From contig NZ_CP151657.1 in the NCBI RefSeq assembly GCF_038405225.1, forward strand, positions 1,364,001-1,428,000: DNA of 64,000 nt, given 5' to 3'. This stretch comes from Arthrobacter citreus (GTDB lineage Bacteria > Actinomycetota > Actinomycetes > Actinomycetales > Micrococcaceae). Positions 1 through 64,000 of this stretch are shown in pieces. Positions within the stretch are counted from its first letter, which is position 1. Every line of letters starts with the position of its first letter. Under the pieces are notes generated by a model. That model ran no database searches, was not told the origin of the DNA, and was given only the letters and a program-made list of their open reading frames with translations. A program made the translations under genes and the position numbers.

Positions 1-536
1 ATCGGCAGTCCGTCGCGGATAAAGTGCTGCACTGAAGCTGCCAGCTGGGCCAGTTCATCCCGGTCGGCTCCGTGGATCTCGTCCAGGGTGATGGCCAGGC
101 CGGTCCCCTGAGCATCGAGCAGCTGCAGCAGTTGCTCGCCCACCTGCCGCCATCCGGTCTGCTGTTCCGGAGGGAGCTCAGTGGTCAGGGAAAATCCCGC
201 AGCGCTGATTCCGGTGATCCTGCGCCCGGGAGGTCCGCCGCCCAGCTCTTCGGTGTACCCGCGCATGGACTCTCCAATGCGGCCCAGGAAACCGCGTGTC
301 GCGGTTTCCGAGACAACGGCCCAGCCCTGGCTGCGGGCAGCATCCTCCGCTTCGCCCAGCATCACTGTCTTGCCGATTCCCCGGGCGCCGGTGAAGATAG
401 TCAGGAGCCCCGGCGCCCCGGAGCGGATGCGCAGCCCGTAGGCGAACTCGTCCAGAAGCCCCGCGCGGCCAATGAGCTGCGGTGGTTCAGCTCCCGCCGT
501 TGGGCGGAACGGATTCCTTGCCGGATCAGGTGCCAT
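1..536 (-). CDS. P-loop ATPase (AAA/STAND-like), C-terminus outside the window
   Basis: The gene reads leftwards and runs off the window; the first 178 residues are present. A Walker A motif GARGIGKT lies near residues 48-55 and a Walker B-like LAITLDEIHGAD near residues 150-160, the layout of the archaeal-type ATPase_2/AAA_16 group of about 400 residues. The preceding IGRAGLLDEF segment is the usual entry to this domain. The ATG at 536-534 is chosen because AGGAGG sits 7 nt upstream. What it acts on cannot be told: the part that would carry a DNA-binding or sensor domain is missing. A perfect 13-bp palindrome lies just upstream (560-572). Confidence 0.8.
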   Translation of the reverse strand, partial: MAPDPARNPFRPTAGAEPPQLIGRAGLLDEFAYGLRIRSGAPGLLTIFTGARGIGKTVMLGEAEDAARSQGWAVVSETATRGFLGRIGESMRGYTEELGGGPPGRRITGISAAGFSLTTELPPEQQTGWRQVGEQLLQLLDAQGTGLAITLDEIHGADRDELAQLAASVQHFIRDGLP

Positions 537-559
537 CGCGTCCTCCTGTGAACTCTTGT

Positions 560-572
560 GTACACAGTGTAC
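560..572. promoter_or_regulatory. Perfect palindrome GTACACAGTGTAC, likely operator
   Basis: Two 6-bp arms around one central base, 24-36 nt upstream of the ATPase start codon, so at or near its promoter. Size and symmetry fit a TetR-type or similar dimeric repressor. The regulator is unknown; no repressor gene lies next to it in this window. Confidence 0.45.
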
Positions 573-1061
573 TTGGGTGAACGGCGTCTTGGGCGGGTGG
601 TACCTGGTGATGATTGGGCGGACCTGATCGAGGATGTGGCGGCGCGCGTTCGGCGATCGGAACGCCCCCTCCCCCGTGCTGATTCACACTGCATCAGGAC
701 TGCCGCAGCAAAAACAATGTGGGTGGATTAATTGCCGGATACGAATTGAAGCGTTTAGGAGTGGCCCACTGCGGCAGGGAACGGATGGAAAGTCAGCTTA
801 CTATTTTTGGTATGAGAATCTCCGCTGCTCCCCTGATGGGGTCGCGGTGCGTAAGCGGGATTATCCCAGCAGTGCCATAGAAATTAATATCCGAGTAATT
901 CGACGCATCAATACCTGAGTATGTGGCCTATATCGCGATTTGATGCCGTTTGTTGAGGATTTCTTGAGCCTTCGCAGGCAGTCATATTGTGGTTGGAATT
1001 TCAGACTGGGCATAACCCATCCGTTCCCGGATGGCTGTACCGGAATGACCTTGGAGGCACA
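573..1061. other. Non-coding AT-rich gap between divergent genes
   Basis: About 490 bp without a convincing gene. From roughly 700 to 1000 the sequence is clearly more AT-rich than the rest of the window. ORFs here are short, lack ribosome sites and have no recognisable protein features. It most likely holds the promoter and regulatory region for the glycosyltransferase downstream. No clear operator pair or riboswitch fold was recognised. Confidence 0.5.
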
Positions 1062-2495
1062 ATGACTGCAGTTGACGTTCCACCGGAGGCGGATCTTCGT
1101 AAATCGGGATATTTACGGACCTTCCCCAAAATGCAGGGCCGGTTTACGGCCAGGGCGACAATTGCCTGCGTGGTTCCCGCGTACAACGAGGAAGACACCA
1201 TCGTCGACGTGCTCAAGGCCCTCCTGAAGCAAACCAGGCTGCCCGATGTCATCCACGTTGTCGTCAATAACACAGACGACGAAACATTCTTCCTGGCGCG
1301 TGAATTCGCCGGACCCCATGAACACACCTATCAGGACGTCACCTACCGGACTGAAGTCTTTGTCCACGATATTGGGGTCAACGGGGACAAAAAAGTTGGC
1401 GCCCTCAACTACGGCTTTTCCCAGGTCTGCGACGATTTTGATTACTTCCTGGGTGTTGACGGTGACACCGTGGTGGATAAGCACGCGGTGCAGCAGCTCG
1501 AGGAAGAGATTCTGAGCGATCCGCGCATCGGCGGAGTTTCAGCGATCTACACGGTGGCCGAACCTGAAACCAAGGGATTTATCGCCAAGTTCCTCGCAGC
1601 GGGTCAGCGCGCGCAATTTGCGGCATTCAACATGGATAACCTGCTGCGTGGCAGGAACATGGCCGTTCTTGGCGGCCAGTGCTCAATCCTGTCCATGACG
1701 GCGCTGCAGAATGTTCTGCTGGAAAACCGCCAGGCCACACCGTGGGTTAAAGACTCGGAAGTGGAGGATTCACTGGTCTCGCTGCAAATCAAGAACATTG
1801 GGTATGCCACGAAGATCTCAGCCCGCGCCCGCGCTTCCGTGGGCGGCATGGACACCTTCCGGTCCCTGGACGGGCAGCAGGTCAAGTGGAACTACGGCGC
1901 CATCGACCTCATGTGGCCGGGCCAGAGAAGCAACACGGCGGGCCAGCCGTTTCATCCGAATCTCAGGCTGCGGTGGAGCGAGAACGTCTCAATGCTGTTC
2001 AACATCATGACCCGGGCCGCTTTCATCATCCTGCTGGTCGCGTCCCTGAGCATCGGAGCCTACGTGTTCTATCCGGTCTGGCTCATTCCTCCGCTGGTGG
2101 CCGTATTACTGAACCTGCGCATTGCGCTCTCGGTCCAATCCCGGTCCCCGCGCGACATCGCGTTCGCGCTGCTGGCCGTGCCTGCCGAGGTATATCTGTG
2201 GCTGCGGATGGGGCATTTTGTCCGCGCCTGGGCCAAGTTCTTCTCCAGCCGCCAGACCGACAATTGGGCGGCACAGGCACGCGCTGAACGGGGCGCCGGG
2301 TACGCCTTCCTGATGCCCGCCGTCGTCGCACTGATCATTGGTGCCGGCATGGTGTACGCATGGTCACAGCTGCCGGTTGACCTGCAATCAGCCATCCTCT
2401 CCATCGGCTGGCCCGTCCTGTACATCACCACCATGGTCCAGACCGCCTTCATGCTTCGGAAGGCACTGCGCCGGCACCGCGGTTTCCGGGTATGA
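1062..2495 (+). CDS. Processive family 2 glycosyltransferase, membrane-bound
   Basis: Probably polymerises an exopolysaccharide at the inner face of the membrane. Seen: N-terminal GT-A start ACVVPAYNEED (residues 35-45), DGDT metal motif (133-136), VED catalytic region (234-236) and QQVKW (272-276), which is the Q-x-x-R/K-W motif of processive GT2 enzymes such as cellulose, chitin, hyaluronan and PgaC synthases. About four membrane segments follow in the last 150 residues. The ATG at 1062 is preferred over an upstream TTG at 987 because GGAGG lies just upstream. Its stop overlaps the next gene's start (ATGA), so the two are translated together. The polymer is not identifiable from sequence. 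Confidence 0.85.
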   Translation: MTAVDVPPEADLRKSGYLRTFPKMQGRFTARATIACVVPAYNEEDTIVDVLKALLKQTRLPDVIHVVVNNTDDETFFLAREFAGPHEHTYQDVTYRTEVFVHDIGVNGDKKVGALNYGFSQVCDDFDYFLGVDGDTVVDKHAVQQLEEEILSDPRIGGVSAIYTVAEPETKGFIAKFLAAGQRAQFAAFNMDNLLRGRNMAVLGGQCSILSMTALQNVLLENRQATPWVKDSEVEDSLVSLQIKNIGYATKISARARASVGGMDTFRSLDGQQVKWNYGAIDLMWPGQRSNTAGQPFHPNLRLRWSENVSMLFNIMTRAAFIILLVASLSIGAYVFYPVWLIPPLVAVLLNLRIALSVQSRSPRDIAFALLAVPAEVYLWLRMGHFVRAWAKFFSSRQTDNWAAQARAERGAGYAFLMPAVVALIIGAGMVYAWSQLPVDLQSAILSIGWPVLYITTMVQTAFMLRKALRRHRGFRV

Positions 2496-3124
2496 GCTCC
2501 CCGCGCCGCCGCACCGGCCGCCCCCTCCCCCGCTTTCTGGGCATCTTTGCAGCATCCGCCGTGCTGGTCCTGACCGGCTGTTCCATCCCCGGGCTGCCGG
2601 GAGCCACCGGCGCTCCCGACGCAGCGGTGGAACACGCCTCATCGGTCGACGGCGTGATGCCGGATTCCGCCGGGGATCTCGCCAGTGGAAGCATGACCCG
2701 TCGGGTGACCGCCGCTGCAAACACCCTCGTCCTTGACTACTGGACCACCGAAAACGTCGCCGAATGGACGTCTGAATCAAGACCGATCATCAACGTCAAC
2801 GCGCACCTTGACGGTCCGGGCACCGGCGGGGCTGTTCGGGTCACCCGCTTTGAAGCCAAGCTTGACGGTTCCGGAACGGTCCTGGCCACTGATACGGGCA
2901 GTTTCGCCCTCGAACCTCCCTTCGCGTACTCCTCCGCCGTGGTCCTGCCCGCGAACCCCGGCGCCGCCAGCAGCAGAATCATCTTCACCCTGGACCTGCT
3001 CACCGAAACGGCACCCGGAAGCGGAATCTACGCCCGCCAAACCGTGGTGGACGCACTGACCATTGGCTATGCCACTCCGGGTGGTACTGCCACGGCCGGC
3101 GCCTCGGTGCAGACGGAGGGGTGA
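2492..3124 (+). CDS. Lipoprotein of unknown function, coupled to the glycosyltransferase
   Basis: 210 residues. A basic N-terminus and hydrophobic stretch end in the lipobox VLTGC with Cys30, so the mature protein should be anchored on the outer face of the membrane. The rest is rich in Thr, Ala, Gly and Ser with alternating hydrophobic residues, suggesting a beta-sandwich; no family was recognised. The 4-bp ATGA overlap with the glycosyltransferase implies a shared job, for example handling or anchoring the polymer outside the cell. That role is inference from position. Confidence 0.75.
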   Translation: MSSPRRRTGRPLPRFLGIFAASAVLVLTGCSIPGLPGATGAPDAAVEHASSVDGVMPDSAGDLASGSMTRRVTAAANTLVLDYWTTENVAEWTSESRPIINVNAHLDGPGTGGAVRVTRFEAKLDGSGTVLATDTGSFALEPPFAYSSAVVLPANPGAASSRIIFTLDLLTETAPGSGIYARQTVVDALTIGYATPGGTATAGASVQTEG

Positions 3125-3159
3125 TACTCCGTCCGCCGGAGAAAAAACTTTTCCGCCGT

Positions 3160-3186
3160 GGTCGATTTCCCGGGCTGCGGATCGAC
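3160..3186 (+). promoter_or_regulatory. Candidate ECF-sigma promoter of the YCII/sigma operon
   Basis: GGTCGA (3160-3165), 17 nt, then CGAC (3183-3186). From memory, ECF42-group promoters carry TGTCGA at -35 and a CGA/TC element at -10; this site matches five of six -35 bases with normal spacing. It would let the sigma factor control its own operon. Confidence 0.4.
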
Positions 3187-3198
3187 GGGATAGTAGAA

Positions 3199-3213
3199 GA
3201 CGCACAGTGCGTC
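3199..3213. promoter_or_regulatory. Palindrome GACGCAC-A-GTGCGTC
   Basis: A perfect inverted repeat with 7-bp arms and a one-base centre, lying 26 nt before the YCII start codon, downstream of the candidate ECF promoter. It could be an operator or a small RNA hairpin in the leader. Confidence 0.35.
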
Positions 3214-3239
3214 CTCACTTCCCACCAAAGGAGCAGGCC

Positions 3240-3683
3240 ATGCAGTACATGTTCATCATGCGTTCCACCGACGAGGCGAAGGAGGCCTTCAAGGACATGC
3301 CCATGGAAGAGGTCATCAACCAAATGGGCGCCTACAACGAGTCAATGATCAACGCGGGGGTCCTGCTGGCCGGAGAGGGACTTGCCGACGTCACCCAGGA
3401 CAGCGGTTTTATCGTCGACTTCTCAGAGGAACCACCGCTGGTAACCGACGGCCCCTACGGCGAGACCCATGAGCTCTTCAACGGATTCTGGATCATCCAG
3501 GCCGCGTCCAGGGAGGAGGCAGCGGAGTGGGCCATGCGCTGCCCGCTCGGTCCGGGATCGAAGCTGGAGGTGCGCAGGGTGACGGACGCCAGCGACTTCG
3601 CGGACTTTGCCGACAATGAGTACATCCGCAAGGAGGAAGGCTGGCGGGAAACTGAAACCAAGCTGCGCTCCGGGAACGCCTAG
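3240..3683 (+). CDS. YCII/DGPF-domain protein
   Basis: 147 residues. It begins MQYMFIMRSTDE and contains the segment VTDGPYGETHELFNGFWI, typical of the YCII-related (DGPF) family, small ferredoxin-like-fold proteins. These are repeatedly found beside ECF42-type sigma factors; their biochemical role is not settled. The ATG at 3240 is set by AGGAG a few bases upstream (longer in-frame extensions are not supported). The sigma gene follows after 27 nt on the same strand, so they form one operon. Confidence 0.85.
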   Translation: MQYMFIMRSTDEAKEAFKDMPMEEVINQMGAYNESMINAGVLLAGEGLADVTQDSGFIVDFSEEPPLVTDGPYGETHELFNGFWIIQAASREEAAEWAMRCPLGPGSKLEVRRVTDASDFADFADNEYIRKEEGWRETETKLRSGNA

Positions 3684-3710
3684 GCAGCGGAAGCGCAGGG
3701 GAACCCGCTG

Positions 3711-4967
3711 ATGCCGGACCCGGAGGAAGAGGCCCCGCAGGCGGCGGCTGTCAGCCGCCGCCTCGAGGCGGTATGGCGCATCGAGGGTGCCCGCATAGTG
3801 GCGGCGCTGGCCCGCGTCACCGGAAACATGGGGTTTGCTGAAGACGTTGCACAGGAGGCCCTCGCCGACGCCCTGGTGCAGTGGCCCCGGACGGGGGTGC
3901 CGCGCAATCCGGCAGCCTGGCTGACCACCGTGGCCAAGCGCAGAGCCATCGATGCATGGCGCCGGGCCGAGCGGCTTGAAGACAGGTACCAGGTGCTGGC
4001 AGCCCGCCTGCCGGAGGACGACGGCGTGGAGTGGAACCCGGTTCCGGATGACGTGCTTCGGCTCATCTTTACGGCGTGCCATCCAGTGCTGCCGCACCAG
4101 TCCCAGGTGATCCTGACCCTGCGGACAGTGGCCGGACTGAACACCGGGCAGATTGCACGGCTCTTTATGCTTCCCAGCGCCACCGTTCAGCAGCGCATCG
4201 TGCGGGCGAAGAAAACCCTGGCCGCGGCCAGGGTCCCCTTCGAAGTGCCTGAACCGAGCGGCTGGGGTCCGCGCCTGGGCGGGGTGCTCGGCGTCGTGTA
4301 TCTGATGTTCACCGAAGGGTATGCGGCAACGGCCGGAGAAGCGTGGATTCGGCTGGACCTGGCCGGGGAGGCCCTGCGGATCGGGCGGATCCTGGCCGGG
4401 TTGGTGCCGCAGGAGCCGGAAGTGCATGCGCTGGTTGCCCTGATGGAGTTCTCCGCCTCGCGGTTTGCGGCGCGGACCCGCCCGGACGGAGCCGCGGTGC
4501 TGCTCGGTGACCAGGACCGCACGCGGTGGGACCGGGCGCAGATTCAGCGGGGCAGGGCTGCGCTGGCCCGCGCCGATGCGCTGGGACGGGGACGGGGCAG
4601 CTACGCGCTCCAGGCAGCCATCGCCCAGTGCCATGCCGGTGCCCCCGATGTGGCCCGCACCGACTGGCAGCACATCGTGCTGCTGTATGAAGCCCTGGGA
4701 CGCCTGGCGCCCAGCCCCGTGGTGGAGCTTAACCGGGCGGTGGCTGTCTCCATGGCCACCGGCCCGGCCACCGCCCTGGCCATGGTCGACCGGCTGGCGC
4801 AGCAGGGGCAACTGCGCGGATCGCATTTACTGCCCAGCGTCCGTGCGGAACTGCTGCTGCGCTTGGGCCGGCGGGAGGAGGCGCGTTCCGATTTCGCCGC
4901 GGCGGCTGAACTGGCGGCGAACGACCGTGAACGCGAGGTCCTGCAACGCCGCGCCGCCGAACCCTGA
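3711..4967 (+). CDS. ECF sigma factor with long C-terminal TPR-like extension (ECF42-like)
   Basis: 418 residues. Sigma region 2 (about residues 20-85, with EDVAQEALADALVQWP and AKRRAIDAWRR) and region 4 (about 110-165, HTH around LNTGQIARLFMLPSATVQQR) are followed by roughly 240 extra residues made of helical repeats (DUF6596/TPR-like). This layout plus the YCII partner upstream identifies the ECF42-like group, where the extension is needed for activity and no classical anti-sigma factor is known. No membrane anti-sigma gene lies nearby, in line with that. The start ATG has AGGGG upstream. It ends convergent with the next operon, 27 bp away. Confidence 0.88.
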   Translation: MPDPEEEAPQAAAVSRRLEAVWRIEGARIVAALARVTGNMGFAEDVAQEALADALVQWPRTGVPRNPAAWLTTVAKRRAIDAWRRAERLEDRYQVLAARLPEDDGVEWNPVPDDVLRLIFTACHPVLPHQSQVILTLRTVAGLNTGQIARLFMLPSATVQQRIVRAKKTLAAARVPFEVPEPSGWGPRLGGVLGVVYLMFTEGYAATAGEAWIRLDLAGEALRIGRILAGLVPQEPEVHALVALMEFSASRFAARTRPDGAAVLLGDQDRTRWDRAQIQRGRAALARADALGRGRGSYALQAAIAQCHAGAPDVARTDWQHIVLLYEALGRLAPSPVVELNRAVAVSMATGPATALAMVDRLAQQGQLRGSHLLPSVRAELLLRLGRREEARSDFAAAAELAANDREREVLQRRAAEP

Positions 4968-4994
4968 GCGGAGGACCCGGGCCCCGGAGCACGC

Positions 4995-6134
4995 CTAGCG
5001 CAGGCTCTTGACCTCCTCTTCCACGGTGTGGGAAAGCTCGACGGCGGGCGGCCGCCCGCAGGTGCTGCGGATCGCCACCGCAGCGCCAGCGTCAGCCGAA
5101 GTAAGCACCGCTTCCATGACCTCGAGGACGTGGAACGCCAATTCACCGCTGGCCCGGGGCAGCTCCCCTGCCGGGGTCCGGGCCAGATCCTGAAGGCCTA
5201 TGCCGCGTGAGGCGTGCGGGTAGCCAGCGGATACCGGGAGCACCTCCCAGCCGTCGCTGTCGAGCGTGCGCAGCTGGACGTCGCCGTCGAACCGGTTGGG
5301 ATCCGGAACCGTCAGGGATCCGATTTCGCCGTGGACTTCAATGTTCGCCGAATGGGTGGCCACCGCATCGAAGCTCATGACCAGCGTCGACAGTGCACCT
5401 GACTCATGGGTCAGGACACCCGTCACATGGGTGGGGGTGCTGACCGGGATGACTTCGCCGGCGCGGTGCCCGGAACCGATGATCCGGCTGCTGCGCGTGC
5501 TGCTGGCTGCGCCGATGACCGAGGAGACCGGTCCCAGCAGGGTGACCAGGGCAGAGACGTAGTACGGTCCCATGTCCAGCAGCGGCCCGCCGCCCGGAAC
5601 GTAATAGAAATCGGGATTCGGATGCCACCGCTCATGCCCCGGGGTGACCATGGTGGCAGTGGCGGAGACGGGTGACCCAATGAGCCCCTCATCGATGGCC
5701 CTGCGCGCGGTTTGGATGCCGGTGCCCAGGACCGTGTCCGGCGCTGAGCCCAGGATCAGGCCCGCCGCCTCCGCGGCCTGCAGCATGGCCTCACCCTCTG
5801 CCGTGCTGGCCGCCAGCGGTTTCTCGCCGTACACGTGTTTGCCGGCGGCGATGGCTTTCAGCGCGACGTCCGCGTGCGCGGCCGGAATGGTCAGGTTCAG
5901 GACAAGATCCACGTCGTCGTCGGCCAGGAGTTCCTCCACGGTGAGTGCACGGACTCCGGGGTGCGCTGCGGCCACTTCGCGGGCGCGGTCCATATCCAGG
6001 TCCGCGACGGCGGTGAGGGTCACCGCGTCCAGGCCGGGGAAGGTTTCCAGGTAGGCGGCGCTGATGTTTCCGCAGCCCACCATGCCAATACGCAGTACTT
6101 CGGTGGATGATCCAGTGGTTAGCGGCTGGCCCAC
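4995..6134 (-). CDS. Gfo/Idh/MocA-family oxidoreductase (last gene of sugar operon)
   Basis: 379 residues. N-terminal Rossmann fold with RIGMVGCGNISAAYLETF (about residues 15-32), then the family motif GEKPLAAS, where the Lys-Pro pair binds the nicotinamide cofactor and substrate. The C-terminal part is the usual mixed sheet. Such enzymes oxidise or reduce sugar hydroxyls, often at C3. The GTG start at 6134 overlaps the ThuA stop by 16 bp and has an AAAGGGG ribosome site. It is one of two paralogous-fold oxidoreductases in the operon, which suggests successive oxidation and reduction steps. Confidence 0.85.
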   Translation of the reverse strand: MGQPLTTGSSTEVLRIGMVGCGNISAAYLETFPGLDAVTLTAVADLDMDRAREVAAAHPGVRALTVEELLADDDVDLVLNLTIPAAHADVALKAIAAGKHVYGEKPLAASTAEGEAMLQAAEAAGLILGSAPDTVLGTGIQTARRAIDEGLIGSPVSATATMVTPGHERWHPNPDFYYVPGGGPLLDMGPYYVSALVTLLGPVSSVIGAASSTRSSRIIGSGHRAGEVIPVSTPTHVTGVLTHESGALSTLVMSFDAVATHSANIEVHGEIGSLTVPDPNRFDGDVQLRTLDSDGWEVLPVSAGYPHASRGIGLQDLARTPAGELPRASGELAFHVLEVMEAVLTSADAGAAVAIRSTCGRPPAVELSHTVEEEVKSLR

Positions 6135-6817
6135 AGCATGCCCCTTTCAATGATGGTGGTGACGTTCGGGTCCTGCAGGATTTCCACGGAATGTCCCGGC
6201 GTCGTGACGAAAATACGTCCCTTGCCCCACGAGCGGGTCCAGATGGCCGGGCAGGTGACGGGGCGGTGCCAGGCATCCCATTCCCGCGCCGGAAGCGTGG
6301 TGGTGGCCAGGACGTCCAGGTAGTCGTCAGTGAGCACCCAGTACTGTTCCGTCCGCAGGTCGAAGTCCCCAATTCCGGCGGTGATGGGATGATCGGCGGC
6401 GGCCGGAAGCATGTTGACTGTGTAGTCGATGAAATTATCCGAGGCATCACCGACCCGCTCGTCCGGATGCTTGCCCGGATGGCAGGCGAACTGTCCGCCG
6501 ATCAGGTGGAGGTAATCCGAGTTGTTGCGGTAGGAATCAGCAATACCGCCGTGCCAGCCGGCCATGCCGGTTCCGGCTTCAATGGCGGCCCGCAGGCCCT
6601 CGAACTCCTCCCGCTCAATGGTGTTCATGGTGTTGCACTGGACAATCAGGTCGACACTGGCCATGTAGTCCGCATCGGCGTAGATCTTCGGGGATTCCTC
6701 GATTCGAATCTCGAAACCGTTCTCCCGGAGGTGCGGCAGAAAGAGGTCGGTGGCTTCAACGGGCTGATGTCCGTCCCAGCCGCCCCGGACAACGAGGGCC
6801 TGGCGTGTGGTGCTCAT
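6119..6817 (-). CDS. ThuA-domain protein
   Basis: 232 residues with the ThuA (trehalose utilisation) fold, related to class I glutamine amidotransferases. Visible motifs are ALVVRGGWDGHQP near the start, GMAGWHGGIADSYRN in the middle and RIFVTTPGHSVEI near the end. In rhizobia ThuA works with the oxidoreductase ThuB on disaccharides through 3-keto intermediates. Here it is followed, with an overlap, by a Gfo/Idh/MocA oxidoreductase, the same pairing. Whether trehalose itself is the substrate cannot be told. Confidence 0.85.
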   Translation of the reverse strand: MSTTRQALVVRGGWDGHQPVEATDLFLPHLRENGFEIRIEESPKIYADADYMASVDLIVQCNTMNTIEREEFEGLRAAIEAGTGMAGWHGGIADSYRNNSDYLHLIGGQFACHPGKHPDERVGDASDNFIDYTVNMLPAAADHPITAGIGDFDLRTEQYWVLTDDYLDVLATTTLPAREWDAWHRPVTCPAIWTRSWGKGRIFVTTPGHSVEILQDPNVTTIIERGMLWASR

Positions 6818-6829
6818 TCGGTGGTTCCT

Positions 6830-7834
6830 TTACTTGGTTGCAAAAGCTGAATCGAAGGCGGCGTCCGGCGGGGTGATTTGTGCCAGGGACCGAACCAGGG
6901 CCAGGGCTCCAGGGCCGCCGACCAGACGATCCATGCCGGCATCCTCCCATTCGACGCTGGTGGGACCGCTGTAGCCGATGGCGTTCAGCATCCGGAAAAT
7001 ACGCTCCCACGGCACATCGCCGTGCCCGGCGGTGACAAAGTCCCAACCGCGGCGCGGATCGCCCCAGGGAAGGTGGGACCCCAGGCGGCCGTTGCGGCCG
7101 TCCAGCTGCTTGACCGATTCCTTCACATGGACGTGATAAATCCGGTCCTGGAAGTCGTACAGGAAGGCAGCGGGGTCGAGGTCCTGCCAAATGAAGTGCG
7201 AGGGGTCGAAGTTCAGGCCAAAGCCTTCACGGTGACCGATGGCTTCCAGGGTGCGCTTGGCCGTCCAGTAGTCATAGGCGATTTCGGAGGGATGGACCTC
7301 CAAGGCGAAGCGCACCCCCACTTCGTCAAAGACGTCAATGATGGGATTCCAACGGTCCGCGAAATCCTGGTAGCCGCGCTCGATCATGCCATCGGGCACC
7401 GGCGGGAACATTGCCACCGTCTTCCAGATGGAGGAACCGGTGAAGCCGGTGACCGTGTTGACCCCAAGCCGGGCAGCGGCCCGGGCGGTCATCTTGAGTT
7501 CCTCGGCAGCCCGGGTGCGCACGCCCTCAGGATCGCCGTCGCCCCAAACGCGGGTGGAGACTATCCCCTGGTGCCGTTCGTCGATGGGATCGTCGCAGAC
7601 GGCCTGGCCGTTGAGGTGGTTGGAAATCGCATAGACGGAGAGGTTGTTGCGCTTGAGGATATCCAGGCGCTCCTGCAGGTACTCGTCGTCTTCCACCGCC
7701 CGCCAAACATCCAGGTGATCGCCCCAGCAGGCGATCTCCAAGCCGTCGTAGCCCCACTCTCCGGCGAGCCGGGCCACTTCCTCGAACGGAAGGTCGGCCC
7801 ACTGGCCCGTGAACAAGGTAATTGGGCGTGTCAT
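6830..7834 (-). CDS. Sugar phosphate isomerase/epimerase-like TIM-barrel protein
   Basis: 334 residues of the xylose isomerase-like TIM barrel (AP_endonuc_2) superfamily. The N-terminus is [23 protein letters not shown]; probable metal ligands sit in [26 protein letters not shown] and SVEWED. Members isomerise or epimerise sugars, and some cleave 3-keto-glycosides. The start overlaps the stop of the upstream oxidoreductase (ATGA), and ThuA follows after 12 bp. Its place between two oxidoreductases suggests it works on an oxidised sugar; that is inference. Confidence 0.85.
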
Positions 7835-9075
7835 CGGATCTCCTCTGCTGTGGTTGTAAAGGCTGTTCGTGCCATCGATGGTTCACTCTCCACCGGGGTC
7901 CACCGGCTGTCGGCGGCTGCGCTGTCCTCGACGGCGCCGAGCACGCGCTGGACCTGCAGGGCGTCAGCGAACGACGGCGTGGGCTGGCTTCCGGCCGCCA
8001 GCGCGGTCACCAGATCCACGACCTGGTGCGTAAACCCGTGCTCGTAGCCCAGCCCGTGGCCGGTGGGCCACCAGTTGCCCACGTAGGGGTGCTCTGGTTC
8101 AGTGACCATGATCCGGTGGAACCCCTGTTCGCCGCTGCGGTCGGTGGCGTCATAGAACTGCAGGAAGTTCATGTCTTCGAAGTCGAAGGCGAGGGAGCCG
8201 AGGGTGCCGTTCACTTCCAGGCGCATCGCGTTCTTGCGTCCCAGCGCGGCGCGGGTTGCTTCGAAGACGCCGATGGGACCGCCGTCGAACCGTGCGGTGA
8301 AGATGGCGGCGTCGTCCACGGTCACGTCGCCCATTTCCTGGTCCGCACCGGTGTCCCCGTGGCCGCCGAGCCCAACAAAGTCGCCTCCCACCGGGCGGCG
8401 GCGCGTGAAGGTTTCCAGCAGCGCGGAGACGCCGGTGATTTGCTGCCCGGTGACGAACTGAGCTGCATCGATGATGTGCGCGCCAATGTCGCCCAGTGCG
8501 CCGGATCCGGACAGGTTGCGGTCCAGGCGCCAGGTCAGGGGCGCGTTTTCATCCGAGAGCCAGTCCTGCAGGTACTGGGCGCGCACCTGGCGGATTTTCC
8601 CCAGCCTTCCGTCGTCGACCATGCGCTTGGCCAGGGCGAGGGCCGGGGTGCGGCGGTAGGAGTAGCCGCACATGGCGAACACGCCATTGCGTGCCGCTTC
8701 CTGGGCTGCCTCCGTCATTTCTTCGGCCTCGGCAACGGTGTTGGCCAGCGGCTTTTCGCACAGCACGTGTTTTCCGGCGCGCAGCGCGGCAATGGCTATT
8801 TCGGCATGGGTGTTGCCGGGCGAGCAGATGTCGATGAGATCGATGTCGTCGCGTTCGATCAGCGCCCGCCAGTCCGTTTCGGTGGAGGACCATCCCATCT
8901 TCCGGGCCGCCTCCTCCACCGCTGTGGCGTTGCGGCCGGCGAGAGCCGTCAGCTCAGGGGTCAGCGGAAGGTCGAAAAACCTGTGGGCGCTGCGCCATGC
9001 GTGTGAATGTGCGGCGCCCATAAAGGCGTACCCGACCATCCCGATCCGAAGCGGGGTGGTTTCTGCCTGCGGCAT
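7831..9075 (-). CDS. Gfo/Idh/MocA-family oxidoreductase (first in operon)
   Basis: 414 residues. Rossmann motif [19 protein letters not shown] near the N-terminus (the third glycine of the usual GxGxxG is replaced, as is common in this family), then [15 protein letters not shown]. The long C-terminal domain is typical of the group using NAD(P) to oxidise inositol or sugar rings. It follows the permease gene by 30 bp and overlaps the isomerase-like gene by 4 bp. It is not a close copy of the second oxidoreductase at 4,995-6,134, so the two probably act on different steps. Confidence 0.86.
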
Positions 9076-9105
9076 TTAAAGTCCTTTCATTGGTAAAGCG
9101 TGGTG

Positions 9106-9999
9106 CTATTTGCTGAATCCGGCGGTGAGTCCGCTGAGCAGCTGCCTGCGGCCGACTATGTACAGCACGAGGATGGGCAGGGTGGTCAGGACCACTGAGG
9201 CCAGGACCGCCGGAATGTTGACACTGTACTGGCCCTGGAAGGTCCACAGCGCCAGGGGAAGGACGCGCAGGTCCGGACTCTGGGTGAGGATCAGCGGCAG
9301 CAGGAAACCGTTCCAGACGCCCAGGGCGTTGTAGATGCCCACCGTGACAATGGCGGGCTTCGTCAGCGGCAGTGCAAGCCGCCACATGGTCTGCCATTCG
9401 CTGCAGCCGTCCAGGCGCATTGACTCGAACAGTTCGTTTGGCACGTCGCGGATAAAGTTCGACAGGATCAGGACGGTCAGCGGAATGGCAAAGGCAATGG
9501 AGGGCAGGACCAGCGCCAGGAGGCTGTCATAGAGATTCAGCCGGATGATCATCAGGTAAATGGGAATGATGGTGGCCTGCAGTGGAATGGCCAGCCCGAG
9601 CAGGAACAATCCGTTGCTGAACCTCAGGAACCGGCTGTTGCCGCGCACAATGGCGAAGGATGCCATGAAGGAGACGGCCACCGCCGGGATGACGGTACCA
9701 ATGGTGATGATGGCGCTGTTCATGAAGTACTTGGCAAAGTCCGCCTCGAGCACCATCCGGTAGTTCTCCAGGGTTGGAGACGCCGGCACGGCCAGCGGAT
9801 TCTGGGAGAAGTACCCGGCCGATGTTTTCAGGCTGGTGATCACCACGTAATACACCGGGATGATGATGATGGCCAGCCAGATCCAGCCGGCCGCTCCCCC
9901 GGCGTAGTTCAGTTTCCGCCACCGCTGGCCGCGCCGGGCGGCAGGTCTGGCGGCGGAGGGGCCGGAGGAATCCGCCCGTTTGGTTGCTGTTGCAGTCAT
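9106..9999 (-). CDS. Sugar ABC transporter permease, MalG-type
   Basis: 297 residues with six predicted membrane segments and the EAA loop DVPNELFESMRLDGCSEWQ, which contacts the ATPase. It starts 1 nt after the stop of the partner permease with AAGG upstream, so it is the second half of the heterodimeric channel. The N-terminal 30 residues are Ser/Ala/Arg-rich and cytoplasmic. No sugar-type ATPase gene is present in the window. Confidence 0.9.
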   Translation of the reverse strand: MTATATKRADSSGPSAARPAARRGQRWRKLNYAGGAAGWIWLAIIIIPVYYVVITSLKTSAGYFSQNPLAVPASPTLENYRMVLEADFAKYFMNSAIITIGTVIPAVAVSFMASFAIVRGNSRFLRFSNGLFLLGLAIPLQATIIPIYLMIIRLNLYDSLLALVLPSIAFAIPLTVLILSNFIRDVPNELFESMRLDGCSEWQTMWRLALPLTKPAIVTVGIYNALGVWNGFLLPLILTQSPDLRVLPLALWTFQGQYSVNIPAVLASVVLTTLPILVLYIVGRRQLLSGLTAGFSK

Positions 10000-10000
10000 G

Positions 10001-10960
10001 TCACATGCCTTCCAGTTGGCTGCCGCTGGAGCCCTTGCCGCCCAGGCGCTGCAGGGCCAGTGCCAGGGCCAGGCCGATGAGCACCAGGATCACGGCGAGG
10101 ACGCTCGCCGGGCCCATGAGGTTGGCCCGGAATCCCGTGAGGTACATGTCCAGGGCCAGGATGCGGGTGGAGTTTCCCGGTCCGCCCGCCGTCAGCACGA
10201 AGATGAGGTCGAAGTAGGTCAGCGACCCCACGACCATCAGGGTGGAGGACGTGATGATGGTGTACTTCAGCTGCGGAAGGGTGATGTGGAAAAACTGCTT
10301 GATCTTGCCGGCGCCGTCGATCTCCGCGGCCTCGTACAGCGACTTCGGGATTTGCCGCACGCCGCCTTGGTAGATGAGCGTGTGGAACGGAACAAACTGC
10401 CAGGCGATGACGAAGATGACCACCAGCAGCACCAGCTGCGGGTGTCCCAGCCAGTCCTGTGCGAGGACAGGAAGATTCAGGCCCTCGGCCAGCCCGAAGT
10501 TGGGGTCCAGCAGCGCCTTGAAGGCAATGGCGATGGCAGCCGAGGACAGCAGCAGCGGCAGGAAGTACAGGACGGCGAGAAGAGCCCGGTACTTCTGGCT
10601 TCCGGCGGTGAAGACGCCCAGCAGAAGGCTCAGCGGCGTCTGGACCAGCCAGGAGACGATCATGATGAGGAAGGTCAGCCGCAGGGCGTTGTGCATCACG
10701 GGATCGCCCAGGACTGACAGCCAGTTCCCAATGCCGGCCAGGGATATGGCCCCGATGCCGTCCCAGTTCGCGAAACTGAGCACAAAGACGCCCACCAGCG
10801 GAACGACGGCGAAGACCACAAAGAAGAACAATGCAGGCAGGACCAGCCACCACAGGGTGCCGGTTTTGCCGCGGCTGGACGCCGAGCCCTGGCCCTTCCC
10901 CTGTGCCTTGGAGCCGCCGGCCGCGGCGGGGAGCGCGGCCGGCGGAACGGCAGCGATCAT
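10001..10960 (-). CDS. Sugar ABC transporter permease, MalF-type
   Basis: 319 residues, about six membrane segments, EAA loop SLYEAAEIDGAGKIKQFFHI. The start overlaps the binding-protein stop (ATGA), so both are made in a fixed ratio. The cytoplasmic N-terminus of about 35 residues is Ala/Gly/Lys-rich. With the gene at 9,106-9,999 it forms the channel for the sugar bound by the lipoprotein at 10,957-12,282. Confidence 0.9.
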   Translation of the reverse strand: MIAAVPPAALPAAAGGSKAQGKGQGSASSRGKTGTLWWLVLPALFFFVVFAVVPLVGVFVLSFANWDGIGAISLAGIGNWLSVLGDPVMHNALRLTFLIMIVSWLVQTPLSLLLGVFTAGSQKYRALLAVLYFLPLLLSSAAIAIAFKALLDPNFGLAEGLNLPVLAQDWLGHPQLVLLVVIFVIAWQFVPFHTLIYQGGVRQIPKSLYEAAEIDGAGKIKQFFHITLPQLKYTIITSSTLMVVGSLTYFDLIFVLTAGGPGNSTRILALDMYLTGFRANLMGPASVLAVILVLIGLALALALQRLGGKGSSGSQLEGM

Positions 10961-12282
10961 TTGCCCAGGGTCGCATTCATGTTGGATGCGAACTGCTCGG
11001 GGGTGATCGCCAGCAGGAACAGCTGGTCAATGTTGCTCAGCAGGGCTTCCGCCGCCGTGGGGCTCAGCGCCTGGTCCCATGACTGCTGGAAACTCGGTGC
11101 ATCCTTCGCCAGCCCGTACTGGAAACTCAGGAACTCCTTGTCTGCGGACTTTTCGAGCTTGTCTTCAATGCCGGTGACGATCGGCACCGAGCCGGTCTCG
11201 ATGTACGCGTCAACCTCCGCGTCGGTCAGCAGTCCGTCCTTGAAGAACTTCTTGGCAGCCTCCTTTTCAGTATCGGAGGCCTTCGAGGAAATGGACTGGT
11301 AGCCGGCGGGATTGCCCACGGTGTTTGCCGGATCGCCCTTTCCGCCCTCGACGGTGGGGAAATTGATCCAGCCGAGCTTGCCGTCCTCGACAAAGCCGGC
11401 GCCGTCGTTCTTCATGCCGCCGTAGGTCCAGCCGCCGTGAAGCATCATGGCAGCCTTGCCGGTGTACAGCAGTGCCTGGTCCGCATTGCTGTCAGCGGTA
11501 ATGGAGGTGAAGCCCTTGATGAATCCGTCCGCCTTAACCAGGTCCTGGATCATGGTGTTGGCCTGCAGCGCGGCCGGCTGCGACCAGGAATCGGGCTCCC
11601 CGTTGTAGATGGAGGTGAAGAGCTCGGGGCCTCCCACCCGGTCGTAAAGGTATTCGAGCCACATCATCGAGGTCCAGCGGGACTGCCCGCCCAGGGACAG
11701 CGGGGCAACGCCCATGTCATTGAACGTCTTGGTCAGGGCCATCAGGTCCTCCCACGTGGCGGGCGGTTCCGCTCCGGCCTTATCGAAGAGTTCCTTGTTG
11801 TAGTAGAAGATGATCGGCGTCACGGTTTGGGTGGGAATGGCGTAGATCTTTCCGTCCACGGTTGCGGCGCCAAATGTGGATTCCAGCAAACGGTCTTTGA
11901 CATCCGGGTTTTCGTCGAACCAGGATGTCAGGTCCTCAACCTGGCCGGCTTCGGCGTAGGTGCGCAGGGTTCCGCCGCCCCAGCCGTAAATGATGGACGG
12001 TGCCTGGCCGGCGCCGATGGCCGTTTTGATCTTCGTCTTGTAGGCGTCGTTCTGGAAAAAGGTCGGCTTGATCTGCATGTCCGGGTTGGCCTCGTTGAAG
12101 GCGTCGATGGTGTCCTGCCGGATGCCCTCGTCCGGCTGTCCGCTCAGCGCCCAAATGCTTGCTCCGCCGGACGAGGTGTCACCCGGGCCCGATGAGCCGC
12201 AGGCGGTCAGGGTGTAGGCGGCGACGGGCGCCAGCACCGCCAGCGAGAGGAACGACCGACGGGAAGTAAACTTCTTTTCCAT
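10957..12282 (-). CDS. Sugar-binding lipoprotein of ABC importer
   Basis: 441 residues, family 1 extracellular solute-binding protein. The N-terminus has SRRSFL, a twin-arginine-like signal, followed by a lipobox TLTAC with Cys28, so it may be exported folded and then lipidated. The ATG at 12,282 is chosen (GGAG 8 nt upstream); a 19-residue longer frame lacks a ribosome site. It is the first gene of a seven-gene operon. The ligand is unknown; the oxidoreductase/ThuA genes downstream suggest a di- or oligosaccharide or another glycoside. Confidence 0.9.
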   Translation of the reverse strand: MEKKFTSRRSFLSLAVLAPVAAYTLTACGSSGPGDTSSGGASIWALSGQPDEGIRQDTIDAFNEANPDMQIKPTFFQNDAYKTKIKTAIGAGQAPSIIYGWGGGTLRTYAEAGQVEDLTSWFDENPDVKDRLLESTFGAATVDGKIYAIPTQTVTPIIFYYNKELFDKAGAEPPATWEDLMALTKTFNDMGVAPLSLGGQSRWTSMMWLEYLYDRVGGPELFTSIYNGEPDSWSQPAALQANTMIQDLVKADGFIKGFTSITADSNADQALLYTGKAAMMLHGGWTYGGMKNDGAGFVEDGKLGWINFPTVEGGKGDPANTVGNPAGYQSISSKASDTEKEAAKKFFKDGLLTDAEVDAYIETGSVPIVTGIEDKLEKSADKEFLSFQYGLAKDAPSFQQSWDQALSPTAAEALLSNIDQLFLLAITPEQFASNMNATLGK

Positions 12283-12350
12283 TTCTAATCTCCATTGAAA
12301 AGAGCCGCATCGCTGCGGCAAGGGTTTTCGCTCGCCCACCCGGGAGCAGG

Positions 12351-12374
12351 GAAAGTTTCGAAATCTTTCGAAAT
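12351..12374. promoter_or_regulatory. Double TTTCGAAA operator
   Basis: Two identical 8-bp palindromes TTTCGAAA at 12,356-12,363 and 12,366-12,373, exactly 10 bp apart (one helical turn), with an overlapping GAAAGTTTC at 12,351-12,359. They lie between the divergent sugar operon and the LacI gene. The pattern resembles the CGAA-N-TTCG boxes of the Streptomyces BxlR-type LacI repressors, and the adjacent LacI protein has the matching PTVSKV recognition helix. Confidence 0.55.
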
Positions 12375-12393
12375 AAGTTCAGTGCTGCATTGA

Positions 12394-12422
12394 AAAGTAC
12401 TGTGATGGGCATCACTCGTCAA
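12394..12422 (-). promoter_or_regulatory. Predicted promoter of the sugar/ThuA operon
   Basis: Reading leftwards: TTGACG (12,422-12,417), 17 nt, TACTTT (12,399-12,394). The spacer itself contains a perfect palindrome GTGATG-gg-CATCAC (12,402-12,415), a second possible operator. The TTTCGAAA pair lies just downstream of the -10 box, a good place for repression. Confidence 0.5.
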
Positions 12423-12488
12423 GAGCAAACACGAAGCAATACGCGACTTCTTGACCCAAGCCCCTGCTATCCCGCACACTTCGAGGAC

Positions 12489-12525
12489 CGAAAGTTTTTC
12501 GCAAAGCGTTTTCTCGCTAAAACGC
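12489..12525 (+). promoter_or_regulatory. Inverted repeats before the LacI gene
   Basis: CGAAA-gtt-TTTCG (12,489-12,501) is a relaxed version of the TTTCGAAA-type operator, and GCGTTTT-ctcgct-AAAACGC (12,506-12,525) is a 7-bp-arm repeat ending just before the ribosome site. Together they suggest that the regulator controls its own gene. Confidence 0.4.
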
Positions 12526-12539
12526 AAAAAGGAGCCGCT

Positions 12540-13580
12540 GTGAACCGGGGACGCACCGACAAACCCACGCTGGCCAGTGTTGCCGAGCTTGCCGGCGTCT
12601 CCGTCCCGACGGTTTCGAAAGTCATCAACGGGCGCGACGACGTGGCGGCCGGCACCCGCGGACGGGTGCAGCTGGCTCTGGCCCGGCTGGGTTATGAGTC
12701 CCCGGTCCAGCGGCGGCTCCGCACCAGCGCCCCCGCCCTTGTGGACCTGGTGTTCGACGGCCTCAACACCTCCTACTCGCTGGCCATCCTGATGGGCATT
12801 ACCAACTGCGCGTCGGCGGAAAACGTTGAGGTGGTGCTCAGCACCGTCACGCCGGGGAAACTCAAGAGCACCAATCATCTGGAGTGGTCCTCACGGTTGG
12901 CTGATTCCGGCCGGCGGGGACTGATTCTTGTAACCTCCGAAGTGACCACCGAACAGCTTGAGGCGTTTGAGCGGCGGAACATCCCCGTGGTGGTCATTGA
13001 TCCGCTGAACCCGCCGCCGTCCGGCTTTGTCAGTATTGGCGCGACCAACTGGGCCGGGGGCAAGGCTGCGGTTGAGCACCTGATTGAGCTCGGCCACCGG
13101 CGGATCGGTTTTATTGGCGGCCCCGACGCCGCCGAGTGCAGCATGGCCAGGCTGCATGGATATCTGGCGGCACTGCGGGCGCACGGGATCGACGTCCGGG
13201 ATGATTACATCCTCAGCGGAAACTTCAACCTTCCCTCCGGTGTCCGGGGTGCGTCCAAGCTGTTATCGCTGGCGGAACCGCCCACCGCCATCTTTGCGGG
13301 CAGCGATCTGACCGCCCTTGGCGTACTGGATGAGGCGCGCCGCCGCGACCTGCGGGTTCCCGAAGACCTGAGTCTGGTGGGCTTTGACGGAACCGATCTG
13401 GCCGAACAGTCAGTGCCCCGGTTGACGTCGGTCAGCCAGCCCCTGCAGGAAATGGGGCGTTCAGCCCTGCGCAGCGTCCTGCGCCTGGCCAACGGTGAGG
13501 AACTGGAGTCGCTCCATGTTGAGTTTGCCACCACGCTGGTGGTGCGTGATTCCACCGCTCCCCCGGCTTCGGCGGTGTAG
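12540..13580 (+). CDS. LacI-family regulator, probably of the divergent sugar operon
   Basis: 346 residues: HTH at about residues 10-30 (TLASVAELAGVSVPTVSKVI) then NGRDDV, and a periplasmic-binding-protein-like effector domain. The VSVPTVSKVINGR helix is that of BxlR/XylR-like members that recognise CGAA-N-TTCG. The GTG start at 12,540 has AAGGAG upstream; the longer frame from 12,390 would run through the operator region and lacks a ribosome site. The position opposite the operon and the TTTCGAAA boxes between them point to local control. The perfect GTTAGCGCTAAC box on its other side probably belongs to a different regulator (48.1 kb). Confidence 0.88.
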   Translation: MNRGRTDKPTLASVAELAGVSVPTVSKVINGRDDVAAGTRGRVQLALARLGYESPVQRRLRTSAPALVDLVFDGLNTSYSLAILMGITNCASAENVEVVLSTVTPGKLKSTNHLEWSSRLADSGRRGLILVTSEVTTEQLEAFERRNIPVVVIDPLNPPPSGFVSIGATNWAGGKAAVEHLIELGHRRIGFIGGPDAAECSMARLHGYLAALRAHGIDVRDDYILSGNFNLPSGVRGASKLLSLAEPPTAIFAGSDLTALGVLDEARRRDLRVPEDLSLVGFDGTDLAEQSVPRLTSVSQPLQEMGRSALRSVLRLANGEELESLHVEFATTLVVRDSTAPPASAV

Positions 13581-13630
13581 CTGGCAACTTCGGGCGCGAA
13601 GTTCCAGCGGCGGCTGGGTTGTAACAAAGC

Positions 13631-13679
13631 GTTAGCGCTAACAATTTTCCTTGCCGCGGGGTGGTGCGCGGTCTAGGCT
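13631..13679 (+). promoter_or_regulatory. LacI-type operator GTTAGCGCTAAC and promoter of the arabinoside operon
   Basis: The perfect 12-bp palindrome lies at 13,631-13,642. A promoter follows: TTGCCG (13,651-13,656), 17 nt, TAGGCT (13,674-13,679). The same 12-mer stands before araB (49,294) and, with one mismatch, before the epimerase gene (47,020). The operator is immediately upstream of the -35 here, unlike at the other two sites. Confidence 0.75.
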
Positions 13680-13748
13680 CGGGCCACCGGACCGCCCCCT
13701 TCGGGGAGGACCGGAAGACTGTATCCAACGTGCACAAAGGAGTGACGC

Positions 13749-15083
13749 GTGAAAAGACCACAGTTAGGCGCCGGGCCGGCCTTAAACCGCCGGCAACTGT
13801 TGATGGGGACCGGTGCGCTGTTGGGAGGTGCGCTGACGGTGGGCTCGCTCTCCGGCTGCGGGACCCCCTCGTCCGGCGCGGCCGAGAGCCTGCGGTTTTG
13901 GCATCTTCTCTCCGGCGGAGACGGCATCAAAATGCAGGGCATGATCGATGCGGCCAATGCGCAAAACCCCGGCTTCACCGTTACCCCGACCGTGCTGGCC
14001 TGGGGTGCCCCCTACTACACCAAGCTCTCCATGGCGTCGGCCGGGGGCCGTCCGCCGGAACTCGCCATCATGCACGCCAGCCGGGTGGTGGGATACGCCC
14101 CCGGAGGGCTGCTGGACGAATGGGATCTGGACCTGCTGGCGGAAAACGGTGTCACGGAAGCAGACTTCGCCCCCCGCATCTGGGAGAACAGCCAAATCGA
14201 CGGCAAGGTCTTCAGCATCGCGCTGGACTCGCATCCGTTCATCATGATGTACAACACCGACATTGCCGCAGAAGCCGGGGTACTGGGCAGCGACAAGCAG
14301 CTGGTCCCCGTCAACTCCCCCGAACAGTTCCGGGAGGTGGCCCTGGAAATGCAGAAGGTCACCGGGCGGCACGGGCTGTCTTACGGGTACCTCGGCGACG
14401 GGGCACAGATGTGGCGGCTCTTCTACACCTTTTACCGCCAGCACGGCGCTGAAATGGTTCTCAACCAGGGAGAGGCCGCCGAGGTGGACCGCGACGTCGC
14501 CATCTCCTGCCTGGAATTCATCCGCTCGCTGCTGGATGACACGATCACCACCAGCAGCGGAGACATCAACACGGCCATCGCAGAATTTGCCGGCGGCGAT
14601 TCCGGCATGCTGTTCAGCGGAGTGTGGGAACTGCCCACCATGAAGACGGCGAACATTCCGTTGGGCGCCTCCCCCATCCCCACGTTGTTCGGCACCCCGG
14701 CAGCCTATGCGGACTCCCACGCCTTTGTGCTGCCGCACCAACTAAACCTCGATGACTCCCTGCGCCGCGACTCCTACAAATTCGTCGCGGACGTGCTGAA
14801 GGGATCCTTCGCCTGGGCGGAGGCGGGGCACATCCCCTCCTATCAGCCCATCATCAAGTCAACGGAGTACGGCGCGCTGACACCGCAGGCCAACTATGCA
14901 GCTGCGGCGGACATCATCAACTACGATCCCCGCGCCTATTTCTCCGGCTCGGGATCGGACTTCCAGACCTTCTTCGCGAACAGCGTCCAGAATGTCTTCC
15001 TCGGCCGGGACAAGCCGGAAACCGGCTGGGACTCCTTCGTCGACCGGCTCAACATCCTCCTGGCCAAGCCGAACCCCGTATAA
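13749..15083 (+). CDS. Arabinoside-binding lipoprotein of ABC importer (substrate inferred)
   Basis: 444 residues, family 1 solute-binding protein. The signal has NRRQLLMG (twin-arginine-like) and a lipobox ending at Cys37. The GTG start follows AAAGGAG closely. It opens an operon with two permeases and a GH51 arabinofuranosidase and stands behind the operator shared with araBDA, so it probably binds arabinose-containing oligosaccharides. It is only generally similar to the two other binding proteins in the window. Confidence 0.88.
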   Translation: MKRPQLGAGPALNRRQLLMGTGALLGGALTVGSLSGCGTPSSGAAESLRFWHLLSGGDGIKMQGMIDAANAQNPGFTVTPTVLAWGAPYYTKLSMASAGGRPPELAIMHASRVVGYAPGGLLDEWDLDLLAENGVTEADFAPRIWENSQIDGKVFSIALDSHPFIMMYNTDIAAEAGVLGSDKQLVPVNSPEQFREVALEMQKVTGRHGLSYGYLGDGAQMWRLFYTFYRQHGAEMVLNQGEAAEVDRDVAISCLEFIRSLLDDTITTSSGDINTAIAEFAGGDSGMLFSGVWELPTMKTANIPLGASPIPTLFGTPAAYADSHAFVLPHQLNLDDSLRRDSYKFVADVLKGSFAWAEAGHIPSYQPIIKSTEYGALTPQANYAAAADIINYDPRAYFSGSGSDFQTFFANSVQNVFLGRDKPETGWDSFVDRLNILLAKPNPV

Positions 15084-15132
15084 ACCCGACCAGGCACAAA
15101 GTATTTCACTGAAAGCGACAAAGGAGTCCTTC

Positions 15133-16074
15133 ATGAGTACCGCAACCGCTTCAAGGGGTGCCGGCAGCGCTGCCGGACAATCAGCTGCCCCGCCCAACGC
15201 CCGGCGCAAGTCACGCCGGGACAACCTGCACGGCTGGGGATTCAGCGCTCCGTTCCTGGCCTTTTTCGCCCTCTTCCTGGTCTGGCCCATCGTCTACGGC
15301 TTCTACATGAGCCTGACCGGAAAGTCCCTCACCGGCGCCAATGGCGAGCTGCTCGGTTTCGCGAACTACACCGAAGCGTTCCAGGATCCGGATCTCTGGC
15401 AGTCGCTGGGCAACACCCTGTACTTCACCGTAATCAGCACCGTTCCGCTGGTGGTCATTGCCTTGGCCATGGCAGCTCTGGTGAACATGGGCCTTCCGGC
15501 CCAGTGGCTGTGGCGGCTGGCCTTCTTCTCGCCCTATCTGCTGGCCTCCACCGTGGTGTCCCTGTTCTTCACCTGGATGTACAACCCGCAGCTGGGCCTG
15601 ATCAACGACATTCTCTCGAAGGTGGGTATTCCGCCGGTCGCCTGGCTCAACGACCCCAAGGTTGCCATGTGGGCCATCGTCATCGCCACTGTCTGGTGGA
15701 CCGTGGGCTTCAATTTCCTGCTGTACCTGGCAGCCATGCAGAACATTCCGCAGCAGCACTACGAGGCGGCGTCACTGGACGGAGCCGGAGGATGGCGGCA
15801 GTTCTTCTCCATTACGCTCCCCCAGCTCGGGCCGACCACGGTCCTCATCGTCATCCTCCAAGTCCTGGCATCCCTGAAAATCTTCGACCAGGTCTACCAA
15901 ATGACCCAAGGCGGACCCGCGGGCACCACGCGGACGATCGTGCAGTACATCTTCGAAACCGGGTTCACCGGCTATCGGTTCGGTTACTCCGCAGCCATTT
16001 CCTACGTGTTCTTCGCCCTGATCATCGTGGTCTCGTGCGGGCAGTTCTTCATCAACCGGCGAAGGAGCCTCTGA
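15133..16074 (+). CDS. ABC permease, MalF-type, arabinoside importer
   Basis: 313 residues, about six membrane segments, EAA loop HYEAASLDGAGGWRQFFSI. The ATG at 15,133 is selected by AAAGGAG upstream; the longer frame is unsupported. The cytoplasmic N-terminus is Ala/Ser/Arg-rich. One nucleotide separates its stop from the partner permease, so the two are co-translated. Confidence 0.9.
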   Translation: MSTATASRGAGSAAGQSAAPPNARRKSRRDNLHGWGFSAPFLAFFALFLVWPIVYGFYMSLTGKSLTGANGELLGFANYTEAFQDPDLWQSLGNTLYFTVISTVPLVVIALAMAALVNMGLPAQWLWRLAFFSPYLLASTVVSLFFTWMYNPQLGLINDILSKVGIPPVAWLNDPKVAMWAIVIATVWWTVGFNFLLYLAAMQNIPQQHYEAASLDGAGGWRQFFSITLPQLGPTTVLIVILQVLASLKIFDQVYQMTQGGPAGTTRTIVQYIFETGFTGYRFGYSAAISYVFFALIIVVSCGQFFINRRRSL

Positions 16075-16075
16075 C

Positions 16076-16972
16076 ATGGCAGCACCGGCACTTACCCGAC
16101 CTCCGGCGGCACCGGTACCGCCGGCCCCGCGGCAGAACCGCAGGCGCACGGCAACCCCCGCACGCATCGCCGGAACCGCAATTGTTTCCGTCCTGGCCGT
16201 TGTCTGGCTGCTTCCCTATGCCTGGGCAGCGGTTACGGCCTTCAAGCCCGAGACCGAGGCGGCAGCAACCCCGCTCACCTGGTTCCCTGAATCCGGTTTT
16301 ACCCTGGATGCCTTCACCAAGGTGCTCGGCGAAGGGAACATTCCGCTGTGGACCTGGAACTCCCTGATCACCTCGGCAGCCATCACCGTCATCACCCTTG
16401 TCATCTCGGCGCTGTGCGCCTATGCCCTGTCCCGGATCGACTTCAAGGGCAAGCGAATCCTCATGTCCGTAATCATCGCGTCAATTATCATTCCGCCGCC
16501 CGTGCTGATCATCCCGTTGTTCTACCAGCTGCTGTCGATGCACCTGATTGACACCTACTGGGCGATCATCCTTCCGCAGGTGATTGCTCCGGCGATGGTC
16601 TTTATTCTCAAGAAGTTTTTCGACCAGATTCCGCGGGAACTAGAAGAAGCGGCCATCATGGACGGCGCCGGGAGGATGCGGGTGTTTCTGCAGATCGTCC
16701 TTCCGCTCTCCCGCCCGATCCTGTCTGCCGTAGCGATCTTTGTCTTCATCGGTGCCTGGAACAACTTCCTGTGGCCGTTCATCGCAACCAACGATCCTTC
16801 GCTGCTCACGCTTCCGGTGGGGCTGCAGACCATCAAGAGCGCCTATGGCATCCAGTATGCACAAAACATGGCCTCCGCCCTGCTGGCTGCCCTGCCGCTG
16901 ATCATCGTCTTCCTCTTCTTCCAGAGGCAGATCATCAAGGGCATCTCCACCACCGGCCTTGCCGGCACCTGA
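16076..16972 (+). CDS. ABC permease, MalG-type, arabinoside importer
   Basis: 298 residues with six membrane segments and the EAA loop IPRELEEAAIMDGAGRMR. A Pro/Ala/Arg-rich cytoplasmic start of about 35 residues precedes the first helix. It completes the channel with the gene before it. As in the first importer, there is no ATPase gene in the operon; a shared MsiK-type ATPase elsewhere is expected. Confidence 0.9.
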   Translation: MAAPALTRPPAAPVPPAPRQNRRRTATPARIAGTAIVSVLAVVWLLPYAWAAVTAFKPETEAAATPLTWFPESGFTLDAFTKVLGEGNIPLWTWNSLITSAAITVITLVISALCAYALSRIDFKGKRILMSVIIASIIIPPPVLIIPLFYQLLSMHLIDTYWAIILPQVIAPAMVFILKKFFDQIPRELEEAAIMDGAGRMRVFLQIVLPLSRPILSAVAIFVFIGAWNNFLWPFIATNDPSLLTLPVGLQTIKSAYGIQYAQNMASALLAALPLIIVFLFFQRQIIKGISTTGLAGT

Positions 16973-17080
16973 CGGCGCCTGTTCCTTCCACCACCCCTCC
17001 CATCATCACTCCCACCCCCGCTCCAGTTCGGAGCGCATCACCAGTTCAGACCGCACCACCATTTCAAGGAGTAAAAATAT

Positions 17081-18619
17081 ATGTCCCGCGCAAGGATCAG
17101 CATTGACCGCAATTTCACCATCGGAGAGGTTCCCCGGCGCCTGTTCGGCTCCTTCGTGGAACACATGGGCCGTTGCGTCTACACCGGAATCTACGAACCG
17201 GGCCACCCCGAAGCCGACGAGCAGGGCTACCGGCAGGATGTCCTGGGCCTGGTCCGTGAACTGGGAGCCACCGTTGTCCGCTACCCCGGCGGGAACTTTG
17301 TCTCCGGCTATAACTGGGAGGACGGCGTCGGGCCCATTGACCAGCGACCCACCCGGCTCGACGGCGCCTGGCACACGGTGGAGACCAATGCCTTTGGCCT
17401 GCATGAGTTTGTGGACTGGTCCCGCAAGGCCGGCGTCGAAATCATGGAGGCCATCAATCTGGGCACGCGCGGCGTTGATGCCGCACGCGAACTGGTGGAA
17501 TACGCCAACCACCCCGGAGGCACTTATCTCTCCGACCTTCGGGCCAAAAACGGGCACAAGGACCCCTTCAACATCAAGCTGTGGTGCCTGGGCAACGAGC
17601 TGGACGGGCCATGGCAGACCGGGCACAAGACGGCTGACGAGTACGGCCGTTTGGCCCAGGAAGCCGCCCGGGCCATGCGGTACGTCGATCCGGACCTCGA
17701 GCTCGTTGCCTGCGGCAGCTCCAGCTCCTCCATGCCAACCTTTGGCGCCTGGGAGCAGACCGTGCTCGGCCATGCCTACGACGAGGTGGACTACGTCTCG
17801 CTGCATGCCTACTACCAAGAGGACGAAGGTGATGCCGAGAGCTTCCTGGCCAGCGCAGTCGACATGGATTATTTCATTGAGTCAGTGGTCGCCACCGCAG
17901 ACGCCGTCAGGGCACGCGGCAAGCACAAGAAGTTCATCAACCTGTCCTTCGATGAGTGGAACGTCTGGTACCAGCGGGGGCTGGACACCGACGACCAGCC
18001 GGCCGCGGTGGCGCGCGCGGGCTGGCGCGAGCACCCCCGCGTCATCGAGGACAAGTACAACGTGACGGACGCCGTCGTCGTCGGGACCCTGCTGAACTCG
18101 CTGCTGCGCCACGGTGACCGGGTGAGCATTGCCAACCAGGCCCAGCTGGTGAACGTGATTGCCCCGATCATGGCTGAAGAGAACGGGCCGGCCTGGCGGC
18201 AGACCATCTTTCATCCGTTTGCCCGCATGGCTGCCCTGGCCAAGGGACGGATCATGCGCACGGCTGTGGATTCCGACAAATATGCCACCACGCGCTTCGG
18301 CGACGCTGACCTCGTGGACGTCAGTGTTACGTGGGACGAAGAAGCCGGAAAGGTTGCACTCTTCCTGGCCAACCGCGGCCTGGAGGAAGCGGCCGATGTG
18401 GAAGTTTCCCTCGGCGGATTCGACGCCGGCCAAGTCACCCGCTCCGAAGTCCTGCAGGTTCCCGAGGGCCGGGACCGCTTTGCCATCAACTCGCAGGCCG
18501 ACGGCGAGCAGGTGGGGTTGGCTCCCCTGTCCGGAGTAAAGGCAGTGGGCAGCGAACTGCGGCTCACCCTTCCCGCGCTGTCCTGGGCCGTTGTGGAAGT
18601 TGAAGTCAGCAAGGCCTAG
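17081..18619 (+). CDS. Alpha-N-arabinofuranosidase, GH51
   Basis: 512 residues, full length for GH51. It removes terminal alpha-L-arabinofuranosyl groups from arabino-oligosaccharides. Seen: FGSFVEHMGRCVYTGIYEP near the start, ATVVRYPGGNFVSGYNWEDG, acid/base Glu173 in WCLGNELDGPW and nucleophile Glu292 in NLSFDEWNVWY. No signal peptide, so it acts in the cytoplasm on imported oligosaccharides. CAAGGAG precedes the ATG. The leader of about 100 nt before it is unusually C-rich. The product arabinose would feed AraA, AraB and AraD at 49-53 kb. Confidence 0.95.
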   Translation: MSRARISIDRNFTIGEVPRRLFGSFVEHMGRCVYTGIYEPGHPEADEQGYRQDVLGLVRELGATVVRYPGGNFVSGYNWEDGVGPIDQRPTRLDGAWHTVETNAFGLHEFVDWSRKAGVEIMEAINLGTRGVDAARELVEYANHPGGTYLSDLRAKNGHKDPFNIKLWCLGNELDGPWQTGHKTADEYGRLAQEAARAMRYVDPDLELVACGSSSSSMPTFGAWEQTVLGHAYDEVDYVSLHAYYQEDEGDAESFLASAVDMDYFIESVVATADAVRARGKHKKFINLSFDEWNVWYQRGLDTDDQPAAVARAGWREHPRVIEDKYNVTDAVVVGTLLNSLLRHGDRVSIANQAQLVNVIAPIMAEENGPAWRQTIFHPFARMAALAKGRIMRTAVDSDKYATTRFGDADLVDVSVTWDEEAGKVALFLANRGLEEAADVEVSLGGFDAGQVTRSEVLQVPEGRDRFAINSQADGEQVGLAPLSGVKAVGSELRLTLPALSWAVVEVEVSKA

Positions 18620-18675
18620 GAATCCTCCGCCGGGTAGGGGCACCGGCGAGCGCCGGGCAAACCGGTGTCCAGACT

Positions 18676-18711
18676 GGAGCGCCATTCGAACGTTTGTTCG
18701 AATGGCGCTCC
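18676..18711. terminator. Bidirectional terminator, 16-bp perfect stem
   Basis: GGAGCGCCATTCGAAC, loop GTTT, GTTCGAATGGCGCTCC, followed by TTTCC. It sits between the convergent GH51 gene and the binding-protein gene, as expected for a two-way terminator. The core also happens to read TCGAAC-N4-GTTCGA, the LexA-box pattern (see findings). Confidence 0.88.
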
Positions 18712-18721
18712 TTTCCTAGTT

Positions 18722-20008
18722 TCAGGAGAGGTTGGTGTTCACCTCGCTGATGAATGCCTTCGCAGCCTCCTGTGCGGACAGCCGGCCGAACAGGACCTCA
18801 AAGAGCTGCCGGTCCAGGATCTTCAGTGTGTCGGAGGAACCGGGCGGAAGCGGGGCGGGAGGAGTGATGTCCAGGGCGGCCAGTCGGTCCAGATAGTCTG
18901 CCTCCTGCTGTTTCCCTTCATCCAGCAGTGGAAGCACCTGCGCCCGCACCTCCAGATTGGCCTGCATTCCGCGGTCCAGCTTGATCACCTTGGCCGCCTC
19001 CTCGTCATTGACCAGGAAGTCCAGCAGCCGCGCCGCCTCCTCCGGATGGTCGGACGCTGAACTGATCGCGTACTCCATCGAGGAGCGCAGCCATGCTCCC
19101 GGCTTCCCGGCTTCACCCGGAAGCTTCATCATCAGCAGCCCGTTGCCCGCATACGCATTCATTTGATTGCTCCATGAGATCTTCATGCCCTGGCGCCCCA
19201 CACCCATGAGAGTTTGCTCCGGTGAACCCGAGTTGATGTCCTCCACAGCAACGGAAGCCTCGGGAGACCCGCCGTTTTCCATGAGGTCAAGGTTCATTTC
19301 AAACCAGTCGGTGAGCGTGCCTTCGCTCATCGCCACCGACGACCCGTCCTTCGCATACAGTTCTTCCCCCTTCTGGCGGGCCCAGACTGCCAGGAATGAA
19401 TCGTTGGTCATGGGTGTCGTTCCATACGTGCCGGCCGGTGACTTTGCGGATATTTCAGCGGCAATTTCGCTGTAGTCCTCCCACGTCCACGTCTCGTCGT
19501 CGGGCAGGTCCACCCCGGCCGCTTCGAACACCACGGGGTCCACCACCATGCTCATGGCATTGACTCCGGCAGTCACCGTGTACTGGACACCGTCAATCTG
19601 GCCGAGCTCAACCGTTCCCTCGGCAAACCCGGAGGTATCAATGGTGCCGGACACCTCGGACAGGTCCAGCAGTGCTCCCCTGCTGGCGTATTCGGAGGGG
19701 TAGGAGCCGCTCATGGCGAACAGGTCGGGCGCATCCCCTCCCGCGGTCTGAGTAGCCATCTTGTCCCAGTAGCCGCCGAAGTCGGAGAAATCGGCATTTA
19801 CCTTGATGTCCGGGTTCTTTGCTTCGAAGGCTTCGATGACCTGCATGGTTTCACTCGCGCGGGTGTCGTTGCCCCACCAGGAAAACCGGATGGTTACCGG
19901 ACCCTCCTCCCCTTCGCCGCCGGAACCTGAGCTGCTGCAGCCGGTGGCCAGTAGTACGGCTGCGGCTGCAGCCCCCATCAAGCGTCGTAATTTGGAATGT
20001 TGAGTCAT
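18722..20008 (-). CDS. Sugar-binding lipoprotein without nearby permeases
   Basis: 428 residues, family 1 solute-binding protein with a Sec-type signal and lipobox ATGC, Cys24. It follows two glycosidase genes on the same strand (75 bp gap) and ends at the terminator. No permease or ATPase lies in this operon, so it must share a channel encoded elsewhere, possibly the neighbouring pair at 15-17 kb. Unlike the other two binding proteins its signal has no twin-arginine-like motif. Confidence 0.88.
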   Translation of the reverse strand: MTQHSKLRRLMGAAAAAVLLATGCSSSGSGGEGEEGPVTIRFSWWGNDTRASETMQVIEAFEAKNPDIKVNADFSDFGGYWDKMATQTAGGDAPDLFAMSGSYPSEYASRGALLDLSEVSGTIDTSGFAEGTVELGQIDGVQYTVTAGVNAMSMVVDPVVFEAAGVDLPDDETWTWEDYSEIAAEISAKSPAGTYGTTPMTNDSFLAVWARQKGEELYAKDGSSVAMSEGTLTDWFEMNLDLMENGGSPEASVAVEDINSGSPEQTLMGVGRQGMKISWSNQMNAYAGNGLLMMKLPGEAGKPGAWLRSSMEYAISSASDHPEEAARLLDFLVNDEEAAKVIKLDRGMQANLEVRAQVLPLLDEGKQQEADYLDRLAALDITPPAPLPPGSSDTLKILDRQLFEVLFGRLSAQEAAKAFISEVNTNLS

Positions 20009-20082
20009 GGAGTTCCCCGTTCAGTGAAGTGGAAGTGCAAGTGAAGTGTGGGCGGGTTTGTGGGGCGGGGTGCCGCGAAAAG

Positions 20083-22230
20083 TCAGGGCGCCGGTATCAG
20101 CCCCTCCCATTGGACGGTCCATGACTCGGGGAAACCGGGGGCATGGCCTGATGGACCGCCGTCCCAACCTGCCGCCATTAGCGCCACGGCGGCGAGCAAG
20201 CCGCCGTTGCCGGGAAGGTACACGGGAAGTGTGGAGGTCTGGCGGTTGTGCCCATTGGGGAGATGGGTGTTTTTCCCGACCGGCATCAGCAGGGAGTCCA
20301 CGGCGGTTTCTGGTTCGCCCAGACGGGCTGCCGTCATAGCGGCAACCGGATAGTCCCACCCCCAGGTACTCTTCCAATCCCAGTCACCAAGCACGTCATG
20401 CAGGGTGGCCCGCATGGTGGCGTGGTCAATAAGCTCGGTCGAGGGCAGGAACCCCAGTGCGCACAGCATGGAGGGGTGGTCCTCCCGAACGGTGAACGGT
20501 TCGACGTCCATGGCGGCATACACACCGTCCCTGACCATCGGTGCCGCCATCCCCGCAGCGACCTCCTCCCACAGCGGATCAGGCTCCCCGCCCATCCGGC
20601 GGATCCATTGGCCTGCGGCCCTGAGCGCCCATTGCCAATAGGCGAGCTCAAAGGTGGGGTTGCTGATCCGGGCGCGCAGTGACGCGTAGCTCTCCTGGGC
20701 CGGGATCAGGGGCGGACCGAGGTGGTAGCCCCCGTCAACGGGCACGGCGAAGCCTGCCATGAAATCTGCAGTGTCGCGGACAATCCCGGCATACCTGTCC
20801 AGCAGCTCCCGGGACGGCTGCGCGCGGTAAAGAAGTTCGGCCAGGTAGATGGGATGGGGCTGCTGCCAGACCAGGAACGGGCCAATGGTGCTCGGGCTCT
20901 CCCTGCCGTCCGGTGACACTTGCTTAGGCCATCTGGCGCCCGGGAAGCCCTGGCTTCGGGCCGTGGCGGTCGCGGACCCGCGGATGTCCTCATACCAGCC
21001 CATGCTCCGCTCCAACAGTTCCGGACGGTTCCACTGGGCAAAGTGGGCGCTGTGCCACCAGTGCATCTCCAGATGGAACCGGCCGCGCCAGGAGTTGCAC
21101 ACCAGCCCGGTCTCCTGGGGCGGTGTCATGCCCGAGCAGTTCACCTTGGTGAGGTACTGGGACAACACGATCCGTCGTTCAAGTTCCATGGCCCGCGGAT
21201 CCGGGGTCTCGGCAAGCTGCACTGCCGCTCCGGTCATCCAGAAGCGCTCCCAGCCCTGCCGTGAGGCGGCCATTGTGCCGGCCGCACCTGCCGGCTCCGG
21301 GTCCGCTCCGGCGTCCGTGCCACGGTGTCCTGCAGCGGGTATCCCTGCGGGGAGGAACAGGAAGGAGATTTCCAGCCTCTCGCCGGGAGTGCTGATGCGC
21401 AGCTCATGGTCCCCGGTGAGTTCGAGCGCAGCTTCGGCACTGGCAATCCGCACCCGGTATTCCGCCGCATCGAGGGTACGCTTCACAAGCCACCCGCCGT
21501 CTGTGCGCTCGACGAGCGTCCGATGGGCTCCGGGCTGTTCCCAGTCCGCCGCGTTGTGCCAGATCCCCGATCCGTAGGGAAAGGCGACGGTTAGGCCCAG
21601 GCCTCGGGCGAGCAGGGGCGAGCTAACGGTCAGGGACAGCTCGTCCCGGTCCGGATGGCATGCGGTTTCCACCGTGACCGGCTCGGCTGCGAGCGCAAAG
21701 GTGCTCGTTACTATTCCCGTCCACAGGTCCAGGCACTGCTCTGCGGCGCTCATTTCTGCTGGCTGTGGGGGCCGGGGGCCGGTGCCGTCGTCCAGGGACA
21801 GTGAGATGCGGCCGAGATCGAGCCGGTGGGGGTTGGCCCGCAGCCAGGCTTCGCCTCCGGTCAGCGCCTCACTGAACTCATCCTGCGTGCCGCCGTTGAG
21901 GTCAACGTAGCGCACCGGGCCCCGCGGGGAGCCGTATTCCACCAGGGAATCGGCAATGTCGGGGGTGTCTCCGGCTGGCGGGATGGAGTGCCAGCCCCAG
22001 GAGGACTGTGTTCCCAGGAGGGTTCCGGCATCCTTGTCACCGGGTTCTCCCACCGGATACTCATCCGGAAACGTCTGCATCCCGGTGAGGTCCAGGGTGA
22101 AGGCGATGTCTCCGTTGCCCACCGATGCGGGGCTGGTTGGATCCAGCCGGTCCTGGCGGACATTGTGGCGGCGCACCAGCTGCCTGCGGTTGATGGCCGG
22201 GGCATGCGCCCGTGATGCTTCGGGACTCAT
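20083..22230 (-). CDS. Large glycosidase, six-hairpin (alpha/alpha)6-like
   Basis: 715 residues. It begins with an N-terminal beta-sandwich-like region (RHNVRQDRLDPTSPASVGNGDIAFTLDLTG is family-like, split over residues 20-50) and continues into a helical barrel rich in Trp, with LEMHWWHSAHFAQWNRPELL (about residues 375-395) and WDWKSTWGWDYPVAA near residue 620. This layout fits six-hairpin glycosidases (GH65/GH95/GH142-like clan), but the exact family and sugar are not recognised. No signal peptide is seen. The start overlaps the GH43 stop (ATGA), so it acts together with that enzyme, probably in the cytoplasm. Confidence 0.7.
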   Translation of the reverse strand: MSPEASRAHAPAINRRQLVRRHNVRQDRLDPTSPASVGNGDIAFTLDLTGMQTFPDEYPVGEPGDKDAGTLLGTQSSWGWHSIPPAGDTPDIADSLVEYGSPRGPVRYVDLNGGTQDEFSEALTGGEAWLRANPHRLDLGRISLSLDDGTGPRPPQPAEMSAAEQCLDLWTGIVTSTFALAAEPVTVETACHPDRDELSLTVSSPLLARGLGLTVAFPYGSGIWHNAADWEQPGAHRTLVERTDGGWLVKRTLDAAEYRVRIASAEAALELTGDHELRISTPGERLEISFLFLPAGIPAAGHRGTDAGADPEPAGAAGTMAASRQGWERFWMTGAAVQLAETPDPRAMELERRIVLSQYLTKVNCSGMTPPQETGLVCNSWRGRFHLEMHWWHSAHFAQWNRPELLERSMGWYEDIRGSATATARSQGFPGARWPKQVSPDGRESPSTIGPFLVWQQPHPIYLAELLYRAQPSRELLDRYAGIVRDTADFMAGFAVPVDGGYHLGPPLIPAQESYASLRARISNPTFELAYWQWALRAAGQWIRRMGGEPDPLWEEVAAGMAAPMVRDGVYAAMDVEPFTVREDHPSMLCALGFLPSTELIDHATMRATLHDVLGDWDWKSTWGWDYPVAAMTAARLGEPETAVDSLLMPVGKNTHLPNGHNRQTSTLPVYLPGNGGLLAAVALMAAGWDGGPSGHAPGFPESWTVQWEGLIPAP

Positions 22231-23114
22231 GTGAACTGCCCGGCTGGAAGCGGCTGCAGAACGGCGCGCTCATCCGGCGTCCGGTTGGGGTGATGGAGGG
22301 TAAGGACAGGAGTCCCGTCAAACGTATCGAAAATCATGCCGTGCCCGCCGTCCTCGGGCCACACCGGATCGGGGTCCTGTGTCCAGGGCCCCTCCACGCG
22401 CCCCGACTCGGAGCGGGCCACCCCCATCGCATAACCGCTGCTGCCCATGGCCGACCACACCATGAGCAGTTCCCCGGCCGCCGTCCGGCGCAGGAAGGGG
22501 CCGTCCGTCACGTAGGCGGGGAACTTCAGCGGCTCGCGGCGCTTCAGCGGAGTGCTCCATGACGCTTCGGAGGAACTGAACAGGAAAACGGGCGGACCGG
22601 TGACTGAGCGCAGATCCGGCGACAGGCGCTGGGCATACACGGCGCCGTCATGCACCTGGACCCATTCGTGGCAGTAGATCATCCACGGTGCGCCGTCGTC
22701 GTCCACGTGGAAGGTGCCGTCCAGGCACTGCCAGTTCGCCGGTGTTACCGCTCCCGGGGACCAGCGGATGTACGGGCCCTCGGGGCGTTCGGCTGCCAGC
22801 ACATACGTTCCGCGCATGGCGCCGGGAGCCTTGAAGGTCGCGAACATGTAGTACCGGCCAAGGTGGGCATGGACCTCCGGCGCCCAGAACTCCGTGTAGC
22901 CCAGGAAGGAATCATCCGGGCGGAAGGCGGGCAGCGGCCCCTCCCACTGGTTGAGGTCCACACTGCGGTAGCAGTCGAAGCCGGTGCCGGGGCCTGACCA
23001 GATGTCCGCGTCGGTGCTGCCGAAGAGGTAATAGGCCCCCTCCGCTGCCACGGGCAGGACAAACGGATCCCGGATCTGGATGTCAGTGAGCATGCTGGTA
23101 CTGCCGATGGCCAT
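22227..23114 (-). CDS. GH43-like five-bladed beta-propeller glycosidase
   Basis: 295 residues from the ATG at 23,114 (AGGAG 5 nt upstream; the longer frame of 356 residues would run through the promoter). Seen: IRDPFVL with the likely catalytic base Asp near residue 14, EFWAPEVHAHLGRYYMF, DGTFHVDDDGAPWMIYCHEW, and VTDGPFLRRTAAGELLMVWS. In many GH43 enzymes the third acidic residue is Glu; here the motif is TDGPF, as in one branch of the family. No signal peptide. It is the first gene of the operon GH43, large glycosidase, binding protein. Confidence 0.82.
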   Translation of the reverse strand: MAIGSTSMLTDIQIRDPFVLPVAAEGAYYLFGSTDADIWSGPGTGFDCYRSVDLNQWEGPLPAFRPDDSFLGYTEFWAPEVHAHLGRYYMFATFKAPGAMRGTYVLAAERPEGPYIRWSPGAVTPANWQCLDGTFHVDDDGAPWMIYCHEWVQVHDGAVYAQRLSPDLRSVTGPPVFLFSSSEASWSTPLKRREPLKFPAYVTDGPFLRRTAAGELLMVWSAMGSSGYAMGVARSESGRVEGPWTQDPDPVWPEDGGHGMIFDTFDGTPVLTLHHPNRTPDERAVLQPLPAGQFT

Positions 23115-23136
23115 GGTTCTCCTGGATTGACTGTGT

Positions 23137-23180
23137 GAAACCGCTTTCTGAAACGTATCAATGACGTACGTCACATTCAA
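23137..23180 (-). promoter_or_regulatory. Promoter of the GH43 operon with two operators
   Basis: Reading leftwards: -35 TTGAAT (23,180-23,175), 17 nt, -10 TACGTT (23,157-23,152). The spacer holds the perfect 12-bp palindrome TGACGTACGTCA (23,162-23,173), and just downstream of the -10 lies GAAAGCGGTTTC (23,148-23,137), a cre/LacI-like half-symmetric site. Two regulators may act here. No regulator gene is adjacent. Confidence 0.55.
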
Positions 23181-23256
23181 GTGCTCAGAAGGCCCGGATC
23201 TCGGCTGCAGGCAACCCGCAGGCGACTCCAGGAAAGGTGAGCGGCCGTCCTTCTGT

Positions 23257-23272
23257 TCGAACATGCGTTCGA
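23257..23272. promoter_or_regulatory. LexA-type SOS box TCGAACATGCGTTCGA
   Basis: It matches the actinobacterial LexA pattern TCGAAC-N4-GTTCGA at all twelve defined bases. It lies 98 bp before the alcohol dehydrogenase start codon and about 145 bp from the GH43 start on the other strand. A TTGACT (-35-like) is at 23,300-23,305, downstream of the box. Confidence 0.6.
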
Positions 23273-23369
23273 GATTCCGCCGCCGCAGCTTTGCCACCCT
23301 TGACTACCCGGAGCTGCGCGAGGCAGGGTAAACACAAATCATCAGCATGCTTGCTAAAAGGGGAAACCA

Positions 23370-24518
23370 ATGCGGTCAATGGTGTACCGCGGACCCTACA
23401 AGGTCCGCGTCGAAGAAAAAGACATTCCTCGGATTGAGCATCCGAATGACGCCATCGTGCGGGTTACAGCGGCGGCCATCTGCGGCTCCGACCTGCACCT
23501 CTATCACGGCATGATGCCGGACACCCGGGTCGGGACCACTTTTGGGCACGAGTTTGTCGGCGTGGTGCACGAAGTCGGTTCATCGGTGCAGAACCTGAGT
23601 GTGGGTGACCGGGTCATGGTGCCGTTCAACATCTACTGCGGATCCTGCTGGTTCTGCACCCGGGGCCTGTACTCCAACTGCCACAACGTCAACCCGAATG
23701 CCACAGCCGTGGGCGGCATCTACGGCTACTCCCACACCTGCGGCGGGTACGACGGCGGGCAGGCGGAGTTTGTCCGTGTTCCCTTTGCCGACGTCGGTCC
23801 CTCCATCATTCCGGACTGGATGGATGAGGAGGACGCAGTCCTGCTGACCGACGCCCTCGCCACCGGATACTTCGGCGCGCAGCTCGGTGACATCCGCGAG
23901 GGAGACACCGTCATCGTGTTCGGAGCGGGCCCCGTGGGGCTCTATGCTGCCGCTTCCTCCTGGCTGATGGGGGCGGGCCGGGTCATTGTGGTGGACCACT
24001 TGGACTACCGGCTGGAGAAAGCCAGGTCCTTTGCCCACGCAGAAACGTGGAACTTTGCCGAGTACGAGGACATTGTGGTGGAAATGAAAAAAACCACCGA
24101 CTATCTCGGGGCGGACGTTGCCATTGACGCGGCCGGGGCGGAGGCGGACGGGAGCTTTATCCAAAACGTCACGGCCGCGCAGCTCAAGCTGCAGGGCGGG
24201 TCCCCGGTGGCGCTGAACTGGGCCATTGATTCAGTCCGTAAAGCGGGAACCGTGTCGGTTGTGGGCGCGTACGGCCCCATCTTCAGCGCCGTGAAGTTTG
24301 GCGATGCCCTCAACAAGGGCCTGACGCTTCAAATGAACCAGTGTCCGGTCAAGCGCCAGTGGCCCCGGCTCTTTGAACACATCCGCAACGGCTACCTCAG
24401 GCCCAGCGACATCGTGACGCACCGGATCCCACTGGAGCACATCGCCGAGGGCTATCACATGTTCTCCGCCAAGCTCGATGACTGCATCAAAACCCTGGTC
24501 ATCCCCGAAGCGTCCTGA
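23370..24518 (+). CDS. Zinc-dependent alcohol dehydrogenase, formaldehyde-dehydrogenase-like
   Basis: 382 residues of the medium-chain dehydrogenase family. Catalytic zinc ligands sit in ICGSDLHLYHG and GHEFVGVVHEVG; the structural zinc loop has CGSCWFC plus a Cys at SNC; the Rossmann motif is VFGAGPVGLYAA (about residue 190). The extra residues and pattern match the glutathione-independent formaldehyde dehydrogenase/threonine dehydrogenase-like branch, of which many members have unknown substrates. AAAAGGGG precedes the ATG. It is followed after 57 bp by an unknown gene on the same strand, and a LexA-type box lies upstream, so a role under DNA-damage or aldehyde stress is possible. Confidence 0.88.
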   Translation: MRSMVYRGPYKVRVEEKDIPRIEHPNDAIVRVTAAAICGSDLHLYHGMMPDTRVGTTFGHEFVGVVHEVGSSVQNLSVGDRVMVPFNIYCGSCWFCTRGLYSNCHNVNPNATAVGGIYGYSHTCGGYDGGQAEFVRVPFADVGPSIIPDWMDEEDAVLLTDALATGYFGAQLGDIREGDTVIVFGAGPVGLYAAASSWLMGAGRVIVVDHLDYRLEKARSFAHAETWNFAEYEDIVVEMKKTTDYLGADVAIDAAGAEADGSFIQNVTAAQLKLQGGSPVALNWAIDSVRKAGTVSVVGAYGPIFSAVKFGDALNKGLTLQMNQCPVKRQWPRLFEHIRNGYLRPSDIVTHRIPLEHIAEGYHMFSAKLDDCIKTLVIPEAS

Positions 24519-24575
24519 AAACCCTCCCGGCAGCGTTCCGCAGCCGTTGTGAAAGCTGTGAAAGCGAGGAATACC

Positions 24576-25163
24576 ATGGCAGAAACACCCAGCACTCCCT
24601 ATGTGGCAGGAGTGCAAAAGCGCAGGTTCACCAATGAGGAACTGCGGGCGCGCATCCCCGGGTGGGGAGTGGATCTGGACCCCGCGGACAGGCCTTCCGT
24701 CCCAAAGATGCAGACTGATGTGGACACGGGCGCCCACTGGGATTTCCCGGAACGCCAGCAGCAGAAGCAGCCACGCGAGCATTCCATTGAGCATCAGTTC
24801 GTGACCCCGGTGTTCGGGACCTCGGTTCCGTTAAAGGGGGTGTCGGGAGCGATGCGCCGCTATGCCTACAAGTACAGCGAGGCCCGGGCGGCGCACTGGC
24901 TGATTTTGATCGCCGCGGACAGGGTCGACGCCGGCGGCAGCCACCTGCGTTCATTCCTCACCCTCCGGCCCGATAATCCGGTCACCGAAACCGGCGCCGT
25001 CACCGAGTTCACCCGACACGGCTTTTCCTCCCGGTTCGGCAGGAAGCGGGCAGACCTCAAGGAACAGGCGCTGGTGCCGGTGTTTGCCGCGGGGCCCTGG
25101 ATCCTGGCCGGAGGCGCCGTCTTCGCGGCGGTCCGCAGGCTTGTGCGGGCGGCCCGAACCTGA
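24576..25163 (+). CDS. Conserved-looking protein of unknown function with C-terminal membrane segment
   Basis: 195 residues from the ATG at 24,576 (GAGGA upstream). The first 80 residues are polar and Pro/Gln/Lys-rich (RFTNEELRARIPGWGVDLDP); the middle (RYAYKYSEARAAHWLILIAADRVDA) looks like a folded region; a hydrophobic stretch LVPVFAAGPWILAGGAVFAA near residues 165-185 probably spans or touches the membrane, followed by Arg-rich residues. I do not recognise a family. It forms a probable operon with the alcohol dehydrogenase and may be its membrane partner. That is inference from position only. Confidence 0.75.
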   Translation: MAETPSTPYVAGVQKRRFTNEELRARIPGWGVDLDPADRPSVPKMQTDVDTGAHWDFPERQQQKQPREHSIEHQFVTPVFGTSVPLKGVSGAMRRYAYKYSEARAAHWLILIAADRVDAGGSHLRSFLTLRPDNPVTETGAVTEFTRHGFSSRFGRKRADLKEQALVPVFAAGPWILAGGAVFAAVRRLVRAART

Positions 25164-25183
25164 GTGCTGCCCGCACGGGCGGA

Positions 25184-25735
25184 CTAGGCGGCCCGACCCA
25201 GATCCCGCAGCAGTTCCGCCCGCACCTGTGCCGGGTCCGCCCCCAGCCCCCGGAGCGTGTGCGCCGCCGTGCCGTTATTCCCCGCCAGCAGGCCCAGCAG
25301 GAGATGTTCCGGGCCAATGGTCTTTGCCCCCAGGGCCAGGGTCTCCCGCAGCGACTGCGTGAGCGCGTCCTTTGCCGGGGAGGTGAAGGGAATGTGCCCT
25401 CCGCCGCGGCCCTTGAATAATCCCCTGGCCCGCCGGGGCTGATCCAGGGCCCCGGGGCCGAAGCTTGCCTCCGCGCGCTCGCGGACGGCATCGAGGTCGA
25501 CGCCGATGGCCTCCAGCGCCTGCGCGTCCGCACTGCCGAGCCCCTGGGCGCGCCGGGCCACCGCCCCGCCGTCGATCCCGAGGCGGTTCAGGACCCGGAC
25601 GGCAGGGTTGTCACCGCTGGCCAGGACTCCAAGCAGGAGATGGTCCGCCGTGATTTCGCTGTCCCCCAGTAAGCGGGCCTGTTCCTGTGCCTCGATGATC
25701 ACGGTGCGGGCTGATTCCGAAAAGCGTTCAAACAT
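25184..25735 (-). CDS. Stand-alone Clp N-terminal domain protein
   Basis: 183 residues, two Clp_N repeats (first from FERFSESARTVIIEAQEQAR, second around HIPFTSPAKDALTQSLRETL and GPEHLLLGLLAGNNGTAA). In ClpA/ClpC these repeats bind adaptors or phospho-arginine substrates; here there is no ATPase module, so it may act as a substrate-recruiting or decoy protein for ClpC. The ATG at 25,735 is used because MFERFSESAR is the normal domain start. It overlaps the upstream HTH gene by 8 bp, a pairing that suggests one functional unit. Confidence 0.85.
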   Translation of the reverse strand: MFERFSESARTVIIEAQEQARLLGDSEITADHLLLGVLASGDNPAVRVLNRLGIDGGAVARRAQGLGSADAQALEAIGVDLDAVRERAEASFGPGALDQPRRARGLFKGRGGGHIPFTSPAKDALTQSLRETLALGAKTIGPEHLLLGLLAGNNGTAAHTLRGLGADPAQVRAELLRDLGRAA

Positions 25736-25973
25736 TTCTGTCTCCCTTGTCCGCGGAAGCGGATATCCGCCCCGCATGTTTTTTGTGCACTGCCTGTTTG
25801 GATACTCCGACCGCAGCGGCGATCTCTGCCCAGGACCATCCGAGCTTCCGTGCGTTCTGCACCTGCAAAAACTCCAGCCGGTCCACCAGCCGCCGCAGCG
25901 CGGCCACAGCGCGCAGTCCGACGGCGGGATCGTTGCTCGTGCCCTCGCCAATAAGGTTCTGTTCAGCGTTCAT
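25728..25973 (-). CDS. Small HTH protein paired with the Clp-N protein
   Basis: 81 residues. The second half, ARKLGWSWAEIAAAVGVSKQAVHKKHAGR, is a helix-turn-helix of the sigma-70 region 4/MerR-like type; the first half, VAALRRLVDRLEFLQVQNAR, is a long helix. It probably binds DNA, perhaps its own promoter. It overlaps the Clp-N gene by 8 bp and is divergent from the ATPase gene 93 bp away. Confidence 0.8.
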   Translation of the reverse strand: MNAEQNLIGEGTSNDPAVGLRAVAALRRLVDRLEFLQVQNARKLGWSWAEIAAAVGVSKQAVHKKHAGRISASADKGDRNV

Positions 25974-26066
25974 GCCGTCAGCTTAGGTTGACGCTGATAC
26001 GAGCGTCAACACTTGTTGCCAAATAACTTTTCCGGGCTCCGGTGCGCCGCCTGCCAGAATAGGGAC

Positions 26067-26801
26067 ATGCCACCTTCCCGAGGTTTTGATGATCCGCGGC
26101 TGATCCGTGAAATCCGGCGCCGGCCCGACGCAGAGGTTCCCCCGTCCGGCTGGCCCGCTGCGGTTCCCGCAATAGCCGCGGTCCTGGAATCCGGGCTGGA
26201 ACTTCCGCCGGGCGTGACCTTTTTGGTCGGGGAGAACGGCAGCGGCAAATCCACCCTGGTGGAGGCTGTCGCGGCCGCCTACGGCCTGGGCCCGGAGGGC
26301 GGAACCGTGCATTCAGCACACTCCACGCACCGGACGGAGTCCCCGCTGAGCGGCTGGATCAGCCTCGTCCGGCAGCCGGGCGCACCCAAGTGGGGTTTCT
26401 TCCTCCGGGCGGAAACAATGCACGGGTACTACACCTTCCAGGACCAACTCGGCGGCGGCCGGGACTTCCACGCCATGAGCCATGGAGAATCCTTCCTTGC
26501 CCTGGCGGAAACGTACCTGAACACGCAGGGGTTCTACTGCCTGGACGAGCCCGAAGCCGCACTGTCCTTCGGCTCCACCCTGGCCCTGATCGGGGTGCTG
26601 AGCGACCTCGCCGCCAATGGATCGCAGATCCTGTGCGCCACCCACTCCCCCGTGCTGGCCTCGCTTCCCGGCGCCACCATCTATGAAACGGGTGAGCACG
26701 GCATAGCGCGCCGTGAATGGGAGGACCTAGACCTGGTCCGGAACTGGAGGTCATACCTGGACGAACCCCGGCGCTACCTGCGGCACATCCTCGCGCCATG
26801 A
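26067..26801 (+). CDS. AAA family ATPase (ABC/SMC-type P-loop)
   Basis: 244 residues from the ATG at 26,067. Walker A VGENGSGKST (about residues 59-68), signature-like MSHGESFLALAE (about 140-150), Walker B YCLDEPEAALSF, and a His switch CATHSPVLASL. This is the compact AAA_21/ABC-type ATPase seen in many genomes as a soluble single-domain protein. The partner and role are unknown; it lacks a transporter or nuclease domain. It overlaps the following DMT gene by 4 bp, and is divergent from the HTH/Clp-N pair. Confidence 0.85.
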   Translation: MPPSRGFDDPRLIREIRRRPDAEVPPSGWPAAVPAIAAVLESGLELPPGVTFLVGENGSGKSTLVEAVAAAYGLGPEGGTVHSAHSTHRTESPLSGWISLVRQPGAPKWGFFLRAETMHGYYTFQDQLGGGRDFHAMSHGESFLALAETYLNTQGFYCLDEPEAALSFGSTLALIGVLSDLAANGSQILCATHSPVLASLPGATIYETGEHGIARREWEDLDLVRNWRSYLDEPRRYLRHILAP

Positions 26802-27814
26802 CGCCGGACACTGGCCGCACGCAGCGCCCCTCTGGCCCCACCGAAAATCCCCGCACCGCCGGCGCGGGGCCCCGCGGCAGGGGCGCAGCCGCCGGAGCCC
26901 TGTTCGTGGTGCTGGCCTCCGTGCTCTGGGGCACCACCGGCACTGCAGCCACCCTTGCCCCGGAGGTGGGACCGCTGGCCATCGGCGCTGCCGCCATGGG
27001 GATCGGCGGGCTGCTCCAGGCCCTCACGGCAGTGCCGCAGCTCCGGGCTGCCCGTCTTCCGCTGCTCCGCCACCGATCCTCGGTGGGGCTCGGCGCAGTG
27101 GCCGTAGCCGTCTATCCGCTGGCCTTCTATTCCTCCATGCATCTGGCCGGTGTCACGGTGGGCACCGTGGTCAGCATCGGTTCGGCCCCACTGGCCTCGG
27201 CGGTCATGGAGCGCCTTGCGGACGGCCGGAGGCTTAGCCTGCGCTGGGCGGCGGGGGCCGGCACGGCAATTAGTGGGACGGTCCTGCTGTGCGTGGCGGA
27301 AGCGGCCGCTGCAACCGGCGACGACGGCGCCCGCCAGCCCGGCGCCGTCGTCGCCGGGGTCCTGCTGGGGCTGGCGGCCGGCACCACCTACGCGCTGTAC
27401 TCCTGGACCGCGCACCGGCTGATGAACCGGGGCGTGCCGGCACGGGCCGCGATGGGAGCGACTTTCGGCCTGGGCGGGCTGCTGCTGATGCCGGTGCTCG
27501 CAGTGACAGGAGCCCCGCTGCTGGCATCCTGGCCGAACGCAGCGGTGGGACTGTATATGGCGCTGGTCCCGATGTTTGCCGGCTATGTGCTGTTCGGCTC
27601 CGGTCTGGCGCGGATCCTGCCCAGCACGGCCACCACCCTGTCCCTGCTGGAGCCCGTGGTGGCCGCTGCACTCGCCGTGCTTGTCGTCGGCGAGCGCCTG
27701 CTGCCGGCGGGCTGGACCGGTGCGGCGCTAGTCCTCTGCGGGCTGCTGATCCTGACCATGCCTGCACCGGGCCGGAGAGGCAGGCGCCCGGACACACTTC
27801 CGTCCCTCCTTTGA
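26798..27814 (+). CDS. EamA/DMT-family transporter
   Basis: 338 residues with about ten membrane segments in two EamA halves. The first half begins ALFVVLASVLWGTTGTAATLAPE and the second ends with the usual EPVVAAALAVLVVGERL. Members export amino acids or metabolites. The N-terminal 35 residues are a Pro/Gly/Arg-rich cytoplasmic tail. The start overlaps the ATPase stop (ATGA). The substrate is unknown. Confidence 0.88.
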   Translation: MTPDTGRTQRPSGPTENPRTAGAGPRGRGAAAGALFVVLASVLWGTTGTAATLAPEVGPLAIGAAAMGIGGLLQALTAVPQLRAARLPLLRHRSSVGLGAVAVAVYPLAFYSSMHLAGVTVGTVVSIGSAPLASAVMERLADGRRLSLRWAAGAGTAISGTVLLCVAEAAAATGDDGARQPGAVVAGVLLGLAAGTTYALYSWTAHRLMNRGVPARAAMGATFGLGGLLLMPVLAVTGAPLLASWPNAAVGLYMALVPMFAGYVLFGSGLARILPSTATTLSLLEPVVAAALAVLVVGERLLPAGWTGAALVLCGLLILTMPAPGRRGRRPDTLPSLL

Positions 27815-27839
27815 CTTTGGCCCCGGGTTACCGTGGGAT
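27811..27839 (+). promoter_or_regulatory. Promoter for a leaderless dehydrogenase mRNA
   Basis: TTGACT (27,811-27,816), 17 nt, TGGGAT (27,834-27,839), then six bases to the ATG at 27,846. No ribosome site is present, so transcription probably starts at or next to the A of the start codon. Confidence 0.5.
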
Positions 27840-27845
27840 GGCAAC

Positions 27846-28925
27846 ATGACGAAGAGCTACCGCATTGCCCTGATCCCCGGAGATGGAATCGGCCACGAAG
27901 TCCTGCCGCCGGCCCGGGCCGTGCTTGACGCCGTGGCCCCGCGCCACGGGATCAGCCTGGCGTACGACGAGTTCGACTGGTCCTGCCGCCGATACCTGGA
28001 AAAGGGCGCCATGATGCCCGAGGACGGCCTGGACTCCATCCGCGGACACGATTCCATCCTGCTGGGCGCCGTCGGCTGGCCCGGAGTGCCGGACCACGTC
28101 AGCCTGTGGGGACTGCTGATTCCCATCCGGCGCGAGTTCCGACAGTACGTCAATGTGCGGCCGATCAAAGTCCTGGCGGGCGTTCCCAGCCCCCTGCGTG
28201 CCGAACTGACCGATCCCGGCGTCGATTTTGTGGTGGTCCGCGAGAACAACGAGGGCGAGTATTCGGAGATTGGCGGCCGGCTCAACCGCGGGCTGCCCTC
28301 CGAAATGGCCATCCAGGAATCCGTCTTCACGCGGCAGGGCGTCACCCGGATCCTGGACTATGCCTTTGACCTGGCCGGACAGCGCCGGGGTGTCCTGACC
28401 TCGGCCACGAAGTCCAACGGCATCATTCACACCATGCCGTTCTGGGACGAGCTGGTGCGCGAGCGCTCCGCCGACTACCCCGAAGTGACGTGGACCTCCG
28501 AACACATTGATGCGCTGGCCGCCAAAGTGGTCCTGAACCCCTCACGCTTCGACGTCATCGTCGGGTCCAACCTCTTCGGTGACATCCTCAGCGATCTGGC
28601 CGCCGCGATTGCCGGCAGCATCGGCATTGCCCCCTCCGCCAACCTGAACCCCGAGCGGGAGTACCCCTCCATGTTCGAGCCGGTGCACGGCTCCGCACCG
28701 GACATCTTCGGGCAGGGAGTGGCCAACCCGCTGGGGGCAATCTGGTCCGCATCCATGATGCTGGACCACTTGGGCCACCCCGAGGCCGGCGCCGAGGTGC
28801 TTGAAGCCGTGTTCGGCGTGCTGGCGGACTCCCCCGTCCGGACCCGGGACCTTGGCGGCACCGCCGGAACCGAAGAATTTACCCGGGAGATCCTCGCCCG
28901 GATCGGATCCGGCAGCGCCGCCTGA
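27846..28925 (+). CDS. Tartrate dehydrogenase-like NAD-dependent decarboxylating dehydrogenase
   Basis: 359 residues of the isocitrate/isopropylmalate dehydrogenase family. Seen: IALIPGDGIGHEVL at the start, NVRPIKVLAGVPSPLR for the carboxylate, VVRENNEGEYSEIGG, and the metal/NAD region IVGSNLFGDILSDLAAAIAGSIG with FEPVHGSAPDI. The VRENNEGEYS and YVNVRPIK forms are those of the TtuC/YeaU group, which acts on tartrate, malate and related diacids. The LysR and DASS dicarboxylate transporter on the far side fit tartrate or D-malate use. It lacks a ribosome site and is probably leaderless. Confidence 0.85.
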   Translation: MTKSYRIALIPGDGIGHEVLPPARAVLDAVAPRHGISLAYDEFDWSCRRYLEKGAMMPEDGLDSIRGHDSILLGAVGWPGVPDHVSLWGLLIPIRREFRQYVNVRPIKVLAGVPSPLRAELTDPGVDFVVVRENNEGEYSEIGGRLNRGLPSEMAIQESVFTRQGVTRILDYAFDLAGQRRGVLTSATKSNGIIHTMPFWDELVRERSADYPEVTWTSEHIDALAAKVVLNPSRFDVIVGSNLFGDILSDLAAAIAGSIGIAPSANLNPEREYPSMFEPVHGSAPDIFGQGVANPLGAIWSASMMLDHLGHPEAGAEVLEAVFGVLADSPVRTRDLGGTAGTEEFTREILARIGSGSAA

Positions 28926-28928
28926 GAA

Positions 28929-28940
28929 CCCCCCCCCCCC
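28929..28940. repeat. Twelve-cytosine homopolymer
   Basis: An unbroken run of 12 C lies between the convergent dehydrogenase and LysR genes. It is outside coding sequence. Length may be uncertain or variable between cells or sequencing runs. Confidence 0.9.
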
Positions 28941-28957
28941 GCACGCATAGGAGTTTT

Positions 28958-29944
28958 CTATCCCTGCGCGGCGGCGGGAACCGGGTTCTGCCCGGACGCC
29001 ACGGCGAGGAAGGCCCGGGCCGCCGGAGTCAGCTCTGCGGCCCGGCTCAGCGCCGAAACGTGCAGATGCGTTTCGGGTTCAAGCCGTGCCGTCCGCAGTC
29101 CTGCCTGCCGCGCCAGCGGGATCCAGGCGGAGGGCAGAACAGCATGACCGATACCGGCCAGGACCAGCGGCAGGATTGACGTCCGGTGGGCCACCTCCAC
29201 TGCGATTTCGAGATCGACCCCGCCGGCCAGCGCCTCGTCCACGGCCCACCGCATCAAGGAGCCCCGCTGGGATGCGACGATGCGGTGGCCGGACAGGTCC
29301 TCCCACCGGACCACGGGCCCCCCGCCGTCCGCCGCCCGTTCCTGCCCTCTTCCGGTTTCCGCTCCGTCAGCCGCTCCGCCATCCGCGGCGCTATCCGCGG
29401 CGGCCCCAGGGAACTTCGCGTGGGGGTTGAGGAACAGCATGAGGGGCTGGCGGCCAAGAGACACCACGTCGATGTCCGCGGCACGAAACGGCCGGTCCGA
29501 GCCCAGGAGGCCGATTTCCGAGCTGCCGTCACGGACTGCGGTGACCACCTCGTCCCGGGTGAACGCGGAATGGACGCTGACGGTCACCGTGGGATGGGTG
29601 CGGGCATACGCGGCAATAATGGAGGTCAGCGGTTCAATGGCCGGCGAGGGCATGGCAATGACATCCAACCGTCCCCGCCGCAGCCCCTTCAACTCATCTA
29701 TGGCGGCGCGGGCCGCGTCCAGATCGCGGACGACGACGCGCGCCGGACCCACGAGCTCCCTGCCGGCTTCGCTGAGCACCACGGTGCGCCCGACCCGGTG
29801 AAAAAGCGGAACTCCCAGATCCCGCTCCAGGCTCTTGATGGTTTGGGACAGCGACGGCTGGGCGATCAGCAGCCGCTCCGCCGCCCGGGTAAACCCCTGA
29901 TAGTCCACCACGGCCAGGAAGCACTTCAGGTGCCGGACATCCAT
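28958..29944 (-). CDS. LysR-family regulator with a low-complexity insert
   Basis: 328 residues. HTH in the first 60 residues (HLKCFLAVVDYQGFTRAAER, then AQPSLSQTIKSLE) and a LysR substrate domain. Residues about 180-210 are an Ala/Gly/Asp/Glu-rich stretch inside the effector domain, not expected from the fold. It is divergent from the DASS transporter gene (185 bp between) and convergent with the tartrate dehydrogenase gene, so it probably responds to a dicarboxylic acid and controls one or both. Confidence 0.85.
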   Translation of the reverse strand: MDVRHLKCFLAVVDYQGFTRAAERLLIAQPSLSQTIKSLERDLGVPLFHRVGRTVVLSEAGRELVGPARVVVRDLDAARAAIDELKGLRRGRLDVIAMPSPAIEPLTSIIAAYARTHPTVTVSVHSAFTRDEVVTAVRDGSSEIGLLGSDRPFRAADIDVVSLGRQPLMLFLNPHAKFPGAAADSAADGGAADGAETGRGQERAADGGGPVVRWEDLSGHRIVASQRGSLMRWAVDEALAGGVDLEIAVEVAHRTSILPLVLAGIGHAVLPSAWIPLARQAGLRTARLEPETHLHVSALSRAAELTPAARAFLAVASGQNPVPAAAQG

Positions 29945-30129
29945 GAAAGCTCCTCTGCCTTCGAAATGTGGACAGCCATCAGAGACGCCGGGAAACCTGT
30001 GCAGGGGCGGGGACGTGGCTGCGGGGCGGCCTTATTGGTCCTTCCTATGGGTGAGTAGACAACAGGTTCTGGACGGGGCGCAAGGCACTGCTGCATAGTG
30101 AACGCATTCAACGAGGAAGGACCAGGATT

Positions 30130-31758
30130 GTGTATACGCAGCAGCCGGCTCCAACCGAAGACCCGGGGTCCCCGCAACGCACCGATGTCCGCGCCGCTCT
30201 CCTGGGAGGGACCACCTTCCGCAGCCTGAGCGAGCAGACCCTTTCTCCGCGGGAGGAGCGGTTTGAACGCACCAGGCAAACGATCGGCCTGTTCCTGGCC
30301 CCCGTCGTCGCCGTCGTCTTTGCCCTGCTCCCCCTGAATCTGGACCCCCAGCAGCACATGCTGGCCGCCATCCTGCTCGGCGTGATCATCCTGTGGATCT
30401 GTGAGCCGGTCCCCATTCCCATCGGCGGGCTGATCGGTGTCGCCGCCATCGTGATCCTGGGGGTGGCCCCTGCGAGCGCCGTGCTGGCACCGTTCGGCTC
30501 CACCACCATTTTCACGTTCATTGGCGCCTTCATCCTGGCGCAGGCCATGCTCAAGCACGGCATTGCCCAGCGGCTCGCCTTTGCTGTGCTGTCGATGCCC
30601 GGGGTGGGTAAATCCACCTACCGGGTGGTGATTGCCTTCGGCGTCATCACCTGCCTGCTCTCCGCCTTCGTGTCCAATACCGCCACCGTTGCCATGCTGA
30701 TGCCCACCGCGCTGGGCGTGCTGGTGGTCATCGCCCAGCTGATGCAGGACCGCGGCGTGGTCAAAGCAGACTTTGATCCGCTGCGGATGCGCATCGGCGC
30801 AGCCCTGCTGCTGATGCTGGCGTACGGAGCCAGTGTGGGCGGTTTGCTCACTCCCGTTGGGTCGCCGCCCAACCTGATTGGCCGCGGCCTCATCGAGGAA
30901 GCCACGGGCGTGCGGATTTCCTTCGCCCAGTGGATGGCGATTGCCGCTCCCGTGTGCCTGGCGATGTTTGTGATCCTGGCCCTGATCATGCTGCTGCTGA
31001 ACAAGCCGGAAATCCGGCGCATTGAAGGGGTCGAGGAGTACGTGCGGGAGCAGCGCCGGGCACAGGGCAAAATGTCCCGTGCGGAAATCAACACCCTGGT
31101 CGCGTTCGGGGTGACGGTTACGCTGTGGCTGGCCCCCGCCGTTGCCAGCCTGATTGGCGGAACCGAATCCGAAGCCTACATTTTCCTTGATGACCGTCTG
31201 GATGAGGGGATTGTCGCGGTGCTGGGCGCCTCCCTGCTGTTCATCCTTCCGGTCAACTGGAAGCAGCGGCAGGCCACCCTGACGTGGTCCGACGCCGCGA
31301 AGATCGACTGGGGCACCATCCTGCTTTTCGGAACCGGCATTATCTTCGGCGCACTGCTGGCGGAAACCGGACTTGCGGAAACCATCGGACAGGGAGCTTC
31401 GGAGAACCTGAACATCACCAATATCGTGGCCATTACCGTCTTCTCGGCAATCCTCGCCATCCTGATTTCGGAAACCACCTCCAACACGGCGTCGGCCGCG
31501 GTGATTGTCCCCATCGTGATCCCCCTGTGCCAGGCCATCGGCGTGGACCCGTTTGTTCCGGCACTGGCAGCCACCTTCGCTGCATCCTTCGGATTTATGC
31601 TTCCCGTTTCCACTCCGCAGAATGCCATTGTCTACGGAACCGGCGCGGTGCCCATCACCCGAATGATCCGCACCGGTCTGTTTTTCGATATCCTCGGCGC
31701 CGCCCTGATCATCACCATCGTGCCGGTCATGATCGCCGTGGTGGGCATCGGCGGCTAG
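30130..31758 (+). CDS. DASS (SLC13) family di/tricarboxylate transporter
   Basis: 542 residues with 11-12 membrane segments. The paired SNT-type sodium/carboxylate motifs are visible: VSNTATVAMLMPTALGV (about residue 185) and SETTSNTASAAVIVPIV (about 455), plus LTPVGSPPNLIG and VSTPQNAIVYGTGAV. It imports dicarboxylates such as succinate, malate or tartrate with sodium. The GTG start has AAGGA upstream; the first 50 residues are cytoplasmic. It is divergent from the LysR gene. Confidence 0.9.
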   Translation: MYTQQPAPTEDPGSPQRTDVRAALLGGTTFRSLSEQTLSPREERFERTRQTIGLFLAPVVAVVFALLPLNLDPQQHMLAAILLGVIILWICEPVPIPIGGLIGVAAIVILGVAPASAVLAPFGSTTIFTFIGAFILAQAMLKHGIAQRLAFAVLSMPGVGKSTYRVVIAFGVITCLLSAFVSNTATVAMLMPTALGVLVVIAQLMQDRGVVKADFDPLRMRIGAALLLMLAYGASVGGLLTPVGSPPNLIGRGLIEEATGVRISFAQWMAIAAPVCLAMFVILALIMLLLNKPEIRRIEGVEEYVREQRRAQGKMSRAEINTLVAFGVTVTLWLAPAVASLIGGTESEAYIFLDDRLDEGIVAVLGASLLFILPVNWKQRQATLTWSDAAKIDWGTILLFGTGIIFGALLAETGLAETIGQGASENLNITNIVAITVFSAILAILISETTSNTASAAVIVPIVIPLCQAIGVDPFVPALAATFAASFGFMLPVSTPQNAIVYGTGAVPITRMIRTGLFFDILGAALIITIVPVMIAVVGIGG

Positions 31759-31849
31759 GGAGATCAGTGGCCACAGGGGATCAGCGGCTCAGGGGTTTGG
31801 ACTCATGGGGTAGGGGCTCACGGGGTGGGGCTCCGGAGCTGCTGGCGCC

Positions 31850-31870
31850 CGGGTGTTACTGGTTCGGGTG

Positions 31871-31879
<9 letters not shown>
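31850..31879. repeat. Imperfect tandem 15-bp repeat over a stop codon
   Basis: CGGGTGTTACTGGTT is followed directly by CGGGTGTTATGGGTT. The unit covers the stop codon of the minus-strand kinase gene and produces a second in-frame stop 15 bp downstream. Confidence 0.8.
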
Positions 31880-33437
<1,558 letters not shown>

Positions 33438-33439
33438 GG

Positions 33440-33478
33440 CCAGGATCCCCGGCCCCGCTGCCGGGCCGGGGACCCTGG
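33440..33478. terminator. GC-rich bidirectional hairpin
   Basis: CCAGG-a-TCCCCGGCCC, loop, GGGCCGGGGA-cc-CTGG. The inner stem has 10 perfect base pairs. It lies between the convergent hydrolase and acyltransferase genes. There is no strong T-run, so it may rely on other factors. Confidence 0.65.
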
Positions 33479-33493
33479 CACCAGCCAGAGACA

Positions 33494-34303
33494 TTAGCCG
33501 GTGATTTTGTACTTTTCGCGGTCCTTCTCGTCCAGGATCAGCTGTTCCTCCACGGTCATGGCGCTGCCGCCGCGGCTCACCGGCATCCACCAGGCACCCG
33601 GCTCGGGGGTCTCCTGGTATGTGTCAATGCAGTGATCCATGCCCGCCTGCAGGGTTTTCTGCAGCCGTTCCGTCTCTTCCACGACCGACGCATCCGGCTC
33701 AACGCGGATCATCGGGCTGACGTGGATGCGGACGGGCGTCTTCCAGACGGACTTCAGGCTCAGGCCGTGTCCGCCGCGGGTGAGCATGCGGTGCCCGCCC
33801 CAAACGGAAACCGGGATGATCGGCACGCCGGCTTCCGCCGCCATGCGGACCGCTCCGGTCTTGAGCTTGCGGACGCTGAAGCTGCGGCTCACGCCGGCCT
33901 CGGGGAGCACTGCAAGGTATTCGCCGCGGCGCAGCGCCTCCACTGATTCGGCATAGGCCGCGGCGCCGTCGGACCGGTCCACGATGATGTGCTCGCACAT
34001 CTCGCAGACGGCCTTGACGAAGGGCTTGCGGGCTGCCTTCTTGGTCACCAGGAACCGCATGTGGGCCTTCAGCTTCCGCCACACCAGGTACTCGGCAAAC
34101 ACGAAGTCCAGGTAGCCGAAGTGGGTGATCGCCACGACGGCACCCTTGCCGGGGACCACTTTCCGGTCCAGGCCGGAGATTTCCTCATCAGCCGGAAGAT
34201 TCTCCAGGCCGGTTGGAAGAACGGGAACCCGGAACAGCTTGATCGACAGTGCCCCGGTCAGGACGATGCTGCGGTAGACGTACTTGTTGGGGGAAAACTT
34301 CAA
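33494..34303 (-). CDS. 1-acyl-glycerol-3-phosphate acyltransferase-like protein
   Basis: 269 residues, PlsC family. The HX4D catalytic motif is THFGYLDF (about residues 65-70), the second block PEAGVSRSF stands in place of the usual PEGTRS-like motif, and VPIIPVSVWGG is the third. It would add an acyl chain to lysophosphatidate or a related lipid at the membrane. The TTG at 34,303 is chosen because AGGAG lies 7 nt upstream and the domain starts right after (KFSPNKYVYR); a frame up to 34,471 has no ribosome site. Confidence 0.82.
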   Translation of the reverse strand: MKFSPNKYVYRSIVLTGALSIKLFRVPVLPTGLENLPADEEISGLDRKVVPGKGAVVAITHFGYLDFVFAEYLVWRKLKAHMRFLVTKKAARKPFVKAVCEMCEHIIVDRSDGAAAYAESVEALRRGEYLAVLPEAGVSRSFSVRKLKTGAVRMAAEAGVPIIPVSVWGGHRMLTRGGHGLSLKSVWKTPVRIHVSPMIRVEPDASVVEETERLQKTLQAGMDHCIDTYQETPEPGAWWMPVSRGGSAMTVEEQLILDEKDREKYKITG

Positions 34304-34443
34304 CGTCAGCTCCTGTTTTTGTATCCGGCGGATCTCGATTCTATCCGGTGGCCGGGCCCTGCGCGGAACCCGGTCTGCACTCTGACGGCCCGTTTTCCGG
34401 CCCACTCTGGCCACGGAAGCATGGCACGCGGTTATGGTGGGAT

Positions 34444-35406
34444 ATGGCATGGCGAATCCCGGCCCGGGCACGCATCAGCGACGGTTCATCACCGGCCGCA
34501 CCGGGCGCACCGGCCGTGCCCGACGCCGCGGACGAGGCGGAAGCCCTGGACGCCGCCTTGGGCGAGACAGACTGGTTTCGGCCACCGGACGGTTCCCGCC
34601 CCGGGTGGTTCCTGGCCCCCAGCGGTTCTCTGGCCGTGCGCATCATGGGGGAGGATACTGATCCGCCCGTTGTGCTGGTCCCGGGGGTGATGGGCTCCAA
34701 GGAAGACTTTTCGCTCATGATGCCCGTCCTGGCGGCTGCCGGGTATTACGTCCTCAGCTACGACATGGCGGGGCAGTACGAGTCAGTGGCTGCCGGGCCC
34801 GAGCAGCTGGATCCTCCGCAGAGCCGTTACACGTACGAGCTGTTCGTCAATGACTTGGTGGCCATTTTGGAGTCCCTGGGCGGGGCCGTGCACGTGCTCG
34901 GATACTCCTTTGCCGCAATCGTCGCCCAGATCGCTTTTGTCCGACGCCCCGAGCTGTTCCGGTCGCTGTGCCTGCTCAGCTGTCCCCCGGTTCCCGGCCA
35001 GAGCTTTCGCACAGTCAGCCGGGTGGGCAAGTTCAGTCCCCTGGTCAATGACAAGATGCACGCGGGTCTCATTGTGTGGGGTATCCGACGAAACTTCGTT
35101 CACACCCCTGAGTCCCGCATGCGGTTCATCCGCCACCGCTTCGAGTACACCCGGAAACAGTCTCTGCAGGACATCGTGGCGCTGATGAAGCAGTCCCCTG
35201 ACCTGCGCAGCCTGCTTGCGGCAGCCCCGCTGCCCAAGCTGGTGGCGGTGGGCCGCGCCGATGTGTGGCCGCTGCGCCTGCATCAGGCCTTTGCGGATTC
35301 GATCCGCGCGCGTTTTGCGGTCTACGGGACCGGGCACGCGCCCTGTGAGGACGCGCCGCACCAGCTCAGCCGGGACCTCTTGGCGCTGTATGCGGCGGCG
35401 GAGTGA
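34444..35406 (+). CDS. Alpha/beta hydrolase
   Basis: 320 residues. Residues 77-84 (VLVPGVMG) form the oxyanion region, Ser155 in LGYSFAAIVA is the nucleophile, Asp lies in AVGRADVWPL and His in GTGHAPCEDAP. The first 45 residues are an Ala/Pro/Asp-rich tail. The A of the nucleophile motif GYSFA in place of the usual GxSxG final glycine is a small oddity. The substrate is unknown. Its last 41 bp overlap the end of the convergent glycosyltransferase gene. Confidence 0.82.
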   Translation: MAWRIPARARISDGSSPAAPGAPAVPDAADEAEALDAALGETDWFRPPDGSRPGWFLAPSGSLAVRIMGEDTDPPVVLVPGVMGSKEDFSLMMPVLAAAGYYVLSYDMAGQYESVAAGPEQLDPPQSRYTYELFVNDLVAILESLGGAVHVLGYSFAAIVAQIAFVRRPELFRSLCLLSCPPVPGQSFRTVSRVGKFSPLVNDKMHAGLIVWGIRRNFVHTPESRMRFIRHRFEYTRKQSLQDIVALMKQSPDLRSLLAAAPLPKLVAVGRADVWPLRLHQAFADSIRARFAVYGTGHAPCEDAPHQLSRDLLALYAAAE

Positions 35407-36145
35407 GCCTGCGCCGGGCACGCAGCCGGTGCCGTTCGCGCAGCCGGCGCCCCGGCGGTTCACCGCGGAAGTCGACGTCGAACGTCTGGTACGCGCGCAC
35501 CACCCGGCTGCGCAGTCCCCGCCAGCTGTAAAAAGGGCGGGCCGAAACGCCCACCCGCAGCCGCGGGTCATACAGCACCGACATGTCCGGGCGGATCTGG
35601 TAGCTCAATTCGAGGTCATCATGCAGCTCCGGACGGTCCCGGTGCACCCGGTCCCGAAGGGCGGCCCACATGCCCGCCGGCATCGCGAAGTTTGAGCCAA
35701 ACAGCGGCGGGTGGCCGAGCAGCAGCCCCACCACTCGGATGTACCCGCCGATATAAATGTTGCGGGCCACCCAGCAGATCATCCGGTTCGCGCCGTAAAA
35801 GTCTCCAGGACCGGTAACCGCCGTCAGCGGCCCCGCCGATGCGAGCAGTGTCTCCACCCGCTCCAGCCAGTCCGGTGGCGGAACGGAATCCGCATCCAGG
35901 CGGGCCAGGATATCCCCGGTTGCGGCATCGAGGCCGGCAGCCGTTGCCCCGGTGATGCCCGGAAGGTCCAGGTACAGGCGGCGCACGCCGGCCGCGGAAC
36001 ACACGGCCGCAGTGTTGTCGGTGCTGGCGTTGTCCACCACCACTATTTCATCCGGGGTCCTGGTCTGGCGGCCGAGGGCCGCAAGGCAGGCAGCGAGCAT
36101 CGGTGCATCGTTCCGGGACGGGATAACCACCGAGATTGTCGCCAT
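35366..36145 (-). CDS. Family 2 glycosyltransferase
   Basis: 259 residues. Start ISVVIPSRNDAPMLAACL, VVDNASTDNT, ILARLDADSVPPPDW (DxD metal site) and LHDDLELSYQI as the acceptor-side acid region. One hydrophobic stretch (GGYIRVVGLLLG) may touch the membrane. The Arg-rich C-terminus (RERHRLRARRRL) is encoded in the part that overlaps the convergent hydrolase. No polysaccharide cluster is nearby, so the product is unknown. Confidence 0.8.
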   Translation of the reverse strand: MATISVVIPSRNDAPMLAACLAALGRQTRTPDEIVVVDNASTDNTAAVCSAAGVRRLYLDLPGITGATAAGLDAATGDILARLDADSVPPPDWLERVETLLASAGPLTAVTGPGDFYGANRMICWVARNIYIGGYIRVVGLLLGHPPLFGSNFAMPAGMWAALRDRVHRDRPELHDDLELSYQIRPDMSVLYDPRLRVGVSARPFYSWRGLRSRVVRAYQTFDVDFRGEPPGRRLRERHRLRARRRLTPPPHTAPRGPG

Positions 36146-36278
36146 GGTGTCACGACTGTAGCGGTGACCGGCCGGGGCCGGCCATGCCTTCGCCCGGAAG
36201 TGAACCGGAGCCCGCCGATTTACCCGGACCGCGGACTGGTCCTGCCGAAACCTGATCTAACAGGACCGGTCCTGCCTG

Positions 36279-36308
36279 GGTTAGTCCTGCCGGGGTTAGT
36301 CCTGCCGG
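36279..36308. repeat. Perfect tandem 15-bp repeat over the nhaA stop
   Basis: Two copies of GGTTAGTCCTGCCGG (36,279-36,293 and 36,294-36,308). On the minus strand each copy carries the end PRQD-stop of NhaA, giving two identical in-frame stops 15 bp apart; a degraded third copy follows. Confidence 0.9.
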
Positions 36309-37675
36309 GGCGGGCGCACCGCATTGGACTGCTGATACACATCGGGCACGCCGTCGCCGTCGTCGTCCACGTTTTCCTCCGCCTCGACCGCACGGTAGTG
36401 GCGGTTGCGGCGGGAGAGGATCAGTGCTGCCAGCAGCGCGGCCAGGATCGATGCGGTCAGGATGCCCACCTTGGCGTGGTCATTGGGCAGTGTCCCGTGT
36501 CCGAAGCTCAGGTCGGCGACCAGCAGCGAAACGGTGAAACCGATCCCCGCCAGCACGGCAACGCCGAGGAGGTCAATCCACTTGAACGACGTATCCAGGG
36601 TGGCGCGGGTGACTTTGGTCAGCAGCCAGGTGGTGCCGAGGATGCCGATCGGCTTGCCCAGCACCAGACCGGCAATGATGCCCACGGAAATGGGGTCGGT
36701 CAGCGAGGAGACAAAGCCGTCCCAGCCGCCCACCGCCACCCCGGCGGAGAAGAACGCGAACACGGGAACCGCAAAACCGGCGGACAGGGGGCGGAAGCGG
36801 TGCTCGAAGATTTCCGACAGGCCGGGTCCGGCCTCGGGGCCGCCGCTGGCCTTGCTGCGGATAACCGGAACCGCGAAGCCCAGCAGCACGCCGGCAACGG
36901 TGGCATGGATCCCGGAGGAGTGCACCAGGGCCCAGACGACGACGCCGATCGGCAGCAGGATGAACCATGCGGCGGAGGCCTTCAGCCCGAAGAAGCGGCG
37001 GTACTTCTGCGCGAGGAAGGTGTAGAGCGCCAGTCCGGCCAGTGCCAGCAGCAGCGGTGTGACCTCCAGGTCCTCGGTGTAGAAGACGGCAATGATGGTG
37101 ATGGCCAGCAGGTCATCAACCACGGCCAGGGTCAGCAGGAAGATCCGCAGCGCGGACGGCAGATGTGAGCCGATGATTGCGAGGACGGCCACGGCAAAGG
37201 CGATGTCGGTGGCCGTGGGGATGGCCCATCCCTTGAGGGTCTCCGGGCTGCTCAGGTTGATGACGGCGTAAATGGCTGCGGGAACCACGACGCCGCCCAC
37301 GGCGGCCGCCACGGGAACAATGGCCTTGCTGAAATTCCGCAGATCGCCGGCCACGAACTCACGTTTGAGCTCCAGTCCCACGAGGAAGAAGAAAACGGCC
37401 AGCAGGCCGTCGGCGGCCCAAGCGCCCAGGCTTAGCTGCAGGTGCCAGGGCTCGTAGCCGATCTCGAAGTCACGCAGCGCGAAGTAGCTGTCCGAAAGCG
37501 GTGAGTTGGCCCAGATAAGGGCGATGACTGCCGCTGCGACCAGCAGCATGCCTCCGACGGTTTCCTTACGCAGGATTTCACCGATACGGAGTTTTTCGCT
37601 GTAACTGCCGCGGCTGAAAAAGCGGGGGCGGTCCTTGGAAGTGGAAGCTGGTTCCGGGGACTGATGGGGCTGCAC
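36296..37675 (-). CDS. nhaA: Na+/H+ antiporter NhaA
   Basis: 459 residues with 11-12 membrane segments. It exchanges sodium for protons and protects against salt and alkaline pH. Seen: [16 protein letters not shown], the paired aspartates in [12 protein letters not shown] that bind the ions, and [15 protein letters not shown]. The GTG start at 37,675 has CAGGAG upstream. Compared with E. coli NhaA (388 residues) it has a longer N-terminus and an acidic C-terminal tail ([13 protein letters not shown]) that might sense sodium or calcium. A terminator-like hairpin lies directly before its ribosome site. Confidence 0.93.
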
Positions 37676-37687
37676 GGAGAACTCCTG

Positions 37688-37717
37688 AAAAAGCGGTCGA
37701 CAATGTTATTGCCGACC
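37688..37717 (-). terminator. Hairpin plus T-run directly before the nhaA ribosome site
   Basis: On the minus strand: GGTCGGCAAT, loop aac, ATTGTCGACC (9 of 10 pairs), then GCTTTTT, which runs straight into CAGGAG, the nhaA ribosome site. It can terminate transcripts from the LigD gene upstream or act as an attenuator for nhaA. Confidence 0.6.
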
Positions 37718-37828
37718 AGACTTCCCGGCGCACCTTCGTTCCACCTTACGGGAAATCCGGGCCCCGCTCGAACCGAAGGCCGCTGCCAGCCGACACATTT
37801 CCTGGATGGGAGGCCACAGCGGGCGCGG

Positions 37829-38851
37829 TCAGTCTTTCTTCCGGGCCCGGCTCGGCTGGACCCGCATCGGCTCGCCTGGCATCTTGGGATAATCCGGCGG
37901 GAACGGCATTTCGCCCAGTCCGTTGTCCAGATCCCGCTGCCACCACTGCAGCAGCACCTCAATGCTGCCCGGGCTGGAACCCATGTCCGCCCAGGGATCC
38001 CCGACGGTGCGCAGCCGCTCGGGAACCGTGAGGATGGTGAAGTCCCGCGGGTCCGCGTCCTCGAGCTCGTCCCAGGCCAGCGGGGTGGACACCGGCGCAT
38101 GCGGCAGCGCCCGCGGGCTGTAGGCGCCGGCGATGGTGCGGTCACGGTTTGCCTGGTTGAAGTCCACGAAGATGTTTTCTCCCCGTTCCTCCTTCCACCA
38201 GGCCGTGGTGACCTTCTCCGGCATCCGGCGCTCCAGCTCGCGGGCGGCCGCAATAACGGCATGACGGACATCAAGGAACTCATGATCCGGGGTGATGGGC
38301 GCGTAAACGTGCAGCCCCCGGTTGCCTGAGGTCTTGATGAACGCTTCCAGGCCGGCTTCGGCAAGGACGCTGCGCAGCTCGACGGCGGCCGGCACGGCGT
38401 CGTCAAAATCCGTGCCCGGCTGCGGATCCAGGTCGATGCGCAGCTGATCCGGGTTGTCGGTGTTTTCGGTGCGGGACGGCCAGGGATGGAAGACCACCGT
38501 GTTCATCTGGACGGCCCAGACTGCGGCTGCCGGTTCGTCGAGGATCAGCTGGGGATGTGCGCGTGCGCTCGGATAGGTGACGGTGACGGCCCGGATAAAG
38601 TCAGGCGCACCCTTGGGCGGATTCTTGGAGAAGAACTGTTCACCGTCTATTCCGTCGGGAAAACGCTGCAGCGATACGGGACGGTCTCCGTTAGCGGTGA
38701 TGAAGGCGCTGCCCACCTCCGCCACGTACTGCGCGAGGTCAAGCTTCGTCAGCCCCAGCTCGGGCCAAAGCACCCGGTCGGGGCTGGAAATCCGCATCTC
38801 GCGCTCGCCGTGCGGACCCTGGACAGTGAGTGTGGTTGCTTTGCCGGCCAT
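37829..38851 (-). CDS. LigD-type polymerase (primase) domain protein, stand-alone
   Basis: 340 residues, the polymerase module of bacterial non-homologous end joining. Seen: LQRFPDGIDGEQFFSKNPPKG, RIDLDPQPGTDFDDA with the metal-binding DxD, TSGNRGLHVYAPI and VDFNQANRDRTIAGAYSPR. It fills gaps at broken DNA ends, often with ribonucleotides. No ligase or nuclease domain is fused and no Ku gene is in the window, so partners must be elsewhere. The Lys/Arg tail (SRARKKD) may help DNA binding. Confidence 0.9.
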   Translation of the reverse strand: MAGKATTLTVQGPHGEREMRISSPDRVLWPELGLTKLDLAQYVAEVGSAFITANGDRPVSLQRFPDGIDGEQFFSKNPPKGAPDFIRAVTVTYPSARAHPQLILDEPAAAVWAVQMNTVVFHPWPSRTENTDNPDQLRIDLDPQPGTDFDDAVPAAVELRSVLAEAGLEAFIKTSGNRGLHVYAPITPDHEFLDVRHAVIAAARELERRMPEKVTTAWWKEERGENIFVDFNQANRDRTIAGAYSPRALPHAPVSTPLAWDELEDADPRDFTILTVPERLRTVGDPWADMGSSPGSIEVLLQWWQRDLDNGLGEMPFPPDYPKMPGEPMRVQPSRARKKD

Positions 38852-38901
38852 GGCGATAACCTACTCCGGATTCGCCGGAGGGTCACGGATGGCTGCTGGG
38901 A

Positions 38902-42144
<3,243 letters not shown>

Positions 42145-42196
42145 CGCCGGCGGTCACGCAGGCCCGTGACGTCCAGCAGGTGACGCCCGGCCCACT

Positions 42197-42838
42197 CTAG
42201 CGGCGGATAATGCGGCGCTTGCGTGCCTCGTTGACGGCGGCCGTGCGGTTATCCACTCCGAGTTTCTCGTAGATGTGCACCAAATGGGTCTTGACCGTGG
42301 CTTCGGAGATGAACAGGGCCCGGGCCATTGCCCGGTTGGCCATGCCGTCGGCCAGCAGTTCCAGCAGCTCCAGTTCCCGGGGACTCAGGGCTGTTTCGGG
42401 ATTGCGCAGTTGCCCCAGCAGGCGTCCGGCGACCTGTGGCGCCAGCGCGGTCCGTCCTTCGGCGGCGGCCGTGACGGCGCTGCGGATCTCTTCGGGCGCC
42501 GCGTCTTTGAGCATGTAGCCGGCGGCGCCGGCATCGATGGCCGCAAGGATATCGGCGTCGCTGTCGTAGGTGGTCAGGATCAGCACCGGTGGGCCCTGGG
42601 CGGCGCGGATCTGCCGGGTGGCGGTGACTCCATCCATGCCCGGGGCCATTTGCAGGTCCATGAGCACCACGTCCACCGGAGTTCCCAGCGTCTGCAGCCG
42701 GTCCAGTTCAGCGATGGCGGCAGCACCGTCAGCGGCCTCTGCCGCCACTTCCACGCCCTCGAAGTCACCCAGCATGGCACGCAGTCCCGCCCGGACCACG
42801 GGATGATCGTCCACCAGGAGGATGCGGGTGGGACTCAT
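42197..42838 (-). CDS. NarL/LuxR-type response regulator
   Basis: 213 residues. Receiver domain with acidic pair VDDH near residues 9-12 and phosphorylation site Asp61 in VLMDLQM, Lys in YMLKDAAPEE, then a LuxR HTH (ALSPRELELLELLADGMANRAMARALFISEATVKTHL is split over residues 148-182). The start overlaps the kinase stop by 4 bp. The probable target is the divergent ABC exporter. Confidence 0.93.
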   Translation of the reverse strand: MSPTRILLVDDHPVVRAGLRAMLGDFEGVEVAAEAADGAAAIAELDRLQTLGTPVDVVLMDLQMAPGMDGVTATRQIRAAQGPPVLILTTYDSDADILAAIDAGAAGYMLKDAAPEEIRSAVTAAAEGRTALAPQVAGRLLGQLRNPETALSPRELELLELLADGMANRAMARALFISEATVKTHLVHIYEKLGVDNRTAAVNEARKRRIIRR

Positions 42839-44190
42839 GAGCTTCTCTCCCGATTCGGTGCTCCGCTTTCCAGCGGCAGCCGCAGGGCCACCACCGTCCC
42901 CTCACCGGGCGCCGACTCGACGTTGAGGCTTCCGTGCAGGGCGGTGACCCGTTCGCGCAGCGACAACAGTCCGAAGCCGGATCCGTCGGGCCGCGGACCG
43001 GTGGGAAGATCGGCAGGGTCAAAGCCCGCGCCGTCGTCGAAAACGTCCAGGGCCACCGAGTCCGGCGAGTATTCAAGCGTTACGACGGCGGAGGACGCCC
43101 CCGCGTGCGAGACGATGTTGGCGAGCAGTGACTGCGCGGCGCGCAGCAGAGTTGCTTCATACGCAGCGTGCAGGGGCACGGGTGTGCCGTCCACCCGGAA
43201 AACGCACTCGAGCCGTCCCCCTCCGGCGGCCGAGCGCCGGGCCGTGTCCGAGCACAGTGCGGCAAGGCGTGCATCGAGCGAACCCCGCTCCAGCGGCGCT
43301 GCGGCCAGGCCGCGGACAAACCTGCGGGCCTCGGCCAGATTCTCGGCGGCCGTGCCCTGCACCAGGGTGATGCGCTCCCGCGCCAGTGCCGTGTCTCCGC
43401 CGTCCAGGGCACTGCCTGCAGCACGGGCCAGCAGCACAATGCTCGACAGCCCCTGGGCCAGGGTGTCGTGGATTTCCCGGGCCAGCCGTTCGCGCTCGGC
43501 CAGCATGCCGGCCTCATGCTGTGAAGCAGCCAACTCACCGCGGGTACGGTGCAGTTCAGCGAGCGCCCGGCGCTGATTGACGCTCTCCCGGTGCAGGGCA
43601 GAGTAGGCGCTGCCCATGATCACGGCAAACAATGCGCCGATGGCCGGACCCAGGAGCGCAGGGGCAGTCGGCTGGCCGGCCCGCACGAACTGAGCGGCGA
43701 CAACAGCCGCGGTGGTCAGGGCCACGGCGGCGAGCGCCGGGCCGGTGCGCAGCAGGTGCAGATCCAGGAAAAACAGCGGGAAGGCCACCCAGGAGAATTC
43801 GGGACTGATGATCAACAGGCACAGCCACAGTGCAGTCACAATGGCCAGCCATACGGGCCCGTACCTGCTGGGGTCCGGACCTGTTCCTGTGGTGGCGAAC
43901 CGCTTCTCGGTGACTGTCCCGGCCAGGTAAATGCCGGCAAGCAGCACGCTCAGGACGTAAGCACATACCTGCGCCGGCAGGGCCGGCGGCGACAGGGTCA
44001 TCTGCACCAGGGCCAGCAGCAGCAAGCCGGCAAAGGCCGCGTGCAGGGCGGTACGGAGCGCGCGGAGCACCATGTCGCCCGGTGACCCGGGGACCGCCCG
44101 TACCGAACCAGCCGGGCCCTCTGCCCACACATTCATGCCCCCAAGCTCGGTGCCGGTTACTAGGGGGCGGCGTTGGGCACGGGCATTCAT
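42835..44190 (-). CDS. Sensor histidine kinase (HisKA_3 type)
   Basis: 451 residues from the ATG at 44,190 (a second ATG at 44,136 is also possible; neither has a strong ribosome site). Six or so membrane segments in the first half, then the dimerisation helix with the phosphorylated His in LAREIHDTLAQGLSS and an ATP-binding domain with VFDDGAGFDP and GSGFGLLSLRERV. No large outside domain is seen, so it may sense the membrane itself or a partner such as the ABC exporter. Transcribed with the response regulator and divergent from the exporter genes. Confidence 0.9.
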   Translation of the reverse strand: MNARAQRRPLVTGTELGGMNVWAEGPAGSVRAVPGSPGDMVLRALRTALHAAFAGLLLLALVQMTLSPPALPAQVCAYVLSVLLAGIYLAGTVTEKRFATTGTGPDPSRYGPVWLAIVTALWLCLLIISPEFSWVAFPLFFLDLHLLRTGPALAAVALTTAAVVAAQFVRAGQPTAPALLGPAIGALFAVIMGSAYSALHRESVNQRRALAELHRTRGELAASQHEAGMLAERERLAREIHDTLAQGLSSIVLLARAAGSALDGGDTALARERITLVQGTAAENLAEARRFVRGLAAAPLERGSLDARLAALCSDTARRSAAGGGRLECVFRVDGTPVPLHAAYEATLLRAAQSLLANIVSHAGASSAVVTLEYSPDSVALDVFDDGAGFDPADLPTGPRPDGSGFGLLSLRERVTALHGSLNVESAPGEGTVVALRLPLESGAPNRERSS

Positions 44191-44367
44191 GCTTCCAGCG
44201 TAGGCGGCCCCGGTCAGCGGCACATCAACCAAACGGTGGACCCAGGCCTCACCCCCATGGCTGCTGCTAATCAACCGCGCTTCCGATGGTTTGCACCCGG
44301 ATCAACGGAAGGCTGGGAACCGTGGACAAAACCGGCCGGAACCCCGGCCGTGATGAAAGGACTTTCC

Positions 44368-45456
44368 GTGTATCTCGCACTTCGTGACATTCGTTTCGCC
44401 AAGGGCCGCTTCGCCCTGATGGGCAGCGTCGTCGCGCTGATCTCGCTCCTGCTCGTGCTGCTCTCAGGGCTCACCGCGGGACTGGGTAACCAAAACACGG
44501 CAGCCATCGCCGGCCTGGCCGGAGACGGAGTCAGTTCAGTGGCCTTTGGCGCTCCCGGCGATGGGGAACCCAAGGCTTCCTACACCGAATCGGTGGTGAC
44601 GGAACAGCAGCTGCGGCAGTGGCGGGCCACCGACGGGGTTGCCGGCGCACAACCGCTGGGCATCACCCAAACCCGTGCCGTTGCCGGGTCCACCGCCAAT
44701 GTGGCCGTCTTCGGCGTCGAACCCGGGTCTTCACTGGCCCCCGGAGCAGTGGACGAGGCCGGGGTCATCCTGGGCGCCTCCACCGCTGAGGACCTCGGCG
44801 TTTCCATCGGCGGTACCGTGGCACTGGGCGGGCGCGAGCTGACGGTCACTGCCGTTTCCAGTGACTCCTGGTACAGTCACACCCCGGTGGCCTGGACATC
44901 GCTGGACGTCTGGCAGCAGGTGGCGCACACCAACGACGCCGGCCTGCCGAAGGCTCCCATTGCCACCGTCATTGTCGCCGACGCCTCCGAAGCAGCCGCC
45001 GCCCAGGCTGATGCCGCCGCCGGCACCGTTTCGACCGATGTTCGGGGCTCCTACCAGGCCCTGGGATCCTACTCCTCCGAAAACGGTTCGCTGCTGATGA
45101 TGCAGGTTTTCCTCTACGGCATTTCCGCGCTGGTCATCGTGGCGTTCCTGACTGTCTGGACCGTGCAGCGCACCCGCGACATTGCCGTGCTCAAGGCTCT
45201 TGGCGGTTCCTCCGCCTACTTGCTCCGCGATGCCTTGGCCCAGGCAGCAATCGTCCTGATCGGCGGAGCCGTTGCCGGTGGCCTGGTGGGCCTGGGCCTG
45301 GGCGCTGTTGCAGCAACAGTGGCGCCGTTTTTGCTCAGTTTCACCACAACAGTGCTTCCCGTTGCCGGCATCGTCCTGCTGGGACTGGCCGGTGCCGCGC
45401 TCGCCGTCCGCAGTGTCACCAAGGTTGATCCGTTGACCGCACTGGGCGGGAACTGA
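44368..45456 (+). CDS. FtsX-like ABC exporter permease (single copy)
   Basis: 362 residues from GTG at 44,368, chosen because AAAGGA lies 6 nt upstream; an ATG at 44,353 has no ribosome site. One N-terminal membrane segment (GSVVALISLLLVLLSG), a large outside domain of about 200 residues, and three C-terminal segments of the FtsX/MacB type ending VTKVDPLTALGG. Two copies would pair with the ATPase downstream. Such LolCD/MacB-like systems export peptides or relieve membrane stress. Confidence 0.87.
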   Translation: MYLALRDIRFAKGRFALMGSVVALISLLLVLLSGLTAGLGNQNTAAIAGLAGDGVSSVAFGAPGDGEPKASYTESVVTEQQLRQWRATDGVAGAQPLGITQTRAVAGSTANVAVFGVEPGSSLAPGAVDEAGVILGASTAEDLGVSIGGTVALGGRELTVTAVSSDSWYSHTPVAWTSLDVWQQVAHTNDAGLPKAPIATVIVADASEAAAAQADAAAGTVSTDVRGSYQALGSYSSENGSLLMMQVFLYGISALVIVAFLTVWTVQRTRDIAVLKALGGSSAYLLRDALAQAAIVLIGGAVAGGLVGLGLGAVAATVAPFLLSFTTTVLPVAGIVLLGLAGAALAVRSVTKVDPLTALGGN

Positions 45457-45536
45457 CACACCACCCGGCTTCTGCGGCCGTCAGCCACCGTGACCCGCAC
45501 TGCGTAACCTCCCCAGCTTCCTGAAAGGAATCCCCC

Positions 45537-46325
45537 ATGCATTCCACTCCCCAGTCCGCCGCCGCTGTCCCCGACTTCGTCCCTGCCTCCGCCGGCCCGG
45601 AATTCGCCCGCCCGGAATCCGCCGGCCCGGTCCCCGCTCTGGACCTCGCCGGAGTCACCCTCGAGTACCCCGACGGCGAGGGGACCCTGAAGGCGCTGGA
45701 CAACGTCAGCCTGCAGGTGCCGGCCGGCGAAGTGCTGGCCCTGGTGGGCCCCTCAGGGTCCGGCAAGTCCTCGCTGCTGGCCGTTGCGGCAACCCTCATC
45801 CAGCCAACCGCGGGAAAGGTGGAGGTGGCCGGAACCAACACAGCATTACTCGACGACGCCGGACGCACCACCCTGCGCCGCGGCAAAGTGGGCCTGATCT
45901 TCCAGCAGCCCAACCTGCTGCCCTCCCTTACTGCCGTGGAACAGCTGGTCATCACCGACCGCCTGCGGGGAATCCGGTCAGCTTCCTCGGAGCGGCGGGC
46001 CAGGGAACTGCTGGATCTGGTGGGCCTGGCTCCGGCGGCGGGGAAACGTCCGCACCAGCTGTCCGGCGGGCAGCGGCAGCGCGTGAACATCGCCCGTGCG
46101 CTCATGGGCAGCCCGGCCCTGATGCTGGTGGATGAGCCCACGGCGGCCCTGGACCATGAACGCTCCGAGAGCATCGTCAAGCTGCTGGTGGCCCTGACCA
46201 GGGAGTTCGGCTTCGGAACGGTCATGGTCACACATGACACCGACTTTGTTCCGCTGACCGACGCCGTCGCAACAATGCGCGACGGGGTGCTGGCCCCGGG
46301 CTCCCGGGGGACTTACGCCCGGTAG
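45537..46325 (+). CDS. ABC exporter ATPase, LolD/MacB type
   Basis: 262 residues. Walker A LVGPSGSGKSSLL (about residues 66-75), signature LSGGQRQRVNIARAL, Walker B LMLVDEPTAALD, and a His switch VTHDTDF. The first 35 residues are an Ala/Pro/Ser tail. AAAGGA precedes the ATG. It powers the FtsX-like permease 80 bp upstream and is not a sugar-importer (MsiK-like) ATPase, since it lacks the C-terminal regulatory domain of that group. Confidence 0.92.
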   Translation: MHSTPQSAAAVPDFVPASAGPEFARPESAGPVPALDLAGVTLEYPDGEGTLKALDNVSLQVPAGEVLALVGPSGSGKSSLLAVAATLIQPTAGKVEVAGTNTALLDDAGRTTLRRGKVGLIFQQPNLLPSLTAVEQLVITDRLRGIRSASSERRARELLDLVGLAPAAGKRPHQLSGGQRQRVNIARALMGSPALMLVDEPTAALDHERSESIVKLLVALTREFGFGTVMVTHDTDFVPLTDAVATMRDGVLAPGSRGTYAR

Positions 46326-46337
46326 TGCCCGGGGGTT

Positions 46338-46880
46338 TCAGTCGGTGCGGGGTCCGTTCGCGGCGTAGTGGTTCCAGGCGGCCAGTGGCGCGGAAATCAC
46401 GACAAACCGGTCATCAAAGGAATCGGCACGGTAATCGTCCCCCAGGTTGTGTTCGCGGGCCACGGCAAAAGCGCGGCGGTAATCGGCGGTCGGGTCGAGC
46501 ACAAATCGGCGGTCGGGGCCATGTCGAACAACGGCCCAGCGGGTGTCCGGCGCTGCGCCGGCGGCGTCGTCGTAGTCGTAGTAGTCGGCGGGCATCCCGA
46601 ACCTGCCATCCCAGTCGATGCCTGTCAGCGTGACTTCCGGCAGCACCTCGGAGGGGCGGGCCATCCGCCAGTCACGGACCGCGAGGTCAGTGTCTCCCAC
46701 GGTCAGCGCCACGTTGGCGCGGATGCGGCGGTTCAGGGGCATCACTTCGGCGAGCCTGCGCGGAGCCAGATTATGCGGCTCGGTCAGCAGCAGACCGGCG
46801 TCGGTGGCGAGTGCGAAGATCTGCGATCCGTCGGCAGCCGCGCGGGGCTCGATCCGGCGGAGAGTAGTCGTTATTTCCAA
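46338..46880 (-). CDS. Protein of unknown function
   Basis: 180 residues from TTG at 46,880, preferred because GGAG lies close upstream; the ATG at 46,916 has none. Contains ADGSQIFALATDAGLLLTEPHN, many Arg, Asp and Tyr, an acidic YYDYDDA patch, and no membrane segment or signal peptide. I do not recognise a family. It is convergent with the ABC ATPase gene and divergent from the aldose epimerase gene. Confidence 0.65.
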   Translation of the reverse strand: MEITTTLRRIEPRAAADGSQIFALATDAGLLLTEPHNLAPRRLAEVMPLNRRIRANVALTVGDTDLAVRDWRMARPSEVLPEVTLTGIDWDGRFGMPADYYDYDDAAGAAPDTRWAVVRHGPDRRFVLDPTADYRRAFAVAREHNLGDDYRADSFDDRFVVISAPLAAWNHYAANGPRTD

Positions 46881-47017
46881 GGGCTCCTTCCTTTCAGCAG
46901 CTTGTGGCGCCCCCATGCCGGGAGGGGCACGTCCCGGCGCCAGCGGTCAGCAAAATGCTCCCTCCGGTAAACGTCTTCTTGTCCCTCGATGTTCCCGGCG
47001 GGGCAGGCAAACCGTGC

Positions 47018-47047
47018 TTGTTAGCGCTCACAGGTAAACTCTAAAAT
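47018..47047 (+). promoter_or_regulatory. Promoter/operator of epimerase-LacI operon
   Basis: TTGTTA (47,018-47,023), 18 nt, TAAAAT (47,042-47,047). The operator GTTAGCGCTCAC (47,020-47,031, one mismatch from the perfect palindrome) overlaps the -35, so a bound LacI dimer would block polymerase. This supports self-control of the LacI gene downstream. Confidence 0.65.
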
Positions 47048-47122
47048 CGCAGCGCACGCACGACGCAGACCGGGCAGTTTCCAGGACAACTTGGGGACCC
47101 CGCCGCCGACAGGAGCCGGACC

Positions 47123-48037
47123 ATGAACCATCCCCTGACTAACCCCAACGGGCAGATCATCGCCCTCGAGGGGGGGCAGTACAGTGCCGGCATAGCGACG
47201 GTCGGGGCCGGAATCCAAAGCCTGCGGTTGAACGGACGGGACCTCGTCCTGCCCTTTGATCCGGATCTCGTGCCCCACGCGTACGCGGGCAAGACGCTGG
47301 TTCCCTGGCCCAATCGGATTGGCTCCGGCACCTACGTTTTCGAGGGACGGGAGTATTCCGTTCCCGTGAACGAAGCTTCCACGGGAACCGCGCTTCACGG
47401 CCTGGTGGTCTGGGCTGACTGGCAGGTTGCTTCCCGGTCGGAAAGCTCCGTTGTCCTGGAACACACGCTGCATGGGCAGCCCGGATACCCGCACCAGCTG
47501 CTGCTGTCCGCCGAGTTCAGCCTGAGTGCCGATGCCGGTCTCACCGTGGAGATCCGGGCCGTCAATGCCGGACGCACGGCAGCACCCTACGGGGTTTCCT
47601 CACATCCCTACCTCACCGTCGGGCAGCTGCCCGTGGATCGCTGCGAGGTGGGCTTTACCGCTGCCCGCGTGCTCATGACCAATGAGCGCCTGCTGCCGGT
47701 GGAATTGAAGGACACCGCCGGAACCCGTTTCGATTTTGCCCAGCCCCGGCTGCTGGGGTCCATGAGCCTGGATCACGCTTTCACCGGGCTTCCCGGCGAC
47801 GGATGGCAGGTCAGCCTCAGCAATCCTGAGACCGGAGAATCCACAGTGCTGTCCAGCCCGGCCGGTCCGGCGGGATCGACGTGGCTGCAGGTCTACTCGG
47901 GGGAAGAGCTGGGACGTCTTGGCATGGCCGTGGAACCCATGTCCTGTCCGCCGGACGCCTTTAACACCGGCACTGACCTCGTGGTGCTGAAACCAGGCGA
48001 CGAACACTGCTTCTCCTACTCCATCAGCGCCGGATAA
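47123..48037 (+). CDS. Aldose 1-epimerase
   Basis: 304 residues of the galactose mutarotase family. It interconverts the alpha and beta forms of a free sugar. Seen: LVPWPNRIGSGTYVFEGREY, the His pair in GTALHGLVVW and GVSSHPYLTVG, and FNTGTDLVVLKPGD near the end. Being first in an operon with the arabinose-type LacI and sharing its operator, it probably works on arabinose. The ATG has GGAG-like bases (CAGGAGCC) upstream. Confidence 0.9.
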   Translation: MNHPLTNPNGQIIALEGGQYSAGIATVGAGIQSLRLNGRDLVLPFDPDLVPHAYAGKTLVPWPNRIGSGTYVFEGREYSVPVNEASTGTALHGLVVWADWQVASRSESSVVLEHTLHGQPGYPHQLLLSAEFSLSADAGLTVEIRAVNAGRTAAPYGVSSHPYLTVGQLPVDRCEVGFTAARVLMTNERLLPVELKDTAGTRFDFAQPRLLGSMSLDHAFTGLPGDGWQVSLSNPETGESTVLSSPAGPAGSTWLQVYSGEELGRLGMAVEPMSCPPDAFNTGTDLVVLKPGDEHCFSYSISAG

Positions 48038-48111
48038 CCCTGCCGGTGCCACCGCGGCACCGGCAGAATACGCGCTGGACGAGTATCCGCAACACCAACA
48101 GAAAGCAGCCC

Positions 48112-49197
48112 ATGCCATCGTTACAGCGCAGGCTCTCCGGCGCGCCGCCCACCATGGAAGACGTGGCCCGGATGGCCGGGGTTTCCCACCAAACGGTGTC
48201 ACGGGTACTCAATGACCATCCCAACGTCAGCGCCGGCACCAAGGAGAAGGTTTCCGCTGCCATCAGCGAACTCGGGTACCGGCGGAACGCTGCGGCGCGG
48301 TCGCTGGTGACGCGTTCGTCCAAAGTCATCGGGGTGATCATCACGGAGCTTGAGCAGTACGGTCCGGCGAGCACCCTGCTGGGCCTGCAGGAAGCGGCGT
48401 TCCGCAACGGATATTTTGTCAGTGTTGCCGGCCTGCGCGAACTGACCCGAGACGCCGTCCTGGAATCAGTGAACCATCTGCTGAACCAGGCGCCGGACGG
48501 GATTGTGGTGGTGGCACCCGTCCAGGCCGGCGTTGATCTTTTCCGTGACCTGGAACTGAAGATTCCTCTGGAAATAGTCGCCGGCGGTCTCGCTCCGGAG
48601 GGCAGCCAGGAACAGGCGGCACGGATGGCGGTGGGGCACCTCGCGGATCTGGGCCACCGCAGCATTGCCCATTTGGCCGGTCCCGAGCAGTGGATGGATG
48701 CGCAGCGGCGGGCATCGGGCTGGCGCGGGGAGCTCCTGGCGCGCGGACTGGTGGCTGCACCGCCCATGACCGGTGACTGGGGAGCGGAGTCCGGTTACCG
48801 AAACGGGCTGGAGTTCGACGCCGCCGCCCACAGTGCCGTGTTTGTGGCGAACGACCAGATGGCGCTGGGGTTCATGCGTGCGCTGCATGAACGGGGCATC
48901 AGTGTCCCCGGCGATATCAGTGTGGTCGGCTTTGACGACCAGCCCGAAGCCGCATACTTCCTGCCTCCGCTGACGACGGTTCGCCAGGATTTCCGGGGCA
49001 TGGGCCGGTTCTGCATCGACCACCTTCTGCTGGAGGTCAGCGGCGGCACCAGCCGGAACGCAAGCGGATCCGGCACGGCGGCCGGTTCCGGCGCCGCGGA
49101 GCCGGGGCCGGCCGCAGCGCCGGATCCCCGCGGCGCGGAAAGCACGCCGGAGTCCGGACTCATTGTGCGCAGCAGCACCGCTCCCCCGGCGAAGTAA
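48112..49197 (+). CDS. LacI-family regulator of the arabinose genes (inferred)
   Basis: 361 residues. HTH at about residues 14-33 with recognition helix SHQTVSRVLN, close to that of E. coli LacI (YQTVSRVV), and hinge RNAAARSLVT; the effector domain follows. Such helices recognise GCGC-centred palindromes, matching GTTAGCGCTAAC at three places in the window. Residues about 310-349 are a Gly/Ala/Ser/Pro-rich insert before the last strand, unusual for the family. It is 75 bp downstream of the epimerase and upstream of araBDA. In function it resembles AraR, but it is LacI-type rather than GntR/LacI-hybrid. Confidence 0.88.
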   Translation: MPSLQRRLSGAPPTMEDVARMAGVSHQTVSRVLNDHPNVSAGTKEKVSAAISELGYRRNAAARSLVTRSSKVIGVIITELEQYGPASTLLGLQEAAFRNGYFVSVAGLRELTRDAVLESVNHLLNQAPDGIVVVAPVQAGVDLFRDLELKIPLEIVAGGLAPEGSQEQAARMAVGHLADLGHRSIAHLAGPEQWMDAQRRASGWRGELLARGLVAAPPMTGDWGAESGYRNGLEFDAAAHSAVFVANDQMALGFMRALHERGISVPGDISVVGFDDQPEAAYFLPPLTTVRQDFRGMGRFCIDHLLLEVSGGTSRNASGSGTAAGSGAAEPGPAAAPDPRGAESTPESGLIVRSSTAPPAK

Positions 49198-49263
49198 GGC
49201 CTGCCGCCGGGCCCGGTCACCCGCCGCCGACCCGCCCGCAAAGGGTCACGTAGTGTGCCGGCC

Positions 49264-49305
49264 TTGACATTGAGACGCACCGCACATCTAATTGTTAGCG
49301 CTAAC
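49264..49305 (+). promoter_or_regulatory. araBDA promoter with operator GTTAGCGCTAAC
   Basis: TTGACA (49,264-49,269), 17 nt, TCTAAT (49,287-49,292), a near-consensus promoter. The perfect 12-bp palindrome (49,294-49,305) starts 1 nt after the -10, over the expected start point, the classical position for repression. Confidence 0.8.
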
Positions 49306-49358
49306 ACGATCAATGACGATTTGCCTGGCCGGTTCTCCGGCCGCCACAGGAGGACCCC

Positions 49359-51095
49359 ATGAGCAACACCAATCCGGACGAGCAGTACGTTATCGGGGTG
49401 GACTACGGCACCCTCTCCGGACGGGCGGTGGTGGTGCGGGTGTCCGACGGTACGGAACTGGGCTCTGCCGTCCACTCGTACCCGCACGCCGTCATTACGG
49501 ACAGCGTTCCGGGCAGCGACGTCCGGCTGCCCCCGGACTGGGCGCTGCAGGTTCCGCAGGACTATGTGGACGTGCTCACCAACGCCGTTCCCGCAGCGCT
49601 GGCAAGCGCCGGAATCAATCCTGAGGCAGTCATTGGACTGGCCACCGACTTCACCGCCTGCACCATGGTCCCGGTAACCGGCGATGGAACCCCGCTCAAC
49701 GAACTGCCGGAGTTTTCCGAACGGCCGCACGCCTACGTGAAGCTGTGGCGCCACCACGCCGCACAGGGCCAGGCCGTGCGAATCAGCACCCTGGCAGCGG
49801 AACGGGGTGAAGCATGGCTGGGACGTTACGGCGGACTTATTTCCTCGGAATGGGAATTCGCCAAGGCCCTCCAGATCCTGGAGGAAGATCCGGAAATTTA
49901 CGCGGCCATGGATCACTGGGTTGAAGCAGCCGACTGGATTGTCTGGCAGCTCACCGACACCTACGTCCGCAACGCCTGCACCGCAGGATACAAGGGCATC
50001 TACCAGGACGGCGCCTACCCCTCCGAGGACTACCTCGCGGCCCTGAACCCCAAGTTCGCCGGATTCGTGTCGGACAAGCTTGAACACACCATCGGCCAGC
50101 TGGGCTCGGCGGCCGGCACACTGTCGGCGCGCGCCGCGGAATGGACCGGCCTTCCCGCAGGCATCGCCGTCGCCGTCGGCAACGTGGACGCCCACGTGAC
50201 CGCACCGGCGGCAAACGCCGTGCAGCCCGGCCAGATGGTGGCCATCATGGGAACCTCCACGTGCCACGTCATGAACGCTGAGGAGATCCACGAGGTTCCG
50301 GGCATGTGCGGTGCCGTGCAGGGCGGCATCGTGGAGGGGCTCTGGGGCTATGAAGCGGGCCAGAGCGGTGTGGGCGACATCTTCGGCTGGTTCGTCAACA
50401 ACTGCGTGCCGCCGCGCTACGTCGACGCAGCGGCCGACGCCGGCACCGGCGTCCACGAATACCTCACGGCTCTTGCCTCCGAGCAGGCCATCGGCGAGCA
50501 CGGTCTCGTGGCCCTGGACTGGCACAGCGGCAACCGATCAGTGCTCGTGGACCATGAGCTGTCCGGCGTCTTTGTGGGACAGACCCTGGCCACCCGCCCC
50601 GAGGATATGTACCGGGCACTGCTGGAAGCCACCGCCTTCGGCACGCGGACCATCATTGAGGCCTTCAACGCCAGTGGAGTTCCGGTCACGGAGTTCGTGG
50701 TGGCCGGCGGGCTGCTCAAGAACCCGCTGCTGATGCAGATCTATTCCGATGTCATCAACCTTCCCCTCTCCGTCATCGACTCGGATCAGGGCCCGGCCCT
50801 CGGCTCCGCGATCCACGCGGCGGTGGCCGCCGGAGCGTATCCGGATGTCCGGACGGCCGCTGCGGCTATGGGCCGGGTTAAGCGCGGGGTTTATCAGCCC
50901 ATCGCCGAGAACGTGCAGGCCTACAACGCCCTCTACGAGGAATACCGGACCCTGCACGACTACTTCGGGCGCGGGGCCAATGACGTGATGCACCGGCTAA
51001 AGAAGATCCAGCGCGATGCAGCGGCACGCACGCCCTCCGGCGCAGCGAAAGCCACATCCGAAGAAGAGACTGCAGCAAAGGAACTTGCACTGTGA
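49359..51095 (+). CDS. araB: L-ribulokinase
   Basis: 578 residues, FGGY carbohydrate kinase family, long type. Phosphorylates L-ribulose to L-ribulose 5-phosphate. N-terminal IGVDYGTLSGRAVVV is the phosphate/sugar motif of ribulokinase, and VAGGLLKNPLLMQIYSDV with SDQGPALGSAIHAAV belong to the ATP domain. AGGAGG precedes the ATG. First gene of araB-araD-araA; overlaps araD by 4 bp. Confidence 0.96.
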   Translation: MSNTNPDEQYVIGVDYGTLSGRAVVVRVSDGTELGSAVHSYPHAVITDSVPGSDVRLPPDWALQVPQDYVDVLTNAVPAALASAGINPEAVIGLATDFTACTMVPVTGDGTPLNELPEFSERPHAYVKLWRHHAAQGQAVRISTLAAERGEAWLGRYGGLISSEWEFAKALQILEEDPEIYAAMDHWVEAADWIVWQLTDTYVRNACTAGYKGIYQDGAYPSEDYLAALNPKFAGFVSDKLEHTIGQLGSAAGTLSARAAEWTGLPAGIAVAVGNVDAHVTAPAANAVQPGQMVAIMGTSTCHVMNAEEIHEVPGMCGAVQGGIVEGLWGYEAGQSGVGDIFGWFVNNCVPPRYVDAAADAGTGVHEYLTALASEQAIGEHGLVALDWHSGNRSVLVDHELSGVFVGQTLATRPEDMYRALLEATAFGTRTIIEAFNASGVPVTEFVVAGGLLKNPLLMQIYSDVINLPLSVIDSDQGPALGSAIHAAVAAGAYPDVRTAAAAMGRVKRGVYQPIAENVQAYNALYEEYRTLHDYFGRGANDVMHRLKKIQRDAAARTPSGAAKATSEEETAAKELAL

Positions 51096-51769
51096 CCATG
51101 ACCTCCGACGTCGTCGGCACCATCGACAAACTCCGCCGGCAGGTCAGCGACCTGCATGCAGAGCTCACCCGCAACGAACTGGTGGCCTGGACCGCCGGCA
51201 ACGTGTCAGCCCGCGTCCCGGGCCAGGACCTGATGGTCATCAAGCCCTCCGGCGTCTCCTATGACGACCTCACTCCGGAAAACATGGTCCTCACCGACCT
51301 CTTTGGCACCGCGGTGGACGGCGGCGGGTCGCCGTCGTCCGATACTGACGCCCACGCCTACGTGTACCGGCACATGCCCGACGTGCACGGCGTCGTGCAC
51401 ACCCACTCCACCTATGCCACCGCATGGGCAGCCCGCGGAGAAGCCATCCCGTGCGTGCTGACCATGATGGCGGACGAGTTTGGCGGGGAAATACCGGTGG
51501 GCCCGTTTGCCCTCATTGGAGACGACTCCATTGGCCGCGGCATCGTCGAGGTGCTGTCCGGGCACCGCTCCACCGCGGTCCTCATGAAGAACCACGGCGT
51601 GTTCACCATCGGCAAGGACGCACGCTCCGCGGTGAAATCCGCTGTCCTGTGCGAGGAAGTTGCGCGCACCGTCCACATCAGCCGCCAGCTTGGCGATCCG
51701 CTGCCCATAGCGCAGAAGGACATCGACAGCCTGTACGAGCGCTATCAGAACGTGTACGGCCAAAAGTAG
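51092..51769 (+). CDS. araD: L-ribulose-5-phosphate 4-epimerase
   Basis: 225 residues, class II aldolase/AraD fold. Converts L-ribulose 5-phosphate to D-xylulose 5-phosphate, which enters the pentose phosphate pathway. The zinc site [11 protein letters not shown] and [12 protein letters not shown] are visible; GNVSARVP and [10 protein letters not shown] bind the phosphate. The GTG start overlaps the araB stop; an ATG two codons later is the alternative. Confidence 0.95.
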
Positions 51770-51816
51770 TCCGGAGCCCCGCCTCCCCCGCACTCTTCTT
51801 CGAAAAGGATTCCCAC

Positions 51817-53328
51817 ATGACCATCAGCACTGCCCCCGTCCGCGAAATCTGGTTCCTCACCGGCAGCCAGGGCCTGTACGGCGAAGAAACCCTGGCCCAG
51901 GTCCGTGACCAGGCCGGCGACATCGCCCGCCAGCTCGACGAGGCTGAAGCCATCCCCTACCGGATTGTCTTCAAGCCCGTCCTGAAGGATTCGGACGCGA
52001 TCATGGAAACCATCCTGGCCGCCAATTCCTCGGAGGCCTGCATTGGCCTGATCGCCTGGATGCACACGTTCTCGCCGGCCAAAATGTGGATCCGCGGCCT
52101 CACCAAGCTGCAGCGTCCGCTGCTGCACCTGCACACGCAGCACAACGTGGAGCTGCCGTGGGCGGACATTGACATGGACTTCATGAACCTGAACCAGGCC
52201 GCGCACGGCGACCGCGAGTTCGCCTACATCTCCTCCCGGCTCGGCGTCAGCCGCAAGACCGTGGTCGGGCACGTATCCAGCCCCCGGGTCCAGGCGAAGA
52301 TCGATTCCTGGGCCCGCGCAGCGGCCGGCTGGCATGAAATCCGCAGCCTCAAGCTGGCCCGGTTCGGGGACAACATGCGCAACGTCGCCGTCACCGAGGG
52401 TGACAAGACCGAGGCTGAGGTGAAGTTCGGCGTCTCCGTGAACACCTGGTCCGTCAACGAACTGGCAGCCGCCGTGGACGCCGTCAGCGAAGAGGCCGTG
52501 GACGCCCTGGTGGCGGAGTATGAGGAACTGTACGACGTCGTTCCGGAGCTGCGGCGCGACGGCGGCCGGCACAAGTCCCTGCGCTACGGTGCACGGCAGG
52601 AGCTGGGCCTGCGCTCCTTCCTCGAGGAAGGCGGCTTCGGTGCCTTCACCACCAACTTCGAAGACCTGGGCGCCCTGCAGCAGCTGCCCGGCCTGGCCGT
52701 CCAGCGGCTCATGGCCGACGGCTACGGGTTCGGCGCGGAGGGCGACTGGAAGACCGCCGTCCTGGTCCGCATTGCCAAGGTCATGGGTGAAGGCCTGCCC
52801 GGCGGCGCGTCCCTGATGGAGGACTACACCTATAACCTGGTCCCCGGCAGCGAAGTGATCCTCGGCGCGCACATGCTGGAGGTATGCCCCTCGCTGACCA
52901 CGTCCAAGCCGTCGCTGGAAATCCACCCGCTGGGCATTGGCGGCAAGGATGACCCGGTGCGCCTGGTGTTCACCGCGGACCCGGGTCCCGCCGTCGTCGT
53001 ATCCCTGGCGGACATGCGCGAGAGGTTCCGGCTCACGGCCAATATCGTCGAAAACGTGGTTCCGGAGCAGGACCTTCCCAACCTGCCCGTGGCACGCGCG
53101 GTGTGGAAGCCCGCACCGGACCTGGAAACGTCAGCCGAATGCTGGCTCTCGGCCGGCGGAGCGCACCATACGGTGATGTCCACGGCGCTGGACCGGGATG
53201 TGTGGGAGGACTTTGCGCAGATCGCCGGTGTGGAGCTGGCCCTGATCGACGACACCACCACCACTAAGTCCTTTGTTAACGAGCTCAAGCTGAACTCCGC
53301 GTATTATCGGCTGGCACAGGGCTTCTAG
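51817..53328 (+). CDS. araA: L-arabinose isomerase
   Basis: 503 residues, the usual length. Converts L-arabinose to L-ribulose with a manganese ion. Begins [16 protein letters not shown], with [13 protein letters not shown] and [13 protein letters not shown] typical of AraA; the metal ligands fall in EGDWKTA, LMEDYTY and the late GGAHHTV region. AAAAGGA precedes the ATG at 51,817. It follows araD after 47 bp. With GH51, importer and epimerase it completes a path from arabinosides to central metabolism. Confidence 0.96.
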
Positions 53329-53380
53329 GCCTTCGCAGGACTTCACCATTTTCAGCCACGTCAGATGAAGGGGCTTTAAC

Positions 53381-54637
53381 GTGCTCGAGGAATACAACTG
53401 GGCCGGCAACCTGCGCTACTCCGGAACGGAAATAGCCCAGCCCTCCAGCGTGGAGGAGCTTGCGGAGCTGGTGTCGTCGTCGCCGGCCGTCCGCGCGGTG
53501 GGCACGCGCCATTCCTTTAATGACATCGCCGATTCCGCCGGCGTCATGGTGAACCTGGAGAAGCTGCAGGGCGATCCGGTCCTGGACGAGCAGGGCCGGA
53601 CGGTGACTGTCACGGCGGGCACCCGCTATGGGGATTTGGCCGCGTTCCTGGTGCAGCACGGGTATGCGCTGCATAACCTGGCGTCGCTGCCTCACATCTC
53701 CGTGGCGGGTGCTGTTGCCACCGGAACCCACGGCTCCGGAAACCGCAACGGCAACCTGGCGACCGCCGTTGCGGCGCTGGAACTGGTGACCGCGGACGGA
53801 ACCATGCTTCGGGTGGACCGGTCCTCCCCCGATTTCCGCGGAATGGTGGTTTCCCTCGGGGCGCTGGGGATCCTGACCCGGATTACCCTGGACGTGGAAC
53901 CGGCGTTCGAGGTGCGCCAGGATGTGTTCACCGACGTCCCGTGGGCTTCCGTGGAGCAGAATTTCGATGCGGTCACGTCCGCGGCCTACAGCGTCAGCAT
54001 CTTCAGTTCGCTGGCCGGACCGGCGGCGTCACAGGTGTGGCTCAAGAGCCGCACCGACACGGAAATGCCTTATGCCGGAAGCGCCGATTTCTTCGGCGGA
54101 AAGGCTGCATCGGAGCCCAAACACCCACTGCCGGGCATGAGCGCAGTGAACTGCTCCGAACAGATGGGCGTTGCGGGGTCCTGGTCCGACCGGCTCGCGC
54201 ATTTCCGGCTGGCGTTCACCCCGAGCAACGGCGATGAGCTCCAAACCGAGTACCTCGTGGAGCGCGGCTCCGCCGTCGAAGCCCTGGGGATCCTGCGCGG
54301 CATGTCGGCGGAGATCGCGCCACTGCTCCAGGTCTGTGAGATCCGGACGATGGCACGTGATGATCTGTGGCTGAGCAGCAGTTATGAGCAGGAGACGGTC
54401 GGTTTCCACTTCACGTGGAAGCCGCTGCAGGCCGACGTCGAGGCGCTGCTCGCGAAGATGGAAGCGGCACTGGCACCGCTGAAGCCCCGCCCGCACTGGG
54501 GAAAGCTGTTCACGCTGGAGCAGGCGGAGCTGCAGGGACTGTATCCCCGCTTTGCGGACTTCCAGGATCTGGCCGGCCGGATGGATCCGGAACGCAAGTT
54601 CGTCAACGCCTTCCTGGCGCGGAAGGTTCTTGGCTAG
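53381..54637 (+). CDS. FAD-linked alditol (xylitol-type) oxidase
   Basis: 418 residues, close to the length of Streptomyces AldO. The FAD-binding half has QPSSVEELAELVSS, VGTRHSFNDIAD with His44 as the likely covalent flavin site, and HISVAGAVATGTHGSG; the C-terminal D-arabinono-lactone oxidase half ends with RPHWGKLFTL. It would oxidise polyols such as xylitol, sorbitol or arabitol with oxygen and release hydrogen peroxide. GTG start with AAGGGG upstream. It follows araA by 52 bp on the same strand, so it is probably part of the arabinose operon; arabitol or lactones may be its substrates. Confidence 0.86.
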   Translation: MLEEYNWAGNLRYSGTEIAQPSSVEELAELVSSSPAVRAVGTRHSFNDIADSAGVMVNLEKLQGDPVLDEQGRTVTVTAGTRYGDLAAFLVQHGYALHNLASLPHISVAGAVATGTHGSGNRNGNLATAVAALELVTADGTMLRVDRSSPDFRGMVVSLGALGILTRITLDVEPAFEVRQDVFTDVPWASVEQNFDAVTSAAYSVSIFSSLAGPAASQVWLKSRTDTEMPYAGSADFFGGKAASEPKHPLPGMSAVNCSEQMGVAGSWSDRLAHFRLAFTPSNGDELQTEYLVERGSAVEALGILRGMSAEIAPLLQVCEIRTMARDDLWLSSSYEQETVGFHFTWKPLQADVEALLAKMEAALAPLKPRPHWGKLFTLEQAELQGLYPRFADFQDLAGRMDPERKFVNAFLARKVLG

Positions 54638-54714
54638 GGTCCCACCCGGAAATAAGTGCTGGAAACCAGTCAGATGCCGACTATTTCCCGCGATTTACGC
54701 CTAGGATCACACCC

Positions 54715-54993
54715 ATGGATATCCCATGGTTCGCACTTGTTGCTCTTGCCGGAATTGCCGTTTACGGGCTGACTGAGATTGTCCGGATGGTGGTCAACCG
54801 CCAGCAGGCTCCCGGGGTTGCCGCATCCCGGGAGCTGCAGCAGGCTCTCGATTCGAACAGGACCCTGCAGCGGCGGCTTGAATCCGTCGAGCGTAAGGTC
54901 TTCGACCTGGAACTGGAGAAGTCCGGCCGCCCTGTTCCTCCGGCTGGATCGCCGGTGTCTCGGGAGCAGCCGGTGTCTCGGGAGCAGTCCTAG
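54715..54993 (+). CDS. Small membrane-anchored coiled-coil protein
   Basis: 92 residues: one membrane segment at 5-25 (WFALVALAGIAVYGLTEIV), then a helical, probably coiled-coil part (ELQQALDSNRTLQRRLESVE) and a tail with two copies of PVSREQ. No family recognised. There is no ribosome site; TAGGAT (54,702-54,707) lies 7 nt before the ATG, which suggests a leaderless mRNA. The last 4 bp overlap the convergent gene. Confidence 0.7.
   Translation: MDIPWFALVALAGIAVYGLTEIVRMVVNRQQAPGVAASRELQQALDSNRTLQRRLESVERKVFDLELEKSGRPVPPAGSPVSREQPVSREQS
54952..54987. repeat. Perfect tandem 18-bp repeat inside the small membrane gene
   Basis: CCGGTGTCTCGGGAGCAG twice in a row (54,952-54,969, 54,970-54,987), encoding PVSREQ-PVSREQ two codons before the stop. 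In-frame expansion at the 3' end. Confidence 0.9.
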
Positions 54994-55256
54994 CGGCGGA
55001 CCTGTCCCTTGCCGCGGCCGGACAGGCCTTCAGCAACACCAATGAGCAGGACGGCGGCTATAACAGCGACAATGAAGCCGAAGATGTTCAATTCCCAAAT
55101 GTCGCCGCTGCCAACCAGGGAAGCAATGGAGCCCCCGATGACGGACCCGGCCAGTCCGAGCAGCAGCGTGGCAAGCAGGCCCAGGTTCTGTTTCCCGGGC
55201 TTGATTAGGCGGGCCAGGGCGCCGATAACGAGTCCTGCAACGATAAATCCGATCAT
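54990..55256 (-). CDS. GlsB/YeaQ/YmgE-family stress membrane protein
   Basis: 88 residues, three membrane segments with the Gly-rich signature GFIVAGLVIGALARLIKPG and LLATLLLGLAGSVIGG. These proteins are induced by general or envelope stress in many bacteria; the biochemical role is unknown. The ATG at 55,256 follows AAAAGGAG. Stop overlaps the convergent gene by 4 bp. Confidence 0.88.
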   Translation of the reverse strand: MIGFIVAGLVIGALARLIKPGKQNLGLLATLLLGLAGSVIGGSIASLVGSGDIWELNIFGFIVAVIAAVLLIGVAEGLSGRGKGQVRR

Positions 55257-55440
55257 GGTGGTCTCCTTTTGAAGGGGGCTGGCAGGGGTTGCGGACACAC
55301 GCCGCACCACTAAGCGTCCTTATCATTCTAGGCGACGGCCTCCGGACATCCCTCCCAATTCTGGCACCACCGGCGGCCCGGCACACGGTGCCGGCTCCAA
55401 ACCCGGGAGCCGGCACCGTGGAAACCATCGCTGCGCAGGA

Positions 55441-56826
55441 CTACGCCGGCTGCTGCTCCCTGACCAGGCCGTCGGCGATTTCCAGCACCTCGTCCAGGAT
55501 GCCGAGCCCGGCTTCGGTGTCGGCGGCGCTGGTGTTGCACGGCGGGACAACATGAATGCGGTTGAAGTTCCCGAACGGCAGCAGTCCGCGCTGTTTGCAG
55601 GCCGCCAGCAGCTGGTTCATCTCTCCGCTGGAGCTGCCGTACGGTGCCAGCGGTTCCCTCGTCTCCCGGTCCTTCACCAGTTCGATGGCCCAGAACACGC
55701 CGGTCCCCCGGACCTCACCCACCGATACATGGCGCTCGGCGAAACCGGCCAGGGCCGGGCCGATGACCGAGCGGCCCAGCTCAGCGGCGTGCTCCACCAT
55801 GCCCTCGTCCTCCATGGCGTTGATGGTTGCGACGGCGGCGGCTGCGGCCAGCGGATGGCCGGAATACGTCAGCCCGCCGGGGTACACGCGCTTGCCGAAG
55901 GTTGCGGCGATCTCAGGACTGATGGCCACACCGCCCATGGGAACGTACCCGGAGTTGACTCCCTTGGCGAAGGTGAGCAGGTCCGGCACCACATCAAAGT
56001 GGTCGACGGCGAACCACTTGCCGGTGCGGCCGAAACCGGACATGACCTCGTCCGCAATGAAGATGATTCCGTAGCGGTTGCACAGCTCGCGGACGCCCTG
56101 GAGGTAGCCCGGCGGCGGCAGGTAGATGCCGGCGGTGCCGGGGATGGACTCCAGGATGATGGCGGCAATGGTGTCCGGACCCTCATAGGCGATCAGCTGT
56201 TCGAGGTGTTCCAGTGCGCGGCTGCTTTCTTCTTCCTCGGTGGTCGAGTGGAAGGCCGTGCGGTACAGGTACGGCGGAAAAAAGTGCACGGTGCCGGTGC
56301 TGGCGGTGTCACTCGCCCACCGGCGGGGATCCCCGGTGAGGTTCACGGCCAGCTGGGTGCCGCCGTGGTAGGAACGGTACGCGGACAGGACTTTCTGCCG
56401 GCCCGTGTGCAGCCGGGCCATGCGGACAGCGTGTTCGTTGGCGTCGGCTCCGCCGTTGGTGAAGAAGATCTTGTTCAGGTCCCCCGGGGTCCGTTCGCTG
56501 ATGAGCCGGGCGGCTTCGGAGCGTGCGTCATTGACGTAGCTCGGAGCTATGGTGCACAGCTTGGCGGCCTGCTCGGCGATGGCCGAGACAACGGCGGGGT
56601 GCTGGTGGCCGATGTTGGTGTTGACGAGCTGGGACGAGAAGTCCAGGTACTTCTTCCCGTCGCCGTCCCACACGTATGAACCCTGGGCGGCCGAGATGAC
56701 CATGGGATCCAGGAGGTCCTGGGCGGACCAGGAGTGGAAGACATGCTTGCGGTCCAGCTCATAGGCGCGGCGGGCGCCTTCAGCGTCCAGCAGCGGCGGG
56801 GCTCCGCCGTCGATCGTTGAAGTCAT
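55441..56826 (-). CDS. Class III aminotransferase (PLP), beta-alanine/GABA type
   Basis: 461 residues from the ATG at 56,826; the longer frame lacks a ribosome site. Moves an amino group from an omega-amino acid to pyruvate or 2-oxoglutarate. Seen: FTNGGADANEHAVRMAR, FIADEVMSGFGRTGKW and the cofactor Lys in LLTFAKGVNSGY. The adjacent methylmalonate/malonate-semialdehyde dehydrogenase suggests beta-alanine or 3-aminoisobutyrate as substrate. It is 29 bp downstream of that gene, in one operon. Confidence 0.88.
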   Translation of the reverse strand: MTSTIDGGAPPLLDAEGARRAYELDRKHVFHSWSAQDLLDPMVISAAQGSYVWDGDGKKYLDFSSQLVNTNIGHQHPAVVSAIAEQAAKLCTIAPSYVNDARSEAARLISERTPGDLNKIFFTNGGADANEHAVRMARLHTGRQKVLSAYRSYHGGTQLAVNLTGDPRRWASDTASTGTVHFFPPYLYRTAFHSTTEEEESSRALEHLEQLIAYEGPDTIAAIILESIPGTAGIYLPPPGYLQGVRELCNRYGIIFIADEVMSGFGRTGKWFAVDHFDVVPDLLTFAKGVNSGYVPMGGVAISPEIAATFGKRVYPGGLTYSGHPLAAAAAVATINAMEDEGMVEHAAELGRSVIGPALAGFAERHVSVGEVRGTGVFWAIELVKDRETREPLAPYGSSSGEMNQLLAACKQRGLLPFGNFNRIHVVPPCNTSAADTEAGLGILDEVLEIADGLVREQQPA

Positions 56827-56855
56827 GATGCATAGCCTTTCAGTTGCGGGGCCGG

Positions 56856-58343
56856 TCAGGCGTTCTGCGGGAAGCCGAGGTTGATGCCGCCGTGGCTTGG
56901 ATCCAGCCAGCGGGTGGTGACAACCTTGCCGCGGGTGAAGAAACCAACGCCTTCGGTTCCGTGGGCATGGGTGTCGCCGAACAGTGAGTTCTTCCATCCA
57001 CCGAAGGAATAGTAAGCCATGGGAACCGGGACCGGGACGTTTATGCCCACCATGCCAACTTCCACTTCGTTTTCAAAGCGCCGCGCCGCTCCGCCGTCGT
57101 TCGTGAAGATGGCTGTTCCGTTGCCGTACGGGTTGGAGTTGATCAGGTGCAGCGCCTGCTCGTAGCTGTCCACGCGGACCACTGAGAGGACCGGGCCGAA
57201 GATCTCGTCCCGGTAAATCGACATGTCGGTGTCGACGTTGTCGAAGAGGGTGGGGCCAACAAAAAAGCCGTCGCCCTCCGCGTCCGGAGTGACGGTGCGT
57301 CCGTCCACCACGAGGGTGGCGCCCGCGGCCTCGCCGGCGTCGATGTAGCCAGCCACCTTGTCCCGGTGGGCAGCTGTGACCAGGGGGCCCATGTCGCAGC
57401 CGCGGCTTCCGTCACCGGTGCGCAGCGCGTTGGTGCGCTCGGCAATCTTGCCCACGAGTTCGTCGGCAACAGGGCCCACGGCGAGCAGCGCGGAGATGGC
57501 CATGCAGCGTTCCCCGGCGGAGCCGAAGCCCGCGTTGACGGCGGCGTCGGCGGCGAGGTCCAGATCGGCGTCGGGCAGGACGATCATGTGGTTCTTGGCT
57601 CCGCCCAGGGCCTGGACGCGCTTGCCGTGCGCGGTTGCCGTTTCATAGACGTATTTGGCGATGGGGGTCGAGCCGACAAAGGACACGGCCTTGATGTCCG
57701 GATGGGTCAGGAGCGTATCCACCGCTACCTTGTCCCCGTGCAGGACGTTGAACACGCCGTCGGGCAGGCCGGCTTCCTTCCACAGCTCCGCCAGCCAGTT
57801 CGCTGCGCTCGGGTCCTTCTCGCTCGGCTTCAGCACCACGGTGTTACCGGCGGCCAGCGCAATCGGGAAGAACCACATGGGCACCATCGCCGGGAAGTTG
57901 AAGGGGCTGATGATCGCAACGGGTCCCAGTGCCTGGCGGACGGAATGCACGTCCACGTTGGTGGATGCGTTCTCGGTGAAGCTGCCCTTCAGCAGGTGTG
58001 GAATACCGCAGGCGAATTCCACCACTTCCTGGCCGCGGCTGACTTCCCCGAGGGCGTCGTCGAGCACCTTGCCGTGCTCGGCCGTCAGGATGGCGGCCAG
58101 CTCCCCCTTACGGGCGTTGAGCAGCTCGCGGAAAGCGAAGAGCACCTGCGTGCGGCGGGCCAGGGACGTGTCGCGCCATGCGGGGAACGCGGCAGCGGCA
58201 GCGGCCACTGCGGCATTGCCCTCATCCTCGGTGGCCAGGGACACCTGGCCGGTCACCTTGCCCGTGGCAGGGTTCGTTACCGGGGCGGTGCGTGCTCCGG
58301 CCGGGACGTAGCTGCCGTTGATCCAGTGCTTGATGCTGTCCAA
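56856..58343 (-). CDS. mmsA: CoA-acylating (methyl)malonate-semialdehyde dehydrogenase
   Basis: 495 residues, aldehyde dehydrogenase family. Makes acetyl-CoA or propionyl-CoA from malonate or methylmalonate semialdehyde, with NAD and loss of CO2. Visible: FNFPAMVPMWFFPIALAAGNT, the catalytic Cys in GSAGERCMAIS (the GERCM form is specific for this group), and GGAKNHMIVLPDAD. The product of the aminotransferase partner is its expected substrate. A similar enzyme serves myo-inositol use (IolA), but no inositol genes are adjacent. Divergent from the PucR gene. Confidence 0.9.
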   Translation of the reverse strand: MDSIKHWINGSYVPAGARTAPVTNPATGKVTGQVSLATEDEGNAAVAAAAAAFPAWRDTSLARRTQVLFAFRELLNARKGELAAILTAEHGKVLDDALGEVSRGQEVVEFACGIPHLLKGSFTENASTNVDVHSVRQALGPVAIISPFNFPAMVPMWFFPIALAAGNTVVLKPSEKDPSAANWLAELWKEAGLPDGVFNVLHGDKVAVDTLLTHPDIKAVSFVGSTPIAKYVYETATAHGKRVQALGGAKNHMIVLPDADLDLAADAAVNAGFGSAGERCMAISALLAVGPVADELVGKIAERTNALRTGDGSRGCDMGPLVTAAHRDKVAGYIDAGEAAGATLVVDGRTVTPDAEGDGFFVGPTLFDNVDTDMSIYRDEIFGPVLSVVRVDSYEQALHLINSNPYGNGTAIFTNDGGAARRFENEVEVGMVGINVPVPVPMAYYSFGGWKNSLFGDTHAHGTEGVGFFTRGKVVTTRWLDPSHGGINLGFPQNA

Positions 58344-58431
58344 GGTTTCTCCTTGTGGAAAGGGCGCCCGGGGGCGGTGGTGTTCAGTCGGATCCAGTCT
58401 GCCGTTCCCGGGTACGACTCATAAGTAGCAG

Positions 58432-58469
58432 TGTGTAAGACTTCGCCCACTTTGCTTTACCCTGTGTAA
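58432..58469 (+). promoter_or_regulatory. Direct repeats TGTGTAA before the PucR gene
   Basis: TGTGTAA at 58,432-58,438 and again at 58,463-58,469, 31 bp apart (three helical turns), between the divergent PucR and mmsA genes. TACCCT (58,458-58,463) lies 6 nt before the PucR ATG and no ribosome site is present, so the PucR mRNA may be leaderless. Candidate PucR binding sites. Confidence 0.45.
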
Positions 58470-60128
58470 ATGCTGCCCACTGTTCGCTCCGTCTTGGACC
58501 TTCCCGTGCTGCGCGAGGCCCAGCCGCGGCTCCTGGGCTCCGCGCACGGCCTGGATCACGCTGTGCGCTGGGTCCACGTGAGCGAGGTGCTCGACGTCTC
58601 GGGCCTGCTGTCGGGCGGAGAACTGGTCCTCACCACCGGGCTGGAGCTTGAAAAGGACCCCGGGCGCACTGCCATGTTTGTCCGGTCGCTGCAGGACGCC
58701 GGAGCCTCCGGACTCATTGTGGAAGTGATCGGGGACCGCCGTAACAGTCTGGACGCACTAACGCTGGCAGCCTCGTCGGCAGCCCTGCCCGTCGTCGTCG
58801 TCCGGCGCCGGGTGCGCTTTGTGGAGATCACGGAGATTGTGCACCGGCTGATTGTGGCCGAGCAGCTGGAACGGGTGGAGCGTGCCCGTGCCGTCCATGA
58901 GGCCTTCACGATGCTCAGCCTGGAAAGCGCGGGAACCGGCCAGGTGGTGGAGCAGGCCGCTGCGATGATCGGCGCCCCGGTGGTCCTTGAGGACCTTTCC
59001 CATCTGGTGCTTGCCTACGCGGCCCACCAAGTGGACACCACCGTGCTGCTGGATAACTGGGAGCGGCGTTCCCGGACTACGCCGTCAACAGCGCAAACGT
59101 CCCGCACCGGCAACGGGGACTGGCTGCAGACACCCGTGGGCGTTCGGCGGCAGGTGTGGGGCCGGCTGGTGGTCCCAGCGGTGCTGGACGACGACGCCGG
59201 TGCCGCCATGGTGCTGGAACGGGCCGCGCAGACCCTTGCGATCAACCGGCTCGCGGAACGGGACCGGCGTGACCTGAACCAGCAGGCGCAGGCCGGACTC
59301 CTGAATGATCTGCGCCAGCCCCGCGGATTGGGCGAGGGTGAAGCGCAGGCCCGTGCCGCCGCCCTGGGCCTGCGGCGGTCACCCTTCTACCTTCCCGTGG
59401 TTTTCCGGGGCACATCGCCGTCGGCAGTCCCGGGAACCGCCGCGGCAGACGCCGGCGGCGATCCGCTGGCCGGGCAGCAGGAGGAACGTTTGCTTCTTGA
59501 GCAGCTGGCACGGGCACTGAAGCCCCTCCCCTGCACCGCCATCAGCGCCGTCATCCGTTCGGGTTCCGTCGGCACGCTCCTGGCTCTTTCCTCCCAGCAG
59601 GCCGAGGACAAGGTGCTGCGCGCCCTGGCTGCGGCTGTGGCCCAGGAATCGGAGCGGGAACCGGCCCCAGGCGGCGGGGCGGGGAGCTGGACCATCGGCG
59701 TCGGGCGCCTTCAGGATTCCCTCCTCGAAGCAGCGGCGGGAATCGATGAGGCGGCCCATGTTGCCGAGACTGCCGCCACCCTTCCCGGACAGGACCGGCC
59801 GTTCCACCGCGCCACCGATATCCGGCTCCGGGGCCTGCTGGCCCTGTTGCGGAAGGATCCCAGAGTCCAGCAGTTTGTCGAGTCCGAACTTCAGGGGGTC
59901 CTGGAGGCCGAGGCCCGCGGCGAGTCCGGCTATCTGGAGATGCTGGGCCAGTTCCTGGAATCCGGCGGCAACAAGACTGCCCTGGCCCGCATCAGCTACC
60001 TGAGCCGGCCGACCCTGTACGCCCGGCTGAGCCGGCTGGAGGAGCTACTGGCCGTGGACCTCGACGACGCCGAATCGCGCACGTCACTGCACGTGGCCCT
60101 GCTTGTCCACCGGCTGCGGACCCTCTAA
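58470..60128 (+). CDS. PucR-family transcriptional regulator
   Basis: 552 residues. N-terminal PucR domain (TVRSVLDLPVLREAQPRLLG, GGELVLTTGLEL), a middle GGDEF-like region, and C-terminal HTH_30 domain (FLESGGNKTALARISYLSRPTLYARL). PucR-type proteins activate purine or amino-acid breakdown genes in Gram-positives. Divergence from the mmsA-aminotransferase operon indicates that it controls these genes. The start codon has no ribosome site; see the leaderless note. Confidence 0.9.
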   Translation: MLPTVRSVLDLPVLREAQPRLLGSAHGLDHAVRWVHVSEVLDVSGLLSGGELVLTTGLELEKDPGRTAMFVRSLQDAGASGLIVEVIGDRRNSLDALTLAASSAALPVVVVRRRVRFVEITEIVHRLIVAEQLERVERARAVHEAFTMLSLESAGTGQVVEQAAAMIGAPVVLEDLSHLVLAYAAHQVDTTVLLDNWERRSRTTPSTAQTSRTGNGDWLQTPVGVRRQVWGRLVVPAVLDDDAGAAMVLERAAQTLAINRLAERDRRDLNQQAQAGLLNDLRQPRGLGEGEAQARAAALGLRRSPFYLPVVFRGTSPSAVPGTAAADAGGDPLAGQQEERLLLEQLARALKPLPCTAISAVIRSGSVGTLLALSSQQAEDKVLRALAAAVAQESEREPAPGGGAGSWTIGVGRLQDSLLEAAAGIDEAAHVAETAATLPGQDRPFHRATDIRLRGLLALLRKDPRVQQFVESELQGVLEAEARGESGYLEMLGQFLESGGNKTALARISYLSRPTLYARLSRLEELLAVDLDDAESRTSLHVALLVHRLRTL

Positions 60129-60182
60129 CGCCGTGATGCTCCTGAAGAACCAGACTGCCCACCGGAAAAGCGAGCCGTGAAC

Positions 60183-61142
60183 ATGCCCAAACCCTTTACC
60201 CTGACCCAGCTGAGATATTTCGCCGTTGTGGCGGAGGCCGAAAACATGACGGCAGCCGCCGTGCGGCTGTGCATCACCCAGTCGGCCCTGTCCACGGCAG
60301 TGGCGCAGCTGGAGGCCAGCCTCGGAACTCAGCTGTTTGTACGCCTGACCCGCGGGCTGCGCCTCACCCCGGCGGGCCGGCAGCTGGCCGGGGACATCAA
60401 GGTGGTGCTGGAACAGGCGGACGCCCTCTATGAGTCAGCGCGGGGACTGGCCGCCAGCGTCGTGGGTGAACTGACGGTTGGCGTGTTCTCCCCGCTGGCG
60501 CCGTTTCGCCTTCCGGCTATCCTGCAGTCCTTTGAGCGCCAGCATCCCGGAGTGGAGGTTTCCATCCTCGAGGCGGACCTGGCCGGGCTGCAGGCGGCGC
60601 TGCGCGAAGGAGCCTGTGATGTTGCGCTGACCTACGGCCTGGGCCTCGGTGAGGGTTTCACCGCCCGGGTCCTGGAACGCGTACCTCCGCACGTGCTGGT
60701 TCACGCCGGTCATCCGGCGGCGGCGGGGCCCGAACGCAGCATTGCCCTTCGGGATTTGGCCGGTGAGCCGTCGGTGGTGCTGGACCTGCCGCACAGCAGG
60801 GAATATTACGAGCAGCTCTACGCGCTGGCCGGAGTGGAGCCGAACGTCCGCCACCGCTTCTCCGGGTATGAAACAGTCCGTTCCTTTGTGGCGAAGGGAC
60901 ACGGCTATGCCGTGCTGAACCAAAGGCTGCACAGTAACCTGACGTATTCCGGCGGACAGGTGGTGGTTCTGGCGCTGACTGACGATTTCCCGCCCATTGA
61001 CGTCATGCTGGTCCGTCCCGGCGCCATAAAGCCCACCCGCCGCGTCCTGGCCTTTGAGGAAACATGCCTCCGACTCTACGGATCCGCCGGGAACCCATCT
61101 CCACAGTTGGACCCATCAACACAATCTATGGGTCTGGGCTAA
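60183..61142 (+). CDS. LysR-family regulator
   Basis: 319 residues from the ATG at 60,183 (a GTG two codons earlier is possible). HTH in LTQLRYFAVVAEAENMTAAAV and ITQSALSTAVAQLE, then a substrate domain (VGELTVGVFSPLAPFRLPAI). It lies between the PucR gene and the MFS transporter gene, all on the plus strand, and may regulate transport or the hydrolase downstream. Its ligand is unknown. Confidence 0.88.
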   Translation: MPKPFTLTQLRYFAVVAEAENMTAAAVRLCITQSALSTAVAQLEASLGTQLFVRLTRGLRLTPAGRQLAGDIKVVLEQADALYESARGLAASVVGELTVGVFSPLAPFRLPAILQSFERQHPGVEVSILEADLAGLQAALREGACDVALTYGLGLGEGFTARVLERVPPHVLVHAGHPAAAGPERSIALRDLAGEPSVVLDLPHSREYYEQLYALAGVEPNVRHRFSGYETVRSFVAKGHGYAVLNQRLHSNLTYSGGQVVVLALTDDFPPIDVMLVRPGAIKPTRRVLAFEETCLRLYGSAGNPSPQLDPSTQSMGLG

Positions 61143-61193
61143 ACAACCCATTGGACACCTGTGACCTGAGTCACCACAGTTGGTTGCGGTACT

Positions 61194-61230
61194 GAACCCG
61201 GAGCCTGCCACAGACGGTAGGCCCGGGTTC
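61194..61230 (+). terminator. Strong hairpin between LysR and MFS genes
   Basis: GAACCCGG-a-GCCTGCC, loop ACAGAC, GGTAGGC-CCGGGTTC: 15 pairs including one G-T and one bulged base. No T-run follows. It may end the LysR transcript or shape the leader before the small ORF at 61,256. Confidence 0.55.
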
Positions 61231-61255
61231 TCCACGATCAATCAAGGGAGATTTG

Positions 61256-61405
61256 ATGCGTCCGTTCCCAGGAACGTGTGTCCGGAAGATGACCGGACGC
61301 CCCGGTGCCGGCAACACGGCGGCAATCTTGGCCCTTTTGCCGTTTCCGGCCCGTAACGCTGTTTACCGCAGCGGAAACATGAGCCCACTAGCGTGGCTGT
61401 CATGA
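61256..61405 (+). CDS. Small ORF (49 codons) coupled to the MFS gene
   Basis: Starts MRPFPGTCVRKMTG, with AAGGGAG placed 5 nt before its ATG, the best ribosome site in this gap. Its TGA overlaps the MFS ATG (ATGA at 61,402-61,405), while the MFS gene has no ribosome site of its own. This fits a translated leader that feeds ribosomes into the transporter gene. Basic, with one weakly hydrophobic stretch; no known family. It could also be chance. Confidence 0.45.
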   Translation: MRPFPGTCVRKMTGRPGAGNTAAILALLPFPARNAVYRSGNMSPLAWLS

Positions 61406-62748
61406 CAACCCAGAACAGCAAAGCAGGGCGGCCCGGTTCAGCTCCGACCCTGTCCGGCCCCTCCTCCGCGGGCGTTCCCACCACCAAGATGCAAAGGCGT
61501 GTCCTGCTCGGCGGCAGCGTCGGGCAGTTCATCGAGTTTTACGACTTCACCCTCTATGGGCTCACCGCCGTCACCCTGTCCCAGTTGTTTTTCCCCGGCA
61601 GTAATCCCATCACCGCCCTGCTGGCCACGTTCGCCACCTTCGGCGTGGCCTTTGTGGTCCGCCCCCTCGGCGGCATCTTCTTTGGCGCCATCGGAGACCG
61701 CATCGGCCGCCGCCGCGTCCTCAGCATTACGCTGATCGCCATCGGCGGGGCCACCGCCCTGATGGGCATGCTGCCCACCTACGCACAGATCGGCGCCTGG
61801 GCCCCCGCCCTGCTGGTGCTGTGCCGGCTCATCCAGGGATTCTCCGCCGGCGGAGAGTCTGTCGGCGCTCCCTCCTTCGTCTTTGAACACGCTCCGGTCA
61901 ACAAGCGCGGTTTCTGGATCAACATCACCATCGCCGCCACAGCGCTGCCCTCAGTGGTGGCCGGCACCATGATCCTGATCCTCAGCCAGTCGATGTCGGA
62001 CGAATCCTTCACCTCGTGGGGCTGGCGCCTGCCGTTCCTGCTGGCCCTTCCGCTGGCGATGTTCGGCGTATGGATCCGCAGCCGCACCGTGGAAAGCGAC
62101 GCCTTCAAAAATGCCAAAGCGGAGCAGCCCAAGGAGTTCAGCCCCATCCGGGAAACCCTCCGCGAGAACAAGCTCCGCATGGTCCAGGTCATCTTTGTCA
62201 TGGGCCTGACTGCCATGGGCTTCTACTTCCTGTCCGCCTATTTTGTGTCCTATGTCCAGACCACCGGCGAACTCAGCCGGGAACAGTCACTCATGGTCAA
62301 CGCCGCCGCACTGGCCCTGTACGCCCTCCTGCTTCCGATGGGCGGCCGGCTCGGAGACCGCTTCGGCCGCAGGCCGCTGCTCATCGCAGGCTCCGCCGCC
62401 CTGGCCATCCTGTCGGTGCCCAGCTTCATGCTCGTCACCAGCGGCAGCCTCCCGCTGGCCCTGGCCGGACAGTCCCTGTTCGTTGTGGCCCTCTGCCTCT
62501 ACGGCGGTGGCTGCTACACGTTCTTTGTCGAGATCTTCACGACCCGCACCCGGTTCACCTCCGCGGCGATCAGTTACAACGGCGCCTATGCGCTCTTCGG
62601 CGGCACCGCACCGTTCATCGGTACGGCGCTGGTCGGAAGCACCGGAGTGCCGCATGCACCCGGCTTCTACATGGCCGCGGCCGCCGCCGTCGTCTTCCTC
62701 CTGGTCGTCCTGACCAAGGTTCCCGAGACCCGCGGCCGGATGGGATAA
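61402..62748 (+). CDS. MFS transporter, metabolite:H+ symporter (MHS) type
   Basis: 448 residues with twelve membrane segments. The N-terminal GQFIEFYDFTLYGL, motif A GDRIGRRRVLSIT and GGESVGAPSFVFEHAP match the MHS group (ShiA/ProP/KgtP-like), which imports organic acids, betaines or amino-acid derivatives. Start ATG at 61,402 overlaps the small ORF stop; a GTG at 61,393 is an alternative. Followed by the amidohydrolase gene after 59 bp, so it may bring in that enzyme's substrate. Confidence 0.88.
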   Translation: MTTQNSKAGRPGSAPTLSGPSSAGVPTTKMQRRVLLGGSVGQFIEFYDFTLYGLTAVTLSQLFFPGSNPITALLATFATFGVAFVVRPLGGIFFGAIGDRIGRRRVLSITLIAIGGATALMGMLPTYAQIGAWAPALLVLCRLIQGFSAGGESVGAPSFVFEHAPVNKRGFWINITIAATALPSVVAGTMILILSQSMSDESFTSWGWRLPFLLALPLAMFGVWIRSRTVESDAFKNAKAEQPKEFSPIRETLRENKLRMVQVIFVMGLTAMGFYFLSAYFVSYVQTTGELSREQSLMVNAAALALYALLLPMGGRLGDRFGRRPLLIAGSAALAILSVPSFMLVTSGSLPLALAGQSLFVVALCLYGGGCYTFFVEIFTTRTRFTSAAISYNGAYALFGGTAPFIGTALVGSTGVPHAPGFYMAAAAAVVFLLVVLTKVPETRGRMG

Positions 62749-62807
62749 GCCCGGCCTACACCCCGGCACGTTCCCGCTCACCGAGCCGCACAACCCAAGG
62801 ATTCCTC

Positions 62808-64000
62808 ATGAACGCAGCATCATTTCTTACCGATTTCCACACGGTGGCCACCATCGGCGCCACCGCCAACAACGGCGTCGACCGCCAGGCAGCCACTGCC
62901 GAGGACGCGCAGACCAGGGACTGGTTTGCCGCCTGGGTACGGGAGGCGGGCTGGGAACTGCGGACCGACAGCATCGGCAACATGTTTGGGCTTGTTGAGT
63001 GGACGCCCGGTGCTCCGTACATCGTCATCGGTTCACATTTGGACAGCCAGCCCCTCGGCGGGCGCTTCGACGGAGCATACGGCGTCATCGCCGCACTTCA
63101 CGCTGCCCGGCAGATCAACGCCGACGTCGAGGCCGGCGCTGAGCGGCCCCGTTTCAATCTTGCGGTGGTGAACTGGTTCAACGAGGAAGGCGGCCGCTTT
63201 GCCCCCAGCATCATGGGCAGCTCGGTGTACGCCGGCCTGCTGTCCCGGGAAAAAATGCTTGCGGTCACTGACCTGCAGGGCACCACCGTGCGGGACGCAC
63301 TCGAACGCATCGGCTACCTGGGAACCCAGGAAGCACCCGAAGCGGCCGGCTACGCGGAGATCCATATTGAGCAGGGCCGCATCCTGGAACGCGAAGAGAC
63401 CGCCATCGGTGTCGTGGACAGCAGCTGGTACACCCAGAAACTCGACATCGAGGTCCTGGGGGAACAGTCCCACACCGGGGCAACCGCAATGGCGGACCGG
63501 CATGACGCCCTGGTGGCCGCGTCCCGCATCATTCTCATGGTCCATGACGTCACCGAAGAGTTTGCCGAAGGAGCCCTTGTCTCCTCTGTTGGGCAGATGA
63601 CACTGGAACCCAACTCCCCCATCGTGGTGGCACGCCGGGTGCATCTTGTTGCCGATCTGCGCTCCGGCGATCCGCGGATTGTGATGGCCGCGCGGGCCAA
63701 ACTGATGAAGGACATAGACGACCTTGCCCGGAAGCACGACATCAACGTCAACGTCACTGACTTCGACATCCGGCCCATCCGCCGCTTTCCGCAGGAAGGG
63801 CTCGAGCTTGCTGAGCGTGTGGCTGCCGGTCTGGGACTGTCCTCGCGGCGCATCCAGACCATGGCCGGTCACGACTCCGTGGCCATGAACACCGTTGCGC
63901 CGTCGGTCATGCTGTTCATACCGAGCGTGGACGGCGTTTCCCACTGTGAACGCGAATTCTCCACCGATGATGACATGGTTCGCGGCCTGGAGATGCTGAC
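62808..64000 (+). CDS. M20-family Zn hydrolase (N-carbamoyl-amino acid hydrolase/allantoate amidohydrolase type), 3' end missing
   Basis: 397 residues present; the gene runs off the window. AAGGA lies 7 nt before the ATG. Metal ligands: SHLDSQPLGGRFDGAYG (His, Asp), NEEGGRFAPS (Glu), HIEQGRILE (His). TGATAMADRHDAL and AGHDSVAMN follow the HyuC/AllC/beta-ureidopropionase pattern. It removes the carbamoyl group from N-carbamoyl amino acids or allantoate. With the beta-alanine-type aminotransferase nearby, N-carbamoyl-beta-alanine is one likely substrate; a hydantoin or allantoin path is also possible. Confidence 0.88.
   Translation, partial: MNAASFLTDFHTVATIGATANNGVDRQAATAEDAQTRDWFAAWVREAGWELRTDSIGNMFGLVEWTPGAPYIVIGSHLDSQPLGGRFDGAYGVIAALHAARQINADVEAGAERPRFNLAVVNWFNEEGGRFAPSIMGSSVYAGLLSREKMLAVTDLQGTTVRDALERIGYLGTQEAPEAAGYAEIHIEQGRILEREETAIGVVDSSWYTQKLDIEVLGEQSHTGATAMADRHDALVAASRIILMVHDVTEEFAEGALVSSVGQMTLEPNSPIVVARRVHLVADLRSGDPRIVMAARAKLMKDIDDLARKHDINVNVTDFDIRPIRRFPQEGLELAERVAAGLGLSSRRIQTMAGHDSVAMNTVAPSVMLFIPSVDGVSHCEREFSTDDDMVRGLEML

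Follow-up and report, generated by a model that had tools for sequence, protein, structure and literature searches.

A predicted LexA operator upstream of a zinc-type alcohol dehydrogenase gene in Arthrobacter citreus

The LexA regulons of Streptomyces and Mycobacterium and the SigF regulon of Mycobacterium smegmatis are the described systems closest to the locus reported here. In Streptomyces venezuelae the alcohol dehydrogenase gene vnz_22770 is recorded as a ChIP target of LexA, with a box at -105, and its RNA rises 26.7-fold under mitomycin C; the targets named in the same account also include a radical SAM protein, dnaE2, recA and lexA (PMC9380542). The mycobacterial SOS box consensus is given as TCGAAC-N4-GTTCGA (PMC4181829) and, for M. 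tuberculosis, in the extended form MKWMTCGAAMRYWTGTTCGA, whose 16-bp part agrees with TCGAACGCATGTTCGA on the minus strand; the targets listed for that regulon, namely HNH/13E12 proteins, dnaE2 and lexA, are of the same kinds as those described below (PMC4181829, PMC8151990), and the term 'alcohol dehydrogenase' is absent from the main text of the latter paper. For M. smegmatis, the SigF consensus is reported as GTTT-N14-19-GGGTA (PMC4694148), with a similar one in PMC7693655. Loss of sigF is listed as lowering MSMEG_6616, annotated as an S-(hydroxymethyl)glutathione dehydrogenase, and its hypothetical neighbour MSMEG_6615 by some 5 log2 units or more, the two having one common GTTT-N15-GGGTA site 32 bp from the start (PMC4694148). 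Judging the others by title or by the start of the abstract, the S. venezuelae paper was the only one found on LexA and alcohol or formaldehyde dehydrogenases; no title on an Arthrobacter LexA regulon was found, nor any paper linking SigF to a zinc-dependent alcohol dehydrogenase.

We report the analysis of a stretch of 64,000 nucleotides of the Arthrobacter citreus genome (the window), in which a 16-bp perfect dyad with an alternating RYRY centre, TCGAACATGCGTTCGA, lies upstream of a gene for such a dehydrogenase (Table 1). As would be expected of an operator in a LexA regulon, all 12 defined bases of TCGAAC-N4-GTTCGA agree with the box, just as an earlier note on this DNA had claimed; the same note had placed it 98 bp upstream of the gene, correctly as to the side, the measured gap to the ATG being 97 bp. 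The note had also called DNA-damage control of an enzyme of this kind unusual, a view that loses force in light of what is reported of vnz_22770 (PMC9380542). The box of that gene is a poor one (CCGGACACCGGGAC) and the window box a better one; the two genes are likened by annotation. We predict that the window box is a genuine LexA operator that gives the dehydrogenase and its downstream partner an SOS-inducible component, a reading to which we assign a probability of about 0.55. That the palindrome is a LexA operator is itself the safer part of the prediction, and the LexA-type box proposed in the earlier note is very probably one used by this organism.

Table 1. Features of the locus, numbered from the first letter of the window
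Feature	Position	Strand	Remarks
Candidate SOS box, TCGAACATGCGTTCGA	23257..23272		
Zinc-type medium-chain alcohol dehydrogenase, 382 aa	23370..24518	+	PF08240 91.4 bits, PF00107 53.9 bits
Partner protein, 195 aa, no known family	24576..25163	+	helix predicted at 161-194
-35 element TTGACT of the dehydrogenase promoter (inferred)	23300..23305	+	motif in near relatives
-10 element CAGGGT (inferred)	23324..23329	+	18-bp spacer; motif in near relatives
CATCAGCATGCTTGC	23340..23354	+	between promoter and start codon; kept in near relatives (by eye)
GH43 glycoside hydrolase gene, divergent	22227..23114	-	PF04616 114.5 bits; start by eye
GH43 promoter TTGAAT-N17-TACGTT (inferred)	23152..23180	-	stretch mostly kept in A. 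gandavensis
36-bp perfect dyad, resembling a terminator and excluded from the LexA sites	18676..18711		second exact SOS-box match (18686-18701) as core

The genome has the machinery that such control would need to draw upon, and both of its central genes bear boxes of their own: lexA (225 bits, over the cut-off) has two upstream, TCGAAACTGTGTTCGA and TCGAACAAATGTTTGA, and recA (560 bits, over the cut-off) has TCGAATATCTGTTCGG, which begins about 180 bp upstream. None of these three agrees with the consensus as well as the candidate does. Boxes also stand before an SRAP gene (TAGAACACATATTCGA) and a DUF6504 gene (TCGAACATACGTTCTA); next after the latter comes a PHP/DNA polymerase III alpha ORF, which we read as a DnaE2-type gene. 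The exact form TCGAACNNNNGTTCGA occurs three times in the 3.88 Mb, single-contig genome, once before a DUF222/HNH gene (1717009), once as the candidate and once in the core of the 36-bp hairpin dyad; the tighter class TMGAACRYRYGTTCKA (TMGAAC-RYRY-GTTCKA) occurs four times, against none for the control. With a scoring matrix built from six SOS boxes of this genome, which themselves score 20.8-26.7, the candidate scores 23.15, making it the top site of the window, and no site in five random genomes of equal size reached this score.

The second exact match in the window is instructive, as its matrix score of 22.65 ranks directly behind that of the candidate. It forms the core of a dyad that lies between convergent arabinofuranosidase and solute-binding-protein genes and would fold into a hairpin of -33 kcal/mol, and on these grounds it was rejected as a LexA site; a terminator scan made no call there for want of a T run, so that the dyad is terminator-like at most. 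The matrix cannot separate this site from the candidate, and it is their surroundings that separate them. A bare match to the consensus therefore proves nothing, and TTCGAA dyads evidently arise for other reasons as well. At the corresponding place A. gandavensis, the closest named relative, has a different hairpin.

What makes LexA binding at the candidate likely is the enrichment of its class across the genus, together with the genes that stand behind the members of that class. Among 29 genus genomes, TMGAACNNNNGTTCKA occurs 170 times and its reversed control 49 times; with the RYRY centre fixed (TMGAAC-RYRY-GTTCKA) there are 150 against 1, though these 150 sites are not independent, some of the genomes being near-duplicates (G008 and G009, like G019 and G020, have equal counts). 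The RYRY class was set post hoc, after the list of TMGAACNNNNGTTCKA sites had been viewed, in which a centre of alternating purines and pyrimidines is typical of most sites ahead of SOS genes; the candidate itself did not prompt it. We retrieved 40 sites, comprising, for 11 of the 29 genomes, every TMGAACNNNNGTTCKA site apart from that of the A. gandavensis dehydrogenase, which was already at hand, and joined to them three loci of the window's own genome (L081, L082 and L083). Gene families were assigned by a profile scan on representatives and extended to the remaining sites by tblastn. With the candidate excluded, 30 of 36 sites with an RYRY centre have an SOS-type gene within about 400 bp: a radical SAM gene of the Rv2578c type in 10 cases, DUF222 in 9, SRAP in 7, DUF6504 in 3 and a UmuD-type peptidase in 1. 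The other six comprise two ambiguous cases (L230, with a DUF222 match 820 bp away, and L246, with a 38% match to DUF6504), three sites inside a metallo-beta-lactamase-fold gene (L225, L241 and L083) and one elsewhere (L254). None of the seven retrieved sites with a different centre lies ahead of an SOS gene. In A. gandavensis the identical 16-mer is found about 150 bp before a DUF222/HNH gene, the product of which is 83% identical to the DUF222 protein of the window's genome, whose own box is TCGAACATGTGTTCGA.

The metallo-beta-lactamase-fold gene contains an SOS-box-like dyad of variable centre near its 3' end in four genomes (L083, at 1238050 of the window's own genome, L225, L238 and L241). 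Lying in coding sequence, these boxes were not counted as regulatory, and they probably reflect constraint on the protein.

Both the ADH_N and the ADH_zinc_N domains of the dehydrogenase exceed their cut-offs, placing it among the zinc-type medium-chain dehydrogenases, and it has Cys38 and Cys90/93/96/104, which we take to be zinc ligands. The earlier note had described the gene as formaldehyde-dehydrogenase-like, which the more specific comparisons do not favour: the enzyme reaches 182.3 bits where the cut-off of TIGR02819 (glutathione-independent formaldehyde dehydrogenase) lies at 636.95, and 122.7 bits where that of TIGR03451 (S-(hydroxymethyl)mycothiol dehydrogenase) lies at 512.9, and the nearest solved structure is the alcohol dehydrogenase 4cpd (225 bits), with the formaldehyde dehydrogenases 4jlw (159.9 bits) and 1kol (158.8 bits) behind it. 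We infer that the substrate is an alcohol or an aldehyde.

The gene that follows was described as unknown in the earlier note, and indeed neither Pfam nor NCBIfam yields a match to its product at E 0.001. When 41 sequences, picked from 68, are aligned, 46 positions are invariant, and the best Pfam match across these 41 sequences has an E value of 0.0067; the best PDB match stands at E 0.15, which we do not regard as a relative. The structure model is poor (mean pLDDT 62.3, pTM 0.37) apart from predicting the helix given in Table 1. From 163 loci submitted, 15 duplicates were removed to leave 148 distinct loci across the actinobacteria, picked by dehydrogenase similarity of at least 74% identity, so that remote relatives fall outside the sample; matches from wider searches (a Kitasatospora-labelled group and the class sample) entered only where given as loci. 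The partner gene lies downstream on the same strand in 147 of the 148. In the remaining one (L122, of genome G022) the dehydrogenase coding sequence is spread across more than one reading frame and the partner, intact, is still downstream, which may reflect decay or an assembly error. When 394 genomes sampled evenly from the class were searched, 32 had the dehydrogenase (E 1e-120); the partner (E 1e-10) turned up in those 32 and in no others, and G631 and G726 each have both genes in duplicate. This strict pairing is a separate lead on a stress enzyme. We suggest that the partner may tether or serve the enzyme. All 32 genomes are of about 6 Mb or less, which, so far as the sample held large genomes, argues against a general presence in Streptomyces; no recognisable Streptomyces orthologue appeared in the class sample or around the Kitasatospora-labelled locus (50 of 401 genomes matching at E 1e-150).

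Elsewhere the pair frequently stands behind a promoter of the SigF type. The motif GTTT-N14-17-GGGTA lies at most 150 bp from the start in 27 of the 148 loci and in none on the reverse strand; among 80 named loci it occurs in 13, against a mean of 0.075 and a maximum of 2 after shuffling. In a Mycolicibacterium locus (L062) such a site ends 30 bp before the orthologue of the window gene, and the layout of MSMEG_6616-6615, as described in PMC4694148, suggests that these are the same pair, a comparison of arrangement rather than of sequence; MSMEG_0671-0672 are a second, less clear candidate, the latter being listed there with a site of its own. By its distribution over the same 32 of 394 genomes and its frequent SigF-type promoters, the pair appears to be basically a stress gene pair. 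The genus departs from the M. smegmatis pattern, for none of its 23 distinct loci, the window included, has a SigF or SigB site of this form, and the nearest relatives of the window gene (8 of the 23) have instead a promoter of the form CCTTGAC-N17-20-NANNNT.

Most orthologues of the gene lack the box. The dehydrogenase has an orthologue in 24 of the 29 genus genomes, and a GAAC-N4-GTTC dyad lies within 250 bp of the gene in two of these, namely the window genome and A. gandavensis, so that the retention among relatives expected of a regulon member is confined to a single pair; the count remains the same two over all 148 distinct loci, with one further locus (L147) within two mismatches of the box. 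The general role of the gene can accordingly not be read from the box, as the earlier note had done in proposing detoxification; a stress or detoxification role is nevertheless plausible, the SigF-type promoters of the orthologues pointing that way. In A. gandavensis, whose dehydrogenase is 98% identical and whose DNA is 84% identical over 8.7 kb, the dyad is TAGAACACTTGTTCTA, at -111 as compared with -113 in the window. The intergenic alignment retains the promoters and the stretch next to the start, and the flanks of the dyad have diverged. This dyad has an untypical ACTT centre and is embedded in one of 26 bp, which is more than LexA needs, and its score was matched in random genomes 0.2 times on average. 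The half-sites TAGAAC/GTTCTA occur in TAGAACACATGTTCTA ahead of a radical SAM gene in G006, so that an SOS box can evidently tolerate the outer change. A third such dyad, TAGAACAAGTGTTCGA at -443 in G006, follows directly on a different gene and is separated from the dehydrogenase by the decayed remnant of a transporter-like sequence (by eye), and it was set aside as lending no support. In G006, TCGAACACTTGTTCTA (L237, 1301-1316) stands 428 bp upstream of the dehydrogenase, with an ACTT centre like that of the A. gandavensis site.

On the reading that we prefer, the LexA operator would be confined to the lineage of the window genome and A. gandavensis. In the undamaged cell, a LexA dimer would sit just upstream of the TTGACT/CAGGGT promoter and lower the transcription of the dehydrogenase and its partner; upon DNA damage, RecA-stimulated cleavage would release LexA, and a stress pair otherwise on a house-keeping-type promoter would thereby gain an SOS-inducible component. 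LexA binding at the box, and likewise the direction and size of its effect, are predictions from sequence. It is the distance of 27 bp between the end of the box and the inferred -35 element, together with the restriction to one lineage, that holds the probability of SOS-inducibility to the figure given above. The promoter itself drew no call in a strict sigma-70 scan. The candidate box does not overlap it, in contrast to the recA and DUF222 boxes of this genome, which by eye overlap their promoters; this speaks against the preferred reading.

This same geometry gives the strongest competing account its footing: LexA may bind the box without useful control of the dehydrogenase, as an orphan operator too far upstream of the -35 element to block it. 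We hold this to be somewhat unlikely. The promoter scan found no second promoter across the box; the box is present in two species only, and for S. venezuelae 498 LexA peaks are reported as against 175 sites tied to altered expression (PMC9380542). Against it stands the position of the dyad, which is held in A. gandavensis despite the diverged flanks. The surroundings of the box raise a further explanation, which we judge to be decidedly unlikely, namely that the dyad resembles a LexA site by coincidence and either serves a different regulator as its operator or is a hairpin element bordering the GH43/solute-binding-protein segment. This segment is next door in both the window genome and A. 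gandavensis, and the box falls within the stretch that the two have in common; G022, with a dehydrogenase 96-97% identical, lacks both it and the box, its alignment breaking at 18670 and 23340; the opposite edge of the segment also has an exact-match dyad, and the dyad of A. gandavensis extends over 26 bp. Yet the hairpins at the left edge are unlike in the two species, and unlike the right-edge dyads as well (by eye), the window dyad is no longer than the 16 bp that a LexA site comprises, and the enrichment of 150 against 1 counts against coincidence.

The presence of GH43 also allows that LexA controls this divergent gene and not the dehydrogenase, which seems very improbable even though, among 24 genus loci with 1.5 kb flanks, the two with an adjacent GH43 gene are the two with the box. 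The box is 76 bp from the inferred GH43 promoter and closer to that of the dehydrogenase, and the former has a LacI-type dyad of its own, GAAACCGCTTTC, on its downstream side near 23130-23150 (by eye). The gene for a regulator of the LacI family lies at 12390-13580, in the sugar cluster of GH43.

Returning to SOS control of the dehydrogenase pair, the window case looks like a newly predicted member of the LexA regulon and not like control of a novel type, since it is a local addition common to one close relative only. If true, it would be a clear instance of regulon rewiring, in which a stress pair that elsewhere is often of the SigF type has gained a LexA operator in one lineage, with an upstream region that differs from those of near relatives. 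A fuller version, in which an enzyme-partner module that is elsewhere often part of the general stress response has been rewired to SOS in one Arthrobacter lineage, with a reactive alcohol or aldehyde substrate tied to DNA damage and a partner that is perhaps membrane-tethered, is speculative and we think it unlikely to hold in all its parts; the induction of the E. coli SOS regulon by methylglyoxal, as reported in PMC3739934, would fit a link between aldehydes and DNA damage.

Two further features of the locus may be recorded. The sequence CATCAGCATGCTTGC is possibly another operator, and TTACTAAGTCTGCTTA-like sequences are seen in the promoters of more distant members of the genus (by eye). 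Convergent to the pair, at 25187-25973, lie genes for a protein with a Clp N-terminal domain and for a small protein with a weak, sub-cut-off helix-turn-helix match.
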